From the NCBI GenBank assembly GCA_900314395.1, contig OMVB01000138.1, positions 1 to 63,172 on the forward strand: DNA of 63,172 nucleotides, given 5' to 3'. Under the pieces are notes generated by a model that saw nothing but the letters and a program-made list of their open reading frames with translations, did not search any database and was not told the origin of the DNA. Shown here in pieces: positions 1-63,172 of the stretch; within the stretch, counting starts at the first letter, position 1; each line of letters begins with the position of its first letter. The stretch comes from an uncultured Prevotellaceae bacterium (GTDB taxonomy: Bacteria; Bacteroidota; Bacteroidia; Bacteroidales; UBA932). The translations under genes were made by a program, and so were the position numbers.

Positions 1-828
1 GAGGTTTCTTCGCAGATCGCGGATGTGTGCCGTGTTTTGGCTTCCGGCCGGACTTGCGCCCTTGTTGTCCGCAAAGACACTTTCTCCAAATCTGACCCTG
101 TCATTTCGACCCCTGATTCTGTCATTTCGACCCTTGGTTCTGTCATTTCGACCGAGCCCGAAGGGCGAGTGGAGAAATCCCTCTCCAGGGAAACTGCAAT
201 CCAAATGGTTGCGGGGGCAGCGGGGCCTTCAGACGTAATAGTATCATCTACGGGAATGATCAGCAGGGAACTTTTTGAGTTCCGTGAGGCTGCCGGACAG
301 GGGCATGAAAGGGATTTCCTGACGGTTGGCTCAATGGGGCATGCAAACCAGATTGCTCTTGGTATTTCCCTGGAGAAGCCGGGCCGCCGGGTCTGGTGTT
401 TTGACGGCGATGGTGCCGTTATCATGCATATGGGCTCAATGGCTACGGTGGGTGTCAAGGGGAAGTCTAATTTTGTTCATGTGGTTTTCAATAACGGGGC
501 GCATGATTCTGTGGGGGGACAGCCTACGGTTGGCCTGCAGATTGACCTTCCGGGTATTGCCCGTGCCTGCGGCTACCGCAATGTTCTTTCTGTTTCAACA
601 GAAAAGGAACTGTTGGAGGCTCTTGGTTCTGTCATTTCGACCCCTGGTTCTGTCATTTCGACCCTTGGTTCTGTCATTTCGACCGAGCCCGAAGGGCGAG
701 TGGAGAAATCTCTCTGCGGTCCGGTCTTCCTGGAAATAAAAGTCCGGAAGGGCAACCGCCCGGACTTGGGCCGTCCTACGACCACTCCGCTGCAGAACCG
801 GGATGCTTTCATGAAGTTTCTAAAATAG
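1..828 (+). CDS. ppd: phosphonopyruvate decarboxylase, C-terminal part (5' end outside window)
   Basis: The reading frame is open from base 1, so the N-terminal half is missing. What remains is the thiamine-diphosphate-binding half: ISRELFEFRE, then the cofactor motif from GSMGHANQIALG to CFDGDGAVIMHMGS and NNGAHDSVGGQPT, ending in KVRKGNRPDLGRPT. These segments are typical of phosphonopyruvate decarboxylase, which turns 3-phosphonopyruvate into phosphonoacetaldehyde and CO2 in phosphonate biosynthesis. The next gene is a matching phosphonoacetaldehyde reductase, which supports the call. Two blocks (bases 98-180 and 629-710) encode SVIST-type heptapeptides that do not belong to the family. 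Both are in frame and fall in variable linkers, so the enzyme may still be active. Confidence 0.85.
   Translation, partial: EVSSQIADVCRVLASGRTCALVVRKDTFSKSDPVISTPDSVISTLGSVISTEPEGRVEKSLSRETAIQMVAGAAGPSDVIVSSTGMISRELFEFREAAGQGHERDFLTVGSMGHANQIALGISLEKPGRRVWCFDGDGAVIMHMGSMATVGVKGKSNFVHVVFNNGAHDSVGGQPTVGLQIDLPGIARACGYRNVLSVSTEKELLEALGSVISTPGSVISTLGSVISTEPEGRVEKSLCGPVFLEIKVRKGNRPDLGRPTTTPLQNRDAFMKFLK
98..180 (+). repeat. palindromic repeat block inserted in frame in ppd (copy 1)
   Basis: Two 21-bp units starting CTGTCATTTCGACCC (98-118, 119-139) are followed by a longer unit (140-180) that runs through GAGCCCGAAGGGCGAG to GGAGAAATC, an imperfect palindrome. The block is translated in frame, with 7-residue units (SVIST plus two residues) and then EPEGRVEKS. 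It lies between the Rossmann-like middle domain and the TPP domain of the decarboxylase. Confidence 0.85.
629..710 (+). repeat. palindromic repeat block inserted in frame in ppd (copy 2)
   Basis: Almost the same architecture as the block at 98-180: two 21-bp units (629-649, 650-670) and a terminal palindromic unit (671-710). It is translated in the same frame as copy 1. It separates KELLEAL from GPVFLEIKV, which are normally joined by a short loop in this family. Confidence 0.85.
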
Positions 829-834
829 CGTGGG

Positions 835-1977
835 ATGCAGCAGGTACTACAAGGGATATCGGCGTTGAAAACGGCATTGGAAGGCAGCCGGAGGGTGCTT
901 TTGGTGTGCGATGGCTCGTGGCCTTTTTTAAACATCGGCCCTTCTGTTGAAGCAGCAATCGGTGGTATCGACGCAAATTTTTTAAGGTTCAGTGATTTCG
1001 CTTCAAATCCTCAGTATGAGTCTGTTCGCAAAGGGATAGAGGTTTTCAACTCGGGGGGCTGCGATACTATTGTGGCTGTCGGTGGCGGAAGCAGTATCGA
1101 CGTTGCAAAGTGTATCAAGTTGTTCTGCCGTATGTCCCCGGGGAAATTGTTCTTTGAGCAGCCGTATTCAGATACAGGAATTAAGCTGATAGCTATTCCT
1201 ACTACTGCCGGAACGGGCAGTGAATCAACGCGTTACGCTGTCATTTATTATGATGGCGCCAAGCAGTCCATTACTCATTCCAGTATTGTTCCGGATTTTG
1301 CTGTCCTGGAGCCGTCGGTGCTTGGCTCGCTGCCGGTGTATCAGAAAAAGTGCACCATGATGGATGCGCTTTGCCAGGGGATTGAGTCCTGGTGGAGCGT
1401 GAATGCGACGGATGAGTCCCGCGAGTATTCCCGCAAGGCTATAGAAACTATAATGAACAATTGGGAAGAGTATATCTTCGGGGCGGCAGCCGGCCAGGCG
1501 GCTGGCAGCAGTGCCGCTGCAATTATGCTGGCAGCCAATTATGCCGGAAGGGCTATCAATATAACGCAGACCACCGCGCCACACGCATTCAGTTATAAGC
1601 TGACATCCCTTCTGGGCCTCCCTCACGGCCATGCTGTAGCCCTCTGCCTCCCGGAAATTTGGAAGTTCATGCTGGATTCCGTGTCATTCCGGCCGAGTGG
1701 AGGAAACTCCCTTATGGCGGTGTTCACCGACATCGCCAATGCCATGGGGGCAGAAACTCCGGAATCCGCAATAGCCCTCTTCCGCTCCCTATTGACCAAG
1801 CTGGGACTTTCACGTTCTGCCACAGAATCGGAGAAATCTCCCTCCCTTCTTGACACCCTGTCCGCATCCGTCAACCCTATCCGCCTGGCCAACAACCCCA
1901 TTCCAATCACCACCATCCAGGCCCGCGAAATCTACGCCAGAATCCTTGAAAAAAGTTTACCAGACAGAGCAAAATAA
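835..1977 (+). CDS. iron-containing alcohol dehydrogenase, probable phosphonoacetaldehyde reductase
   Basis: A 380-residue protein of the iron-dependent (group III) alcohol dehydrogenase fold. The nucleotide-binding signature VAVGGGSSIDVAK, the TTAGTGSE loop and the metal region (MMDALCQGIES, APHAFSY, LPHGHAVAL) are all visible. Starting 7 bp after the decarboxylase stop, it most likely reduces phosphonoacetaldehyde to 2-hydroxyethylphosphonate; this substrate is inferred from the neighbour. The usual metal-binding His of the DALxH motif is Gln here (DALCQ). As far as I recall, Gln is common in phosphonate-cluster members, so it need not mean loss of activity. Two stretches (1681-1711, 1827-1846) look like decayed palindromic repeats translated within the gene. 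Confidence 0.75.
   Translation: MQQVLQGISALKTALEGSRRVLLVCDGSWPFLNIGPSVEAAIGGIDANFLRFSDFASNPQYESVRKGIEVFNSGGCDTIVAVGGGSSIDVAKCIKLFCRMSPGKLFFEQPYSDTGIKLIAIPTTAGTGSESTRYAVIYYDGAKQSITHSSIVPDFAVLEPSVLGSLPVYQKKCTMMDALCQGIESWWSVNATDESREYSRKAIETIMNNWEEYIFGAAAGQAAGSSAAAIMLAANYAGRAINITQTTAPHAFSYKLTSLLGLPHGHAVALCLPEIWKFMLDSVSFRPSGGNSLMAVFTDIANAMGAETPESAIALFRSLLTKLGLSRSATESEKSPSLLDTLSASVNPIRLANNPIPITTIQAREIYARILEKSLPDRAK
1681..1711 (+). repeat. degenerate palindromic repeat inside the alcohol dehydrogenase gene
   Basis: GTGTCATTCCGGCCGAG followed by TGGAGGAAACTCC resembles the repeat at 140-180 with its central hairpin deleted. It is translated in frame as SVSFRPSGGNS. Partial similarity only. Confidence 0.5.
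1827..1846 (+). repeat. possible repeat remnant inside the alcohol dehydrogenase gene
   Basis: AATCGGAGAAATCTCCC matches the 3' end of the palindromic repeat family (GGAGAAATC followed by TCTC). It is short and could be coincidental. Confidence 0.3.
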
Positions 1978-2028
1978 TTTGCACCCGAGCGACATAGACC
2001 CTTAAAAATCGGAGCGAGCGGTGCAAAT
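1977..2028. other. inverted repeat after the phosphonate genes, possible terminator or repeat remnant
   Basis: ATTTGCACC (1977-1985) is repeated in reverse as GGTGCAAAT (2020-2028), with CGAGCGAC and GGAGCGAGC inside the loop. There is no clear U-tract. It may end the upstream transcript or be another member of the palindromic repeat family. Confidence 0.4.
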
Positions 2029-2076
2029 ATATTTTGCGATGTCGTAGAACGGGATTGAAAAACAGAGGAATAATCC

Positions 2077-2107
2077 TTTGGATTATAGCTTGGAAATTGT
2101 AAATTTG
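2077..2107 (+). promoter_or_regulatory. Bacteroidota-type promoter for the FAD/Fe-S dehydrogenase
   Basis: TTTG at 2077-2080, 19 bp, then TAAATTTG at 2100-2107 matches the phylum consensus exactly. Transcription would begin near 2113, which rules out a start codon at 2112 and favours the ATG at 2160. Confidence 0.7.
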
Positions 2108-2159
2108 CAAGTTGGACGATTGGCTCCGTGCCGGTTGTACAATTTTTGAAAGAGATATG

Positions 2160-4991
2160 GCAAATTTCAAGAAGAAACTGAATCAGATTATTCCTGCCGG
2201 CAGGCGGTACACAGATCCGCTCAGGACCCTCGCGTGGGGTACAGACGCGGGTTTTTACAGGATGATTCCACAGGTGGTAGTAAGGTCAAAGACAGAGGAA
2301 GAAGTATCCAAGGTCCTTGCCGCAGCTAACGAAAGCGGAGTTGCAGTCACCTTCAGGGCTGCCGGAACAAGCCTCTCAGGACAGGCCGTAAGCGATTCCG
2401 TGCTGCTTGTAGCCGGTAAAAACTGGGAAAAATTCCAGTTCCACCCGGAAAACAACACCATTACGCTCCAGCCCGGAATAGTAGGCGCCAAAGTTAACGC
2501 CATCCTCTCCAAATACGGCCGCTGCTTCGGGCCGGACCCCGCCTCCATCGGCAGCTGCATGGTAGGCGGCATCGTCATGAACAACGCATCCGGAATGAGC
2601 TGCGGCACCCATGCCAACAGCGACAAAGAGCTGGTATCGGCAAGAATCATATTTGCCGACGGTACCATTCTTGACACAGGCTCACCGGAAAGCTGCCACG
2701 AATTCAGGACAAGCCATAAAGACTTCATAGAAGGCATAGAAGCTATACGGGACGAGATCCAGAGGGATGCCAAGCTAACCAAACGCATTCTCTACAAATA
2801 CTCCATCAAGAACGTAACCGGACTGAACATACTTCCCTTCGTCCGCTTCACAGACCCCTTCGACATCATAGCACACCTTCTCGTAGGCTCAGAGGGAACC
2901 CTCGCTTTCTTAAGCCAGGTGACAATGAACACCCTCCCGATCGCCCCCTTCAAGGCCAGCGCGATGATATACTTTAACACCATCAGCGATGCCGCAAAGG
3001 CCGTGGTGGCAATGAGGAAACTGGACGTAAGCGCCGCGGAGCTGCTGGACATCAGGTCACTGACATCGGTAAACGATCCTCACCTCACTCCGGAAATCCC
3101 GGACCTTACAGCGGTTCTCACGGAAGTGCGGGCAGAATCGGCAAAAGAACTGAAAAATAAAATATCGGCAGTGGAAGAGGCCCTGAAGACCTTCGGCTGC
3201 GAAGTCAAGTTTACATCGGACCCCAAGGAGTACGCTCCCTACTGGGCCATCAGGGCCGGAATATTCCCCACAGTGGGAGGCCTTCGCAAACAGGGTACAA
3301 CATGCCTGATAGAGGATGTAGCCTTCCATATCGAGGACCTTCCGCAGGCGACGGCAGATTTGTCGGCCCTGCTGGACAAACACGGTTACGACGACTCCTG
3401 CATATACGGTCACGCCCTTGAAGGAAACTTCCATTTCATTATAAACCAGGCGTTTGACTCAGACGTAGAGGTCTCCCGCTACGAGTCCATGATCCGCGAC
3501 GTGGCAGAGATGGTTGTCGGCAAATACGACGGCTCGCTTAAGGCTGAACACGGCACCGGCCGCAACATGGCACCCTTCGTGGAGTACGAGTGGGGAGAGA
3601 AAGCCTTCGGCATAATGAAGCGTGTCAAGGCGCTCTTCGACCCTAAGGGAATCCTGAATCCGGGGGTTATCTTCAACGACGACCCTAAATGCTTTATCAA
3701 GAACTTCAAGGCGCTTCCGGTACTTAAACCGGCCGTTGGAGCCGATGAACCGGAGCTTCTGGAAGCATACAACCGCCTGAACAAATGCATCGAATGCGGA
3801 TTCTGTGAGGTTAACTGCCTCTCTTGCGGTTTCACCCTGAGCTCCCGGACAAGGATTGTCGCCCAGAGAGAGATTGCCCGTCTTAAGGCCGATGGTTCCG
3901 ATCCCGCCCGCCTGAAGGCCCTTCAGAAGGCCTACCGCTACCTTGGAGAAAAAACCTGCGCCGGGGACGGCCTGTGCTCAATGTCTTGTCCGATGGGAAT
4001 CAACGTTGCAGACCTTACGCATCAGATAAGAAGGGAAAAATACCCCAAGGGAAGCATCGCTTACAAGACCGGGGAGTTTGCTGCAGACCATTTCAAAGGC
4101 CTCAAAAAGGGCGTCAGGGGGCTGCTCAGGACCGCATCGGTAACAAGTAATATCATCGGAGGCCCGGCAATGGGAGCAATCGGCAAAGGCTTGCATAAAG
4201 GTCTTAAACTGCCGCTTTGGAGTCCCGCCATGCCAAAAGCTTACAAGGTGCCCGGGTCTTTGAAGAAAGCTGTTCAGGAGACATCGCCTTTGAAGGTAGT
4301 CTATTTCCCCAGCTGCCTTAACCAGATGATGGGAGTGTCCGCTAAAGGCAGCCCTGTCAAGACTCCTCTTGTAAATGAAATGACGGAACTGCTGCGCAAG
4401 GCCGGATACGATGTGGTTTTCCCGGAAAATATGGACAATCTTTGCTGTGGTACCATCTGGGAGAGCAAGGGTATGCCGGAGATTGCGGACAAGAAGACGG
4501 CAGAGCTGGAGGAAGCCCTCTGGACGGCATCGGAGCATGGGAAATACCCTGTTCTGTGCGACCAGAGCCCCTGCCTGCACAAGATGCGCTCCAAGATATC
4601 CAAAATGAAGCTTTATGAGCCGGCAGAGTTTATCTATGACTTCCTGATGCCGCACCTGAAGGTAGTGAAAAAGGAGCCCAAAGTGGCTGTCCATACAACC
4701 TGTTCTACACGCAAGATGGGGCTTAAGGACAAACTTGTAGAGCTTGCAAAACTCTGTGCAGATGAAGTGGTGGTTCCGGAAGGAGTCGGCTGCTGCGGCT
4801 ACGCAGGAGACAAGGGGATGAACATCCCGGAGCTTAACAAATATGCCCTGCGAAAGCTCAAGGAAGAGGTTAAGGACGTTCCCGTAGGCTATTCCAACAG
4901 CCGTACATGCGAGATCGGCCTTACAACCAACTCCGGAATCCCGTATGTATCTATCGCCTATCTGGTCAATAAATGTACAAAAACAATATAA
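2160..4991 (+). CDS. fused FAD-binding / Fe-S oxidoreductase (D-lactate or glycolate dehydrogenase-like)
   Basis: The 943-residue protein joins a GlcD-like flavin domain to a GlpC-like iron-sulfur domain. The FAD (PCMH) part shows GTSLSGQAVSD, GPDPASIGSCMVGG and GSEGTLAF. Two ferredoxin-type clusters follow (CIECGFCEVNC and CAGDGLCSMSCPMG). Two CCG-type cysteine motifs (NLCCGTIWESKG and GVGCCGYAGDKG) end the protein. Such fusions oxidise D-2-hydroxyacids, most often D-lactate, and pass electrons towards quinones; the exact substrate cannot be read from sequence. The ATG at 2160 is preferred because the promoter at 2077-2107 excludes upstream starts. Confidence 0.85.
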   Translation, partial: ANFKKKLNQIIPAGRRYTDPLRTLAWGTDAGFYRMIPQVVVRSKTEEEVSKVLAAANESGVAVTFRAAGTSLSGQAVSDSVLLVAGKNWEKFQFHPENNTITLQPGIVGAKVNAILSKYGRCFGPDPASIGSCMVGGIVMNNASGMSCGTHANSDKELVSARIIFADGTILDTGSPESCHEFRTSHKDFIEGIEAIRDEIQRDAKLTKRILYKYSIKNVTGLNILPFVRFTDPFDIIAHLLVGSEGTLAFLSQVTMNTLPIAPFKASAMIYFNTISDAAKAVVAMRKLDVSAAELLDIRSLTSVNDPHLTPEIPDLTAVLTEVRAESAKELKNKISAVEEALKTFGCEVKFTSDPKEYAPYWAIRAGIFPTVGGLRKQGTTCLIEDVAFHIEDLPQATADLSALLDKHGYDDSCIYGHALEGNFHFIINQAFDSDVEVSRYESMIRDVAEMVVGKYDGSLKAEHGTGRNMAPFVEYEWGEKAFGIMKRVKALFDPKGILNPGVIFNDDPKCFIKNFKALPVLKPAVGADEPELLEAYNRLNKCIECGFCEVNCLSCGFTLSSRTRIVAQREIARLKADGSDPARLKALQKAYRYLGEKTCAGDGLCSMSCPMGINVADLTHQIRREKYPKGSIAYKTGEFAADHFKGLKKGVRGLLRTASVTSNIIGGPAMGAIGKGLHKGLKLPLWSPAMPKAYKVPGSLKKAVQETSPLKVVYFPSCLNQMMGVSAKGSPVKTPLVNEMTELLRKAGYDVVFPENMDNLCCGTIWESKGMPEIADKKTAELEEALWTASEHGKYPVLCDQSPCLHKMRSKISKMKLYEPAEFIYDFLMPHLKVVKKEPKVAVHTTCSTRKMGLKDKLVELAKLCADEVVVPEGVGCCGYAGDKGMNIPELNKYALRKLKEEVKDVPVGYSNSRTCEIGLTTNSGIPYVSIAYLVNKCTKTI

Positions 4992-4995
4992 CACT

Positions 4996-6189
4996 ATGCC
5001 AAAAATTTCCAACCGCGGTGCAGAGATGCCCGCATCTCCTATCCGTAAGCTTGTTCCCTTCGCAGATGCTGCAAAGAAACGCGGAACAAAGGTATTCCAT
5101 CTTAACATCGGCCAGCCTGACCTTCCCACCCCGCAGAAGGCTCTTGACGCCCTGAAACACATTGACCGCAAAACCCTTGAATACACTCATTCCCAGGGTC
5201 TTCTCTCATTGAGGGAGAAGCTTGTGGGCTATTATTCAAAGTTCGGTATCAATCTTACCGCCGATGAAATCATGATTACCTGCGGTGGCTCGGAGGCCCT
5301 TCTCTTCGCCTTCCTGTCCTGCCTTAATCCCGGTGATGAGCTTATTATGGTGGAGCCCGGATATGCAAACTATCTTGGATTCGCAGTTACTGCCGGCCTT
5401 ACCGTAAAAACCGTTACTTCACGAATTGAGGACGGATTCGCCCTGCCTTCTGTAGAGGACTTTGAGAAAGCTATCACTCCCAAGACAAAGGCTATCCTTA
5501 TCTGCAACCCTAACAACCCTACAGGCTATCTGTACAGCGAGGACGAGCTCCTGCGCCTTCGCGACATCGTCAAGAAGCATGATCTCTTCCTTCTTGCCGA
5601 TGAGGTTTACCGTGAGTTCGTTTACAACGGAAAGCCTTACCGCAGCGCCCTTACACTTGAGGGAATAGAGGATAATGTTATTGTAATCGACTCTGTATCA
5701 AAACGTTACTCAGAGTGCGGCGTACGTGTCGGTATGCTCGTGACCCATAACGCAGAGGTCCGTTCCACCGTTATGAAGTTCGCCCAGAGCCGTCTTTGCC
5801 CTCCTCTGGTAGGCCAGCTTGTAGCAGAGGCTTCAATTGAGGGGACCGAGGCTTATGCCAAGGAGTGCTTCGACGAGTACAAGGCCCGCCGCGACTTCTT
5901 CATCGCCGGCCTTAACAAGATTGAGGGCGTTTACAGCCCCATGCCGGAAGGCGCATTCTATACCGTTGTAAGCCTGCCTGTAGACGACGCAGAGGCTTTC
6001 TGCAAATGGTGCCTTACAGACTTCAGCTACGAGGGATGCACCGTGATGATGGCCCCTGCAGCCGGTTTCTACGGAGACCATGAGATTGGCCGCAAGCAGG
6101 TCCGCATGGCTTATGTGCTCTGCATAGAGGATCTTGCAAAGGCTCTTAAATGTCTTGAGGAAGCCCTTAAGGCATACAACAGGAAGTAG
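4996..6189 (+). CDS. PLP-dependent class I/II aminotransferase
   Basis: A 397-residue fold-type I aminotransferase. The N-terminal LNIGQPDLPTP, the CNPNNPTGYLYSEDEL segment, the LADEVYREF aspartate region and the PLP-lysine motif SVSKRYSECGVRVG are all present. It is closest by eye to aspartate/alanine aminotransferases; the amino donor is not certain. It begins 4 bp after the dehydrogenase stop and is followed without a gap by licD, so it is probably co-transcribed. It is a class I enzyme, so it is not an AEP transaminase of the PhnW type. The ATG at 4996 gives the standard family N-terminus, whereas the longer frame overlaps the previous gene. Confidence 0.85.
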   Translation: MPKISNRGAEMPASPIRKLVPFADAAKKRGTKVFHLNIGQPDLPTPQKALDALKHIDRKTLEYTHSQGLLSLREKLVGYYSKFGINLTADEIMITCGGSEALLFAFLSCLNPGDELIMVEPGYANYLGFAVTAGLTVKTVTSRIEDGFALPSVEDFEKAITPKTKAILICNPNNPTGYLYSEDELLRLRDIVKKHDLFLLADEVYREFVYNGKPYRSALTLEGIEDNVIVIDSVSKRYSECGVRVGMLVTHNAEVRSTVMKFAQSRLCPPLVGQLVAEASIEGTEAYAKECFDEYKARRDFFIAGLNKIEGVYSPMPEGAFYTVVSLPVDDAEAFCKWCLTDFSYEGCTVMMAPAAGFYGDHEIGRKQVRMAYVLCIEDLAKALKCLEEALKAYNRK

Positions 6190-7023
6190 ATGAATTTGCT
6201 TAAGACAAAACTTGTCAATACCCTGAAGGCCTTCGCCGATTTATGCGACCGCGAAGGCCTCCGGTGGTATATGGCCTTTGGCAGTGCAATAGGAGCGGTA
6301 CGCGAGGGCGGCCTTATCCCCTGGGACGATGACATCGACGTCTATATGCCCCGTGAGGATATGCAGAAGCTGCTTTCCCTTTCCGCCCCCGACGGCTATG
6401 AGTTGCTGCATCTGAGCACTGTAAACCAGCCCCTGCCTTATGCCTATGCCAAGTTTTGTGAGAACTCTTCTACTATTTGGGAACAGCGCAAATACCCTTG
6501 CGTCATAGGCGTTTTCATAGATATCTTCCCCCTGGACCAGGTTCCCGCCGCTGAGGCTTCTGCCCTGCGGAGTGCCTATCTCCGTCGCCTTGTGGCCTAT
6601 AAAAGAGGTATCAGGCGCACAAGTTTTGGCCGATGGTGGCAGTCTTCCCTCCATGACAAATTTGCCACTTTCCAGGATTTTCTTTATTACAGGCCGATGC
6701 TGCCCCGTTCCCGCCGCCTTCTTCTTGAGGCCGATACTGTCGCGGCTGCACGCAGGGGAGACCGGTACATGCTGTACGACAATATATACGGCGATGCCAA
6801 GGTGGTTTACGACAAGGCTCTCTTTGACGGAGAACCGCTTTGGGGAGAGTTCGAGGGCCTTAGGGTCCCGCTCCCGTCCGGGAACGATGCTCTTTTAAGG
6901 CAGATTTACGGGGATTACATGACGCCGCCCCCGGAAGAAAAGCGTGTCTCCGGCCACCATCATTATTTTATGGATTTGACACGCCGCCTTTCGGTGTCAG
7001 AAATTAAAAGAATGCAGAAATGA
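6190..7023 (+). CDS. LicD-family protein (phosphocholine/phospho-head-group transfer to glycan)
   Basis: A 277-residue protein with the LicD signature WYMAFGSAIGAVREGG followed by LIPWDDDIDVYM, a nucleotidyltransferase-fold DxD metal site. LicD proteins move phosphocholine or similar phospho-groups from a CDP carrier onto cell-surface sugars. Phosphonate genes lie 4 kb upstream, so the transferred group could be a phosphonate such as aminoethyl- or hydroxyethylphosphonate; that is inference. Its ATG follows the aminotransferase stop directly and its TGA overlaps the next ATG (ATGA), so translation is probably coupled. Confidence 0.8.
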   Translation: MNLLKTKLVNTLKAFADLCDREGLRWYMAFGSAIGAVREGGLIPWDDDIDVYMPREDMQKLLSLSAPDGYELLHLSTVNQPLPYAYAKFCENSSTIWEQRKYPCVIGVFIDIFPLDQVPAAEASALRSAYLRRLVAYKRGIRRTSFGRWWQSSLHDKFATFQDFLYYRPMLPRSRRLLLEADTVAAARRGDRYMLYDNIYGDAKVVYDKALFDGEPLWGEFEGLRVPLPSGNDALLRQIYGDYMTPPPEEKRVSGHHHYFMDLTRRLSVSEIKRMQK

Positions 7024-7625
7024 GTTTCCTGAAGTCCATATGCCGCAGGCCCAGAAAAATAGGAACGGCTTTCACACGGCTGCGCAACAAGGCCAATTTC
7101 AAGGTTAATGGCGTAAGCTTTGGCAGGAATTGCCGCCTTGAGGGCCGCATCCGCCTTTCCGTCGATGACGGTGCGCGCGCAAGCATCGGGAGTGGCTGCC
7201 ATATCTCCGGCGGTCGCTTTGTAAACCGTATCGGACGGAATTTGGAAAGCTCGCTGAGCGCCGGCGCCGGTGCGGTCCTGCAGATTGGCGACGGCTGCGG
7301 AATCAGTTCCAGCTGCATCTGGGCCAGGAAAAGCATCAGCATCGGCAACAATGTAAACATCGGAGCGGATTGCATTATCTTGGACCACGACGCCCACAGC
7401 CTGGATTATTTGAACCGGCGTACATTTCCTGCCGACGCTGCCGACACCAAGGCTGCTCCGGTTTCGATAGGGGATGATGTCCTTCTGGGTACCAGGGTGA
7501 TTGTGCTTAAGGGTGTTACGATTGGCGCGCGTGCCGTTGTGGGCGCCGGGAGTGTGGTTACCTGCGATATTCCTGCGGATGAAATTTGGGCCGGGAACCC
7601 TGCAAAATTTATCAAAAAAGTATAA
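7020..7625 (+). CDS. hexapeptide-repeat acyltransferase (left-handed beta-helix)
   Basis: A 201-residue protein with imperfect [LIV]GxxxxI repeats of the left-handed beta-helix fold and the loop LDHDAHSLDY, which carries the likely catalytic His. The C-terminus (GVTIGARAVVGAGSVVT...IWAGNPAKFI) is typical of sugar O-acetyltransferases of the WbbJ/WcaF kind. It probably acetylates a capsule or O-antigen sugar from acetyl-CoA. It overlaps licD by 4 bp and is followed by a glycosyltransferase, forming a small surface-glycan operon. Confidence 0.8.
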   Translation: MSFLKSICRRPRKIGTAFTRLRNKANFKVNGVSFGRNCRLEGRIRLSVDDGARASIGSGCHISGGRFVNRIGRNLESSLSAGAGAVLQIGDGCGISSSCIWARKSISIGNNVNIGADCIILDHDAHSLDYLNRRTFPADAADTKAAPVSIGDDVLLGTRVIVLKGVTIGARAVVGAGSVVTCDIPADEIWAGNPAKFIKKV

Positions 7626-7628
7626 CGA

Positions 7629-8870
7629 TTGAAAGTTCTGTGGTTTTCTAATACGCCGTCCGGATATTACAGTACCGATTCCGGAAAGGGCTACAACGGC
7701 GGGGGGTGGATATCCTCCCTGGAGGCTCTGGTGCGTGAAGACGTGGAACTTGGAATCGTATTCCTGACGGCTTCTCCGGAGGATGCTCCGCGCAGGGTCG
7801 CCGGTGTTGATTATTTCCCGGTTTTTGACCCGTCGGACAACCGTAAGGGAAGGATAAAGAAACTGCTCCTGGGGCACGGAGGCGCAGATAAATACCTGGT
7901 GGCCAAATATTTAGATGTTGTCCGAGAGTTTAAACCGGATGTTATTCAGGTTTTTGGCAGTGAACATTCCTTCGGGCTTGTGGCGCGGCATACGGATATT
8001 CCTGTGGTGCTCCATGTGCAGGGGATTGTGAAGCCTTACTATGACGTGTACCTGTCGTTCTGTTCCTGGCTGCGATACATTCTCTCTGCCGGCGGCGGCT
8101 TTGGCGGGGCTTTGCACCGCCTCTATATCCGCAGCCGCTGGCGTCATGCCGTGCGCCGTGAGTCTGTGATTCTGCATGCTGTGCGCAATTACTTGTGCCG
8201 TACGGACTGGGACAGGGCAGAGATTCTAAAGGTGAATCCTGATGCCAGGATTTTTTGGGGCGGGGAAGTGCTGCGGCCGGTTTTCTATGAGTCCGGGCCT
8301 TGGCGGCCTTCCGGCGGCAAGCCTGTTTTTGTGACGACTATTTCCGAGCCTCCGTACAAGGGGATGGATGTGGTTTTGCGCGCCGGTAAACTCCTGATGG
8401 ACAGTGGTTTGGACTTTGACTGGCGAGTTTTTGGCAATGTAAATCCGGCTTTCTTCGAGAAGATTACCGGAATTACCTGCGCCCAGGCTGGAATAAGCCT
8501 TTGCGGCGTTGCGGATGCCGCCCGCCTTGCTACTGAGCTTGTTTCTTGCGCGGCATACGTGCATCCGTCCTACATAGACAACAGCCCCAACAGTGTTTGC
8601 GAGGCTCAGCTGCTAGGTGTGCCGGTAATCGCGGCGGCGGTGGGCGGCGTCCCCTCGCTGGTCGATGACGGCCGTACCGGCCGCCTTTTCCCCGCAGGCG
8701 ACGCCCCCGCCCTCGCCGCCCTCCTGGCTCAACTCCCCACTTCATCCCCTCATGCTGAGCGAAGTCGAAGCATCTCCGCTGCTCGTGCGGATGCCCTCAT
8801 CCGCCATGACCGGTCACGAATAAAAAAGGAACTCCTCGCAGTCTACACGACATTGTGCCGTCCTGAATAG
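7629..8870 (+). CDS. GT4-like glycosyltransferase
   Basis: A 413-residue GT-B glycosyltransferase beginning at a TTG codon, which gives MKVLWFSNTPSG. The C-terminal donor-binding half has HPSYIDNSPNSVCEAQLLG and VPVIAAAVGGVPSLVDDG, the E-x7-E region of family GT4. Sugar donor and acceptor are unknown. It starts 3 bp after the acyltransferase stop and completes the LicD-acyltransferase-glycosyltransferase set. Near the C-terminus a palindromic repeat (8749-8778) is translated in frame as SSPHAERSRSIS, in place of a normal linker. Confidence 0.8.
   Translation: MKVLWFSNTPSGYYSTDSGKGYNGGGWISSLEALVREDVELGIVFLTASPEDAPRRVAGVDYFPVFDPSDNRKGRIKKLLLGHGGADKYLVAKYLDVVREFKPDVIQVFGSEHSFGLVARHTDIPVVLHVQGIVKPYYDVYLSFCSWLRYILSAGGGFGGALHRLYIRSRWRHAVRRESVILHAVRNYLCRTDWDRAEILKVNPDARIFWGGEVLRPVFYESGPWRPSGGKPVFVTTISEPPYKGMDVVLRAGKLLMDSGLDFDWRVFGNVNPAFFEKITGITCAQAGISLCGVADAARLATELVSCAAYVHPSYIDNSPNSVCEAQLLGVPVIAAAVGGVPSLVDDGRTGRLFPAGDAPALAALLAQLPTSSPHAERSRSISAARADALIRHDRSRIKKELLAVYTTLCRPE
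8749..8778 (+). repeat. palindromic repeat translated inside the glycosyltransferase gene
   Basis: CTCATGCTGAGCGAAGTCGA followed by AGCATCTC is an imperfect palindrome (ATGCT...AGCAT) of the same kind as the intergenic copies at 27541 and 39320. It keeps the reading frame open and adds an Arg/Ser-rich segment near the C-terminus. Confidence 0.7.
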
Positions 8871-8902
8871 GTTTTCCGTACAGTGGAATACGGCAGGAGG
8901 AA

Positions 8903-9346
8903 TTAGCGTTTGGAGCGGCGCTCGCGGCGGGATTTGCGGAGAGAGGAAGAGCTCTCTACGAGGAGCTGGTCTGCAAGGATACCACGGGCGGCAAGAATGT
9001 CAAGGATTATGCACACTGCCGGGAAAATTGCCGGAAGCTTGAACACGTAAACCTCGCGGATCGCAAAGAAATCCACCGCAATCCAGATCTGAAGCGCCAG
9101 CGTCACGATGGCCGCAAGCACCGCCGTCCTCATCTGGAAAACCCTGTGGCTTACTACTGTAAGCGCCAGGAAGTTGAGTATCAGAATGACAATCAGAAGG
9201 ATAAGATGTGTGACTTTCTGAGTAAAGCCGATGCTGTCCAGAACCTCACCCTCTGCGCCGTAGCAAACAGCCTCATTGGAAAAAAACATCACGGCGATAA
9301 GAATCGTCGATATCGCCATATACAAAGTCTGAATTCTCTGCCACAT
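8903..9346 (-). CDS. DUF4293 family membrane protein
   Basis: A 147-residue protein with four predicted membrane helices (TLYMAISTILIAVMFF, LILLIVILILNFLAL, AVLAAIVTLALQIWIAV, AIFPAVCIILDILAA) and a basic tail ending RKSRRERRSKR. The layout and MWQRIQTLYM start match the DUF4293 family, which is nearly confined to Bacteroidota and has no known function. The ATG at 9346 is chosen because family members begin this way; the longer frame would add 11 unrelated residues. It is divergent from the nucleoside phosphorylase gene. Confidence 0.7.
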   Translation of the reverse strand: MWQRIQTLYMAISTILIAVMFFSNEAVCYGAEGEVLDSIGFTQKVTHLILLIVILILNFLALTVVSHRVFQMRTAVLAAIVTLALQIWIAVDFFAIREVYVFKLPAIFPAVCIILDILAARGILADQLLVESSSSLRKSRRERRSKR

Positions 9347-9376
9347 ATATTTTCTGGTTTCGTCAATTATCGGTTG

Positions 9377-9413
9377 CAAAAATAGGAATAATCGGAATAA
9401 ATTCCTATATTTG
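9377..9413. promoter_or_regulatory. divergent -7 elements between the DUF4293 gene and the nucleoside phosphorylase gene
   Basis: On the plus strand TATATTTG (9406-9413) faces the phosphorylase. On the minus strand TATTTTTG (9384-9377) faces the DUF4293 gene. Neither has a good -33 TTTG at the right distance. Confidence 0.4.
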
Positions 9414-9457
9414 TTCTTTGTTGAACCGCGAGATAACTTGCTAAATACCTTTTTGTC

Positions 9458-10327
9458 ATGAGAATAGCTGAATCAGAACTCATCATCAATGCGGACGGCT
9501 CCGCATTCCACATCCATCTGCGCCCTGAAGAACTTGCAGACAACGTAATCCTTGTGGGAGATCCCGGCAGGGTAGACATGGTATCGGAATTCCTGTCCGA
9601 TATCGAATTCCGTCATGCATCCCGTGAATTCGTTTCCGTCACCGGAAAATTCAACGGAAAACGCATAACGGTGCTTTCAACCGGTATCGGAACAGACAAC
9701 ATCGATATCGTAATGAATGAACTTGACGCCCTTGCAAACATCGACTTCATAACCCGTGAAGTCAAGAAAGAGCACAGGACACTTACCGTCCTTCGCATCG
9801 GAACATGCGGCGCAATCCAGCCGGACATCCCTATCGGCTCGTACATATTCTCCCATATCTCCGTGGGCTGCGACGGCCTTCTCAACTGGTACGCAGACCG
9901 TGAGAAAATCTCCCTCATGGACATGGAAGAAGCCTTCAAGAAGCATGTAGGCTGGAACAAATACCTGGCATCGCCTTACTTCGTACGCGCAAGCCAGAAA
10001 CTCATAGACAAGTTCAAAGACGTAACCGTCAAAGGTGTAACCATTTCTGCAGGCGGCTTCTACGGCCCTCAGGGACGTGTTCTCCGTCTCCCTTTGGCAA
10101 TGCCGGACATGGTTTCCAAGTTCGAGTCCTTCAGGTATGGGGATTACCGCATCACCAACTTTGAGATGGAAGGCTCTGCCCTTGCGGGAATCTGCGCACA
10201 CCTTGGCCATGACGCCGGAACCGTTTGCTGCGCTATCGCCAACAGGTATATCGGCAGCAGCAACCCGGACTACAAAGCCCTGGTACGCGGCCTTGTAAAA
10301 CTCTGTCTCGAAAAACTTACAGAATAA
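9458..10327 (+). CDS. nucleoside phosphorylase (uridine phosphorylase-like)
   Basis: A 289-residue protein of the PNP/UDP phosphorylase family. The phosphate-binding segment VILVGDPGRVDMVSEFL, the STGIGTDNIDIVMNEL region, LRIGTCGAI and the base/ribose site NFEMEGSALAGICA are clear. It cleaves a nucleoside with phosphate to base and ribose-1-phosphate for salvage; uridine is the likeliest substrate but purines are not excluded. The Clp ATPase gene begins 27 bp downstream, so the two may share a transcript. Confidence 0.8.
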   Translation: MRIAESELIINADGSAFHIHLRPEELADNVILVGDPGRVDMVSEFLSDIEFRHASREFVSVTGKFNGKRITVLSTGIGTDNIDIVMNELDALANIDFITREVKKEHRTLTVLRIGTCGAIQPDIPIGSYIFSHISVGCDGLLNWYADREKISLMDMEEAFKKHVGWNKYLASPYFVRASQKLIDKFKDVTVKGVTISAGGFYGPQGRVLRLPLAMPDMVSKFESFRYGDYRITNFEMEGSALAGICAHLGHDAGTVCCAIANRYIGSSNPDYKALVRGLVKLCLEKLTE

Positions 10328-10354
10328 GTTTTCGATAATTCTGCCAAAAATGGT

Positions 10355-12685
10355 ATGGAATTAAAGATTTCCGAAGAACTCAACGGCATAATCGCCTATG
10401 CCAGGGAAGAGGCAATGCGCACCGGCAGCTACGGCATCGGACCGGACCACCTTCTTCTTGGCATCATCCGTCACGGAGACAATAACGCCGCAGTGGCACT
10501 CAAAGGCGTCGACGTGGATATGCAGCAACTCAAGTCATTCATAGACAGCCGCATATTCACCAACGAGCACATACCCTATTCGGAGCTGGAGAATATCACC
10601 TTCTCCCGCGCCGCCCAGAATGTGCTCAGCCTCACCGTACTTGAAGCCGGGAGGCTTCGCAGCCCCGAGGCCGGTGCCATTCACCTGTTGCTTGCCCTTT
10701 GCCGGACCTCAGGCAGCTATGGCCAGTCCTTCCTCCGCAGCGTAGGCGTGGATTACGCACGCATCGTCGCCTGGATGGGAGAAAACGGATTCCTGCCCAA
10801 GATGGAGCGTCCCAAGAATCAGGAAAGGCCTCAGGAACCCCCTCAGGGACAGCCGGAAGAAGAAGCCGAGCCGCAACAGGGAGAGGACGCCATGGAAGGC
10901 TTCAGTTTTGACCTTACCAAGGCCGCCCGGGAGGGTAAACTGGACCCTGTAATAGGCCGTGAGCAGGAAATCGCCAGGGTAATAGAAATCCTTGGCCGCC
11001 GCAAGAAGAACAATCCCATGCTGATAGGTGAGCCGGGAGTCGGAAAGAGCGCAATCGTAGAAGGAATAGCCCTAAAGATCGCCTCCGGAGAAATCTCTCC
11101 CTCGCTGGCCAAGAAGAGGATAGTATCCCTTGACATAGGCGCTGTAGTAGCCGGAACAAAATTCCGCGGAGATTTTGAAAAACGCATAAAGAACATCATA
11201 GAAACAGCCAAGTCAGACCCGGACCTGATTCTTTTCATCGATGAATTCCATACCATCGTCGGCGCCGGCGGGGCTCAGGGCAGCCTGGACGCCGCCAACA
11301 TGCTTAAGCCCGCCCTTGCCAGAGGAGAAATCCAGTGCATCGGCGCAACAACCGTGGACGAATTTACAAAAATCGTAGAAAAGGACGGAGCCCTTGACCG
11401 CCGTTTCCAGAAGATAACCGTCTCTTCCACCGATGTAGCCCAGACAATCGCCATCCTTGGCAAAATAAAAGCGAACTACGAACAGTTCCATGGGGTTACA
11501 TATACCGATGCTGCCATTGACGCCTGCGCGCGCCTGACCGACAGGTATGTCGCCGGCCGGGCCCTGCCGGACAAGGCGATAGACGCTCTGGACGAGGCCG
11601 GCTCGCTGGTGCGCCTGACCGCATCAGACGGCCGTCGCAGCAAGGTTGTAACGGAGGAAGACATCGCCACCATCGTTTCCAAGATGACCGGAATCCCGGT
11701 TAACAAGGTGGCGGAGAGCGAGGCCGGCCGCCTGATGAAGATGGAAGAGCGCCTGCGCTCCCGCATTATCGGCCAGGACGAGGCCATCGCAAGCGTAGCA
11801 GGGGCGATAAGGCGCAACAGGGCCGGCCTCAAGGACCCAAACAGGCCCATCGGCTCCTTCCTGTTCTTCGGGCCAACCGGAGTGGGCAAGACAAGGCTGG
11901 CAAAGTGCCTGGCTGAACTGCTTTTTGATTCAGAAGAAAATATCGTGCGCATAGACATGAGCGAGTACATGGAGAAATTCTCCGTTTCCCGCCTGATAGG
12001 TGCGCCTCCCGGATACGTAGGCCACGAGGAAGGCGGGCAGCTCAGTGAGCGGGTGCGCCGCAACCCTTACTGCGTAGTGCTTCTGGATGAGATGGAAAAG
12101 GCGCACCCGGACATCTTCAACCTGCTTTTGCAGGTGATTGACGACGGCCGCCTGACAGACAGCGAGGGCCGCACGGTAAGCTTCAGGAATACAATCCTGA
12201 TCATGACCTCCAACGTTGGTAACAGGGACCTGGAAGCCTACGGAAACGGCATCGGCTTCGCTACCGCCGGCCGCGATGTGGAAAAGAACAGGGAAGCCGT
12301 GCTTGAAAAGGCTATCGCCAAGGCCTTCCCTCCGGAGTTCATCGGCCGCCTGGACGAAAAGATTTACTTCCGGAACCTTACCAAGGAAGACATAGAGCAG
12401 ATTATCGACATCGAGCTTAAAGACCTGAAAGCCAGGGTGAAAGAGGCCGGATACGAGCTTCGCGTCACCCCCGCCGCCAAGAGACTTGTGGCCGATGCCG
12501 GCTTTGACCCCGCCTACGGGGCCAGGCCGCTCAAGAGAGCCGTATCAAAGTACATAGAAGACCCTGTATCCGAGTTCATTATAACCGACCGGATGCTTAA
12601 GGAAGGCGCCCGCAAGGGCGGCGTGCCCGTAATACGTGTGGGAATATCCTCCGACAAGGAAAACACCACCGTAGGCTGGGCCTGA
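10355..12685 (+). CDS. clpC: ClpA/ClpC-type AAA+ unfoldase of the Clp protease
   Basis: A 776-residue Hsp100 protein. Order: Clp N-domain (1-145), an acidic/Gln linker rich in PQEPPQ and EEEAEPQQGE, first AAA+ module (Walker A GEPGVGKS, Walker B LILFIDEFH), second AAA+ module (Walker A GPTGVGKT, Walker B VVLLDEMEKA), C-terminal small domain. A GIGFA tripeptide loop after TSNVGNRDLEAYG fits the ClpP-docking IGF/L loop. The KMTGIPV to RLMKMEERL stretch has no room for a ClpC UVR domain, so it lies between ClpA and ClpC in layout. It unfolds substrates for ClpP, which is not in this window. Confidence 0.85.
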   Translation: MELKISEELNGIIAYAREEAMRTGSYGIGPDHLLLGIIRHGDNNAAVALKGVDVDMQQLKSFIDSRIFTNEHIPYSELENITFSRAAQNVLSLTVLEAGRLRSPEAGAIHLLLALCRTSGSYGQSFLRSVGVDYARIVAWMGENGFLPKMERPKNQERPQEPPQGQPEEEAEPQQGEDAMEGFSFDLTKAAREGKLDPVIGREQEIARVIEILGRRKKNNPMLIGEPGVGKSAIVEGIALKIASGEISPSLAKKRIVSLDIGAVVAGTKFRGDFEKRIKNIIETAKSDPDLILFIDEFHTIVGAGGAQGSLDAANMLKPALARGEIQCIGATTVDEFTKIVEKDGALDRRFQKITVSSTDVAQTIAILGKIKANYEQFHGVTYTDAAIDACARLTDRYVAGRALPDKAIDALDEAGSLVRLTASDGRRSKVVTEEDIATIVSKMTGIPVNKVAESEAGRLMKMEERLRSRIIGQDEAIASVAGAIRRNRAGLKDPNRPIGSFLFFGPTGVGKTRLAKCLAELLFDSEENIVRIDMSEYMEKFSVSRLIGAPPGYVGHEEGGQLSERVRRNPYCVVLLDEMEKAHPDIFNLLLQVIDDGRLTDSEGRTVSFRNTILIMTSNVGNRDLEAYGNGIGFATAGRDVEKNREAVLEKAIAKAFPPEFIGRLDEKIYFRNLTKEDIEQIIDIELKDLKARVKEAGYELRVTPAAKRLVADAGFDPAYGARPLKRAVSKYIEDPVSEFIITDRMLKEGARKGGVPVIRVGISSDKENTTVGWA

Positions 12686-12698
12686 TTCTTTCCCGTGA

Positions 12699-12830
12699 CT
12701 ACTGGATATCCTTGCTTATACCTGTGATTTCAAGTCCCAGGTCGTTGATCATGTCCATAAGTGCGTCCATTGATGCATTGTTGCCGATGATGCTTCCGAG
12801 TGCCAGGTTGATGTTAAGATCTGTGTTCAT
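12699..12830 (-). CDS. small hypothetical protein (43 residues)
   Basis: A short open frame starts at ATG 12830 and ends at TAG 12701-12699: MNTDLNINLALGSIIGNNAS, then a likely amphipathic helix (MDALMDMINDLGLEITG). Codon choice (CTT, ATC, AAC, GAC) looks like that of neighbouring genes, and a perfect -7 element (TATCTTTG, minus strand) lies 37-44 bp upstream. It sits between the convergent clp gene and the divergent gyrA. I do not recognise the family. It has no cysteine, no signal peptide and no obvious double-glycine leader. It could be a regulatory micro-protein or a chance frame. Confidence 0.5.
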   Translation of the reverse strand: MNTDLNINLALGSIIGNNASMDALMDMINDLGLEITGISKDIQ

Positions 12831-12866
12831 ATAGCTTTGTTTTAACTGTTTAACTAATTTTTGATG

Positions 12867-12874
12867 CAAAGATA
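12867..12874 (-). promoter_or_regulatory. -7 element upstream of the small protein gene
   Basis: CAAAGATA on the plus strand reads TATCTTTG on the minus strand, an exact TAnnTTTG match. A TTTG exists at 12892-12889 but only 14 bp away, shorter than usual. Confidence 0.45.
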
Positions 12875-12964
12875 GGGGGTGCTTGTGCCAAAGTACTGCA
12901 CAAGCTCAAAAAATTTCAAAAAAAAATCGAAAAAATTTTAAATGGCTTGAAAGAGGGCAAAGTC

Positions 12965-12995
12965 TTGCTACTTTCCGATATAATTCTTAACTTTG
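12965..12995 (+). promoter_or_regulatory. gyrA promoter
   Basis: TTG at 12965-12967, 20 bp, then TAACTTTG at 12988-12995. Transcription would start about 45 bp before the gyrA ATG. Confidence 0.65.
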
Positions 12996-13044
12996 CATGT
13001 TTTAGAAATATATAAATATTTAGCAAAGTATTTAAAAGCATAAT

Positions 13045-15579
13045 ATGGATATTGAAGAGAAAAAAACCGGTATCATCGAACAGGTCAACATAGACCAGGA
13101 AATGCGTAGCGCTTACATCGACTATTCGATGTCAGTTATCGTTTCCAGAGCGCTTCCTGATGCAAGGGACGGTCTGAAACCGGTTCAGAGGCGTGTGCTC
13201 TTCGGAATGGATGGACTTGGCCTCAGGTATTCCGGCCAGACAAAGAAATCCGCCAGGATTGTCGGAGAAGTTCTTGGTAAGTTCCACCCCCACGGAGACT
13301 CCAGCGTATACGATGCAATGGCAAGGCTTGCGCAGCCCTGGAACCAGCGTTATCCGCTTGTCTTCGGACAGGGTAACTTCGGTTCGATGGACGGCGACCC
13401 TGTGGCCGCCATGCGTTATACGGAGGCCAAGCTGGAAAAACTTACGGAAGAAGTTCTTGCGGATATCGACAAGGACACCGTAGACTTCCAGCTGAACTTT
13501 GACGACACCATCGAAGAACCTACCGTTCTCCCCACCAAGGTTCCGCTCCTTCTTTTGAACGGTTCCTCCGGTATCGCCGTAGGTATGGCAACCAACATGG
13601 CTCCCCACAACCTCAGTGAGATTTGCGACGCCATCTGCGCATACATCGACAATCCGGATATTGATACGGAAGGCCTCATGCAGTACCTCAAAGGCCCGGA
13701 TTTCCCAACCGGCGGCATCATCCAGGGTACCCAGGGCATCCGTGAGGCATACGAAACCGGCCGCGGCCGCGTGGTAGTAAGGGCCAAGACAGAGATAGAG
13801 GTCGCAGACAACGGCCGCGAAACCATCGTCGTAACAGAAATTCCCTACATGGTCAACAAAAAGGACATGATAGAGAAGATCGGCCAGATGGTAGAGGACA
13901 AGCGACTGGAAGGCATAACCTATATCAACGACGAATCCTCCCGTGAAGGAATCCGCGTGGTAATCAGGGTAAAACAGGGCTCCAACTCAAACGTAGTGCT
14001 CAACACCCTGTTCAAGTACACAGCCCTTCAGTCCAGCTTCGCAATCAACAATGTGGCACTTGTCAAGGGCCGTCCTGTGACAATGAGCCTCAAGGATATG
14101 CTCAAGACCTTCGTGGACTTCCGCCACGACGTAATCCTGCGCCGCACACGATTCGACCTGGAAAAGGCCCAGAAACGTGCCCATATCCTGGAAGGCCTCC
14201 TCAAGGCAATCGACGTAATTGATGAAATCATCCGCATAATCAGGGCTTCAGCATCGGTAGACGATGCAAAGGCAGAGCTCATAAACACCTTCGGCTTCTC
14301 TGACGCACAGGCAACCGCAATCGTGGAGATGCGCCTTCGCCAGCTCACCGGCCTGGAGCGTGAAAAACTTCAGGCTGAGTACGATGAGCTTGAAAAGTTC
14401 ATCGCCTACTGCAACGAGGTCCTCTCAAACGAGACTCTCCAGATGAGCATCATCAAGGACGAAACCCGCGAGCTCAAGGAGAAATACGGGGACAAGCGCC
14501 GCACGGAGATTACCCTCAGCGCAGACGAATTCAATCCCGAGGACTTTTACGCCGATGAAGATGTGGTTATCACCATTTCCCACTTCGGCTACATCAAACG
14601 TACTCCTCTTACAGAGTTCCGCACCCAGAACCGCGGCGGCGTAGGCATAAAGGGCAGCGCCACCAAGGACGAGGACTTCATCGAGCACGTTTACGTTGCC
14701 AACATGCACAGCACCCTCCTTCTCTTCACGGAACAGGGCCTCTTCTACGGACTTAAGGTTTACGAGATCCCTGAGGGCTCCCGCACTTCCAAGGGAAGGG
14801 CTATCCAGAATATCCTCAATCTTTCCGCAGACAACAAGGTCCAGGCATACCTGAACATTCCCACGATGAAGGACGAGGACTTCCTTGCAAGCCATTACAT
14901 CGTGCTCGCTACCAAGAAGGGTATCGTCAAGAAGACCCTCCTGGAGAAGTACCGCAACTACCGCCGCAACGGCGACGGCGTACGCGGCATCATCATCCGT
15001 GAGGGCGATGAACTCATCGGCGCAGAGCTCACCGACGGCCGCGACCAGCTGCTTATCGCAGCCCGCAACGGCCGCTGCGTAAGGTTCAACGAGGAAGACG
15101 CAAGACCTCTCGGCAGGACATCGTCCGGCGTGCGTGGCATTAATCTTGATAGTGATGACGAGGTAGTTGGAATGATAAAGTATTCTCCTTCGGCAGAGGA
15201 TGTTGCAGACCGCACGGTGCTGGTTGTCAGCGAGCATGGATACGGCAAGCGCACGGACGTAGAGGAATACAGGATTACCGCCCGCGGAGGAAAAGGCGTC
15301 AAGACCATGCAGGTTACGGAAAAGACCGGTAAAGTCGTAGCCATCAAGAACGTTCTCCCGGACAATGACCTTATGATCATCAACCACAGCGGACTTACCA
15401 TCAGGATGGCCGTTGCCGATATCAGGGAAGCAGGGCGTGCAACCCAGGGTGTCAAGCTCATCAATATCAAAGAGGGAGACACAATCGCCGCAGTATCGGT
15501 AGTAGCCGGAACTCCTGAGGAAAAGGCCGCAGAAGAAATGGAGGGCACAAATACGGAAATAACAAACGAAAACCAATAA
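13045..15579 (+). CDS. gyrA: DNA gyrase subunit A
   Basis: An 844-residue full-length GyrA. The breakage-reunion domain carries the active tyrosine in [10 protein letters not shown] (Tyr125). The quinolone region [12 protein letters not shown] keeps Ser86 and Asp90, the positions equal to E. coli Ser83 and Asp87, so the common resistance changes are absent. The C-terminal DNA-wrapping beta-pinwheel starts near residue 505. Its GyrA-box position reads QNRGGVG rather than the classic QRRGGKG, although a second TARGGKG appears later. The acidic C-terminal tail ([15 protein letters not shown]) is common in the family. The TPR gene follows after 4 bp. Confidence 0.95.
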
Positions 15580-15583
15580 TACT

Positions 15584-16885
15584 ATGAAAAAGATCTTTTT
15601 AGTACTGGCTCTTATCGCCACCGTACAGATTGCAAACGCACAGAAGCCTGAAGCCCTCAAGAAGGCTGTAGAGGCTGCTGAGGCCGCTGCACAGAACCCT
15701 AAGAAGGCTGCTAAGGCTGCTACATGGCTAAAGCTGGGAGAGGCTTACATCAAAGCTTATGACGCTCCCGTTGGTAATATCTGGGTTGGTGCTTCACAGC
15801 AGGAGCTTGCTATCGCTCTCTCCGGCCAGAAGCCCGTTTCACAGGAGCAGGTAAGACTTGGCGGTCTTGATTACACCAAGCTCGTTTACTCTGACAAGAA
15901 CGTATATCTTGGAGACAACGGATCAGTTGCTTTCTATGAGGTGACCAATCCTATCGTAGATAATGCTCTGGGTAAGGCTGTAGAGGCTTACAAGAAGGCA
16001 TACGAACTTGAGCCCAAGAAGGCCCAGGAGATTTCCGGATTCCTCCAGAACATCACCGCAAAATACTGCAACGACGCTGCCGCTTTGTATCAAATGGGTG
16101 ACTACAAGGGCGCATGCGATCTCTTTGAGCTTGCTGCAGACGCAGCTGCCAACGAGCCGCTCGCTGCAAAGGACACCAACTCCATCTACAATGCAGCACT
16201 TTGCGCTGTGACAATCCCCGATTACGAAAGGGCAAAGAAACTCTATGAGAGATGCTACAACATGGGTTATTACTCAGAAAACGGCGATGTATTCTCAAGA
16301 CTTTCCGATATCAGCATGCATCTTGGCGACACCCTCAAGGCTAAGAACTATCTTGAGGAAGGCTTCACCAAGTTCCCTCAGAGCCAGGGTATCCTCATCG
16401 GCCTTATCAACTACTACATCGGCAGCAACGAGGGCACAGACAAGCTCTTTGAGCTCATCGACAAAGCAAAGGCAAATGAGCCGGACAACGCTTCTCTCTA
16501 TTACGTAGAGGGTAACATCCACAGCAAGCTCGGCGACATTGAGAAGGCTTGCGCCGCTTATGACAAGTGCGCAGAGATCAACCCCGCTTACGAGTATGGT
16601 TACATCGGCAAGGGCGTTATGTTCTATGACCTCGCAGTTTCAATCCAGAGCAAGGCCCAGGACGAGCTCGATGACAACAAGTACATGGCTCTTGTAAAAC
16701 AGTTCGAGGAAGCACTTAAGAACTGCATCGAGCCTTTCAACAAAGCCTTCGAAATCACCAAGGACGAGTCCATCAAGCCCACCCTTGCAGAGTACCTTAA
16801 GAACGCTTACTTCCGCTTCCGCGAGGAATCTCCTGAGTATCAGGCAGGTTACGACAAGTTCAACAAAATCTCCCGCGGCGAGTAA
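15584..16885 (+). CDS. secreted tetratricopeptide-repeat protein
   Basis: A 433-residue protein with a signal peptide (MKKIFLVLALIATVQIANA, cleavage before QKPEA). Several TPR-like helix pairs follow, for example AVEAYKKAYELEPKKA, YERAKKLYERCYNMGYY, IEKACAAYDKCAEINPAYEYGYIG. It probably acts as a periplasmic protein-interaction scaffold; no enzyme domain is visible. It follows gyrA by 4 bp, and the bidirectional terminator at 16912 closes the unit. Alanine-rich codon runs (AAEAAAQNPKKAAKAA) mark the N-terminal helix. Confidence 0.7.
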   Translation: MKKIFLVLALIATVQIANAQKPEALKKAVEAAEAAAQNPKKAAKAATWLKLGEAYIKAYDAPVGNIWVGASQQELAIALSGQKPVSQEQVRLGGLDYTKLVYSDKNVYLGDNGSVAFYEVTNPIVDNALGKAVEAYKKAYELEPKKAQEISGFLQNITAKYCNDAAALYQMGDYKGACDLFELAADAAANEPLAAKDTNSIYNAALCAVTIPDYERAKKLYERCYNMGYYSENGDVFSRLSDISMHLGDTLKAKNYLEEGFTKFPQSQGILIGLINYYIGSNEGTDKLFELIDKAKANEPDNASLYYVEGNIHSKLGDIEKACAAYDKCAEINPAYEYGYIGKGVMFYDLAVSIQSKAQDELDDNKYMALVKQFEEALKNCIEPFNKAFEITKDESIKPTLAEYLKNAYFRFREESPEYQAGYDKFNKISRGE

Positions 16886-16911
16886 TCGCAGAATCTAAAG
16901 ATTTAGGATAT

Positions 16912-16949
16912 AAAGGATGATGTGCCAATCATTGGACATCGTCCTTTTT
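16912..16949. terminator. bidirectional terminator between the TPR gene and phoH
   Basis: AAAGGATGATGTGCCAAT (16912-16929) pairs with ATTGGACATCGTCCTTT (16931-16947), with two bulges. A-tracts and T-tracts lie at the ends. The last codons and stop of phoH lie inside the hairpin. Confidence 0.7.
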
Positions 16950-17882
16950 CTTTCTGTCGAAAGCCTTGACAATCTTGCCCACCAGCGGATGCCGCACAAT
17001 ATCGTCGCTGCTGAAGAAAATAGTCGTTATCCCCTTGATCTCCTTTAGCATTCCGATGCCCTTGAGAAGCCCGGAATCCTCTTTGTTGGGAAGGTCCACC
17101 TGGCTGGCATCGCCGGTAACGATGAATTTTGCATCCGGACCCATACGCGTCAGGAACATTTTCAGCTGGCCGATGTTGGTGTTCTGCGCCTCGTCCAGAA
17201 TAACGCAGGCGCGGTCCAGTGTGCGGCCCCTCATGTACGCCAGAGGCGCAATCTGGATGGTTCCGTCACTCATGAACTCCTGCAGGCGCTTGCTTGGAAT
17301 CATATCTCCCAGGGCGTCGTACAGCGGCTGAAGGTACGGATCCAGCTTGTCCTTGAGGTCTCCCGGCAGGAAGCCCAGCCTTTCCCCGGCCTCGACTGCA
17401 GGGCGGGTCAGTATGATACGCTTGATTTCCCTGTTCTTGAGCGCCCTGACGGCCAGGGCTATTGCAATGTAAGTCTTTCCTGTTCCGGCGGGACCCACGG
17501 CAAAGATAAGGTCGCTCTCGAAATAAGCCTTGACCATCTCCTGCTGCGTTTTATTGCGGGCCCTGATAGGCTTTCCGTCAGTCCCGTGGACAATGATGGC
17601 GTCCCCGCTAAGGCGGAATATCTCTGCCGAAGTCTCTCCGTCAAACAGGCTCTCAATATCGTAGACGGTAAGGTTGAGCTTGCGCTTGCGAAGCTCCAGC
17701 AGCTCAGAGAAGCGGATGTTGAACTCCTCTATCTGGCTGGACCTTCCCTCCAGGATAAGCTCGTGCCCGCGGGCTACTACCTTGAGCCCCGGGAAATAAG
17801 TGCAGAACTCTTCAAGAAGCTTGTTCCCGATGCCGAATACCGCTACCGGATCAATTCCTTCCAAAGTGATTTTGTGCTTCAT
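16929..17882 (-). CDS. phoH: PhoH family ATPase
   Basis: A 317-residue PhoH-like protein. An N-terminal KH-like/RNA-binding region is followed by the P-loop NTPase with Walker A VGPAGTGKTYIA, ILTRPAVEAGERLGFLPGD, and Walker B with CVILDEAQNTN. PhoH proteins are ATP-dependent and linked to RNA metabolism and phosphate stress, though the exact role is uncertain. Only 4 bp separate it from the CapA-like gene, so the two probably form one transcript. Its stop lies inside the terminator hairpin. Confidence 0.9.
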   Translation of the reverse strand: MKHKITLEGIDPVAVFGIGNKLLEEFCTYFPGLKVVARGHELILEGRSSQIEEFNIRFSELLELRKRKLNLTVYDIESLFDGETSAEIFRLSGDAIIVHGTDGKPIRARNKTQQEMVKAYFESDLIFAVGPAGTGKTYIAIALAVRALKNREIKRIILTRPAVEAGERLGFLPGDLKDKLDPYLQPLYDALGDMIPSKRLQEFMSDGTIQIAPLAYMRGRTLDRACVILDEAQNTNIGQLKMFLTRMGPDAKFIVTGDASQVDLPNKEDSGLLKGIGMLKEIKGITTIFFSSDDIVRHPLVGKIVKAFDRKKKDDVQ

Positions 17883-17886
17883 ATTA

Positions 17887-19029
17887 TTAGTTTTTATCTA
17901 TCCCTGTTTTATTTTTGACCCTTTCCAGTGTGGATATCATGTTGTCATAGTCGGCTGCCCTGATCCATCGATCCCTCTGTCCGGTGCGGTCTTTAACCAG
18001 CACCGTTTTATAATTGTCGATAAGCATCCCCGGCAGGGTGCACCACATGAAGTCAAGCCTGATGCCGTGGAAGCTGATCTGCCCCAGGAAATCGCGGACA
18101 AGGGTAACTGTTGCAGCAAGCTCCAGCCTGGTGTTGATGGCGCTCATGTTGGACACCGCATTGCCCAGGGAGTACACTACCGGCACCCTTCTTCCGTCCG
18201 ATGTCTTCATGATGCAGGTGTCCTGGACGACATGTGGGTGTGAGCCGATTATAATGTCCGCCCCGCTTTCTGCCAGCCAGCGGGCGTACTTTTCCTGTGC
18301 GGAATTATGTTTAAGGGAATACTCTTCTCCCCAGTGGGGAAGGGCGATGATGAAGTCCGCCTTGCTGCGGCGGGCCCTCTGGAAAAGCTCCTCCGTGTCT
18401 TCCTTTTTCATGAGCCGGACACTTGCCCCGGAATCCTCCGGGGGCAGGCCGTAATTCATTCCATAGGTGAAATTTATAAGAGCAATCCTTACTCCTTTTG
18501 CGTTGATAATCAGTGGGTTAATCGTGCTGTCTGCTACGTCCTTGAAAGACGCCCCGGTAAACTTGACGCCCTCCATCCCGGCGTATTTCTTAAGCGTCTT
18601 TTCCAGCCCGGCAACTCCTTTGTCCATCACGTGGTTGTTTGCCGTAAGGAAGACATCGGTCCCAAGACCGGCAATGTAGTCTGCGTAATCGTCCGGGGTA
18701 GAAAAGGCGGGGTAGCCGGTGTAAGGTTTTCCGCCAAGGGGGAACTCCATGTTGGCGATGGCTATGTCTGCTCCGGAAAGCATCGGCTTAAGATCCTCCA
18801 AAAAAGGGGAGTAATCCCTGCCAAGCTGGGCGGAATGCATCATTACGTCCCCTATGACAACGATTCTAATGCTGTCCCTGGGTATCTTTGGGGGAATCAT
18901 CTGAACCATTTTCCGGAACCAGGATTTGACGTGCAGGGTATCCTGCGCGCATGCTGCGGAAGGCTTCAGAAGCAGCCCTCCGGCCAAAATCAGAAGAACA
19001 ATTAATATCCTGGCCCTGTCTTTGCTCAT
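17887..19029 (-). CDS. CapA family metallophosphatase-like protein, exported
   Basis: A 380-residue protein with a signal peptide (ILIVLLILAGGLLLKPSAACAQ). The PGA_cap fold follows, with IRIVVIGDVMMHSAQ, ADIAIANMEFPLGGKPYTGYP, LTANNHVMDKGVAGL, LPHWGEEYSLKHN and IIIGSHPHVVQ. These carry the Asp/His/Asn metal ligands of calcineurin-type phosphoesterases. CapA proteins act in poly-gamma-glutamate or capsule export; here no other pgs/cap genes are near, so the substrate is unknown. The start at ATG 19029 is preferred to the TTG at 19041, which overlaps the predicted promoter. Confidence 0.8.
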   Translation of the reverse strand: MSKDRARILIVLLILAGGLLLKPSAACAQDTLHVKSWFRKMVQMIPPKIPRDSIRIVVIGDVMMHSAQLGRDYSPFLEDLKPMLSGADIAIANMEFPLGGKPYTGYPAFSTPDDYADYIAGLGTDVFLTANNHVMDKGVAGLEKTLKKYAGMEGVKFTGASFKDVADSTINPLIINAKGVRIALINFTYGMNYGLPPEDSGASVRLMKKEDTEELFQRARRSKADFIIALPHWGEEYSLKHNSAQEKYARWLAESGADIIIGSHPHVVQDTCIMKTSDGRRVPVVYSLGNAVSNMSAINTRLELAATVTLVRDFLGQISFHGIRLDFMWCTLPGMLIDNYKTVLVKDRTGQRDRWIRAADYDNMISTLERVKNKTGIDKN

Positions 19030-19038
19030 ATCACTCTC

Positions 19039-19070
19039 CAAAGTTAAATAATTTTTTATTAATTTTGCAA
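19039..19070 (-). promoter_or_regulatory. promoter for the CapA-phoH operon
   Basis: On the minus strand TTG (19070-19068), 21 bp, then TAACTTTG (19046-19039). The start codon lies only 9 bp beyond the -7 element, so the mRNA would be nearly leaderless if this promoter is real. Confidence 0.5.
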
Positions 19071-19098
19071 GTTGAGGTATAGTATGATATTGACAGTT

Positions 19099-19611
19099 AT
19101 GAAAAAGGTAATACTGCTTCTTGTCCTGGCCGGCACCGTGATGCTCACGGGCTGTGACGCATTCCGCTCCCTTGCCGGTAAACCGACGTCTTCAGAGATT
19201 ACGGTCAAAAGGGCTTACATAGATTCCCTTAACAACGCCCATCAGGCCAGGATTGATTCGCTTCGCCGTGTAGAGAAGGCACTGGCAGATTCCCTTGCAG
19301 TGCTGGACTCGCTTAAGCAGAACGGCGGAACCATCCTGAATCCTTCCGCCATGGGAGGTCTGTTCACTACCAGACTGGATTACCGTTATTACGTGGTCAT
19401 AGGCGCATTTACACAAAGGTCTTACGCAGAAAGACTGCTGGTAAAGGCCCGTGACGCCGGTTATATAGCAACGCTTATCAGCTTCAGGAACGGCTTCAAT
19501 GCAGTGGGCCTGTCGCAGACAGACCACCTGGAGAAAGCTTACGCCGCCCTCCGCAAGATAGAGCAGGAGCCCTTCTGCCCCAAGGATGTATGGATTCTTG
19601 TAAATGAGTAA
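19099..19611 (+). CDS. SPOR-domain lipoprotein
   Basis: A 170-residue protein with a lipoprotein signal (VILLLVLAGTVMLTGC; lipobox LTGC). A short coiled-coil-like segment follows (RIDSLRRVEKALADSLAVLDSL), then a C-terminal SPOR domain (YYVVIGAFTQRSYAERLLVK...DVWILVNE). SPOR domains bind denuded peptidoglycan strands, so the protein probably sits at the division site or cell wall. The M28-like gene follows 2 bp downstream. The ATG at 19099 gives the best signal peptide; in-frame starts at 19072 and 19087 are possible. Confidence 0.75.
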   Translation: MKKVILLLVLAGTVMLTGCDAFRSLAGKPTSSEITVKRAYIDSLNNAHQARIDSLRRVEKALADSLAVLDSLKQNGGTILNPSAMGGLFTTRLDYRYYVVIGAFTQRSYAERLLVKARDAGYIATLISFRNGFNAVGLSQTDHLEKAYAALRKIEQEPFCPKDVWILVNE

Positions 19612-19613
19612 AA

Positions 19614-20966
19614 ATGAAGTATTTATATAAAATCATAGCGGTTTCTGTAACACTCCTGGGCCTGGCCGTGGCAGCATCGGCCCAGTTCAATATGGGCTAT
19701 ACGGAACTGTATGACAGCGAAACCACCGCCGCCCTCAAATCTCATGTAGCCATGTTTACGACTTATGACATGGAGGGCAGGAAGGCCGGCTCTGAGGGAG
19801 AAAAAGCCACCGCGGCCTATGTATATGAGACTCTCAAGAATTACGGGGTGGAGATGCTTACTCCCAAGGAGGGAGAAATCTTCGGTGTGGCGCGTCCCGG
19901 GCAGGATACCCTTACCTCCCGCAATGTTTACGGCTTTGTCCAGGGTTATGACAAAAACTTGTCCAAGAGATATATCGTAATAGGTGCCCGCATGGACAAC
20001 CTGGGTGCAGATTCCGTGGTTGTGAATTCAGAGAAACTGCGCAGGGTTTACCAGGGCGCAAACGGCAATGCGTCGGGCCTTTCGGTGATGCTGGAGTTGT
20101 CCAGGATGGTTGCAGCAAACGCCTTCCTGTTCCGCCGGTCGGTGATTTTCATCGGCTTTGGCGCTTCTGAAGAATCTTACGCAGGGGCCTGGTACTTCCT
20201 TAACAGGGCCTTTGCCGATGCCGGCAGCATCGACGCAATGGTCAATCTGGACATGATCGGACTCAATTCGTCTGATTTCCAGGCTTATACGGCCTCCAAT
20301 GAAGATATGAACAAGATACTGGCGCTGGCACAGGAGCAGCTTCAGCCGGTACTTCCTAAGGTTACTGCGGCAGAGGCTTATCCGTCGGACCACAGGGCTT
20401 TCTATTCCGCGGAGATACCTTCCGTGGCATTCTCTACGGGCAAGTATGCAGAGCATGACACAGACCGCGACGTGGTTTCAATCCTGGACTTTACGTCCAT
20501 GGAAAGGGAACTGGAATACCTGTTCAACTTCTCCCAGACGCTTGCAAACGTAGAGGTAGCGCCCGCTTTCAAGGCATCATCGGCAAAAAATAAGGTGGCC
20601 GATGTCATCTATGCATGGTACGACTGCGACAAGAAGCCCACTTTCCTTGGCAGGGCAGACCCCCGTTTCTTCCTTGACAAGTGGGTTTACCAGTATTTGA
20701 AATACCCGGACGAGGCAGTGAAAAAAGGCATCCAGGGCCGTGTAAGTGTGGAATTCGTGATAGACAAGGACGGATCGGTCATTGACGTTGAGATTACAAA
20801 GGGTGCGGACCCGCTTCTGAATGCAGAGGCCGTCAGGGTAGTATCGGCATCACCTAAATGGAAGCCTGCAAAGGTGAAAGGCGTAACGGTGCGCTCATCG
20901 ATATCGATACCGATAGAGTTCAAACTTGAAAAGAGAGGAAAAAACAGTTTCGGAATAAAAAAATAA
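19614..20966 (+). CDS. M28-like peptidase domain fused to a TonB C-terminal domain, probably inactive as a peptidase
   Basis: A 450-residue exported protein (signal to VAASAQ). Residues 30-330 match the M28 aminopeptidase fold: YVYETLKNYGVEML, RYIVIGARMDNLG, GANGNASGLSVMLELS, MVNLDMIGLNSSD, YPSDHRAFYSAEIPSVAFSTG. The last ~90 residues are a TonB C-terminal domain (GIQGRVSVEFVIDKDGSVIDVEI). The first metal ligand, usually His in GAHxDHLG, is Arg (GARMDNLG). The bridging Asp of GANDNASG is Gly (GANGNASG). Loss of two zinc ligands suggests a pseudo-peptidase kept for binding. leuS follows after 9 bp. Confidence 0.75.
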   Translation: MKYLYKIIAVSVTLLGLAVAASAQFNMGYTELYDSETTAALKSHVAMFTTYDMEGRKAGSEGEKATAAYVYETLKNYGVEMLTPKEGEIFGVARPGQDTLTSRNVYGFVQGYDKNLSKRYIVIGARMDNLGADSVVVNSEKLRRVYQGANGNASGLSVMLELSRMVAANAFLFRRSVIFIGFGASEESYAGAWYFLNRAFADAGSIDAMVNLDMIGLNSSDFQAYTASNEDMNKILALAQEQLQPVLPKVTAAEAYPSDHRAFYSAEIPSVAFSTGKYAEHDTDRDVVSILDFTSMERELEYLFNFSQTLANVEVAPAFKASSAKNKVADVIYAWYDCDKKPTFLGRADPRFFLDKWVYQYLKYPDEAVKKGIQGRVSVEFVIDKDGSVIDVEITKGADPLLNAEAVRVVSASPKWKPAKVKGVTVRSSISIPIEFKLEKRGKNSFGIKK

Positions 20967-20975
20967 CAAGATAAA

Positions 20976-23741
20976 ATGGAATACAACTTCAGAGAAATTG
21001 AGAAGAGGTGGCAGGCCTGGTGGGCCCAGAACAAGGTTTTCAAGACAAAGGAGGAGCCCGGAAAGCCCAAGTACTATGTGCTGGACATGTTCCCTTATCC
21101 TTCAGGAGCCGGACTTCATGTGGGACATCCTCTGGGCTATATCGCCAGTGATATTGTTTCAAGGTACAAGAGGCTGAAGGGCTTCAATGTGCTGCATCCG
21201 ATGGGATACGATGCTTTTGGCCTTCCTGCAGAGCAGTATGCTATCCAGACCGGCCAGCATCCGGAGATAACCACTACCCAGAATGTAGCCCGTTACCGCA
21301 GCCAGTTGGATAAAATAGGCTTCTCTTATGACTGGGACCGCGAATTCCGCACCTGTGATCCGGATTATTACAAGTGGACCCAGTGGGCCTTCCTGAAGAT
21401 GTTCGACAGTTTCTATTGCACCAAGTGCGGCAAGGCGATGCCCATCTCCGAATTGGTTGCTCATTTTGAGAAACATGGCACCCGCGGCTGCTATGCTGCC
21501 CATGGGGAGGAAATGGAATTCTCTGCCGATGACTGGAATTCCTGGTCCGATGCCCGCAAGAGCAAGGTCCTGATGAATTACCGTATCGCTTATCAGGGAG
21601 AGACCGCCGTGAACTGGTGTCCCAAGCTGGGTACTGTGTTGGCCAACGACGAGGTCAAGGACGGCCTTTCCGTAAGAGGCGGCTTCCCGGTGGAGCAGAA
21701 GAAGATGACTCAGTGGCAGCTTCGCGTTTCCGCTTACGCAGAGCGTCTTCTGGACAGCCTGGAGACTCTTGACTGGACAGATTCCCTCAAGGAGATGCAG
21801 CGCAACTGGATTGGCCGCTCAAGCGGTACGGAGGTTGTTTTCAAGGTTGTATCCGGGGACAAAGAGAAAGACATTACCATCTTTACCACCCGTGTCGATA
21901 CTATCTTCGGTGTAACATTCATGGTTCTTGCTCCTGAGAGCGACCTTGCCCTGGAACTCACCACTCCGGAGCATAAAGCAGAGGTGGACGAATACATCGC
22001 CTATGTAAAAAAGAAGACGGAGAGGGAGAGGATTGCGGAAACCAAATCCGTAACAGGCGTATTCTCAGGTGCTTATGGAATCAATCCTCTTACCGGGGAA
22101 AAGGTTCCCGTATGGATATCGGAGTATGTGCTGGCCGGCTACGGTACTGGTGCCATTATGGCAGTTCCCGCCCATGACAGCAGGGATTACGCTTTTGCAA
22201 AGAAGTTCGGCCTGCCGATAGTTCCTATTATCGAGGGCTGTGACGTGTCTGAGCAGAGCTTCGATGCCAAGGAAGGCAAGATGTGCAATTCCGGTTTCCT
22301 GAACGGGATGGATGTAAAAGAGGCCATCGAAGCTGCCAAGGACTATGTAGAGTCCAAGGGACTTGGCCGCAGGAAGGTCAATTACAGGCTCAGGGATGCC
22401 ATTTTCTCCCGTCAGCGTTACTGGGGAGAGCCGTTCCCCGTTTGCTTTGACGAAGGTATTGCGGTGCCGCTTCCGGAGTCTGCACTTCCGCTTGAACTCC
22501 CGGAGATAACGGAGTTCAAGCCTACGGAAGACGGCCAGCCTCCGCTCGCCCGTGCAAAGGATTGGACCTGGGAGGGTAAACCTCTGGAAACCAGCACTAT
22601 GCCCGGCTTCGCAGGCTCAAGCGCATACTACCTAAGGTACATGGACCCTCACAATGACAAGGCTCTCGTAAGCCGCGAGGCAGACGAATACTGGCGCAAT
22701 GTAGACCTTTATATCGGCGGTACGGAGCATGCCACCGGCCATTTGATTTACTCCCGTTTCTGGAACAAGTTCCTTTATGACCTTGGTTATGTATGCGAGG
22801 ACGAGCCTTTCAAGAAGCTGGTCAACCAGGGAATGATTCAGGGCCGTTCAAACTTCGTTTACCGTGTGGTAGGCACCAACAAGTTCGTTTCGCTTGGCCT
22901 CAAGGACAACTACCAGACACAGGAAATCCATGTGGACATCAATATCGTCCGCAATGATAAACTTGACCTGGATGCGTTCAGGGCTTGGCGGCCGGAGTTC
23001 AAAGACGCCGAATTCATCCTTGAAAACGGAGAATATGTCTGCGGCTGGGCGGTTGAGAAGATGAGCAAGAGTATGTTCAACGTGGTGAATCCGGACGATA
23101 TCTGCGAGAATTACGGCGCCGATACCCTGCGCTTGTATGAGATGTTCCTTGGCCCTCTTGAGCAGAGCAAGCCATGGGATACCAAGGGAATCGACGGTGT
23201 ACACCGCTTCCTGCGCAAGTTCTGGAGGCTTTTCCACGACGGTGACAACATGATTGTCACTGATGAAAAGGCCGCCCCGGAGGAGCTCAAGGTGCTCCAT
23301 AAACTCATCGGCAAGGAAGAATCGGACATCAATGAATTCTCATTCAATACAACGATCAGCGCATTCATGATAGCTGTCAACGAGCTGTCGGATCTGGGCT
23401 GCCATAAGAAGGAGATTCTTGAGCCGATGGTTGTGATGCTGAGCCCGTTCGCACCTCATATTGCCGAGCAGCTCTGGCACGACCTTGGCCACGAGGACAC
23501 TGTCACTTATGCGTCTTTCCCTGAATTTGTCAAGGAGTACACGGTAGAAAACAATGCCACATATGCCGTTTCCTTCAACGGAAAGACCAGGTTTACTGTA
23601 GACCTTGCCAAGTCTATGACTCCGGCCCAGGTGGAGGCTCATGTAAGGGCCCTTCCCCAGACGGAGAAATATGTTGCCGGCCAGAACATCTTCAAAGTGA
23701 TTGTAGTGCCCGGCAAGATTGTTAACATCGTAGTAAAATAA
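20976..23741 (+). CDS. leuS: leucyl-tRNA synthetase
   Basis: A 921-residue class I synthetase that charges tRNA-Leu. The HIGH-type motif [12 protein letters not shown], the [16 protein letters not shown] signature, the editing CP1 domain ([38 protein letters not shown]) and the KMSKS loop ([16 protein letters not shown]) are all intact. An insertion near residues 620-680 (the [17 protein letters not shown] part) is a feature I associate with Bacteroidota LeuRS. Full length; no sign of decay. Confidence 0.97.
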
Positions 23742-23772
23742 TAACACATAACACATTGAAACTAATCAACTT

Positions 23773-24693
23773 ATGAGTAAAAAGCAAAGTAAGTTCACAC
23801 TTTTCCTGGACTATGTCTGGATGACTGTCGGCTGCGTTATTTTCGCTATCGCCTGGGAGGCTTTCCTTATATCCAATCATATAGCGAGCGGTGGCCTGGC
23901 AGGTATCTGTACTGTTATTAACTTCAGTACGGGAATCCCTGTTTCCTTCTCTTACATAGTCCTTAATGTCCTTTTGCTTGGAATTGGTTTCCTGGTGCTG
24001 GGCAAGGGTTTCGGGTTCAAGACAATATATTGTATTGCACTTACGACGGTGCTCTTTGACGTATTGCCAAGAACGCCTTTTATCGCGAACCTTGAGACCA
24101 ATCCTCTGCTCGACGACAAAGTGCTGAATCCTATCATCGGCGGTCTTATCGAGGCTATCGGTATAAGCTTCATTTTCAAACGTGGGGGAAGTACCGGTGG
24201 AACCGATGTCATCGCGCTGATACTCAATAAGTTCTGGCCTGTATCCCCGGGTAAGGTTTATATGTGTCTGGACGTGTTCATCATCGCTTCCGTATTGCTT
24301 GTTCCGGGAATGGGAATAAAGGATATGGTTTACGGTTACATAGCGATGTTGTCCTTTACCCTGTTCCTGGATTTCCTGCTACTCGGAAGCAAGGCCACCG
24401 TCCAGGTGCTGGTTTTCTCCAAGAAGTACAAGGAGATTGCAGATGAGATGACTATAAACCTTAGCAGGGGAGTCACCGCGTTGCAGGCTGTGGGCTGGTA
24501 TTCCCAGCAGGAGAGCAAGGTGCTTCTTATCATGGTACGCAAAACCCAGCTTTCCATGATTACCAGGGCTATCAAAGATATTGATCCGGGCGCTTTTGTG
24601 AGCGTTTCTTCTGCCAGTGCTGTTTACGGGCAGGGATTCGACGAGATGCGTACCGGCATTGACAGAAAAAAGAAACAGCAAGAAAATAAATGA
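23773..24693 (+). CDS. YitT family membrane protein (first of a tandem pair)
   Basis: A 306-residue protein with about five hydrophobic helices (DUF161/YitT), the GGSTGGTDVIALILNKF motif and a cytosolic C-terminal DUF2179 domain (LSRGVTALQAVGWYSQQESKVLLIMVRK). The family is widespread and of unknown function; a transport role is often suggested. The last codon overlaps the ATG of a paralogue (ATGA), so the two are co-translated and may form a heteromer. It starts 31 bp after leuS. Confidence 0.85.
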   Translation: MSKKQSKFTLFLDYVWMTVGCVIFAIAWEAFLISNHIASGGLAGICTVINFSTGIPVSFSYIVLNVLLLGIGFLVLGKGFGFKTIYCIALTTVLFDVLPRTPFIANLETNPLLDDKVLNPIIGGLIEAIGISFIFKRGGSTGGTDVIALILNKFWPVSPGKVYMCLDVFIIASVLLVPGMGIKDMVYGYIAMLSFTLFLDFLLLGSKATVQVLVFSKKYKEIADEMTINLSRGVTALQAVGWYSQQESKVLLIMVRKTQLSMITRAIKDIDPGAFVSVSSASAVYGQGFDEMRTGIDRKKKQQENK

Positions 24694-25631
24694 GCAATCC
24701 TTTTCAGAAGAGCATCTTCAGGCTTATCAAGGAGTACTTCCTTGTAGCCGTCGGCATCACCATCTATGTATTGGGATGGGTGGTATTTCTTATTCCTAAC
24801 AACCTGGTGGGCGGCGGCGTCACCGGTATAGGTACCATTATCCAGTATGCCACCGGCTTCAATGTCGGTTATACCTTCTTTATAATCAACGGTATACTGC
24901 TGATAATCGCGTTCTTTGTCATGGGCTCCAGTTTCGGAGGCAAGACCATCATGGCTATTATACTGGCATCCATAGGCCTCAGGGTTCTTCCGGAAATGGT
25001 GCCCGATACCATCATCCAGGCCATTGCGCTTGACAATGGCAAGCTGATGTGCACCCTGATTGGTGCCATCATGGCGGGTTTGGGTATCGGCATTGCGATG
25101 TCGCAGGGCGGAAGCACCGGCGGCACGGATATCATCGCCCTCATTGTAAGCAAATACAGGAATGTGTCACCCGGAAGGATGATCCTGGTGATCGATGTCG
25201 TCATAATTGCTTCTTCTTTCTTTGTCCCTTCTTATACTGCCGATGGTGAACTGGTCGGCTGGGCGGACAAGTTTACCGGCGTTATCTATGGTTTGCTGCT
25301 GGTTATTGTCTGTGGAAACGTGATAGATATTTACCTGTCAGGTACAAAACAGTCTGTCCAGGTGTTCATCCTGTCGCACAAGTATGAAGAGATTGCGGAT
25401 TGCATTACCACCAATCTTCACCGCGGGGTCACTGTTCTCCCGGCCAAGGGCTGGTATACCAAGGAGGACAGCCATGTGCTTATGGTGATAAGCCGCAAGA
25501 GCGACCTTAACATCATGCTCCGTTACATAAAAGCAATCGATCCCAATGCATTTTTGTCGGTTGCCAGCACAACGGGAGTCTACGGCCGGGGCTTCGATGC
25601 CATAAAATCAAAGCCAAAAAGTGTTGCTTGA
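24690..25631 (+). CDS. YitT family membrane protein (second of a tandem pair)
   Basis: A 313-residue paralogue of the preceding gene with the same order: helices, GGSTGGTDIIALIVSKYRN, and the DUF2179 tail (LHRGVTVLPAKGWYTKEDSHVLMVISRK). The two share the motif layout but differ throughout, so the duplication looks old. The overlap with the upstream stop suggests translational coupling. A hairpin at 25676-25716 probably ends the transcript. Confidence 0.85.
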   Translation: MSNPFQKSIFRLIKEYFLVAVGITIYVLGWVVFLIPNNLVGGGVTGIGTIIQYATGFNVGYTFFIINGILLIIAFFVMGSSFGGKTIMAIILASIGLRVLPEMVPDTIIQAIALDNGKLMCTLIGAIMAGLGIGIAMSQGGSTGGTDIIALIVSKYRNVSPGRMILVIDVVIIASSFFVPSYTADGELVGWADKFTGVIYGLLLVIVCGNVIDIYLSGTKQSVQVFILSHKYEEIADCITTNLHRGVTVLPAKGWYTKEDSHVLMVISRKSDLNIMLRYIKAIDPNAFLSVASTTGVYGRGFDAIKSKPKSVA

Positions 25632-25639
25632 TTTGACGA

Positions 25640-25677
25640 ATATTAAAATTCGTAAAAAAAATATTAAAATTTGTAAA
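25640..25677 (+). repeat. 21-bp-period direct repeat upstream of the AraC-type regulator
   Basis: ATATTAAAATTCGTAAA (25640-25656) and ATATTAAAATTTGTAAA (25661-25677) differ at one base, and their starts are 21 bp apart, about two helical turns. Such spacing suits two protein subunits on one DNA face. Which protein binds is unknown. Confidence 0.5.
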
Positions 25678-25716
25678 TACCTGCATGTCAAAATGACCAT
25701 TGCAGGTATTCTTTTA
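25676..25716 (+). terminator. hairpin terminator after the yitT pair
   Basis: AATACCTGCA (25676-25685) pairs perfectly with TGCAGGTATT (25701-25710), with an inner TGTCA/TGAC pairing, followed by CTTTTATT. It overlaps the second direct repeat at 25661-25677. Confidence 0.6.
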
Positions 25717-25760
25717 TTAAGTTTGCATATCGTTCCGACAGAAAGCGGACGTCTGCAAAT

Positions 25761-26762
25761 ATGGCTGTGAAAGAAGAAGATTTGAGGAGGAGTTGGCTTT
25801 TATTGGTTCCTCTGACATTTGTTATCTCATCAATTTTGTCTGTTTATTATTCAGACGGTCTGACCTTCCTTTGGGCGGTGGGCTCGTTGTCGGTGGCGGG
25901 CTGCATGGTGCTGGTCCTGCTGGATGCGACTCTTGGCAGGAGGCCTTGCAAGATTCTGTTTTTGTTCCAGGCTTTGCTGCTCTTGCTGTCGGCTTTTATG
26001 CCGGAGTTTTCCAGCGGTACGATGCTGTCTCCCAGGCTGATTGTTTTTTCTGTGGGGACGTCTGTGGCTATGTGCGTGTCTTTGTTTGTTAATCTGTACT
26101 ACAAGAGCCTGGATGCGGATTTCCTGCTTGGGGAGTACCGCGGCCGGGATTTTCTTGCCGATGCCATGCGCGTTGTCTATGCCTTGCTGCTGAATACGGT
26201 GCTGATGGCCGTGGCGGAGACTTACTGGGCGAGCAGTCTTATCAGGATCACGGTGGGGATACTTGCCGTTGTGCTGGCTCTGTTCTTTTTTACGATTATA
26301 TCCATGCGCTTCTATGCGATGTACACTATAGAGCGCACCCTGAATGCAGAGGGTGTGCCTTCGGAGAGTGATACGCAGCTTTACAGGCAGATTATCGAGC
26401 TGATGGATAACAGCAAGCCGTTCCTGGATCCGTCACTTAATGTCGATGAGATTTGCAAGCAGCTGGGGACTAACAGGAGTTATATTTCCCGTTGTATCAA
26501 TGCCTGTACTGGCTTCAGTGTGCCGCGGTTTATTAACAACAGGAGGGTGCTGTATGCCATGGAACTGTATCAGGGTAACATGTCCCTGAAGGTGTCGGAG
26601 CTTGCGGTGTTGTCCGGCTTCAGCAACGGGGTTACTTTCAATACGGCTTTCAGGCTGGAGACTAATATGAGTCCGCGGGATTGGTGCCGGGAGAGGCGGG
26701 ATGAGGCTGCAAAAGAGCGGAAACGCCTTTCCAAGTTGATGGAACAGGAGCAAGAAGAGTGA
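25761..26762 (+). CDS. membrane-anchored AraC-family transcription regulator
   Basis: A 333-residue protein. The first ~200 residues hold about six hydrophobic helices; the last ~110 form an AraC/XylS DNA-binding domain with two helix-turn-helix units (LNVDEICKQLGTNRSYISRCIN and LKVSELAVLSGFSNGVTFNTAFR). Such membrane regulators occur in Bacteroidota; the signal is unknown. A -7-like TAAGTTTG lies at 25718-25725 without a well-placed -33. The 3' end overlaps the convergent pseudouridine synthase gene by 101 bp; both tails are low-complexity. Confidence 0.8.
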   Translation: MAVKEEDLRRSWLLLVPLTFVISSILSVYYSDGLTFLWAVGSLSVAGCMVLVLLDATLGRRPCKILFLFQALLLLLSAFMPEFSSGTMLSPRLIVFSVGTSVAMCVSLFVNLYYKSLDADFLLGEYRGRDFLADAMRVVYALLLNTVLMAVAETYWASSLIRITVGILAVVLALFFFTIISMRFYAMYTIERTLNAEGVPSESDTQLYRQIIELMDNSKPFLDPSLNVDEICKQLGTNRSYISRCINACTGFSVPRFINNRRVLYAMELYQGNMSLKVSELAVLSGFSNGVTFNTAFRLETNMSPRDWCRERRDEAAKERKRLSKLMEQEQEE

Positions 26763-27423
26763 TGTTTTCCTTGGTGACGGGGTGGGGAAGGGTTATGCTT
26801 CTGGCGTGCAGGCAGATGCTGCCGTCGGAGTTGCTCCTGGGTGCTCCGTATTTGAGGTCTCCTTTTATTATGCAGCCGATGCCGGCGAGTTGGCAGCGTA
26901 TCTGGTGGTGGCGGCCGGTGAGGAGTTCTACCTGCAGCAGGTGGTAGCGGTCTGTGTCCCCGATATGGGTGTAGATCAGTTTGGCTAGTTTTGCGTCTTT
27001 GAAGCGGCCTTCCTGGGTGATGAAACTTTTGTTGAGGGCTTCTTTGCGGATGAGCCAGTTTTCCAGCAGGGCGTGGGGCTCTTTTGGGGCGGCTATACAG
27101 AGTGCGAGATATATTTTATGGACTTGGCCGTCGCGGAAGGAGGCTGACAGGCGTTCGAGTGCTTTTGAGGTTTTGGCAAAGACGGTTATGCCGCTGACGG
27201 GGCGGTCCAGGCGGTGGGGGATTCCCAGGAAGACTTTGCCGGGTTTGGAGTTTCTTATGGCGATGAAGGCTTTGTATTTGTCGCAGAGGGTTTCGTCGCC
27301 GGTTTTGTCTCCCTGGACGATTTCGCCTGCTTTTTTGCAGACAATCAGCAGGTGGTTGTCTTCAAACAGGATCCGTCCTTCCAGATCCTTATATTCCTGT
27401 TCTGTCAAATTCCTGTATTCCAT
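26662..27423 (-). CDS. RluA-family RNA pseudouridine synthase
   Basis: A 253-residue protein with the RluA catalytic motif GIPHRLDRPVSGITVFAKT (catalytic Asp in HRLDRP), KIYLALCI and the LLTGRHHQIRCQL signature. It converts uridine to pseudouridine in rRNA or tRNA; the target base cannot be read off. No S4 domain is present. The ATG at 27423 is chosen because the longer frame runs through the dnaK control region. Its tail overlaps the convergent regulator gene. Confidence 0.85.
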   Translation of the reverse strand: MEYRNLTEQEYKDLEGRILFEDNHLLIVCKKAGEIVQGDKTGDETLCDKYKAFIAIRNSKPGKVFLGIPHRLDRPVSGITVFAKTSKALERLSASFRDGQVHKIYLALCIAAPKEPHALLENWLIRKEALNKSFITQEGRFKDAKLAKLIYTHIGDTDRYHLLQVELLTGRHHQIRCQLAGIGCIIKGDLKYGAPRSNSDGSICLHARSITLPHPVTKENITLLAPVPSTWKGVSALLQPHPASPGTNPADSY

Positions 27424-27498
27424 ACCTAATATTTTATTTGCTCTGAGTGTAACCTGTTGCCCGTTCCGTCTTCCGAATACAAATATAAGAAGAAAATA

Positions 27499-27538
27499 TG
27501 ACAAAATGGCAGAAATGTTGGAATGGCACAACATTCGA
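27499..27538 (+). promoter_or_regulatory. candidate sigma-54-type promoter and activator site for dnaK
   Basis: TGACAAAATGGCA (27499-27511), 12 bp, then TGGCACA (27524-27530), four bases and TCGA. The arrangement matches the groES upstream region at 61065-61103. The -24 TGGCAC is perfect and the -12 part is weak. No CIRCE-type inverted repeat is visible. Confidence 0.45.
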
Positions 27539-27540
27539 TA

Positions 27541-27579
27541 TATTGAGAATCGAATTCCGAGCGAAGTCGAGGAATCTCA
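27541..27579. repeat. palindromic repeat in the dnaK leader
   Basis: TTGAGAATCGAATTCCGAGC, then GAAGTCGAGGAATCTCAA. The ends TTGAGA/TCTCAA and the inner GATTCC/GGAATC-like parts form an imperfect palindrome of the repeat family seen elsewhere. It lies between the candidate promoter and the dnaK ATG. Confidence 0.65.
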
Positions 27580-27609
27580 AAATAAAGAAAAAAATAGGAG
27601 ATTAAAGAT

Positions 27610-29511
27610 ATGGGTAAAATTATTGGAATCGATTTGGGTACAACCAATTCATGCGTAGCGGTTATGGAAGGTAACCAGCCTACTGTTATCATCAACAACG
27701 AAGGCCAGCGAACAACTCCTTCTGTCGTTGCATTCACAGACGGCGGCGAGCGTAAGGTGGGCAGCCCTGCAAAACGTCAGGCTATCACCAACCCTGCAAA
27801 CACCGTATTCTCTATCAAGAGGTTCATGGGAGAGACCTATGACCAGGTAAACAAGGAAGTAAGCCGTGTTCCTTATAAAGTGGTACGCGGTAACAACAAT
27901 ACTCCGCGCGTAGACATCAACGGACGTCTGTATTCACCTCAGGAGATATCGGCAATGGTACTCCAGAAGATGAAAAAGACCGCAGAAGATTATCTGCGTC
28001 AGGAGGTTACGGAAGCTGTCGTAACAGTTCCTGCATACTTCAGCGATTCACAGCGTCAGGCTACCAAGGAGGCCGGAAAGATTGCCGGTCTTGATGTAAA
28101 GCTTATCATCAACGAGCCTACCGCAGCTGCACTTGCTTACGGTCTTGACAAGACTGACAAGAGTATGAACGTGGCAGTTTACGACCTTGGTGGCGGTACA
28201 TTCGATATTTCCATCCTTGAGCTTGACTCCGGAATCTTCGCAGTTAAGTCCACCAACGGAGACACCCACCTTGGCGGTGATGACTTCGACCAGGTAATCA
28301 TCGACTGGCTGGCAAGCGAATTCGCATCAGAGAACGGCGGTGCAGACCTCAAGAAGGACCCTATGGCTCTTCAGAGACTTAAGGAAGCCGCAGAAAAGGC
28401 TAAGATTGAACTTTCCAGCCAGACTTCTACAGAGATTAACCTCCCTTACATCATGCCGGTAGACGGTGTCCCCAAGCATCTTGTAAAGACTCTTACCAGG
28501 GCAAAGTTCGAGGCTCTCTGCGACGATCTTTTCCAGCGCACTATCGAGCCTTGCCGCAATGCTCTTGCAGCAGCCAAGATGAATGTTTCCGATATTGACG
28601 AGGTCCTGCTCGTGGGCGGTTCAACACGTATCCCCAAGATTCAGGAAATCGTAAAGAACTTCTTCGGAAAGGAGCCTAACCGCAGCGTTAACCCGGACGA
28701 GGTTGTAGCAGTAGGTGCAGCTATCCAGGGCGGTGTGCTTGCAGGTGATGTAAAGGATGTGATCCTTACCGATGTTACTCCGCTTTCACTCGGTATCGAG
28801 ACCCTTGGCGGCGTGATGACAAGGATGATTGAGGCCAATACGACCATTCCTGTAGACAAGGAGCAGATTTTCTCTACCGCTGCAGATAACCAGCCTTCAG
28901 TAGAAATCCGCGTGCTCCAGGGAGAGCGTCCGATGGCCAAGGATAACAAGCAGATCGGTGTCTTCCATCTTGACGGAATCGCCCCTGCACCCCGTGGAAT
29001 ACCTCAGATCGCAGTTAAGTTCTCTATCGACATCAATGGTATCCTGAATGTATCGGCAGTGGACAAGGCCACAGGAAAGGCACAGAGCATAAGAATCGAG
29101 GCTTCTTCAGGCCTGTCAGAGGATGAAATCAAGCGTATGCGCGACGAGGCCAAGGCCAACGAGGCAGCAGACAAGGCAGAGAAAGAGCGCGTAGACAAGA
29201 TCAACGAGGCCGACGCCCTTTGCTTCCAGGCAGAGAAGTTCCTCAAGGATAACGGTGACAAGGTTCCCGCAATCGTAAAGGAGGAAGTAGAAAAGAACGT
29301 GGCATCCCTCAAGGAGGCTATCAAGGCCCAGAACCTGGCAGACATAGACCGCTACAAAGAAGCTCTTAACAAGGCTTTCGAGGCTATGTACCAGCAGGCT
29401 CAGCAGGCACAGGGCGGCCCTCAGGGCCCTCAGGGTGGCAATCCTTTCGGCCAGGGCGGTCCTCAGGCAGGCCCGCAGGGACCTCAGGACAACACTCCTG
29501 ACGAGCAGTAA
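27610..29511 (+). CDS. dnaK: chaperone protein DnaK (Hsp70)
   Basis: A 633-residue Hsp70. The N-terminal phosphate loop [28 protein letters not shown] and [13 protein letters not shown] belong to the actin-like ATPase. The substrate domain begins around [14 protein letters not shown], with the helical lid after residue 500. The C-terminal tail is Gly/Gln/Pro-rich ([19 protein letters not shown]), as in other Bacteroidota DnaK. An AGGAG-like sequence precedes the ATG by about 8 bp. dnaJ and grpE are not adjacent. The terminator at 29521 follows directly. Confidence 0.97.
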
Positions 29512-30699
<1,188 letters not shown>

Positions 30700-30750
30700 T
30701 CCATTCCTTCTCTTCGCCGATAGAGCTTCTTTTTAGGACTGCAATTGACT

Positions 30751-30813
30751 ATCAATGAGTTACGCATTTTAACTCTGATTATTTTTCCGAGTTAAAATGC
30801 GTAATTGCTTGAT
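30751..30813. repeat. long inverted repeat at the left edge of the CRISPR island
   Basis: TTACGCATTTTAACTC (30760-30775) is perfectly inverted at 30789-30804. The match extends outward with four mismatches, giving 25-bp arms around a 13-base loop. There is no U-tract, so a plain terminator is unlikely. It may be a small transposon-like element or an island boundary. The rest of 30700-30885 shows nothing else I can name. Confidence 0.75.
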
Positions 30814-30885
30814 TATCAATATGGGTATTTGGTAAGGCCTTTGCCTGTTAAAAAACGGGGGCTTGGAGCGCCGGCTAAATACTGA

Positions 30886-30917
30886 CTTGTAAATAGGCTA
30901 ATTATTTATTATATTTG
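30886..30917 (+). promoter_or_regulatory. predicted cas9 promoter
   Basis: TTG at 30886-30888, 21 bp, then TATATTTG at 30910-30917. Transcription would start near 30923, giving a cas9 leader of about 125 bases that crosses the whole tracrRNA region in antisense. No TAnnTTTG occurs on the plus strand closer to cas9. Confidence 0.55.
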
Positions 30918-30927
30918 TCAAGGATAC

Positions 30928-31010
30928 AAAAAGCCCCACGGCGTACGCGGGGCTATAGGATAAAATCCTTCGGCATATAGCCTTATTGTGATAAGATGTA
31001 GAAAATCTTA
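30928..31010 (-). ncRNA. predicted tracrRNA
   Basis: The plus strand at 30986-31005 (TTGTGATAAGATGTAGAAAA) matches CRISPR repeat positions 2-21 with three mismatches. A minus-strand transcript would therefore carry the anti-repeat, pairing TTTTCTACATC with the repeat's GATGTAGAAAA and CACAA with its TTGTG around a 4-base bulge. Downstream in the RNA are a small AGGAT/ATCCT hairpin and a strong terminal hairpin (AGCCCC...GGGGCT, 30932-30954) ending in a run of U at 30932-30928. A well-spaced promoter lies just upstream. It is about 83 nt long, a normal size for type II-C tracrRNA. Confidence 0.82.
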
Positions 31011-31015
31011 CACTG

Positions 31016-31046
31016 CAAAGTTATCTGAAATTTTCGTAAAAGCAAA
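31016..31046 (-). promoter_or_regulatory. promoter of the tracrRNA
   Basis: On the minus strand TTTG (31046-31043), exactly 19 bp, then TAACTTTG (31023-31016), a perfect Bacteroidota promoter. Its -33 element ends 4 bp before the cas9 ATG. Confidence 0.8.
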
Positions 31047-31049
31047 AAT

Positions 31050-34000
31050 ATGGAAAAAGTTTTAGGACTGGATCTTGGTACCAATTCAATTGGATGGGCT
31101 GTTGTAGAAAGAGGGGAGGATAATAAGTGTAAACTTGTTGGAAAAGGAGTTAACATTTTTCAGGACGGCGTCGCCCATGATAAAAGTGGGGAGAAACCGG
31201 CTGTGCATGAAAGGACATCGGCCCGTTCCTCCAGAAGACATTACTTCAGAAGGAGACTCCGGAAAATTGAACTGTTGAAAGTCCTAATTGAGAACGGCCT
31301 GTGTCCGGCCCTGCCTGAGGCGGCTTTGCTTGAATGGAAAAGACGTAAACTGTTTCCTTTGGATAAGGCTTTTCTGGAGTGGCAGCGTACAGATGACAAT
31401 GTGGATAAAAACCCTTATCATGACAGGTATCTGTCATTATTCACTGAATTGGACTTGAGCAGGCAGGCCGACAGGTATACTTTGGGCCGTGCTTTCTATC
31501 ATTTGAATCAGAGACGGGGCTTTTTAAGCAACAGAAAGGAAGCTGTGCGGGAGAGTGACGGCAAGGTTTCTGAAGATATTACCAACCTTTCCAAGGAAAT
31601 GAAGGATGCCGGATGCTCATTTTTAGGAGAGTTCTTCTATAAGCTTTATGCGGAAGGTAAAAAAATCAGGAACAGGTACACTTCAAGAGAAGAGCATTAC
31701 AAGAAAGAATTTTTCGCAATCTGTGAAAAACAAGGTCTTTCTGACGGTTTGGTACACAGTCTTGAACGTGCGATTTTTTATCAGCGTCCTTTAAAATCCC
31801 AAAAGGGAAATGTAGGGCGCTGTAAGTTCGAGCCCGATAAACCTTGCTGTCCTGTTTCTCATCCTTTGTTTGAGGAATTCAGAATGTTGCAGTTTATCAA
31901 TTCTATCAGGTTGAAATCGCCCTCAGATGATGATTACAGGCCTATCGGCAAGGATGAGTATCATAAGATACTTCATCTGTTCTTCAGAAAAAGCAAACCT
32001 GATTTCGATTTTGATGAGGTCGCAAAAGCAATAGCCGGTAAAGGTAATTATTGTTCAAAAGACGATGTCGGCTCATACGGATATCGGTTTAATTATTCAA
32101 TGGGGACGAATGTCCCGGGTTGTCCGGTATCAGCTGCTATAATGGCTGCCATTGATGCCTCTCCGGAAGATTGGACGGACATTCTGAGCTCTGTGTATGT
32201 TAAGGGCGAGAGAAAGACAAGAGCGCAAATCGTCAGTGACATCTGGCATTCTTTGTTCTTTTTTGATGATGACCAGAAACTGTCGGAATGGTTGTCAGCC
32301 AACTTGCAGATAGATGCGAAGGCTGCTTCCTCACTTTCTCATTTTAATATCCCTCAAGGTTACGCTTCATTGAGCCTCAAGGCAATAAGCAAAATCCTTC
32401 CTTGGCTAAGGCTGGGATATGTTTACAGCGATGCTGTGTTCTTTGCAAATCTTCCGGCGATTCTGCCTAAGTCCGTCCTCGGGAACAAAGCCAGGATGGA
32501 CGATATAGAAGAGAATATCAGAATCCTCCTGAGTGACAGCCCACTTGACGGAAAGTCCGGTACTTTCAATAAGTACAACAATATACATGATTATTTATTG
32601 GGTGTCGCAGAAAACGTCAAGGCTGACAAATTATATCATCCATCGCAAATAGAACTTTACAAGCATGCTTTGCCGGATGAGAACGGCCGTATACTGTTGG
32701 GCTCGCCAAGGACTAATGCTTTCAAGAATCCGATGGCGATGCGCGCGCTTTTCAGATTACGTAAGCTGATTAATGAATTGCTGGTTGAAGGCACGATAGA
32801 TCCTGATACAAAAATCAATATTGAGTTTGCAAGAGGACTTAATGATGCCAACAAGAGAAAGGCTATTCAGGACTATCAGAAGAATCTGGAGACCCAGAGG
32901 GAAAAGGACAGGCAGGAGATAATTGAGTTATTCAAGAGCGACGGCATTGATTACGAGCCGTCAAGTATGGATTTGCTTAAGTATCGCTTATACGAAGAGC
33001 AGAACCACAGGTGTATTTATACTGATCGTCAGATATCTCCAAGAATGTTTTTGGGAAACGCCACGGAGTTCGACATTGAACATACAATTCCAAGGTCGCG
33101 CGGTGGCGATGATTCTCAGATGAACAAGACTTTGTGTGAGAGCAGGTTTAACAGGGACGTTAAGAAAGCAAAAATACCATCAGAGCTGGACTCACATAGC
33201 ATTTTGCTTGACAGGGTATCCGAGTGGAAAGAAAAGGCGGAAGAGATTGACAAGCAGATTGTGTTTTGGCGTCGCAGAAGCAAGCATGCGGCATCGAAAG
33301 ATGAAAAAGATAATGCTATACGACGGGCCCATTATTTGTCAATGGAAAGAGACTATTGGCTCGGAAAGTATAATCGGTTCGTGATGGAAAAGGTTCCGGA
33401 TGGCTTTTCCAACAGACAGGGCGTTGATATAGGCATCATCGGCAGATATGCCAGAATGTACCTTAAAACCGTGTTTAATAAAATTTATATTGTTAAAGGT
33501 GCTACAACGGCTGATTTCAGAAAAGCCTGGGGCTTGCAAAATGAGTATGAAAAGAAGAGCCGTGACAATCATGCCCATCATTGTATCGATGCCATAACCA
33601 TTGCCTGCATCGGCAAAAAGGAATATGATGAGTGGGCAGGGTTTATGAAACAGGATGAGGATTATAGGTTTGGCCGGGGTAAAAGGCCGTTTTTTGAGAA
33701 GCCGTGGCCGACATTTACGGAAGATGTTTCATTAATTACGACGGAGCTGACAATCCCTCATTATACTCCGGATAACCTTCCAAAACGCGCAAAAAAGAAA
33801 CTTAGAATCAGAGGGATTATTCAAAGGAATTCTGATGGGGAAATTAAATATGCACGGGGAGATTCTGCCAGAAACCCTTTGCATATGGATACTTTCTATG
33901 GTGCCATCAGTGTTAATGATGAGATTAAGTATGTGGTCAGGAAGAGTCTGGATTCATTGAAGGAGTCAGATATTGAAAAGATTGTGGATGATGTCGTCCG

Positions 34001-34685
34001 GAATAAGGTCAAAGAAGCTGTCGCAAAGATTGGTTCCTTAAAAAAGGCAGTATCGGAGGGCATTTGGATGAATGAGAAGTTGGGTATTCCAATTAACAGG
34101 GTCCGGATGTTTGCAACATCGGTCACTAATCCTATTTCTCTGAAGAAGCAAAGGTTTGTGTCAGATAAAGAGTACAAGCGGAACTACTACGTGACGAATG
34201 ACAACAATTATTGCATGGCGATTTATGGTACAAAGAAACCGTCCTTCAAGTTGTTGAATTCGTTGGAGGCTGCAAAACAATTTAATGGCAAACAGTCGAA
34301 TCTTATCCCGATGTCCGATGAAAAGGATAATCCGCTGAGGTTTGTCCTTAAGATTGGGACAATGGTTCTGTTTTACGAGAACAGTCCGTCCGAATTGTTG
34401 TCCTGCAATTCTGCAGAACTCTCCAAGAGACTGTATAAGGTGACTCGGTTGTCGACATTGACAATTCAGCAAAAATACCACTACGGAAGTATTACGTTGA
34501 AGCATCATTTAGAGGCACGACCGTCTACTGAAATTAAGGCTAAGAATGGGTTGTGGCATATTGGAGAGGAGTATCGGCCAATTATTGTTTTAACACATAA
34601 GCAACTTAACGTTTGGGTAGAAGGCGTCGATTTTGATATTACCCAGACCGGTCGAATCATATTTAAACCACATCCGCTATGGTAA
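31050..34685 (+). CDS. cas9: CRISPR-associated endonuclease Cas9, type II-C
   Basis: A 1211-residue RNA-guided DNA nuclease. RuvC-I is VLGLDLGTNSIGWAVVE (Asp8). An arginine-rich bridge helix follows (ERTSARSSRRHYFRRRLRKI). RuvC-II is INIEFARGLND (Glu592). The HNH domain has FDIEHTIPRSRGGDDSQMNK (His678) and RuvC-III has NHAHHCIDAITIA (His844, Asp847). All nuclease residues are present, so it should cut both strands. Size and the cas9-cas1-cas2 order without csn2 or cas4 indicate subtype II-C. The gene is AT-richer by eye than its housekeeping neighbours. cas1 starts inside its last codons. Confidence 0.96.
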   Translation: MEKVLGLDLGTNSIGWAVVERGEDNKCKLVGKGVNIFQDGVAHDKSGEKPAVHERTSARSSRRHYFRRRLRKIELLKVLIENGLCPALPEAALLEWKRRKLFPLDKAFLEWQRTDDNVDKNPYHDRYLSLFTELDLSRQADRYTLGRAFYHLNQRRGFLSNRKEAVRESDGKVSEDITNLSKEMKDAGCSFLGEFFYKLYAEGKKIRNRYTSREEHYKKEFFAICEKQGLSDGLVHSLERAIFYQRPLKSQKGNVGRCKFEPDKPCCPVSHPLFEEFRMLQFINSIRLKSPSDDDYRPIGKDEYHKILHLFFRKSKPDFDFDEVAKAIAGKGNYCSKDDVGSYGYRFNYSMGTNVPGCPVSAAIMAAIDASPEDWTDILSSVYVKGERKTRAQIVSDIWHSLFFFDDDQKLSEWLSANLQIDAKAASSLSHFNIPQGYASLSLKAISKILPWLRLGYVYSDAVFFANLPAILPKSVLGNKARMDDIEENIRILLSDSPLDGKSGTFNKYNNIHDYLLGVAENVKADKLYHPSQIELYKHALPDENGRILLGSPRTNAFKNPMAMRALFRLRKLINELLVEGTIDPDTKINIEFARGLNDANKRKAIQDYQKNLETQREKDRQEIIELFKSDGIDYEPSSMDLLKYRLYEEQNHRCIYTDRQISPRMFLGNATEFDIEHTIPRSRGGDDSQMNKTLCESRFNRDVKKAKIPSELDSHSILLDRVSEWKEKAEEIDKQIVFWRRRSKHAASKDEKDNAIRRAHYLSMERDYWLGKYNRFVMEKVPDGFSNRQGVDIGIIGRYARMYLKTVFNKIYIVKGATTADFRKAWGLQNEYEKKSRDNHAHHCIDAITIACIGKKEYDEWAGFMKQDEDYRFGRGKRPFFEKPWPTFTEDVSLITTELTIPHYTPDNLPKRAKKKLRIRGIIQRNSDGEIKYARGDSARNPLHMDTFYGAISVNDEIKYVVRKSLDSLKESDIEKIVDDVVRNKVKEAVAKIGSLKKAVSEGIWMNEKLGIPINRVRMFATSVTNPISLKKQRFVSDKEYKRNYYVTNDNNYCMAIYGTKKPSFKLLNSLEAAKQFNGKQSNLIPMSDEKDNPLRFVLKIGTMVLFYENSPSELLSCNSAELSKRLYKVTRLSTLTIQQKYHYGSITLKHHLEARPSTEIKAKNGLWHIGEEYRPIIVLTHKQLNVWVEGVDFDITQTGRIIFKPHPLW

Positions 34686-35560
34686 AAAGGACATTGTTTT
34701 TCGGCAGTGCATGCCGACTATCCCTGAAAAACAGTCAACTGGTCATAGAAAACAAGGAAACTGGCGAGTTGAAAACGTGCCCGATGGAAGATATTGGGTA
34801 TGCGGTTATAGAGGACCAGTCTGTTTCGATAACAATACCGGCATTGAACGCTCTGTCAAGGAATAACTCTGCCGTGGTTTTCTGCGATGAAAGACGTATG
34901 CCGTCTTCGATGCTGCTTAATCTGGATTCCAATAATGTTCTTGCGGAAGTTTATAAACTTCAAATCGAGGCTTCGGCCCCTTTGAAAAAGAATCTTTGGA
35001 AACAGATAATTGTGGCCAAAATTGAGAATCAGGCTCGTTTATTAAACGAGATTGGGAAAGACGGTAATGCGTTTAAGCCATATTATATGAATGTAAAAAG
35101 CGGTGATTCGGATAACAGGGAAGGTATTGCGGCCCGGCTGTATTGGAAATCTCTTTTCGGGGAGGGTTTTATCAGGTCCAGGGAGGGTGATTCCCCAAAT
35201 GCTTTATTGAATTATGGATATTCAATTCTCCGCGCCGGAATGGCAAGGGCTATTATGGGATCCGGCCTTTTTCCCGCTTTTGGCTTATTTCATAAGAATC
35301 GGTACAATGCATTTCCTTTAGCCGATGATTTAATGGAACCATACAGGCCATATGTTGATCAAATAGTCTATCAATTACATTCGGATGGAAAAGTAAAATT
35401 AGACATCGGCGCCAAGCAGGAGTTGTTGAGGCTATTGTTTAAGGATGCTTGTTTTAATAATGTGACAAGGCCGATGGAAATCGCCTTATCAATTACAACG
35501 GCATCTTTGGTGAAATGTTTGAAAGGAGAGACTAAACAGTTATTATTTCCGGCGCTTTGA
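34679..35560 (+). CDS. cas1: CRISPR integrase Cas1
   Basis: A 293-residue Cas1 of the type II kind. It shows the N-terminal beta domain (TLFFGSACRLSLKNSQLVIEN) and the helical catalytic domain with EGIAARLYWKSLFG (Glu), GLFHKNRYNAFPLADDLMEPYRP (His and Asp). With Cas2 it inserts new spacers next to the leader. It overlaps cas9 by 7 bp. Confidence 0.95.
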   Translation: MVKRTLFFGSACRLSLKNSQLVIENKETGELKTCPMEDIGYAVIEDQSVSITIPALNALSRNNSAVVFCDERRMPSSMLLNLDSNNVLAEVYKLQIEASAPLKKNLWKQIIVAKIENQARLLNEIGKDGNAFKPYYMNVKSGDSDNREGIAARLYWKSLFGEGFIRSREGDSPNALLNYGYSILRAGMARAIMGSGLFPAFGLFHKNRYNAFPLADDLMEPYRPYVDQIVYQLHSDGKVKLDIGAKQELLRLLFKDACFNNVTRPMEIALSITTASLVKCLKGETKQLLFPAL

Positions 35561-35562
35561 TT

Positions 35563-35904
35563 ATGATTTCTGAATACAGACTCAATGCTTATCACGTTAT
35601 GTGGCTATTTGTATTTTTCGATTTGCCGACAACTACAAAGAAGGAGAGGAAGTATGCAGCTGGATTCAGGAAGGATTTGGAAAAAGACGGTTTTCGCATG
35701 ATGCAATTCTCGGTTTACATAAGGCATTGTCCTTCAAAAGAGAATAGGGATGTTCATATTAAAAGGGTTCGGAGTTTTGTCCCGCCATCGGGGATGGTTA
35801 GTATTATGTCCGTAACTGATAAGCAGTATGGAGAAATTGTGAATTTTTGGGGTGCAAAGAGGTCTCCTTTGCCGGAGACTCCTTTGCAATTGGAATTATT
35901 TTAG
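35563..35904 (+). CDS. cas2: CRISPR adaptation protein Cas2
   Basis: A 113-residue Cas2 with the ferredoxin-like first strand MWLFVFFDLPTTTKKERK, MMQFSVYIRHCPS and a terminal LPETPLQLELF. It forms the core of the Cas1-Cas2 integrase. The ATG at 35563 is 2 bp after the cas1 stop; the alternative TTG at 35557 overlaps it. Confidence 0.93.
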   Translation: MISEYRLNAYHVMWLFVFFDLPTTTKKERKYAAGFRKDLEKDGFRMMQFSVYIRHCPSKENRDVHIKRVRSFVPPSGMVSIMSVTDKQYGEIVNFWGAKRSPLPETPLQLELF

Positions 35905-36013
35905 TATTTTTGCAAAAACGCTACATCATTTTACTTCTTTGGCGACAGAGTGCCTTTTTGAAATAAGAAAATCACTCGTAACTAATTGAAAAACAATCTA
36001 TAAACCAGCCAAG
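35883..36013 (+). promoter_or_regulatory. CRISPR leader with a possible array promoter
   Basis: An AT-rich stretch of 109 bp separates cas2 from the first repeat. TTTG (35883-35886), 18 bp and TATTTTTG (35905-35912) could drive pre-crRNA synthesis. The leader end lies here because the degenerate repeat is at the far end of the array. Confidence 0.55.
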
Positions 36014-36822
36014 GTTGTGGTTTGATGTAGAAAAGGAATGAAGAACAACTTAAAAAACCAACAGTATATGAAAACACAGTTGTGGTTTGATGTAGAAAAG
36101 GAATGAAGAACAACCTTTGCATCAAAAGGGCGTTAAATCAAAGAGTTGTGGTTTGATGTAGAAAAGGAATGAAGAACAACCTAAGTGCTTGACTTACAGA
36201 ACTATTTTCTGTTGTGGTTTGATGTAGAAAAGGAATGAAGAACAACGATAAGGTTCGTAGCACCGGCAGCCTTGCTGTTGTGGTTTGATGTAGAAAAGGA
36301 ATGAAGAACAACAGTCAGTTGTTTGTAAGCAGAATCAAGCGAGTTGTGGTTTGATGTAGAAAAGGAATGAAGAACAACTTCATCTTTGAGTCTTTTGAAG
36401 AATTGTTGTTGTGGTTTGATGTAGAAAAGGAATGAAGAACAACCGTCCTGACCGCTCTTGAAGCAAAAGCAGGTTGTGGTTTGATGTAGAAATGGAATGA
36501 AGAACAACCTGAAGGGAAATGTCTCGCGGTGTAAATGTGTTGTGGTTTGATGTGGAAAAGGAATGAAGAACAACGCGCACTATCAGTAGCGCGTTAACAC
36601 AAAGTTGTGGTTTGATGTGGAAAAGGAATGAAGAACAACTTTATATTCGCTGCTTGAAAAGTTAAGGAAGTTGTGGTTTGATGTGGAAAAGGAATGAAGA
36701 ACAACGCCGCCGGACTTAGACGCGTATATGCACAGTTGTGGTTTGATGTGGAAAAGGAATGAAGAACAACCAAATATCACATGGAAAAGAGAGAACGTTT
36801 GTTGTGGTTTGATGTAGAAAAG
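36014..36822 (+). CRISPR. CRISPR array, 12 full 36-bp repeats plus one degenerate, 12 spacers of 29-30 bp
   Basis: Repeats begin GTTGTGGTTTGATG and end GAAGAACAAC. They start at 36014, 36079, 36145, 36211, 36277, 36343, 36408, 36473, 36539, 36604, 36670 and 36735. The terminal repeat (36801) matches for 22 bases and then degenerates. Repeats 1-7 are identical. Repeat 8 has AAATGG for AAAAGG. Repeats 9-12 read GATGTGG for GATGTAG. The leader-proximal repeats are therefore the uniform ones. The direction (guide at the 5' side of each repeat) agrees with the tracrRNA anti-repeat. Confidence 0.98.
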
Positions 36823-37001
36823 AATAGATAATGATTCACTGCGATGGCAGACCGTCTGTGAGCCGCTGCTGATAGGCTTTAATTCTCCGCGAGACTCTTC
36901 GAACTCTTTTTTTTTGACACTGGCCGGTAGCGGAGACCGGACATCAGGAGACTCAAAAGCGAGTTAGCTTCTTTTTCTAAAAACACATTTCTCAATAAAT
37001 A
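36823..37001. other. intergenic region after the CRISPR array
   Basis: No convincing gene. A hairpin CCGGTAGCGGAGACCGG lies near 36924-36940. GAGACTC occurs at two places (36889 and 36949 areas) flanking a run of nine T. The minus strand has only short open stretches, possibly the end of a decayed gene. Confidence 0.4.
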
Positions 37002-37033
37002 TTGTGCATTTTTAAATATATTGAGTAAATTTG
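37002..37033 (+). promoter_or_regulatory. promoter of the AAA/DUF4143 gene
   Basis: TTG at 37002-37004, 21 bp, then TAAATTTG at 37026-37033, 43 bp before the start codon. Confidence 0.6.
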
Positions 37034-37075
37034 CGCAGTGCATTGAGTAAAATTAGAAAATCGGTATAACTCGTT

Positions 37076-38263
37076 ATGTATCAGAGAAAACAATATCAAA
37101 CTTTATTTTCCAGAATGCTGGAAAAACGACGTTTTATCCAAGTGATTATGGGGCCGAGGCAGGTTGGAAAGTCTACCTTGATGAAACAGGTAGTAAACGC
37201 ACTGGATATTCCATTCGTTTTCTATCCAGCCGATGCTGTCCCTGCCACACAGCTAAGTTGGATCAGTGATTGCTGGAACGCTGCCCGCGCCAAGATGCGC
37301 CTGGAGAATTTGAAAGAACTCATTTTGGTAATAGATGAGATACAGAAAATCAATGGCTGGAGCGAGGTGGTAAAGAAAGAATGGGATACCGATACTTTCT
37401 ATGATGTCAATCTGAAAGTAATCCTTTTGGGCTCTTCTCGTGTGATGCTGGATAAAGGATTTGCCGACAGTCTGGAAGGCCGCTTTGAGCGAATTATTCT
37501 CCCACACTGGTCCTATGCCGAAATGCGCGATGCTTTTGGCTTCACTTTAGACCAGTTTATCTATTACGGAGCGTATCCTGGTGCTGCGGAACTAATTGGT
37601 GATGAAGACCGTTGGCGGGATTATGTCACCGGTTCAATAGTCGATGCAACCATAAATAAAGACATTCTGATCAACGAGAATATTGCCAAACCTGCATTGC
37701 TTCGACAGACCTTCGAACTTTCTGCAGCATATTCGGGCATGGAACTGTCTTTCAATAAAATGATCGGTCAACTACAGGATGCCGGCAACACAACAACATT
37801 AGCCGGGTATTTGAATTTGCTATCACAGGCCGGTTTATGTTGCGCCTTGAACAAATATGCCATTGATCTTGCCAGAAAGAAGAGCAGCATTCCAAAGCAT
37901 CAGGTCTACAACAATGCCCTGAAAAATATTTACTGCAAACCATTTGCCGAAGCTATACTGGACCGTTCCCTTTGGGGCCGATTGTTCGAGTCAGCCATCG
38001 GAGCTCATATAATGAGTAACGCATATGCGGGCGATTATAAAGTGTATTATTGGAGAACTAATCCAGGATGTGAGGTAGATTACGTACTGGAGAAGAATGG
38101 CCGAATAGTCGCTATCGAGGTCAAAAGCAATAGTGATGCAGGCAATAAAGGCCTGATGGAGTTCAGAACACAATTCAGCCCTTATCTTTCACTGGTTGTT
38201 GGTGATGGTGGAATGAAAGCGGAAGATTTCCTGAGTATTAACCCAGTGGATTTGTTCAAGTAG
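37076..38263 (+). CDS. AAA ATPase with DUF4143 domain
   Basis: A 395-residue protein with Walker A GPRQVGKST, Walker B LILVIDEIQKI, the ILLGSSRVML sensor region, and a C-terminal DUF4143 domain ending in a PD-(D/E)xK-like core (EVDYVLEKNGRIVAIEVKS). Such proteins are common accessory genes in Bacteroidota; their role is unknown, and defence or toxin-like activity is only a guess. It is AT-rich like the cas genes and lies in the same island, but has its own promoter. The ATG at 37076 leaves a 43-base leader. Confidence 0.85.
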   Translation: MYQRKQYQTLFSRMLEKRRFIQVIMGPRQVGKSTLMKQVVNALDIPFVFYPADAVPATQLSWISDCWNAARAKMRLENLKELILVIDEIQKINGWSEVVKKEWDTDTFYDVNLKVILLGSSRVMLDKGFADSLEGRFERIILPHWSYAEMRDAFGFTLDQFIYYGAYPGAAELIGDEDRWRDYVTGSIVDATINKDILINENIAKPALLRQTFELSAAYSGMELSFNKMIGQLQDAGNTTTLAGYLNLLSQAGLCCALNKYAIDLARKKSSIPKHQVYNNALKNIYCKPFAEAILDRSLWGRLFESAIGAHIMSNAYAGDYKVYYWRTNPGCEVDYVLEKNGRIVAIEVKSNSDAGNKGLMEFRTQFSPYLSLVVGDGGMKAEDFLSINPVDLFK

Positions 38264-38276
38264 CCAGGAAACTGGA

Positions 38277-38756
38277 TTATTTCCTCCAAGTATTGTACGG
38301 ATGCATACTTAGGTAGGAGTTGGTGAATTCCTTGACGCCGGTGACCTCTGTGCCAAGCCAGGCGGGGGTGGGGTAATCTGTGTCAGGCGAAGGGAGTTCC
38401 ACTTCTGCGACGGTCAGCTGCGAATTGTCTCCTTTGAACTCGTCCACTTCCCATTTAAGCCCGTTGCCGATGGGAATGATGTTGCGCGTTTTCTGGATAA
38501 GTCCGGATTTGCAGAGCTTTAGAAGCTCCACTGCGTCGGAGTACGGGATTTCCATCTCCCATTCCGGGCGGCTGAGACCGTCGGGCGTCATTCGTCCCTT
38601 GATTGTCAAGAAGCCCTGGTTGTCGCGTATACGGACGCGGACGGTGTTGCCGCCGTCCCGGGCTATGTATCCCTGGGAAATCTCGTAGGATTTCTGTACG
38701 TCCTTTTTGTAACTGTCGTCCTTTACAAGGAACTTTCTTTCGATTTCTACATTCAT
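38277..38756 (-). CDS. CYTH domain protein (triphosphate tunnel enzyme-like)
   Basis: A 159-residue protein opening with the CYTH signature MNVEIERKFLV. VRVRIRDNQGFLTIKG and the late ELPSPD follow, supplying the acidic and basic residues that line the triphosphate tunnel. Relatives hydrolyse inorganic triphosphate or thiamine triphosphate; the substrate here is unknown. One base separates it from nadD, so the gmk-nadD-CYTH genes form an operon. Confidence 0.85.
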   Translation of the reverse strand: MNVEIERKFLVKDDSYKKDVQKSYEISQGYIARDGGNTVRVRIRDNQGFLTIKGRMTPDGLSRPEWEMEIPYSDAVELLKLCKSGLIQKTRNIIPIGNGLKWEVDEFKGDNSQLTVAEVELPSPDTDYPTPAWLGTEVTGVKEFTNSYLSMHPYNTWRK

Positions 38757-38757
38757 G

Positions 38758-39318
38758 CTACATCAGCCATTTTGTCATATCCTTTCCTGCCGCCATTGCA
38801 TCCCGGATTTCCGTAGAAGAGATAGTAACAAGAGGGGCATTCATAAGGGAAATATTATAATTAGGATTCTCTTTAATCAGGCGGGCTTTCAGGTGGCCCC
38901 GATGGTATCCTTTGCGGGGATAAACAGCTATGCCATACTCAGTCAGAATGCGGGAATAGTCCCTCCACCGGGGGAAACTTTCAAGGTTGTCGGCCCCGAC
39001 AACAAGGGTAATCTCATCTTCCGGAAACATCGACCTCAAAGTATCCAAAGTGCGGATTGTATAATGTGGCGGAGTCATGGCAAGCTCTATGTCCGACACC
39101 TCCACCCCCTTCAACTCCGGATGGCGAGCCACGGCTTCAATGGCAGCTTTATAGCGGGCGACCCCGGTTTCATTTGCCGATGCATCCTTGAACGGATTCT
39201 GCGGGCTAACAACAAGCAGCACACGGCCATAGCCGGCGGTCTCTGTCAGATACCGCATAATGGCCAGGTGACCTGTGTGAAGCGGGTTGAAACTGCCGCT
39301 GTAAACTGCCGTTTTCAT
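38758..39318 (-). CDS. nadD: nicotinate-nucleotide adenylyltransferase
   Basis: A 186-residue nucleotidyltransferase for NAD synthesis, making nicotinate adenine dinucleotide from the mononucleotide and ATP. The N-terminal YSGSFNPLHTGHLAIM holds the (H/T)xGH motif, and SSTEIRDAMAAG the ISSTxIR motif. It lies between gmk and the CYTH gene; the 29-bp gap to gmk is filled by a palindromic repeat. Confidence 0.93.
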   Translation of the reverse strand: MKTAVYSGSFNPLHTGHLAIMRYLTETAGYGRVLLVVSPQNPFKDASANETGVARYKAAIEAVARHPELKGVEVSDIELAMTPPHYTIRTLDTLRSMFPEDEITLVVGADNLESFPRWRDYSRILTEYGIAVYPRKGYHRGHLKARLIKENPNYNISLMNAPLVTISSTEIRDAMAAGKDMTKWLM

Positions 39319-39319
39319 A

Positions 39320-39344
39320 GATTCTTCACTTCGTTCAGAATGAC
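39320..39344. repeat. palindromic repeat filling the gmk-nadD gap
   Basis: GATTCTTCACTTCG followed by TTCAGAATGAC. GATTCTTC...GAATGAC form an imperfect palindrome. It occupies nearly all of the 29 bp between the gmk stop and the nadD start. Confidence 0.7.
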
Positions 39345-39347
39345 AAA

Positions 39348-39938
39348 CTACTTGTTCAGAAAATTGTCTACAAGGGCTTCGGCCTCTGCGTAGGCTACGT
39401 CCAGTTTGTCATTTACAAGAACTACGTCAAACTTGGGGGCGTAGGTCATTTCTTCCGCAGCCTTGGCCACGCGCTCCGCTATGGCTTCCGGGGTGTCTGT
39501 CTTGCGGGCGACAAGCCTGCGGTGCAACTCTTCTACCGACGGTGCCTGTATGAAAACAGACAGAGCCTTGTCCCCGAAGTATTTCTTAAGATTCACGCCG
39601 CCTTTGACATCGACATCGAAGATAATCACATGCCCTTTGTCCCAGATGCGCTGAACCTCACTTTTAAGGGTGCCGTAATACCGTCCCTCATAAACCTGCT
39701 CATATTCTACGAACATATCGGCCTCTATGCGGCGGCGGAACTCTTCTACAGTAAGGAAATAATACTCAACACCGTCCTGCTCCTGACCGCGCGGCTGGCG
39801 GGAAGTAGCTGAAACAGAGAACTCAATCTCCGGATGCAAGCCAAGAATATGATTGACGATGGTGCTTTTCCCGGATCCGGACGGCGCAGAGAAAATCAGG
39901 ACTTTGTCCTTGGACAGACTATTTTTTTTACAAGCCAT
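39348..39938 (-). CDS. gmk: guanylate kinase
   Basis: A 196-residue kinase converting GMP to GDP with ATP. The P-loop is FSAPSGSGKSTIVNHI; SVSATSRQPRGQEQDGVEYYFL is the GMP-binding region, followed by IIFDVDVKGGVNLKKYFG. The length is normal. First gene of the gmk-nadD-CYTH operon, divergent from fba. Confidence 0.95.
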   Translation of the reverse strand: MACKKNSLSKDKVLIFSAPSGSGKSTIVNHILGLHPEIEFSVSATSRQPRGQEQDGVEYYFLTVEEFRRRIEADMFVEYEQVYEGRYYGTLKSEVQRIWDKGHVIIFDVDVKGGVNLKKYFGDKALSVFIQAPSVEELHRRLVARKTDTPEAIAERVAKAAEEMTYAPKFDVVLVNDKLDVAYAEAEALVDNFLNK

Positions 39939-39978
39939 AACTTTTATCGTTTTATCATTCAGATGGTTGTATTCAATA

Positions 39979-40010
39979 TTTGAACTTTTTGCAAATTTAA
40001 CTAAATTTGC
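39979..40010. promoter_or_regulatory. fba promoter with a mirrored -7 element facing gmk
   Basis: Plus strand: TTTG (39979-39982), 19 bp, TAAATTTG (40002-40009). The sequence GCAAATTTA-AC-TAAATTTGC (39991-40010) is symmetric, so a second TAAATTTG reads towards gmk on the minus strand (39999-39992). The minus-strand -33 is unclear. Confidence 0.7.
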
Positions 40011-40038
40011 CTGATTTTTGAAGCAATTGCATATTGTT

Positions 40039-40104
40039 TTTACAAACAGCTTCTATAGAAGCCATGGACCATTATTTTTGGTTTCTATAGAAACTGTTTG
40101 TAAA
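40039..40104 (+). promoter_or_regulatory. large hairpin in the fba leader
   Basis: Arms of 25 bp (40039-40063 and 40080-40104) match at 23 positions around a 16-base loop. Each arm also holds the palindrome TTCTATAGAA. It lies in the predicted 5' UTR between the promoter and the fba ATG. There is no U-tract. Role unknown: mRNA stabiliser, regulatory leader or a mobile-element footprint. Confidence 0.65.
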
Positions 40105-40139
40105 CGGAAAAGAAATATAATTTATAATATATAGTTACT

Positions 40140-41141
40140 ATGGTATCTTACAAAGAATTGGGCCTCGTTAACACCCGCGAAATGTTCGCAAAGGCCGTAG
40201 CCGGCGGATACGCAATCCCCGCATTCAACTTCAATAACATGGAGCAGCTCCAGGCCATCATCATGGCAGCTGCAGAGACCAAATCTCCTGTTATCCTTCA
40301 GGTTTCCAAGGGCGCACGCAACTATGCAAACCAGACTCTTCTCCGTTACATGGCAGAAGGCGCAGTTGCATATGCAAAAGAGCTTGGATGGGAGCATCCC
40401 CAGATTGTCCTTCATCTTGACCACGGCGACAGCTTCGAGCTTTGCAAGAGCTGCGTAGACATGGGCTTCAGCTCAGTCATGATCGACGCTTCTTCCCTTC
40501 CTTACGAAGAGAACATCGCCCTCACCAAGAAGGTTGTTGATTACGCTCATCAGTACGATGTTACCGTAGAGGCAGAGCTTGGCGTTCTCGCAGGCGTAGA
40601 GGATGAGGTTTCCGCAGAGAAGTCTCACTACACTCGCCCTGAGGAAGTTATCGACTTCGCTACCCGCACTGGTTGCGACAGCCTTGCAATCTCTATCGGT
40701 ACCAGCCACGGTGCTTACAAGTTCAAACCCGAGCAGTGCACCCGTGACCCCAAGACCGGCCGTCTTGTACCTCCGCCCCTCGCATTCGATGTTCTCCACG
40801 AGATCGAGAAGAAGCTCCCCGGTTTCCCTATCGTTCTTCACGGTTCTTCATCAGTTCCCCAGGAGTATGTAGACATTATCAACGCTAACGGTGGCAAACT
40901 TCCTGATGCAGTAGGTATCCCTGAGGAGCAGCTCCGCGAGGCTTCAAAGAGCGCTGTTTGCAAGATCAACATCGACTCTGACAGCCGTCTTGCAATGACC
41001 GCAGCTATTCGCAAGGTATTCAACGAGAAACCCGGTGAGTTCGACCCTCGTAAATACCTTGGTCCCGCCCGCGACGAGATGAAGAAGCTTTACATGCACA
41101 AGATCGTTAACGTTCTTGGCAGCAACGGCAAAGCCGAATAA
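40140..41141 (+). CDS. fba: class II fructose-bisphosphate aldolase
   Basis: A 333-residue zinc-dependent aldolase of glycolysis/gluconeogenesis, splitting fructose-1,6-bisphosphate. IVLHLDHGDSFELCK carries the catalytic/metal Asp-His pair. ELGVLAGVEDEV, SIGTSHGAYKF and LHGSSSVPQEY give further metal and substrate ligands. It is monocistronic: own promoter, long leader and a strong terminator directly after it. Confidence 0.95.
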   Translation: MVSYKELGLVNTREMFAKAVAGGYAIPAFNFNNMEQLQAIIMAAAETKSPVILQVSKGARNYANQTLLRYMAEGAVAYAKELGWEHPQIVLHLDHGDSFELCKSCVDMGFSSVMIDASSLPYEENIALTKKVVDYAHQYDVTVEAELGVLAGVEDEVSAEKSHYTRPEEVIDFATRTGCDSLAISIGTSHGAYKFKPEQCTRDPKTGRLVPPPLAFDVLHEIEKKLPGFPIVLHGSSSVPQEYVDIINANGGKLPDAVGIPEEQLREASKSAVCKINIDSDSRLAMTAAIRKVFNEKPGEFDPRKYLGPARDEMKKLYMHKIVNVLGSNGKAE

Positions 41142-41160
41142 GCTAAAGCATCAAGTAACA

Positions 41161-41193
41161 AAAAAGTCTTCAGGAACCCCTGAAGACTTTTTT
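41161..41193. terminator. bidirectional terminator after fba
   Basis: AAAAAGTCTTCAGG (41161-41174) pairs perfectly with CCTGAAGACTTTTT (41179-41192) around AACC. It serves fba and the convergent BtuG-like gene. Confidence 0.92.
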
Positions 41194-41210
41194 GTTGTCG
41201 CACTACGGGC

Positions 41211-42344
41211 TTAGCGCAGATCCCAGGCGAGGTGGCCGGGGCAGACGCCGGTGTCTATGCGGGAGATAAGCGCGCCGTCCTTGCCGAACCGGTACAGGGA
41301 GCCGGGGGAGGTGTAGTTGCCTTTATCGGCAATGTAAATATCTCCGTCCTTGGGGTTGATCCAAACGCCGGACGGGGCACCGAAGCTGGCAAAGGCGCTC
41401 ACCGGAACGGGGAAGGAGGATACGGTATCGGTCTCCGGGTTATAGATGCAGTTGCTGCTTACCCAATCCATCGTGGTGTAGGAGAAAGCAGTGTCAAAAA
41501 TGTACAGCTTGCCATCGTAGACATCGGCATAGGTGCCACCAAAACCAAAGGTCTTTACAACAGCGGAAGTCCTTGTGTCATAGATGATTGAGCACGGAGC
41601 AACACCGTTGTAGTCACCGGAGGAATTGATAAAGAAAGATTTGCCGTCCGGCATCAGGGTAAGCGGTGAGTAAGCGTTAATGATTCCAAGGAAAACCCTG
41701 TCAACTTCTGTAAACGTGTCAAGGTCGATAACAGAGATGCTTGCAATCTCATTATTGCCGCCGCCGGTGAAGTCCGTATGGTAGCTGCATGAGTTGAGCA
41801 CGTAAAGTTTGCCGTCAACAATGGCCAGCCCCTCCGGCTCGTGACCGGTGGCGCAAGTCTTTTCAACCTGCTTTCTCGTAAGAGAAACCTTTGCTACGTA
41901 ACCATCATTGGCATAGGAAGTTACGTATGCGTAACCGCCATCGCAGGCAATCATACGGCAGTTTGGAATCTCTACAGCAGCCACGTGCCTTCCGCCGCGC
42001 TCGCTTATCTCCAGAAGATTGGAAGCGTTCACGGTAACAAGTACGAACTCGTCAGTAACGGCAATGTCATTAGCGACATCGCCCAGGCTGCCGCGAACCG
42101 TAGGGTTAATTTCCGCCCACCAGTTGTTCAACATGGTGTAAGTCTGCAAGTTATAGTAATCCAGGGTGGCGTTGTTGTGGCCCCACTGGCCCTCGCTCAC
42201 AAAGTAAAAACCAAGGAGTTCGGTGTTGTCTGCCGGATCTTCATCATCGTCTCCGGGCAGGATTGGATCGTGTGACTTGCGACAAGCCGTGGCAGCGGAA
42301 AACAGCATCGCCGCCAGCAGCAAATACTTAGTTAAGTTCTTCAT
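41211..42344 (-). CDS. surface beta-propeller lipoprotein (DUF5074/BtuG-like)
   Basis: A 377-residue lipoprotein (LLLAAMLFSAATAC) with an acidic spacer (LPGDDDEDPADN). Repeated propeller blades follow, for example VANDIAVTDEFVLVTV, GLAIVDGKLYVLNS and YADVYDGKLYIFDT. In Bacteroides, lipoproteins of this kind paired with BtuB (BtuG) catch cobalamin at the cell surface. It lies 2 bp after the TonB-receptor gene, which is that arrangement. Cobalamin as ligand is inferred from the pairing, not shown. Confidence 0.7.
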   Translation of the reverse strand: MKNLTKYLLLAAMLFSAATACRKSHDPILPGDDDEDPADNTELLGFYFVSEGQWGHNNATLDYYNLQTYTMLNNWWAEINPTVRGSLGDVANDIAVTDEFVLVTVNASNLLEISERGGRHVAAVEIPNCRMIACDGGYAYVTSYANDGYVAKVSLTRKQVEKTCATGHEPEGLAIVDGKLYVLNSCSYHTDFTGGGNNEIASISVIDLDTFTEVDRVFLGIINAYSPLTLMPDGKSFFINSSGDYNGVAPCSIIYDTRTSAVVKTFGFGGTYADVYDGKLYIFDTAFSYTTMDWVSSNCIYNPETDTVSSFPVPVSAFASFGAPSGVWINPKDGDIYIADKGNYTSPGSLYRFGKDGALISRIDTGVCPGHLAWDLR

Positions 42345-42346
42345 AA

Positions 42347-44335
42347 TCAATATTCTATTGTTAATTTTATCAAAATATGCCGGCCGGGCATGGGGTAGCG
42401 TGTCACAACCTCATAGTCCTGGTCAAATATGTTGTTGATGTCCACGCCGATACCTCCCTTCGCCCGTTTGCCGATGCTTCCTTTCCATGCCATCGCCAGG
42501 TCCGTTGTATACCACGGATCCAGTTCGTTTGCCGGGATATTGGCGGCATCGGTATATCGTTTGCCCGTATAAAGCCATGATACACAGGCGTTTAATCCTT
42601 TATAGCCCACTGCTGCCACAAGCGAGCCTGAGTGCAGGGGAGAGTAGGCCGTGCGGCCGCCATACCATCTGGAAGCCTTGTCCGTGCGGTCCCGCGAATC
42701 CTCGTAACTCCATGTGGCCCTGAAGGACGTTTCCACTTCCTTTATATTTACCGATGCCGCTGCGCTCACGTCCACTCCCTTTGCTCGCACCTTCCCGTAG
42801 TTGATAACCGACCAGCGGAACTGGCTGGCCGCCGGGATGGCAACAATCTTGTTGATGATGCCGGCAAGGTAGGTATCGGCGGAAAGTTTAAAGACTTTGC
42901 CGATGCTGACATCGGCCCCAGCATCCAGCTGCCTGCTATATTCCGGGCTAAGGTTTGTTCGCCCTCCGATGCTGTAATAAAGGTCGTTGAAGGTGGGTGC
43001 GCGGAAGATTTCCTTGTAAAAAGTGCGGAGCTTAAGCCAGCTGAGGCCTTCGTATGATACAATGACGGTGGGAGTCCATTTGGCCCGGGACTTCCAGGCG
43101 CTGCCGGCAGAGGTTTTGTCCTTGAAAACGCTTGACAGGAGGGAAGTGTGTATATGCCAGCCGCAGCCGGGGGAAACGGCAATCTGTGCGGCAGTAAGGC
43201 CGGAAAGCCTCTTGGCCCATGGAACCGGTGCGGCTGCAAGTGTCTCGCTTTCGGAAGAAAAGCCGTTCCGGCGGCCGTCAATTGAAAAACCGGCACCCAG
43301 CCAGTCGGAAGGCCTCCAGGCAAGGGCGGCGTAAAAATAGAGCTCGTTCTGGCGGTATTTGTTATCCACTTTCATCACAGCCGCGTTTTGGGTGGGGTCC
43401 TGGAGATACCGGCAATAGTCGCGGGCAAATTTGCCGCCGATGCGAAGCTGCCAATTCCCCGGAAAAGAAGTCTCCCAGGAGGCTTGGATGAAGGCAGACC
43501 TGTCCCACTGGCGGTCTTTTGAGGAATACTGGTCGCTGATGCGGCGTACAACCGGGCCGGGGAGGCCTCTTTCCGACTTGTACCCGTATGCGTTTACAGT
43601 AAGTCCTTTCCAGTTGAAATACAGTTCCGAGTGAAGCGCCCTGATGTCCCCGTTGGTGCGGGTTGCGGTGGTGTCGTAGGCCGGTTCATGGAAGGTGAAA
43701 CGGTATTTTCCGTCGGAATAAAGCCAGCCGGCATTGACTGATGCTTTGATGTCCCTTTTTACATAAGAAACTGTACCTGAGGGATTTACAGTGCCGAACG
43801 CCCCTGTCCTGAGACTTGCGCGAAGGCCTGTCTTTTCCGGCGCCCGTGTCTTAAGATACACCGATGCGGCCGATGCCAGGTCTGATGCCGGTTGCAGGAG
43901 CTCCGCCTTCTGGGCTTGATACAGAGTCATCGACTCCAGGTTGTCCAGGGAAAACCGCCCCAGATCCACCTGTCCGTTCTGGGCGTTGTCCATCCTTATA
44001 CCGTTATAATATATGCCCGTATGCTGTGCGCCCAAAGACCTGACATTCACGGTCTTAAGGCCTCCGACTCCACCGTAATCCTTTATTTGCACGCCGGCGA
44101 AATACCTGGCGGCATCGGCAACGGAAGAAGCGGGAAGCGCCTCAATTGTCTTGCGGTCAAGGCTGGCCACAGGCAGGGCGGCGGATTTGATATGGATGAT
44201 GCGGGAAGCTTTTACGGTGTCAGTGACAGCGGAGGTGGTATCATGGGCAAACAGCGGAGTGGCCGGGCCGGCGGGGCCCAGTTGCAGAAATATGGATATT
44301 ACGGCACCAATCATTTCCTTAGTCCGTTGTTTCAC
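42347..44335 (-). CDS. TonB-dependent outer-membrane receptor (BtuB-like)
   Basis: A 662-residue receptor with an exported N-terminus, a plug domain (VADAARYFAGVQIKDYGG, NVRSLGAQHTGIYYNGIRMD) and a beta-barrel closing with a terminal aromatic residue (LIKLTIEY). It lacks the N-terminal carboxypeptidase-like domain of SusC proteins, as BtuB does. The partner lipoprotein suggests vitamin B12 uptake; iron chelates are an alternative. Translation probably begins at the GTG at 44335, preceded by GGAG; an ATG at 44314 is an alternative. Confidence 0.75.
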   Translation of the reverse strand: MKQRTKEMIGAVISIFLQLGPAGPATPLFAHDTTSAVTDTVKASRIIHIKSAALPVASLDRKTIEALPASSVADAARYFAGVQIKDYGGVGGLKTVNVRSLGAQHTGIYYNGIRMDNAQNGQVDLGRFSLDNLESMTLYQAQKAELLQPASDLASAASVYLKTRAPEKTGLRASLRTGAFGTVNPSGTVSYVKRDIKASVNAGWLYSDGKYRFTFHEPAYDTTATRTNGDIRALHSELYFNWKGLTVNAYGYKSERGLPGPVVRRISDQYSSKDRQWDRSAFIQASWETSFPGNWQLRIGGKFARDYCRYLQDPTQNAAVMKVDNKYRQNELYFYAALAWRPSDWLGAGFSIDGRRNGFSSESETLAAAPVPWAKRLSGLTAAQIAVSPGCGWHIHTSLLSSVFKDKTSAGSAWKSRAKWTPTVIVSYEGLSWLKLRTFYKEIFRAPTFNDLYYSIGGRTNLSPEYSRQLDAGADVSIGKVFKLSADTYLAGIINKIVAIPAASQFRWSVINYGKVRAKGVDVSAAASVNIKEVETSFRATWSYEDSRDRTDKASRWYGGRTAYSPLHSGSLVAAVGYKGLNACVSWLYTGKRYTDAANIPANELDPWYTTDLAMAWKGSIGKRAKGGIGVDINNIFDQDYEVVTRYPMPGRHILIKLTIEY

Positions 44336-44455
44336 CTACCACTCCGGTCGCTTCCGCAAGCCCCTTCTGGCTTGGAGAAAGCAGCCGTAAAAAGGGCTGC
44401 TCCCGGAATCAGGCAGTGCTGTCTGCTGAATGTTGAATTTGTGGATGCAAATATA
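44336..44455 (-). promoter_or_regulatory. structured leader of the BtuB-like operon, weak cobalamin-riboswitch candidate
   Basis: A minus-strand -7 element TATATTTG (44455-44448) implies a leader of about 105 bases. It holds GATTCCGGGAGCAGCCC, the hairpin GCAGCC...GGCTGC and then CAAGCC-AGAAGG-GGCTTG. The last resembles a B12-box hairpin, but the conserved ACTGT-type core is not clear. A structured leader is visible; its identity as a riboswitch is speculative. Confidence 0.3.
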
Positions 44456-44469
44456 ACAAGAAAAATTAG

Positions 44470-44477
44470 TACATTTG
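44470..44477 (+). promoter_or_regulatory. -7 element of the FKBP gene
   Basis: TACATTTG is an exact TAnnTTTG match 30 bp before the preferred start at 44508. No -33 at proper spacing. Confidence 0.45.
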
Positions 44478-44507
44478 TAGGACGTGAATATGAAAATTAT
44501 TACAAAT

Positions 44508-45113
44508 ATGGATAAAATAAGCTACGCATTGGGAATGAGCATCGCCCACAACCTTGTTCAGTCAGGGGTGAAAGATATCAAGACAGAAGATTTCGTAGAC
44601 GGCCTTAAAGCCACTCTGAACGGGCAGGAGCCCAAGGTTTCCTATCAGGAGGCCGGAAAGATCCTGGAGGATTACTTCAGCAACATGGAGGCGGAAAAGG
44701 CCGCAGAGGAGGCAGAGGTTGCAGATGCAATGAAGAAGGAAGGGGAAGAGTTCCTGAAGGAAAATGCCGGCAAGCCCGGTGTCATCACCCTTAAGAGCGG
44801 CCTTCAGTACAAGGTCCTCAAAGATGGAACAGGCCGCAAGCCCGGCAAGACCTCAAAGGTTCGCTGCAATTATGAGGGTACCTTTACCAACGGCATGGTC
44901 TTCGACAGCTCTTACAAGAGGGGAGAGCCGGCTGTATTCGGTGTAAACCAGGTGATTGCAGGCTGGACAGAGGCACTTCAGCTCATGAGCGAGGGCTCAG
45001 AGTGGGAGCTTTACATCCCTTACCAGCTGGCCTACGGAGAGGCCGGAGCCCACGGCGCCATTCCTCCCTGCGCAGCACTCGTCTTCAAGGTAGAGCTTAT
45101 AGAGGTTCTTTAA
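44508..45113 (+). CDS. FKBP-type peptidyl-prolyl cis-trans isomerase
   Basis: A 201-residue protein with an N-terminal FKBP_N dimerisation region (MDKISYALGMSIAHNLVQSG, then a charged helix rich in Glu/Ala). The FKBP domain follows (YKVLKDGTGRKPGKTSKV, VFDSSYKRGEPAVFGVNQVIAGWTEAL, IPYQLAYGEAGA). It speeds proline isomerisation in folding proteins. No signal peptide is visible from this start, so it is likely cytoplasmic or exported by an unseen signal. The ATG at 44508 matches the family; an ATG at 44490 is possible. pnuC starts directly after its stop. Confidence 0.85.
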   Translation: MDKISYALGMSIAHNLVQSGVKDIKTEDFVDGLKATLNGQEPKVSYQEAGKILEDYFSNMEAEKAAEEAEVADAMKKEGEEFLKENAGKPGVITLKSGLQYKVLKDGTGRKPGKTSKVRCNYEGTFTNGMVFDSSYKRGEPAVFGVNQVIAGWTEALQLMSEGSEWELYIPYQLAYGEAGAHGAIPPCAALVFKVELIEVL

Positions 45114-45689
45114 ATGACATTTACGGAGGTCATAGAAGTTGTAGCCCTTGTAACGGGACTCATTTATCTCTTCCTGGAGATAATACAGTCCAACTGGATG
45201 TGGGTTGTGGGAATCCTTACCGGAATTCCTGTGTCCATATCATTCGGCATGCAGCATATATGGGCCTCCATGGCGCTGAATATCTACTATGTGATAATGT
45301 CCGTAGTTGGCATCATTATGTGGATGAAAGCGTCCGAACAGACATCGGAAGGCGCGTATCACCTTGCCCGGCTGCCGCGTAAAGTGCTTGTTATCAGCAC
45401 CGTAGCGGCCGTTTTAGGCATCCCCGCCCTCATCCTGCTGCTTCGCCTCACCGGAGGACAGGAGACCGCCCTTGACGCCGTGGCCTTTGTACTCAGTGTC
45501 ATCGGCACATGGTGGCTGGCAAAGTCTTATCTGGAGCAGTGGCTTGTCTGGATTATTGCCGATGTCATTTCTACTGCACTTTGCGTTTCGATGGGCTCCT
45601 GGTGGCTTGCCGCCCTTTATGCGGCTTACGCCGGATGGGCCGTTTTCGGATACTTTTTATGGAAGAAAAAAGGAGAATATATAGCATGA
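45114..45689 (+). CDS. pnuC: PnuC-family vitamin transporter (nicotinamide riboside or related)
   Basis: A 191-residue membrane protein with about seven helices and PnuC motifs: VTGLIYLFLEIIQSNWMWVVG, SFGMQHIWASMALNIYY, QWLVWIIADVISTALC and GYFLWKKK. PnuC proteins import nicotinamide riboside by facilitated diffusion; relatives carry thiamine or riboflavin. A thiamine-type role is not excluded. It directly follows the FKBP gene and overlaps the SGNH gene by 4 bp (ATGA). Confidence 0.8.
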   Translation: MTFTEVIEVVALVTGLIYLFLEIIQSNWMWVVGILTGIPVSISFGMQHIWASMALNIYYVIMSVVGIIMWMKASEQTSEGAYHLARLPRKVLVISTVAAVLGIPALILLLRLTGGQETALDAVAFVLSVIGTWWLAKSYLEQWLVWIIADVISTALCVSMGSWWLAALYAAYAGWAVFGYFLWKKKGEYIA

Positions 45690-46777
45690 AACAATCCATT
45701 ATCGTCATGGCTTTTGCGCTTTGCGCAGGCATATTCATGAAAGCATCAGCACAGGAAATAGTTTATACCGATGCTGCCGTACTCCCGCTTTACGGCAAAG
45801 CCGTCCAGGAGACATCGGCCCGCTATACACGCTTCCCGGCCGCCTATGAAGGCGAAAGCCGCAAGGCTCTCTGGGACCTGTCCCTTAATTCCGCCGGCCT
45901 GTACATCCGCTTCCGCAGCGACGCCCCGCAAATCAATGCAAAATGGGTGAACCGCAATTTCCAGATGCCGCATATGACCGATGTCGGCATCGGCGGACTT
46001 GACCTTTATACCCTTACCCCGGACGGATGGCGTTTCGTGGGCGCCGGTTTTACATGGACAAAGGGTACTCATCATGAGCGCAAGATAGTGTCCAACATGA
46101 AGCCGCAGATGCGTGAGTACATGCTTTACCTGCCGCTTTATGACAGTATAGATTCCCTGTATGTAGGCGTTCCGGAGGGCTACAGCGTGGCTCTTCCGGC
46201 AGTGAACAGGCCGGTTCCGGAGAAGCCCGTCGTGATGTATGGAACAAGTATTCTCCAGGGCGGCTGCGCCACCCGTGCCGGCATGGCACATACTTCAATT
46301 ATCAGCCGCAAGCTGGACAGGGAGGTGATTAACCTTGGTTTCAGCGGCAATGCTCATCTTGACCCGGAGGTGGCCCGCCTTATGGCGTCCGTAAAGGACC
46401 CCGGAGTCTTTGTCCTGGACTTTGTGCCCAACTGCAACGCAGAGCGTATCAATGAGAAAGGCGAGACCTTCTTCCGCATCCTGCGGGAGGCTCATCCTGA
46501 CGTGCCGATAGTCTTTGTAGAGAATCCTTTCTTCCCTCATGCAATTGTAGATGAGAAGACTAACAGCGACATAAAGGAGAACAATGCCGCCCTCCGTGCC
46601 TTGTATGATAAGATGAAGAAGGAAGGCCAGAAGAAGCTGTTTTATGTTACCAAGGAGGGTATGACCGGTGACGACGGAGAGTCTTTCGTAGACGGCGTCC
46701 ACCTTACAGACCTTGGAATGTTAAGATACGCAGAACACGTTCTGCCTACAATTAAAAAGGCTCTTAAATGCAAATAG
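45686..46777 (+). CDS. secreted SGNH/GDSL-type hydrolase
   Basis: A 363-residue exported protein (signal ending MKASAQ). An N-terminal beta-sandwich precedes a SGNH esterase domain: VVMYGTSILQGG (nucleophile Ser in GTSI), INLGFSGNAHLDPEV (Gly and Asn), and a late DGVHLTDLG (Asp/His). The family removes acetyl or other ester groups from polysaccharides; the substrate is unknown. An AGGAGA lies 9 bp before the ATG at 45686, which supports this start. Confidence 0.85.
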   Translation: MKQSIIVMAFALCAGIFMKASAQEIVYTDAAVLPLYGKAVQETSARYTRFPAAYEGESRKALWDLSLNSAGLYIRFRSDAPQINAKWVNRNFQMPHMTDVGIGGLDLYTLTPDGWRFVGAGFTWTKGTHHERKIVSNMKPQMREYMLYLPLYDSIDSLYVGVPEGYSVALPAVNRPVPEKPVVMYGTSILQGGCATRAGMAHTSIISRKLDREVINLGFSGNAHLDPEVARLMASVKDPGVFVLDFVPNCNAERINEKGETFFRILREAHPDVPIVFVENPFFPHAIVDEKTNSDIKENNAALRALYDKMKKEGQKKLFYVTKEGMTGDDGESFVDGVHLTDLGMLRYAEHVLPTIKKALKCK

Positions 46778-46824
46778 CAAACATATTCCAAAGGCCAAAT
46801 AATAAGTTTAATAAATAATAAGGT

Positions 46825-47682
46825 ATGAAAATTATCGTTGACAGCGGTGCTACCAAGGCTCAGTGGGGCCTCGTAGCAAATGGAAAAGAAGCCGGAATGA
46901 TTACCACAGCCGGCATCAACCTCTCAACAATGACCCCCGAAGCAGTGGAAGCAATCGTCGCAGAAGCCGCTTCACAGGTTCCCGCAGGGGAGAAGATAGA
47001 GGCCGTATACTTCTATGCAGCCGGTCTTATCACCACTCCCGGAGAAGCCGTTCCCCAGCTCGCAGAAGGCCTGGACAAATGCTTCAAGAAGTATTTCCCC
47101 GGCGCTAAATACGAGTATGCATCGGACCTTCTTGCTGCTGCAAGAGCCGTTTGCGGCCATTCAAAGGGTGTAGCTTGCATTCTTGGAACAGGTTCCAACT
47201 CCTGCCTCTTCGACGGAGAAAAAATCGTCCGCAACATTCATTGCTGCGGCTTCATCCTTGGTGACGAGGGCAGCGGCGCATCCCTTGGAAAGCGTTTCAT
47301 GTCCGACTTCCTCAAGGACCTTCTTCCGGACGAGGTTGCCAAGGACTTCGCTTCCAAGTTCGAGGTAGACTATCTTACCGTTGTCAAGAACGTTTACCGT
47401 GGCACGGCTCCTTCCAAATATCTTGGCAGCTTCGCTCCTTACATCATGAGCTGGTATGACAAGAGCGACTATGTTAAGGAACTGGTAGAGGGCAACTTCC
47501 GCGATTTCCTGCGCAAGTTCCTGGTACGCTACGACCCTTCAAAGACCCTGCCTATGGGCGCCATCGGCGGTTTTGCATATGCCAACAAGGCCATCCTTGA
47601 AAAGGTTGCCGCAGAAGAGGGCGTACACTTTGACAAGATTTACAAGACTCCTATCGAGGGCCTTATCCAGTATCACGCATAA
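46825..47682 (+). CDS. BadF/BadG-type sugar kinase, probable MurNAc/GlcNAc kinase
   Basis: A 285-residue ASKHA kinase: MKIIVDSGATKAQWGLV (phosphate-1), CILGTGSNSCLFDG (phosphate-2), CCGFILGDEGSGASLGKR and GAIGGFAYANK (adenosine). It is followed by murQ after 10 bp. In Tannerella a kinase of this family (MurK) phosphorylates N-acetylmuramic acid before MurQ acts, so the pair probably recycles cell-wall sugars. GlcNAc as substrate is equally possible. Confidence 0.82.
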   Translation: MKIIVDSGATKAQWGLVANGKEAGMITTAGINLSTMTPEAVEAIVAEAASQVPAGEKIEAVYFYAAGLITTPGEAVPQLAEGLDKCFKKYFPGAKYEYASDLLAAARAVCGHSKGVACILGTGSNSCLFDGEKIVRNIHCCGFILGDEGSGASLGKRFMSDFLKDLLPDEVAKDFASKFEVDYLTVVKNVYRGTAPSKYLGSFAPYIMSWYDKSDYVKELVEGNFRDFLRKFLVRYDPSKTLPMGAIGGFAYANKAILEKVAAEEGVHFDKIYKTPIEGLIQYHA

Positions 47683-47692
47683 TATTATTAAT

Positions 47693-48508
47693 ATGAAAGA
47701 GACTCGTACAACAGAGCAGGCTTCGCACTACGACCATCTTGAGATGATGTCTACCGCAGAGATTCTCCACGGAATGAACGCCGAGGACCGTACCGTGCCG
47801 GTAGCCGTTGCAGAGGCCATTCCTTCTATCGAAAAGCTTGTAAACGGAATCGTTGAGCGTATGCGCAAGGGCGGCCGTGTATTCTACCTTGGTGCAGGTA
47901 CCAGTGGCCGTTTGGGCATTGTGGACGCATCGGAGATACCTCCTACCTACGGCGTAAAGGATAAATTCATCGGCCTTATCGCCGGTGGCGACAAAGCTAT
48001 CCGCAACGCTGTAGAGGCCGCAGAGGACGATCCTAACGGCGGATGGGCAGATATGGCTCCTTTCAATCCCACCGTTAATGACATCGTTATCGGCATCGCA
48101 GCATCGGGAACAACTCCTTATGTTGTTGGCACCGTTAAAAAGGCTCGTGAGGAAGGTCTTCTTACCGGTTGTATCACCTGCAACCATGGCTCTCCTGTTG
48201 CTGCAGAGGCAGAGATTCCCGTCGAGGTTGTAGTTGGTCCTGAGTTTGTAACCGGAAGTACCAGGATGAAGTCCGGTACCGCCCAGAAGCTTGTGCTCAA
48301 CATGATTTCCACTTCTACGATGATTCTGATGGGTCATGTTAAGGGCAACAAGATGATGGATATGCAGCTTACCAATATCAAACTGGTGGGCCGCGGTACC
48401 CGAATGATTATGGAGGAGACCGGTATTACCGATGCAGAGCTGGCAAAGGAGATGCTGCTTCGCTACGGTTCTGTCCGCGACGCGGTTAACGCTTATCATA
48501 AGAAGTAA
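47693..48508 (+). CDS. murQ: N-acetylmuramic acid 6-phosphate etherase
   Basis: A 271-residue SIS-domain lyase that cleaves the lactyl ether of MurNAc-6-phosphate to give GlcNAc-6-phosphate. Seen: VFYLGAGTSGRLGIVDASEIPPTYG, VIGIAASGTTPYVVG and TGSTRMKSGTAQKLVLNM, all diagnostic of MurQ. The start at ATG 47693 gives the family N-terminus (MKETRTTEQAS). The length is slightly shorter than the ~300 residues of E. coli. recR follows after 8 bp. Confidence 0.92.
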   Translation: MKETRTTEQASHYDHLEMMSTAEILHGMNAEDRTVPVAVAEAIPSIEKLVNGIVERMRKGGRVFYLGAGTSGRLGIVDASEIPPTYGVKDKFIGLIAGGDKAIRNAVEAAEDDPNGGWADMAPFNPTVNDIVIGIAASGTTPYVVGTVKKAREEGLLTGCITCNHGSPVAAEAEIPVEVVVGPEFVTGSTRMKSGTAQKLVLNMISTSTMILMGHVKGNKMMDMQLTNIKLVGRGTRMIMEETGITDAELAKEMLLRYGSVRDAVNAYHKK

Positions 48509-48516
48509 CATTTCAA

Positions 48517-49185
48517 ATGCTTAGGGAGCGATATCCTTCCAAGCTGCTCGAAGATGCCGTAGAGGCTATAGGCACCCTTCCCGGAGTGGGGAAGCGTAGT
48601 GCCATGCGTCTTGCCTTGCATCTTTTGCGGCAGCCCTCAGAGAACGTTCATCACCTCGCAGATGCGCTTGTGCATCTGCGGGATGATGTTAAGTATTGTT
48701 CTACCTGCATGATGATTTCCGATGCCGATACATGCTCTATCTGTGCCGATGCTCACCGTGACCACCGGACTATCTGTGTGGTGGAGTCGGTTCGCGATGT
48801 GATGAGCATTGAGAATACCGGGCAGTACAACGGGGTTTATCATGTTCTTGGGGGCAGTATCTCTCCAATAGACGGCATCGGCCCGTCAGACCTTACCATT
48901 TCCGCCCTGGTTTCCCGGGTGGAATCGCTCTGCGATTCAGACCCTTCGGCTTCGCTCAGGGTGACAAATGATGTCGAGAAATCTCCTTCCCTGGAAGTAA
49001 TCCTGGCCCTGGGCGGCGACGTAGAAGGGGAGACCACCGCCTTCTATATCTATCGGCAACTCTCCCGCTTCCCGGTGAAACTCACCACCCTTGCCCGCGG
49101 TCTGGGCTTTGGCGACGACCTTGAATACGCCGACGAAGTCACCCTCGGCCGCTCCCTCGCCGCCCGCCAACCCTTTAAGCCGTAA
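48517..49185 (+). CDS. recR: recombination protein RecR carrying an in-frame repeat insertion
   Basis: A 222-residue RecR: helix-hairpin-helix LPGVGKRSAMRLALHLL, the zinc finger CSTCMMISDADTCSIC, and the Toprim domain (ICVVESVRDVMSIE, LGGSISPIDGIGP, VILALGGDVEGETTAFYI). It acts with RecO/RecF in recombinational repair. The usual length is about 200; the extra ~22 residues (137-158) interrupt the Toprim domain exactly where a palindromic repeat (48930-48987) is translated. Without them the length and sequence are normal. The motif residues are intact, so activity is plausible. Confidence 0.92.
   Translation: MLRERYPSKLLEDAVEAIGTLPGVGKRSAMRLALHLLRQPSENVHHLADALVHLRDDVKYCSTCMMISDADTCSICADAHRDHRTICVVESVRDVMSIENTGQYNGVYHVLGGSISPIDGIGPSDLTISALVSRVESLCDSDPSASLRVTNDVEKSPSLEVILALGGDVEGETTAFYIYRQLSRFPVKLTTLARGLGFGDDLEYADEVTLGRSLAARQPFKP
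48930..48987 (+). repeat. palindromic repeat translated inside recR
   Basis: Holds CCCTTCGGCTTCGCTCAGGG (48942-48961), an imperfect palindrome, followed by TGACAAATGATGTCGAGAAA and TCTCC, the end of the TCATTTCGAC...GAGAAATCTC type. It looks like two repeat types fused. Confidence 0.75.
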
Positions 49186-49246
49186 AATATTAGAGTAACT
49201 TTGATTCTGTCAGTGGATAGCAAAGAAGATATTTCCGCAAAAAGAG

Positions 49247-49276
49247 TTGGAATTCAAAAGAAAATGCCTAAATTTG
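49247..49276 (+). promoter_or_regulatory. rpsO promoter
   Basis: TTG (49247-49249), 19 bp, TAAATTTG (49269-49276), 70 bp before the rpsO ATG. The AT-rich leader (TTAATTG...TTAAC) may hold the S15 autoregulatory site, though I cannot show it. Confidence 0.65.
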
Positions 49277-49346
49277 CACCGCTTTTTCGCGACCTACGGA
49301 AAAGTGCTGATTATTAATTGTTTTATTAACTAAAATTTTTTGCGAA

Positions 49347-49622
49347 ATGGCTGAATATTTGATGCCTGAAAAGAAGCAAGAGATTTTCGCGAAGTACGGA
49401 AAGTCCAATACAGACACCGGCTCACCTGAGAGTCAAGTTGCTTTATTCTCCTACCGTATCGCTCACCTTACTGAGCACGTAAAGAAGAACAAGAAAGACG
49501 TTGTAACACGTCGTGCTCTTCTCCGTCTCGTAGGTAAAAGACGTCAGCTTCTGGATTACCTCCAGAAAGTGGATATCGAGAGATACAGGGCAATCGTCAA
49601 GGAGCTCGGCCTCCGTCGATAA
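49347..49622 (+). CDS. rpsO: 30S ribosomal protein S15
   Basis: A 91-residue S15 with the typical [23 protein letters not shown] segment split over helices 1-2, [18 protein letters not shown] and the end [12 protein letters not shown]. It binds 16S rRNA at a three-way junction. pnp follows downstream, the same order as in many bacteria, but here a terminator and a repeat separate them. Confidence 0.97.
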
Positions 49623-49642
49623 GCTTCCACGATAGGAAAACA

Positions 49643-49679
49643 AAAAGGGAGAGGTCACAAGGTGGCTTTCCCTTTTTTT
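49643..49679 (+). terminator. terminator of rpsO
   Basis: AAAAAGGGA (49642-49650) pairs with TCCCTTTTT (49669-49677) with a partly paired loop, followed by a T-run to 49679. Confidence 0.75.
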
Positions 49680-49685
49680 ATTGAA

Positions 49686-49717
49686 ACGACAGATGCCCGA
49701 ACAGGTCGGGCATGACG
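49686..49717. repeat. hairpin repeat between rpsO and pnp
   Basis: GATGCCCGA and TCGGGCATGA pair around ACAGG. This GATGCCCG...CGGGCATGAC form is a second type of short palindrome, likely a repeat family, placed between the rpsO terminator and pnp. Confidence 0.6.
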
Positions 49718-49739
49718 AAATAAAGACGTAAACGAAGAA

Positions 49740-52082
49740 ATGAACATTATCAAAAAGACAATCGAGCTGCCCGACGGTAGGGTAATCGAGATCGAGACCG
49801 GCAAACTTGCCAAACAGGCAGACGGCTCAGCAGTTGTAAGAATGGGCGGCACCATGTTGCTCGCAACCGTTACTTGCGCAACAGAAGTAACCGAGGGTAC
49901 AGATTTCCTTCCCCTCCAGGTAGATTACAAAGAGAAATTCTATGCAGCCGGCCGTTTCCCCGGCGGATTCATGAAGAGAGAAGGCAAAGCCTCTGATTAT
50001 GAGGTACTTATCGCACGCCTTGTAGACCGCGCGCTTCGCCCGCTCTTCCCGGATGACTTCCATCTTGCAGTATTTGTAAACATTTGGCTTATATCGGCAG
50101 AAAAAGACATTCAGCCCGATGCACTCGCAGGCCTTGCAGCATCTGCAGCCCTTGCAGCCAGCGACCTTCCGTTCCTTGGACCTATCTCAGAGGTACGCGT
50201 CGCCCGCATCGACGGTCAGTTCGTCATCAACCCCACATTCTCTGAGACAGAGAAGGCAGACCTTGAACTCATGGTTGCCGCTACAGAGGAGAACATCATG
50301 ATGGTAGAGGGAGAGATGAAGGAAGTGACAGAGGACGTAATGCTTGATGCTATCAAGTTCGCACACGAAGAAATAAAGCGTCACTGCCGCGTTCAGAAAG
50401 AACTCAACGCAGAGTGCGGAAAGACCGTTAAGCGCGACTATCCTCACGACGAGGAAGACGAAGACCTGCGCAAGGCCGTTCACGACTTCTGCTATCCCAA
50501 ATGCTATGAGCTTGCAAAGAGCGCAAAACCCAAGCAGGAGCGTACCGCCGGCTTCGAGCAGATTAAGGCAGACTTCCTTGCAACCCTTTCAGAGGAGGAT
50601 CAGGAGGCCAAGGCTGCCATGGTAGCACGCTACTATGCACACGAAGAGAAAGAGGCTATGCGTAACCTCATCCTTGACGAGGGTATCCGTCTTGACGGAC
50701 GTAATACAACAACCGTACGTCCTATCTGGTGCGAGGTTGATTGCCTTCCTTGTGCACACGGCAGCGCCATCTTCACCCGTGGTGAGACCCAGGCGCTTGC
50801 TTCCGTTACCCTTGGAACCAAGCTCGACATGAAGGAAATGGACGAGGTTCTTGTTCAGGAGACCCAGCCTTTCACCCTTCACTACAACTTCCCTCCTTTC
50901 GCAACAGGAGAGGCCAAGGCCCAGAGAGGTGTCGGCCGCCGCGAAATCGGTCATGGAAACCTTGCATACCGTGCCCTCAAGGCAGTTATGCCCAAAGGCC
51001 CCGAATTCCCTTACGCAGTACGCGTAGTTTCCGATATCCTTGAGTCCAACGGCTCTTCATCACAGGCTTCAATCTGCGGTGGCTGCCTTGCACTCATGGA
51101 TGCAGGTGTAAAGATCAGCAAGCCTGTTGCAGGTGTTGCCATGGGTCTAATCACCGATGCAGAGCGTCCTAACGACCGTTACGCTATCCTTACCGATATC
51201 CTTGGTGACGAGGATCATCTTGGCGATATGGACTTCAAGGTTGCAGGTACCAAAGACGGTATCACCGCCACCCAGATGGATATCAAGGTAGACGGTCTTT
51301 CATACGAGGTTCTTGAAAAAGCTCTTGAGCAGGCACGCCAGGGCCGCCTCCACATTATGGAAGAGATGGCCAAGTGCATCGCCGAACCCCGTGAGGATTA
51401 CAAACCCTTCGTTCCCAGAATCGTCCAGATTCAAATTGCATCCGATTTCATCGGTGCGGTTATCGGCAAGGGTGGCGAGACTATCCAGAAGATTCAGAAA
51501 GAGACCGGAACCACCATTACCATTACAGAAGAGGATGGAAAGGGTATTGTCGATATCTTTGGTGTTGACAAGGATGCCATGGATAAGGCTCTTGCCTGGA
51601 TTGAGGGCATTTGCGCCGTACCCGAGGTCGGCACAGTTTACCATGGCAAGGTTGTAAGCATCCTTGATTTTGGCGCTTTCATCGAGATTCTGCCCGGTAA
51701 GGAAGGTCTCCTTCACGTGAGCGAGATTGCCTGGAACAAGACAGAGAATGTTTCTGATGTCCTTTCCGTAGGCCAGGAGGTTGATGTCAAACTCCTTGAG
51801 ATTGACGAAAAGACCGGTAAGATGCGCCTTTCAATGCGCGCCCTTACAGAGAAACCGGAAGACTACAAGGAGCCGGAGCGCAAGCCGCGCGGAGAGCGCC
51901 GCGAGGGCGGAAACGACCGTCGTGAGCGTCGCGAGGGCGGCAATGACCGCCACGAGCGCCGTGACGGAGACCGTGGCCCGCGCCGCGAAGGCGACCGCGC
52001 ACCCCGCAGGCCCGTTTCACCGCGCCACGAGCAGCGTCCCGCTCCCGAGCAGCCGGAAAACAACGAGCCCGAAATCTTCTGA
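49740..52082 (+). CDS. pnp: polyribonucleotide nucleotidyltransferase (PNPase)
   Basis: A 780-residue phosphorolytic 3'-5' exoribonuclease. Two RNase PH cores (start to ~residue 240; [15 protein letters not shown] and [23 protein letters not shown] in the second), a helical linker, a KH domain ([20 protein letters not shown]) and an S1 domain ([32 protein letters not shown]). After residue ~715 comes an unusual disordered tail of Arg/Glu/Gly repeats ([36 protein letters not shown]). The start is the ATG at 49740, 22 bp after the repeat. Confidence 0.96.
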
Positions 52083-52094
52083 ATAAGATAACAG

Positions 52095-52153
52095 AAAACA
52101 AATACCCCGGAAGGCATGGATCCTTAATTTAAGCCTTCCGGGGTATTTGTTTT
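52095..52153. terminator. bidirectional terminator between pnp and corA
   Basis: A perfect 21-bp stem: 52095-52115 (AAAACAAATACCCCGGAAGG and C) with 52133-52153, a 17-base loop, and A/T tracts at both ends. Confidence 0.93.
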
Positions 52154-52185
52154 CAGTATTAATTGGATTTAAAGGACAAACTTAG

Positions 52186-53133
52186 CTACATCATCTTCCG
52201 ATATTTGAATATAAGGATGACTCCTACAATCAGGAGAACCATGAAAGCCAGAATGGCCAGCCAGGCGAGTTTGAATCCGGCTCCGGGAAGTTCTACATTC
52301 ATGCCATAGAAACTGGCCACAAGCGTAGGCGGCATGAGAAGCAGGGAGATTATGGTAAATATTTTCATAATCTTGTTCTGTTCCAAATTGATAAGACCTA
52401 CAACCGTATCCTGTAAATACTCCAGACGCTCGAAGCTGAAGTTTGTATGGTTGATTAGAGATGATATATCCTGTTGGAGCACGTTGAACCTGGCATCCAA
52501 CTCTGCCGGATACTTGTCGCTTTTAGTAAGGTTTGTGATAAGACGCTGCTTATCTACGATATTTTCCCTTACCGTCATCGTATTCTCTTGCAGCTGATTG
52601 ATATCCAAAAGGAATTCCTCGTTGATGTCTTCCTGCTGATTAATTCTTTTACTATACTGTGCGATTTCTTTAGACATCAACTCAATCATATCTGCGTCAA
52701 GGTCGATACGCTGATCCAGAATGCTGGCAAAAACCCAGTATCCATTAGGATAAAGATGAGACATCGCCATCATCCTGCGTTGCAACTCCGTGAAACTTCG
52801 CAGGGGTACGTCACGCAGTGTTGTAAGTACGCCGCCTACAATAGTGAAAGACACAGCTTCCATGCTATATTCTTCCGGCCCGGGCATCAGGAAGTTGGTG
52901 TTGGCAAAAATAGCCGTGTCCGTCTCTTTGAAACGGGACGAACTCTCAATTTCCTCGGCCGTTGCACGGCTTTGTATTTCTACACCAAGAAAGGCCTCTG
53001 TGGCGCGTTTTTCTGCGCTTTCAGGGGCAAAAAGATCAATCCAAACAACATCGTTCAGATTCAGATTCTTGAGATCTGCCTCAGACTGGGAAACCATCAG
53101 TTTTCCGTTTGTCCTGTAGAAGATAGATACCAT
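52186..53133 (-). CDS. corA: CorA-type magnesium/divalent cation transporter
   Basis: A 315-residue protein: cytosolic alpha/beta domain, long helix, and two C-terminal membrane helices (IFTIISLLLMPPTLVASFYG and LAWLAILAFMVLLIVGVILI). The GMN selectivity motif is in FYGMNVELPG. Pentameric CorA channels carry Mg2+ and sometimes Co2+/Ni2+. It has a perfect AGGAGG 7 bp before the ATG, rare in this genome, and a structured leader. Confidence 0.92.
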   Translation of the reverse strand: MVSIFYRTNGKLMVSQSEADLKNLNLNDVVWIDLFAPESAEKRATEAFLGVEIQSRATAEEIESSSRFKETDTAIFANTNFLMPGPEEYSMEAVSFTIVGGVLTTLRDVPLRSFTELQRRMMAMSHLYPNGYWVFASILDQRIDLDADMIELMSKEIAQYSKRINQQEDINEEFLLDINQLQENTMTVRENIVDKQRLITNLTKSDKYPAELDARFNVLQQDISSLINHTNFSFERLEYLQDTVVGLINLEQNKIMKIFTIISLLLMPPTLVASFYGMNVELPGAGFKLAWLAILAFMVLLIVGVILIFKYRKMM

Positions 53134-53205
53134 TTCTCTTCCTCCTATCCCGGGTTTCCCCGGCTTTAGGGCGGCGCCCAGTCGCGCCGTCAGGTTAATA
53201 TTAAC
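53134..53205 (-). promoter_or_regulatory. structured 5' leader of corA with a strong Shine-Dalgarno
   Basis: Reading towards corA: the palindrome GTTAATATTAAC (53205-53194), a 7-bp hairpin ACGGCGC...GCGCCGC (53190-53171), a GNRA-loop hairpin CCGGG-GAAA-CCCGG (53163-53150) and AGGAGG (53146-53141). The Shine-Dalgarno lies just beyond the GNRA hairpin. A metal-responsive leader is possible; I do not recognise a known riboswitch class. Confidence 0.5.
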
Positions 53206-53235
53206 AGTGATAATCTAGCATTACGGAAAATGCCA

Positions 53236-53281
53236 GCCTGCAAATTTAGGCAAATTTTTCGATTTGCCTAAATTTGCAGGC
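53236..53281. repeat. perfect 20-bp inverted repeat containing mirrored -7 elements
   Basis: The left arm 53236-53255 (GCCTGCAAATTTAGGCAAAT) is inverted perfectly at 53262-53281 around TTTTCG. Each arm contains TAAATTTG reading outward (minus 53248-53241, plus 53269-53276). The minus copy could start the corA transcript. The DNA may act as a promoter/operator, as an RNA hairpin after pbpC, or both. Confidence 0.7.
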
Positions 53282-53306
53282 ATTTTTGTATATTTACCGG
53301 GAGGGA

Positions 53307-55514
53307 CTATTCAACAGTAAACTTCAGGGAGAGGGAGTTGCCGGCGGCGTCTACGACGGTGAGGATGTGCTCTCCGTCGGAAGGGGAGAGGGTCCTCTGG
53401 TGAATGTTGGAGGTTTGGCCAAGGTAGCTGCCGTCAAGGTGCCACCATACGGTAGTGCCTGGAGAGCGGTGGGCAAGGTTGAATACGACAGAGCCCATGC
53501 TACCGTCAAGTTGGCGGGGAAGTTTAAGGTGGCTCCCGTTTTCTGGACTTATGAACTCCATGACAGGCCTGTCCTTCACAGCTACGGCGGTATACTCCGG
53601 ATGATGTTGTTTATAGTACCATTCCATTGCCGGAGGCAGCAGGAAAAGCCCGTCCTCGCTGTTATGATACGGACATGGGGCAGAGTTCATGGCCGTTTTA
53701 GGTAGGAGCAAAGTATCTGCCTGGGTGCAATACAATCCTTTAAGGTGGCCGGACTGGTGGCAGACCTCGGCCGTTATCCCCTCATACGGAAGGGGTGGCA
53801 GGAACCATCCGTCGGCGGCGTAGTCGCATGTCTTTTTTTTCTCCGGAAGAAGGTTCAGTATGTCGAACATCACAGGTCCTGCTGTCCTGGCGCCGATCAG
53901 CCCGGGAACACCGGAACCGTCGGCATTGCCGGCCCAAACGCCTACGGCGTAGTCCGGCGTAATTCCGACAGCCCACGCATCCCTGAAACCCCAGCTGGTG
54001 CCGGTCTTCCATGCGGCCTTGCGAACGGAGCGCACCATGCGAAGGTCAATCTCGTCGGGGCGGCCAAGGTCTTTCAAAGCGTCGAACGTATGCCATAGGG
54101 AAACCCTGTCGCTCAGGGGGAAGTCTCCGCCCTCCTGGTAAACCTTGGAAAGCCTGGCATAAATTCCTGTTATTTCAGTAAGTTTCCCCTCCGCCCCGCC
54201 AAGGATTATTGACAGGCCGTAATCTGCCGATGTCCTTGTTATGGTGCTCATGCCCATTTCTTTAATGAGCTCGTGAAACTGCGGCACCCCATACATCCTT
54301 AGCATATTGACGGCCGGTACATTAAGCGACCTTGCCAGGGCCTCAGAGGCCGGTACGGCTCCCGCATACTGAAGGTCGAAGTTCCTTGGCGTAAAGCCGT
54401 TTATGTTCATGGGAGTGTCTGCGAGCAGGGTATTCGGAAGTATAAGTCCCTCCTGGAGCATTGCGCAGAACAGGAACGGCTTCAGCACGCTGCCGGTACT
54501 TCTTGGAGAATCGGCAATATCCACCATCGCACCGTGTCTTTTGTCGGCAGGGGAGGCATTGCCGCAGTAAGCTATCGTCTCTCCCGTTTCAACATCTATT
54601 ACCACGGCTGCCAAGTCGTTGATGCCCAAGGATTTAAACTCCCTGTTCCAAGACTCTGCGCAAAGGTCCAGCTGCTGTTGCAGGCCCAAGTCTATGGAGG
54701 TCTTTATAGTCTCTCCTTTGTTGGATTTCCAGTACCTGTCCACCAGGTGCGGGACATATGATGGCAGCGGCCCAGGTTCAAGAGTCAAGGGCTCTGACTT
54801 TGCAAGGCTGTGTTCTTCCTTGCCGATGTAGCCTTTGTCATAAAGCTTGTCAAGCAGGCGGTTGCGTTTTTTTAGCAGCTGGTCCCTGTTTTTGCCGGGA
54901 TGTATATCCGACGGAGAATTGGGGAGTACTGCCAATGTGGCAGATTCTGCCCATGAAAGCTCGCTCGCAGGGCAGCCGTAGTACCTCCAGGCCGCCGCTT
55001 CAAGGCCAACCACATTGCCGCCAAAAGGCGCATGGGACGCGTACAGGGCAAGGATTTCCTTTTTGGAAAACCTGGCTTCAAGCCTCGTGGCCATGAAGGC
55101 TTCAATTATTTTCTGCCACACTGTCCTTGGCTTTCCACGCCTGGAAAGTCGTATAACCTGCATCGTAATGGTACTGCCACCGCTGGTAACTTTACCGGAC
55201 TTGACATTACCCCAAAACGCCCTCGCGAGCGAAAGGGGATTGACTCCGTAGTGATGAAGGAACTCTGCGTCTTCAAACTCGATTATAGAAGCGGCAAACT
55301 TGTATGGGACCGCATCCTCCGGAGGGAAGCGCCACTGGCCGTCATCGGCAATCCTGGCCCCAAGAAGATTCCCTTCTTTGTCAAGCACGACAGTGCTGTA
55401 GCAGTCTCCTTTGAAAAGGTCTTTCGGCAGGCAGAAAAGCCATGTGGCGGCCAGAATCAGTCCGGCCGCCAGCAAGCATCTCTTATAGGTTTTATGTCTT
55501 ACAGAATCCTTCAT
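53307..55514 (-). CDS. pbpC: penicillin-binding protein 1C
   Basis: A 735-residue bifunctional peptidoglycan synthase. One N-terminal membrane anchor (LLAAGLILAATWLFCLP), a GT51 glycosyltransferase (FEDAEFLHHYGVNPLSLARA, GGSTITMQVIRLSR), then a transpeptidase with SxxK in STGSVLKPFLF, SADYGLSIILGG and KTGTSWGFRDAW. A C-terminal BiPBP-type domain ends the protein. One base separates it from the upstream alpha-2-macroglobulin gene, the usual partnership for PBP1C. Confidence 0.94.
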   Translation of the reverse strand: MKDSVRHKTYKRCLLAAGLILAATWLFCLPKDLFKGDCYSTVVLDKEGNLLGARIADDGQWRFPPEDAVPYKFAASIIEFEDAEFLHHYGVNPLSLARAFWGNVKSGKVTSGGSTITMQVIRLSRRGKPRTVWQKIIEAFMATRLEARFSKKEILALYASHAPFGGNVVGLEAAAWRYYGCPASELSWAESATLAVLPNSPSDIHPGKNRDQLLKKRNRLLDKLYDKGYIGKEEHSLAKSEPLTLEPGPLPSYVPHLVDRYWKSNKGETIKTSIDLGLQQQLDLCAESWNREFKSLGINDLAAVVIDVETGETIAYCGNASPADKRHGAMVDIADSPRSTGSVLKPFLFCAMLQEGLILPNTLLADTPMNINGFTPRNFDLQYAGAVPASEALARSLNVPAVNMLRMYGVPQFHELIKEMGMSTITRTSADYGLSIILGGAEGKLTEITGIYARLSKVYQEGGDFPLSDRVSLWHTFDALKDLGRPDEIDLRMVRSVRKAAWKTGTSWGFRDAWAVGITPDYAVGVWAGNADGSGVPGLIGARTAGPVMFDILNLLPEKKKTCDYAADGWFLPPLPYEGITAEVCHQSGHLKGLYCTQADTLLLPKTAMNSAPCPYHNSEDGLFLLPPAMEWYYKQHHPEYTAVAVKDRPVMEFISPENGSHLKLPRQLDGSMGSVVFNLAHRSPGTTVWWHLDGSYLGQTSNIHQRTLSPSDGEHILTVVDAAGNSLSLKFTVE

Positions 55515-55515
55515 C

Positions 55516-58500
55516 CTACTTGGTTACAACAGCCTTTCCGGATGCCGTCCTTGCAGAAATGAGAGGGCTGTACATAAGCTCGCATGTAACGGAAGGAAGG
55601 ATGTAACTTCCCTCGTATGCTGCACGGAGTTTGAGCTTGAAGGTCTTTGAAGTTCCTCTTGCAAGATTGAAGTACCATATTGCAGAGTCGTCACGGATAT
55701 CCAGGTTGTCGTATGCATTGGCTGCAGCCACGGTTTCCTGGAAGAGTCTGTCGTTGAAGATTTCCCAGCCGGCAGGGAGAGGTGCGCGCAGCGCTACGTT
55801 CTCATAATCCTGTGCGATACCGGTATTTATTACCTGTATTACAGCTGTGAAATCCGTTCCCTGCTTTATGGATGCGGGATTAATCATGCTGCCGTCGGAA
55901 GCCATGTAAACGACAGACAGCCTGAGTCCTGAGTTCTTGGCTGCTATCTGGGCGTCCGGCTCCGGCTGAATGGTCTGTGACAGTGTAACATACATCGGTC
56001 CGGAGGACAGGTTGGTAATCTTTATATCCTTATCTTCCTTGGCAAGTTTGTATGTTGCTATTCCGGAAGTATTGTTGATGTTCTCCTGGGTGCGGCCCTC
56101 AATTTTAGCTTCAAGGGCAGCTCCTCCGGTAACTGCGAATAACCTGTCAAGAGCCATTGCGGCAAAAGCGCTTTCCTGGGTATTGGTATAACCGGGGCCA
56201 AAGACAGAAGCAATCTGGTGTGCGGTGGTAATCGCCTCACCAAATCTTCCTGCAAGGGCAAGTGCCTCTGTTGCAATTGCCTTGTCCCTGTATTCGGAGC
56301 CGAAGGTGATGTTCTTCTGGGAGCCATAGTCTGCAAAGCCCTGTTCCAAACCGGCAATCAGGTCTTCTGCAACTTTTTTCTTGCCTGTAAGGGAGTATAC
56401 GGAAGAAAGCATCCACTTGGCCTGGGCCGACAGCTGGCCGTACTCCTTCAGGCGGTTCATGGCGCCTTCGTCTGGATTGCCGGATACGGCCAGTGAATAA
56501 AGCCTGAAAGCCTGGTCAAGGTCATAGAGGTCTTTGTTTGCAGAATTCCTGAAATTCTTTATTGCGTTTTTCTGGAATCTAAGCCAGGAGTTCACGACTT
56601 CGCTTGAAATTTCATATCCCTTGGCGCGGGCCTCACAAAGCAGGATTCCTGCCATGGATGTAACCCAGGTGTTGGAAGATACATTCCCGCTCCAGTATGC
56701 GAAACCGCCGTCCGGGAGCTGCCTTCCGTAAAGCTGTTTTATAATGTCAATCAGTTTTTCTTTAGCCTTTTCTGCTTTTGCTACAGGAAGTTTTTCCAGG
56801 CTGTGAAGCAGCACAAGGCCCCTTGAAGACAATTGCTCCGAGCACGAGTACTGGTAATTCATGGCATATGAATATGCTCCGTTGTAGTCGATTGCCGGAA
56901 GTGACGTCAGGGTGACAGCCCCTTCCTGCCTTTTTTCATTGGTTGCGATAGTGACTGTCTTTCCCCCGGCGACAATCTGGTAGTTTGTGTTAACTATCGG
57001 ACTGTTGGGGTTCCTGACCGGCAGGTTGAAGCTTTCCTGTGTCTTATGCCCTGCCGATGTCGCCTGAACAGTTATCTTGGCAATACCATCTCCTGTCCCC
57101 TTAATCCTGAAGTTGGTAATCTTGTCTCCCGGGGAAGAGAAGCTAAGGGTGTTTTTGGATGTTCCTTCAATAGCAGCGGCGCCGCTTACGCTGATGGAGA
57201 CATCGACACTGCCGATACCGTCTTCAAGGGCGAAGACGTTAACCGGAACCGCAATGTTGTCGCCTATTCCAAGCACTCTTGGCAGGGTGGTTACAGCCAT
57301 AAGGGGAGACTTCACTGCTACGGTCTTCTCTGCATTGCCATATGCTCCGTCATGCGCGGCGACAACCATTACGCGTACGCTTCCTACATACATCGGAAGC
57401 TGAATGTCATGCCTGCCTGTGCCCTTGTCCAGGGTGAACGGACCAAGAACTTTGACAATGGGATTGAACCTGTTTTCTTTCTTGCTTCCGGTTATAATCT
57501 GGTCATCTCCGCCGATGCTGAGCATCTGGCCGAATTTGCCTCCTACCGCACCCATGACGTTGTCATAAAGGTCCCAGGTGCTTACGCCAAGGGCTTCCTT
57601 GGAGTACATGTAGTTCCAGGGATCCGGAGTCTTGAATGAGGTTATATCCAAAAGGCCCTCGTCTACGATGGCAACCATGTATGTCATCTTTTTACCATCG
57701 GCCTCGTTTACAGACAAGGTGAATTTCTCTTCCGGATGAACGGAATCCGCCATTTTTATCACTGGCTTCAGTACAGATTCTTTCTTGCTGACAAGAACCG
57801 GCTGAACGCCGTATAGACGTATGGGCAAGTCATTTGCCACGTTGCCGTGAGGCTGTACAAGGCTTATGTGAACAAAGAAGTTCGGTGCCATGTCGCCTTC
57901 AATCTTGAACTTGTAGACGGTGTCTCCATTCCCTGAAAGCTTTACCCATTTGCTGGAAATCACTCCGCCTCCGTTCTCCAGGGAAACAAGGGCGTTGCCG
58001 CTTCCTGCTGCTGCCGGGATATAGACAGTGGCGGTTTCTCCTACGGAATACTCTTTCTTGTCAAGTGAGAAGGTAAGCATGTTGAGGGCGTCAGGGTCTT
58101 TCCTGTCTGCGCGGCCAAGGTAGTCAGGCCAGTCTACCATTACCGTTGTACCGCTGGCGTGCCCGCTTGTCAGGTCCTTGACAAAGACAAGGTATCTTCC
58201 CCAGTCCGGATATTCTATCCTCATTGTCAGTTTGGCCGGCGTATTGTTGGAAATGAGTTTTCCGCTGGTTATGATATTTGCCGATGTTGAGTTGACATAG
58301 GCGTACAGGTCTTTTGTGCCGTTCTCCCACCACCAGTTCCAGCCAAGTTTGTAAACAGTATATTCAAGTGTGTGACCGCTCAGCTTCCTGCCCTCCGGGC
58401 TTACGGTTATAACGTCAAACACAATGTCCTTGCCGGTCTCATACCATTCTCCTTCTGTCGATGGAGCCTTGATTCCGACATATGCAGAATAAGGAGAGAA

Positions 58501-60957
58501 GGGAACCGTAGTGCTGGTTATGCTCTTGTCCCCGCCGTTTTCCTGGACGGTGCTTATGAGTGTGGCGTAAAGCATTCCGGGAGCCTCGCGAATCTCCGGA
58601 ATGTTTACAGAGGCCTCCGTGCTTCCGTTCTGGTCCAGTCTTGTGTCAAGAAGCTCAAAAGGATCGCTGCTGAAGTTAACTGCAGGGTTGTTGAAAGTGT
58701 AGCCTTTATAATCTTTGAAGAAGGAGTTGTTCTTGGACAGGGCCATTGTGACCTTTGCCTTGAGCCCCTTTGCGGCAGGCCCGGTAAGCCAGTTGGAAGA
58801 CATCTTTAGCTTTGCCGTCTGGCCGGCAGTAAGGATTCCGTCACCTATTACAGTATTGATTTTCAGGCGGTTGGGCTTTATGGTCTCTATTCTTACACTC
58901 TTGTTGAAAGAACTGCCTCCTACCTTGAAGTAAGAGTGCCATATTCCTGTAGGGTCATCTTCCTTAGTAGGAATGTCGAATCTGTAAAAGCCGTCTTTGC
59001 CGGACGAATTGACAGTCTTGGTGTAGAACTGCCCGGACGGATTGTAAAGTTCAAATGTTACAGGGTGAGATTCCGGAAGGTTGGCTCCTTTGTCCTGGAG
59101 CAGCATGGTAAGGTGAAGAGTGTCTCCGGGACGCCATACACCTCTTTCCCCGAAGATGTAGGCCTTCAGGCCTTTTTCCAGCTTCCTGCCGCCAACGTCA
59201 AAGCGGCTCAGGGAATTCTGCTCCCCGCTGACGATTCGTAAATAACTGATACTGCCGTCTTTACGAACTGTGGCGACGAAAGGTACTCCCTTCAGCTTTA
59301 TTTCTGTAAGGCCGTCGGATGCCGTTTTGCCTTCTCCAATCTTCTGAAGCTGGTAATTGTAAACGTCGACATCGGCACCGGAAACCGGGGCGGAAGTTTT
59401 AATGGAAGCGGCGGCTACCCAAAGCCTGCCGGCTTCTGATTCTTTTGCGATAACGCCGATATCAGAGGCCATAAGGTTGACGGTAGGGAAGCGGTTGCTT
59501 ACCATGTAATACGTCGGCTTGTCGGGATCGTTCCTTTCGTTCCAGTTGTATTCATCCCAGTCGATTCCGTCTCCCCAGTTAGACCAGTAATATCCGGGCT
59601 TGTCCCAGGCACTGTCATCCAGGGGAATATCGTCGAATGTGTTGTGCGCAGATTCTATGGGACCGGTCTTTCCGTAAAGGGAATATTCTTTCTTGAATGA
59701 GAAATGAACCATATAAATAGCCCCGCGCTCTTTCTTGAACAGGCCGGAAAGGTCCAGGCTGAAGTTCTGCCAGGAGTGCAGGTCTGTGTCCGGATTGGTG
59801 TCCAGGCGCACCGTTTTCGCATATATGAGCCTTCCGCTGCGGCGTACCATGTCTTCTCCGCTGATGGTGTTGTCTTGCAGGAAGTGAAGAATGTTGTTCT
59901 CGAAAATCTTGATAATCTTTACGTCTACAGCCATCAGGTTTACGCTGCTGAAGGGCAGGACTACGTTGTCGGCGTCGGGGACTATATTCCCGCTTACGGC
60001 AATCTTCACGGCAGGTTTATGAATGTTGCCGGCAATCTGTATTTCCTGATTGTTGCCCAGAACGTCCCCATCTGCACTTTTTATGCTTCCGTCCAGTTCA
60101 AGGACAAGGTCGTCGTAATAGAAATCCTCATAATAAACCTTCAAGGTGTTGCCTTTCCTTGAGAAAGTGGTTTTCCCGGCGTAACGGACATTCACGAGCC
60201 CGCTCGGAATCTGGCCCAGCGGCTCGCTGAAGGTTACAAGTATGTAAGGAGTATCTGCGTCTGTCAGTACGGCGCTGATAACCTTGAAGCTGCTTGTGCC
60301 CGGAATAGTCACTTCCTTGGCTCCCGGCAGGACAATGTCAGGGGCTGTGGCTTCAGTAATAACCTTGATTATCCTGTCCTCAGTCTCTCTCTTAAGCCCT
60401 GAAATAACGAAGGAATATTCGTAAGTGCCTGTTTTTGTGATAGTTGCCTCTTTGCCCTCTGCGGATACATTAAGCCCGTATTCTCCTTCTCCGTTAACGG
60501 ACAGTGTGCCGGAAACCTCTGCCGTGGTGGCAGTTGTCAGAAGTCCTCCGCATTCTATGCTCACGATTCTTTTGGGTGAGTAGAAAGTGAATTCCAGTGT
60601 CTCAAGATTCTTGTCCTTCAGCCCCAGAGCCTTTCCAAGATTGAATTTGCAGGTATAGGTAACCCCTGGTTTCATACTGCCTTCTTCCGGGAGGAATTCC
60701 GCGGTGAAACCATTTGTGATTACTTGTTTGCCCTTGAGCGCGGGTGAGAACTCAAAGAGAAGTTCTTCTTCCGGGGAAACGATGTCAGAGCGAAGCGTGA
60801 CGGTAACAGGTTTCCCGTCCGGGACCATGCTGCCGCTGAAACTCTTTACATAAGGAGCGAACAAATCAGCATCCGGGACTTTGTTTCCGTTTCCGGTGCA
60901 TGAGAATAATGCTGCTATTGCGGCAGCGATTGCGAGAATTTTGACTGAAGATCTCAT
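55516..60957 (-). CDS. alpha-2-macroglobulin-like lipoprotein
   Basis: An 1813-residue lipoprotein (signal ending AALFSC). Many MG-type beta-domains follow, then an MG/A2M core (IFGERGVWRPGDTLHLTML, YMVAIVDEGLLDITSFKTPDPW) and the thioester region with CSEQ (Cys1372, NYQYSCSEQLSSRG). A helical TED-like domain and a C-terminal domain close it. Bacterial A2Ms trap attacking proteases by a thioester, which is present here. It forms an operon with pbpC, as yfhM does in E. coli, suggesting repair and protection of the envelope. Confidence 0.93.
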   Translation of the reverse strand: MRSSVKILAIAAAIAALFSCTGNGNKVPDADLFAPYVKSFSGSMVPDGKPVTVTLRSDIVSPEEELLFEFSPALKGKQVITNGFTAEFLPEEGSMKPGVTYTCKFNLGKALGLKDKNLETLEFTFYSPKRIVSIECGGLLTTATTAEVSGTLSVNGEGEYGLNVSAEGKEATITKTGTYEYSFVISGLKRETEDRIIKVITEATAPDIVLPGAKEVTIPGTSSFKVISAVLTDADTPYILVTFSEPLGQIPSGLVNVRYAGKTTFSRKGNTLKVYYEDFYYDDLVLELDGSIKSADGDVLGNNQEIQIAGNIHKPAVKIAVSGNIVPDADNVVLPFSSVNLMAVDVKIIKIFENNILHFLQDNTISGEDMVRRSGRLIYAKTVRLDTNPDTDLHSWQNFSLDLSGLFKKERGAIYMVHFSFKKEYSLYGKTGPIESAHNTFDDIPLDDSAWDKPGYYWSNWGDGIDWDEYNWNERNDPDKPTYYMVSNRFPTVNLMASDIGVIAKESEAGRLWVAAASIKTSAPVSGADVDVYNYQLQKIGEGKTASDGLTEIKLKGVPFVATVRKDGSISYLRIVSGEQNSLSRFDVGGRKLEKGLKAYIFGERGVWRPGDTLHLTMLLQDKGANLPESHPVTFELYNPSGQFYTKTVNSSGKDGFYRFDIPTKEDDPTGIWHSYFKVGGSSFNKSVRIETIKPNRLKINTVIGDGILTAGQTAKLKMSSNWLTGPAAKGLKAKVTMALSKNNSFFKDYKGYTFNNPAVNFSSDPFELLDTRLDQNGSTEASVNIPEIREAPGMLYATLISTVQENGGDKSITSTTVPFSPYSAYVGIKAPSTEGEWYETGKDIVFDVITVSPEGRKLSGHTLEYTVYKLGWNWWWENGTKDLYAYVNSTSANIITSGKLISNNTPAKLTMRIEYPDWGRYLVFVKDLTSGHASGTTVMVDWPDYLGRADRKDPDALNMLTFSLDKKEYSVGETATVYIPAAAGSGNALVSLENGGGVISSKWVKLSGNGDTVYKFKIEGDMAPNFFVHISLVQPHGNVANDLPIRLYGVQPVLVSKKESVLKPVIKMADSVHPEEKFTLSVNEADGKKMTYMVAIVDEGLLDITSFKTPDPWNYMYSKEALGVSTWDLYDNVMGAVGGKFGQMLSIGGDDQIITGSKKENRFNPIVKVLGPFTLDKGTGRHDIQLPMYVGSVRVMVVAAHDGAYGNAEKTVAVKSPLMAVTTLPRVLGIGDNIAVPVNVFALEDGIGSVDVSISVSGAAAIEGTSKNTLSFSSPGDKITNFRIKGTGDGIAKITVQATSAGHKTQESFNLPVRNPNSPIVNTNYQIVAGGKTVTIATNEKRQEGAVTLTSLPAIDYNGAYSYAMNYQYSCSEQLSSRGLVLLHSLEKLPVAKAEKAKEKLIDIIKQLYGRQLPDGGFAYWSGNVSSNTWVTSMAGILLCEARAKGYEISSEVVNSWLRFQKNAIKNFRNSANKDLYDLDQAFRLYSLAVSGNPDEGAMNRLKEYGQLSAQAKWMLSSVYSLTGKKKVAEDLIAGLEQGFADYGSQKNITFGSEYRDKAIATEALALAGRFGEAITTAHQIASVFGPGYTNTQESAFAAMALDRLFAVTGGAALEAKIEGRTQENINNTSGIATYKLAKEDKDIKITNLSSGPMYVTLSQTIQPEPDAQIAAKNSGLRLSVVYMASDGSMINPASIKQGTDFTAVIQVINTGIAQDYENVALRAPLPAGWEIFNDRLFQETVAAANAYDNLDIRDDSAIWYFNLARGTSKTFKLKLRAAYEGSYILPSVTCELMYSPLISARTASGKAVVTK

Positions 60958-60996
60958 ATTGTGAATGATTTTATACCTATTTATATAATATACTTA

Positions 60997-61027
60997 CAAA
61001 TGTAGGTAATCATTGTCATATTTTCAA
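60997..61027 (-). promoter_or_regulatory. promoter of the A2M-pbpC operon
   Basis: On the minus strand TTG (61027-61025), 20 bp, TACATTTG (61004-60997), about 40 bp before the A2M start. Confidence 0.6.
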
Positions 61028-61064
61028 GTCTTTATATGCCGATGTTTCTGATTTTTCCTTTTTA

Positions 61065-61103
61065 TGACAAAATGTCAGTTTCTGCCATTGGCACGGCTCT
61101 TGT
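61065..61103 (+). promoter_or_regulatory. candidate sigma-54-type promoter and activator site for groESL
   Basis: A perfect palindrome TGACA-AAA-TGTCA (61065-61077), 11 bp, then TGGCACG-GCTC-TTGT (61089-61103), which matches the -24/-12 consensus except for the final C. The layout is shared with dnaK. No CIRCE element is visible. Confidence 0.55.
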
Positions 61104-61144
61104 TTAAAAAAGAGAAAAGAAAATTTTTAAAAAACTATAGAACT

Positions 61145-61411
61145 ATGATCAAACCTTTGGCAGACAGAGTGGTTATCGAGCCTAAAGAGGCCGAGACCAA
61201 GACAGCATCGGGATTGTATATTCCTGATACCGCAAAAGAAAAACCTCAGCAGGGCGTAGTGGCGGCAGCCGGCCCCGGTAAAAAAGATGAGGCAATGGAA
61301 GTTAAGGTCGGTGATGTTGTCCTTTATGGCAAGTATGCCGGCACAGAAGTCACTGTAGACGGCAAAAAGTACCTCATCGTCCGTCAGTCAGATATTCTTG
61401 CAATCCTTTAA
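61145..61411 (+). CDS. groES: co-chaperonin GroES
   Basis: An 88-residue Gro[18 protein letters not shown], the mobile-loop region [35 protein letters not shown] and the end [10 protein letters not shown]. It caps GroEL. The ATG at 61145 is the family start; the longer frame runs back into the promoter. groEL follows after 12 bp. Confidence 0.96.
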
Positions 61412-63046
<1,635 letters not shown>

Positions 63047-63106
63047 GCCATTTTTTGACGATTTTTTGAACTAAATCGATTTTTTTTAAAAAAAGTTCAA
63101 AAAAAG

Positions 63107-63137
63107 TTTGCACGAATCAAAAAAGTGCGTACCTTTG
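63107..63137 (+). promoter_or_regulatory. promoter at the window end
   Basis: TTTG (63107-63110), exactly 19 bp, TACCTTTG (63130-63137): a perfect match. The downstream gene lies outside the window. Confidence 0.7.
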
Positions 63138-63139
63138 CA

Positions 63140-63169
63140 ATCCCGCTTGAAAAAATAGCGGGATTTTTT
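63140..63169 (+). terminator. terminator-like hairpin at the start of the next transcript
   Basis: ATCCCGCT (63140-63147) pairs with AGCGGGAT (63157-63164), followed by a T-run. It begins about where the promoter at 63107 should start RNA, so it may be an attenuator-like element or the terminator of groEL. Confidence 0.6.
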
Positions 63170-63172
63170 AGC

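Follow-up and report, generated by a model that had tools for sequence, protein, structure and literature searches.

A TGTC-tagged palindromic repeat lying in frame within core genes of an uncultured Prevotellaceae bacterium and its relatives

This study focused on two nearly identical blocks of palindromic sequence within a phosphonopyruvate decarboxylase gene (ppd) of an uncultured Prevotellaceae bacterium, which are probably copies of a variant of the CGTC-tagged REP elements. This variant is scattered over the source genome and many others of the genus, and within genes it would be kept wherever it leaves the frame open and lands in a loop or linker. The observations comprise the repeat family and its distribution, the in-frame positions of copies, orthologous sites that are empty or differently filled, a bias in tandem periods, and a stem with covarying arms. 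The same DNA segment would become an extra peptide in unrelated proteins, in loops of many core enzymes, and the in-frame insertion of palindromes, for which Rickettsia is the best-known case, now also covers a large gut Bacteroidales group.

The blocks in ppd and the family they belong to

The window, meaning the whole stretch of DNA that was analysed, comprises bases 1–63172 (63,172 nt) of contig C30 in a draft genome of 2.3 Mb and 187 contigs. Because the window begins at the start of the contig, the front of ppd is missing; the remaining open reading frame has TIGR03297 as its best NCBIfam match (E 1.2e-78, 264.7 bits, below the model cut-off of 312.5). The relevant features are as follows.

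1..828, + strand: rear part of the phosphonopyruvate decarboxylase gene, carrying both blocks (open reading frame and family match)
99..140, + strand: block 1, two 21-nt units, each TGTCATTTCGACC plus an 8-nt spacer
141..179, + strand: block 1, terminal 39-nt imperfect palindrome, TGTC...AAATC
622..629, + strand: CTTGGTTC, left of block 2 and equal to the blocks' second spacer; the 21-bp unit may have originated here
630..671, + strand: block 2, two 21-nt units
672..710, + strand: block 2, terminal 39-nt imperfect palindrome
835..1977: iron-containing alcohol dehydrogenase, the next open reading frame (best NCBIfam match the phosphonate type TIGR03405, below its cut-off)

Together the blocks form a direct repeat (98–184 and 629–715) of 87 nt that is 98% identical, with starts 531 bp apart and two differing positions, and both share the single open frame 1..828. 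In each of them TGTCATTTCGACC occurs three times at 21-bp spacing, the first two copies within the units 99–119 and 120–140 in block 1 and 630–650 and 651–671 in block 2, while the last is extended to the 39-nt palindrome, which ends in GGAGAAATC. The first-pass annotation had described in-frame palindromic repeats in this gene, and these are indeed present, although each block is more aptly seen as a 5' half present three times, with the last copy complete. With up to two mismatches allowed, the window holds nine matches, including the six exact ones of the blocks, whereas 100 shuffles average 1.54 and never exceed 6. In the gene that follows, a candidate third copy (TGTCATTCCGGCC, position 1682) was rejected, as two orthologues have no residues missing there.

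The 13-mer TGTCATTTCGACC has 37 exact copies in the genome (19 on one strand, 18 on the other) against none for a control read backwards, and TGTCATTTCGAVC has 69 exact sites. The 13-mer is present in 39 of 149 relatives, comprising 33 of the 90 within the genus, three of which hold 28 to 34 copies, and six of the 59 outside it. Four of those six are single-copy, no more than the background given by the reversed control, which matches once in 7 of the 59. By sequence, the ppd blocks belong to a short palindromic repeat that is scattered over the source genome and many genomes of the genus. Ten contigs of the source genome (C30, C70, C171, C13, C54, C103, C149, C170, C76 and C148) have copies no more than 110 bases from an end, so that the repeat probably breaks the assembly.

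An exact 35-mer, TGTCATTTCGACCGAGCGAAGCGAGTGGAGAAATC, was found in at least 120 stretches in named genomes. Among the 80 matches listed, 65 are from Bacteroidales or Bacteroidia MAGs and 15 from others, namely Clostridia and Ruminococcaceae MAGs, one Planctomycetes MAG (Sedimentisphaerales), and isolates of Bifidobacterium panos, simiiventris and biavatii. Two of these 15, both from Bifidobacterium, lie in a frame of more than 150 codons, which may or may not be a gene. In the isolates of the three Bifidobacterium species (L213, L217, L244 and L251) the 35-mer often has a reversed partner about 20 nt downstream.

Structure of the element and its relation to known repeats

Copies have a common build, with at least one 5' half, each with a spacer typical of its locus, followed usually by one complete element. 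When the tag and the inner bases were anchored and five stem positions left free, a Watson–Crick pair was found in 358 to 364 of 385 copies at each position, the first two being A–T in 360 and T–A in 358. Ten complementary arm pairs were seen at least three times and differ by paired changes, among them ATTTC/GAAAT (262), ATGTT/AACAT (15), ATCCT/AGGAT (15), ATTCT/AGAAT (14) and ATCTC/GAGAT (14); the sample is biased towards ATTTC because many loci were retrieved with TGTCATTTCGACC. Across 48 distinct arm pairs, 75 of the 144 cells at positions 3–5 are paired, compared with a mean of 44 and a maximum of 62 in 1000 shuffles. Inside the five outer pairs, G and A stand opposite A and G, followed by a short inner stem that closes on GAA; GCGAAGC is an unusually stable DNA hairpin. 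Predicted single-strand folding energies for six sequences were no better than those of shuffles, and the claim of a structure therefore rests on covariation. At lengths of 27, 35 and 39 nt, the element leaves five of its six frames open, with one reverse frame closed.

In 121 copies the left neighbour is a pyrimidine in 94% and the right neighbour T in 93%; the putative 3' tail of the element reads C, followed by T in 93% and by C in 57%. No target duplication of 2 to 9 nt was detected beyond shuffles in these copies. A search for an occupied and an empty site in near-identical DNA found no such pair (in ksgA, the relatives compared share about 83% identity), and the ends of insertion are therefore putative. 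A copy would sit between a pyrimidine and TC (Y/TGTC...AAATC/TC, slashes marking the ends), with no target duplication seen.

The closest published relatives are the CGTC REPs (Di Nocera et al. 2013; PMC3733652). According to the parts of that account drawn on here, these have at one end an unpaired tag, CGTC or often TGTC, with CCTC allowed, a stem of 8–9 bp that starts with complementary AT, a loop of 4–5 and a 3-nt tail that is mostly CCA. They occur in five phyla, including Bacteroidetes, have no linked transposase, include Rickettsia conorii RPE-4 and RPE-6 and Neisseria dRS3, and have some intragenic copies in frame, with TruB among the decorated genes (PMC3733652). The element shares with them the tag (as TGTC), the AT stem start, in-frame copies in genes and, in the source genome, the lack of a linked Y1 gene, and it may have a short unpaired tail as they do. 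It departs from their uninterrupted stem, having five Watson–Crick pairs, then opposed G and A, then a short inner stem; because G·A mismatches interrupt this stem, it is regarded as a variant rather than a member of the superfamily. It also forms tandem 5' halves, whereas grouped elements are called rare in the same parts of that account, and its host group, the Bacteroidales, is not named in them. In a test of the tag, hairpins followed TGTC in 220 of 798 cases, CGTC in 29 of 509, and six control tags in 0–1.5%, in loci mostly retrieved by a TGTC sequence.

Like the GTAG REPs associated with RAYTs, the element is a short palindrome that occurs in clusters and has some intragenic copies, but its tag is TGTC, and the Y1 loci of the source genome are not flanked by it as the Y1 genes of GTAG REPs are flanked by their repeats. 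With Rickettsia RPE-1 it shares in-frame palindromic insertion into unrelated protein genes, including TruB; the RPE-1 inserts are described as longer. The Rickettsia analogy drawn in the first-pass annotation holds; RPE-4 and RPE-6 are published as CGTC REPs, with which the tag and AT start are shared. Its remark that it knew of no equivalent described for Bacteroidales has to be corrected: CGTC REPs, some of them in frame, had been published with Bacteroidetes among their hosts (PMC3733652, as far as covered), and a literature search for such inserts in Bacteroidales genes found no report. Searches for GTCATTTCGACC returned nothing, and those for six further sequence strings listed titles on other subjects. 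What is new is the extent in core genes, the loops repeatedly filled by different repeat types, and the codon-phased arrays.

Copies within genes, their periods and their empty sites

A census of loci fetched by sequence gave 139 distinct arrays at 113 loci in seven genomes, covering the exact TGTCATTTCGAVC sites in the source genome and part of the copies in the other six. Forty of the 139 lie in frame in open reading frames with a Pfam-named domain, which is the meaning of 'in gene' here and is a prediction only. The Pfam scan covered 40 of 45 candidate reading frames, six being without a family; an array at L124, which precedes the probable gene start, was excluded from the forty, and two at L141 are less sure, being upstream of the named domain. 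The hosts include KsgA, MurB (two copies), RlmN, TruB (an inverted pair), MetG, TrmB, AtpG (three places), DnaX, superoxide dismutase, UDP-glucose dehydrogenase, prephenate dehydrogenase, urocanase, CitG and altronate dehydratase, and the copies use both orientations and represent all reading phases. By genome, the in-gene arrays number 13 of 40 (G000), 16 of 19 (G057), 8 of 28 (G006), 2 of 8 (G005), 1 of 8 (G066), 0 of 23 (G068) and 0 of 13 (G026). The share varies sharply by species, as between G057 (loci L155–L166) and G068 (L115–L134; Fisher p 6e-9).

The suggestion that a 21-bp unit, being a multiple of a codon, can multiply without breaking the protein agrees with the tandem periods. In multi-unit arrays, all periods are divisible by three in 9 of 9 within Pfam-supported genes and in 7 of 22 outside them (Fisher p 0.0008), and the single periods are so in 14 of 14 and 11 of 33, respectively. 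Six arrays of unclear setting were kept out of this test; counted as genes they give 14/15 versus 7/22 (p 0.0002), and counted as outside, 9/9 versus 12/28 (p 0.005). None of the 22 outside arrays looked like a broken gene continuing in another frame, as judged by inspection of reading frames without homology. In seven of them a gene on the same strand stops 1 to 20 nt upstream, and the following reading frame has its own start. At L174, L184 and L186, in G066 and G026, tandem arrays with periods of 19, 24 and 19 separate what seems to be one and the same pair of genes and directly follow the stop codon of the first.

Orthologues show that the sites can be empty or otherwise occupied. Of five Ppd orthologues in the genus (the comparison leaves out the L049 row, a wrong reading frame), three (G027, G017 and G003) lack any insert, and two (G016 and G060) have both sites occupied by Ala/Ser/Gly-rich stretches of unrelated sequence; similar peptides in all orthologues, the outcome named beforehand as contrary to an insertion, were not found. 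An AlphaFold2 model of the ppd fragment (seven sequences, mean pLDDT 67) falls below 50 at residues 30–57 and 215–236, largely the two inserts, and at 169–178, which is not an insert. The nearest solved relative is Bacillus subtilis RhiEF, whose separate beta subunit starts at ppd-fragment residue 62, directly after block 1, and block 1 therefore lies in a linker where the enzyme is split elsewhere. The proposal that the inserts occupy tolerant loops fits both the low-confidence stretches of the model and the orthologues.

In UDP-glucose dehydrogenase, where the source genome encodes RDSVISSEVEKSH, five of eight relatives are empty; G003 has two canonical-looking CGTC hairpins, one of the CGTCATTGCCGGC...GCCGGTCG... 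type and one of the inverted CGTCATGCCCGAC type, while G073 has a C-rich repeat at the same site and G051 a short unrelated insert. The KsgA loop after 'VDAL' is filled in 4 of the 30 genes read, with the element in G057 and G051, its reverse in G064, and a CGTCATGCCCGG hairpin in G019; this count leaves out L363, which is near the frame start, and the KsgA of L345 does carry a copy. In MurB, hairpin repeats of several types occur in 12 of the 25 genes read, mostly in three loops, a count that leaves out L331 (a chance match) and five loci with no reading frame. As far as sequences can tell, the element coexists with canonical-looking CGTC REPs in the same protein loops. Because related species offer sites that are empty, filled or filled otherwise, the entry of repeats into genes and its cost to the protein become testable. 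There is also a caution, in that a variable protein loop in a genome of this kind may reflect repeat DNA rather than adaptation.

The history of the ppd array may be partly legible. CTTGGTTC flanks block 2 on the left and recurs as its second spacer, and the left flank of block 1 differs; the putatively copied array would have its ends at (C)TGTC and directly after AAATC. The simplest reading would be that flank and 5' half multiplied at block 2 and that the finished array was then copied to block 1, so that one codon-phased array may have moved as a unit. This reading is based on a single block pair, with gene conversion as an alternative.

Origin of the copies and alternative explanations

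Under the variant-REP reading, copies would arrive by transposition with the enzyme supplied in trans, perhaps acting on a hairpin in single-stranded DNA. The 5' half would then multiply in tandem at the site, presumably by slippage. Outside genes arrays of any length are found; inside them a copy would be retained if readable in frame and in a loop or linker, and only three-base steps were found there, and the encoded peptides would be mostly neutral. A bolder version, which we regard as possible but less likely than not, is that an active repeat system remodels the core proteome of the genus, with codon-phased arrays moving as units between loops (ppd block 2 to 1), loops of MurB, KsgA and other enzymes serving as standing acceptors that each species refills with other types of repeat, and a putative enzyme acting on the G·A-interrupted TGTC hairpin.

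The first-pass annotation had offered a RAYT (Y1) transposase of the host as the mobiliser, as is thought for GTAG REPs, and such genes do exist, three in the source genome and matches in 21 of 25 chosen genomes of the genus. IS200/IS605 enzymes are known to make no target duplication, and none was seen for the element either. The search for a mobiliser covered Y1 genes by domain search, flank scan and counts, and its results make this explanation unlikely: TGTCATTTCGA repeats occur within 1.5 kb of Y1 at none of the three source-genome loci and at one of 30 others (two more have TGTCATTCTGA types), and the mean number of Y1 genes is 2.3 in 15 element-bearing genomes compared with 2.8 in 10 others, with a rank correlation to element number of -0.11. 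The CGTC superfamily was likewise published, in the parts covered, as having no linked transposases (PMC3733652).

It could also be speculated that the inserts are beneficial, the peptides or hairpins tuning host proteins or mRNAs and being selected for this, as the repeated filling of the same MurB and KsgA loops by different repeat types might suggest. We consider this improbable, since tolerance of the loops suffices to account for the recurrence, many orthologues have no insert, and both orientations and all phases are in use, so that the encoded peptides differ.

That the two ppd blocks are an artefact of assembly or binning is very improbable. The repeat probably breaks assemblies, with copies near the ends of ten contigs including C30, but the blocks are distinguished by two positions and by their flanks, they share a single open reading frame in which the sequence between them is conserved, and similarly decorated genes occur in independently assembled genomes. 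Least probable of all is that the peptides are old inherited protein repeats merely resembling mobile DNA, as the expanded linkers of two Ppd orthologues at the same two sites might hint, for those expansions are unrelated in sequence and the same DNA is also found between genes or elsewhere beyond them, in both orientations and every phase.

A second, C-rich repeat was noted, with the core ...GACCCCTCCCA..TGGGCCCCTCCC...GAGGGTGGCC..., at L164:1957, L399:1035, L400:2145, L382:1454, L210 (reverse strand, 2698) and L018 (source genome, C63). For eight loci of this repeat Rfam gave four matches, none reaching the gathering score, and GGGCCCCTCCC has two sites in the source genome compared with one for the reversed pattern. 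Some copies are in frame in MurB, TrmB and UDP-glucose dehydrogenase. Nineteen of 25 distinct copies lie within perfect inverted arms of 12–30 nt that differ by locus, as would result from an inverted duplication of the flank.
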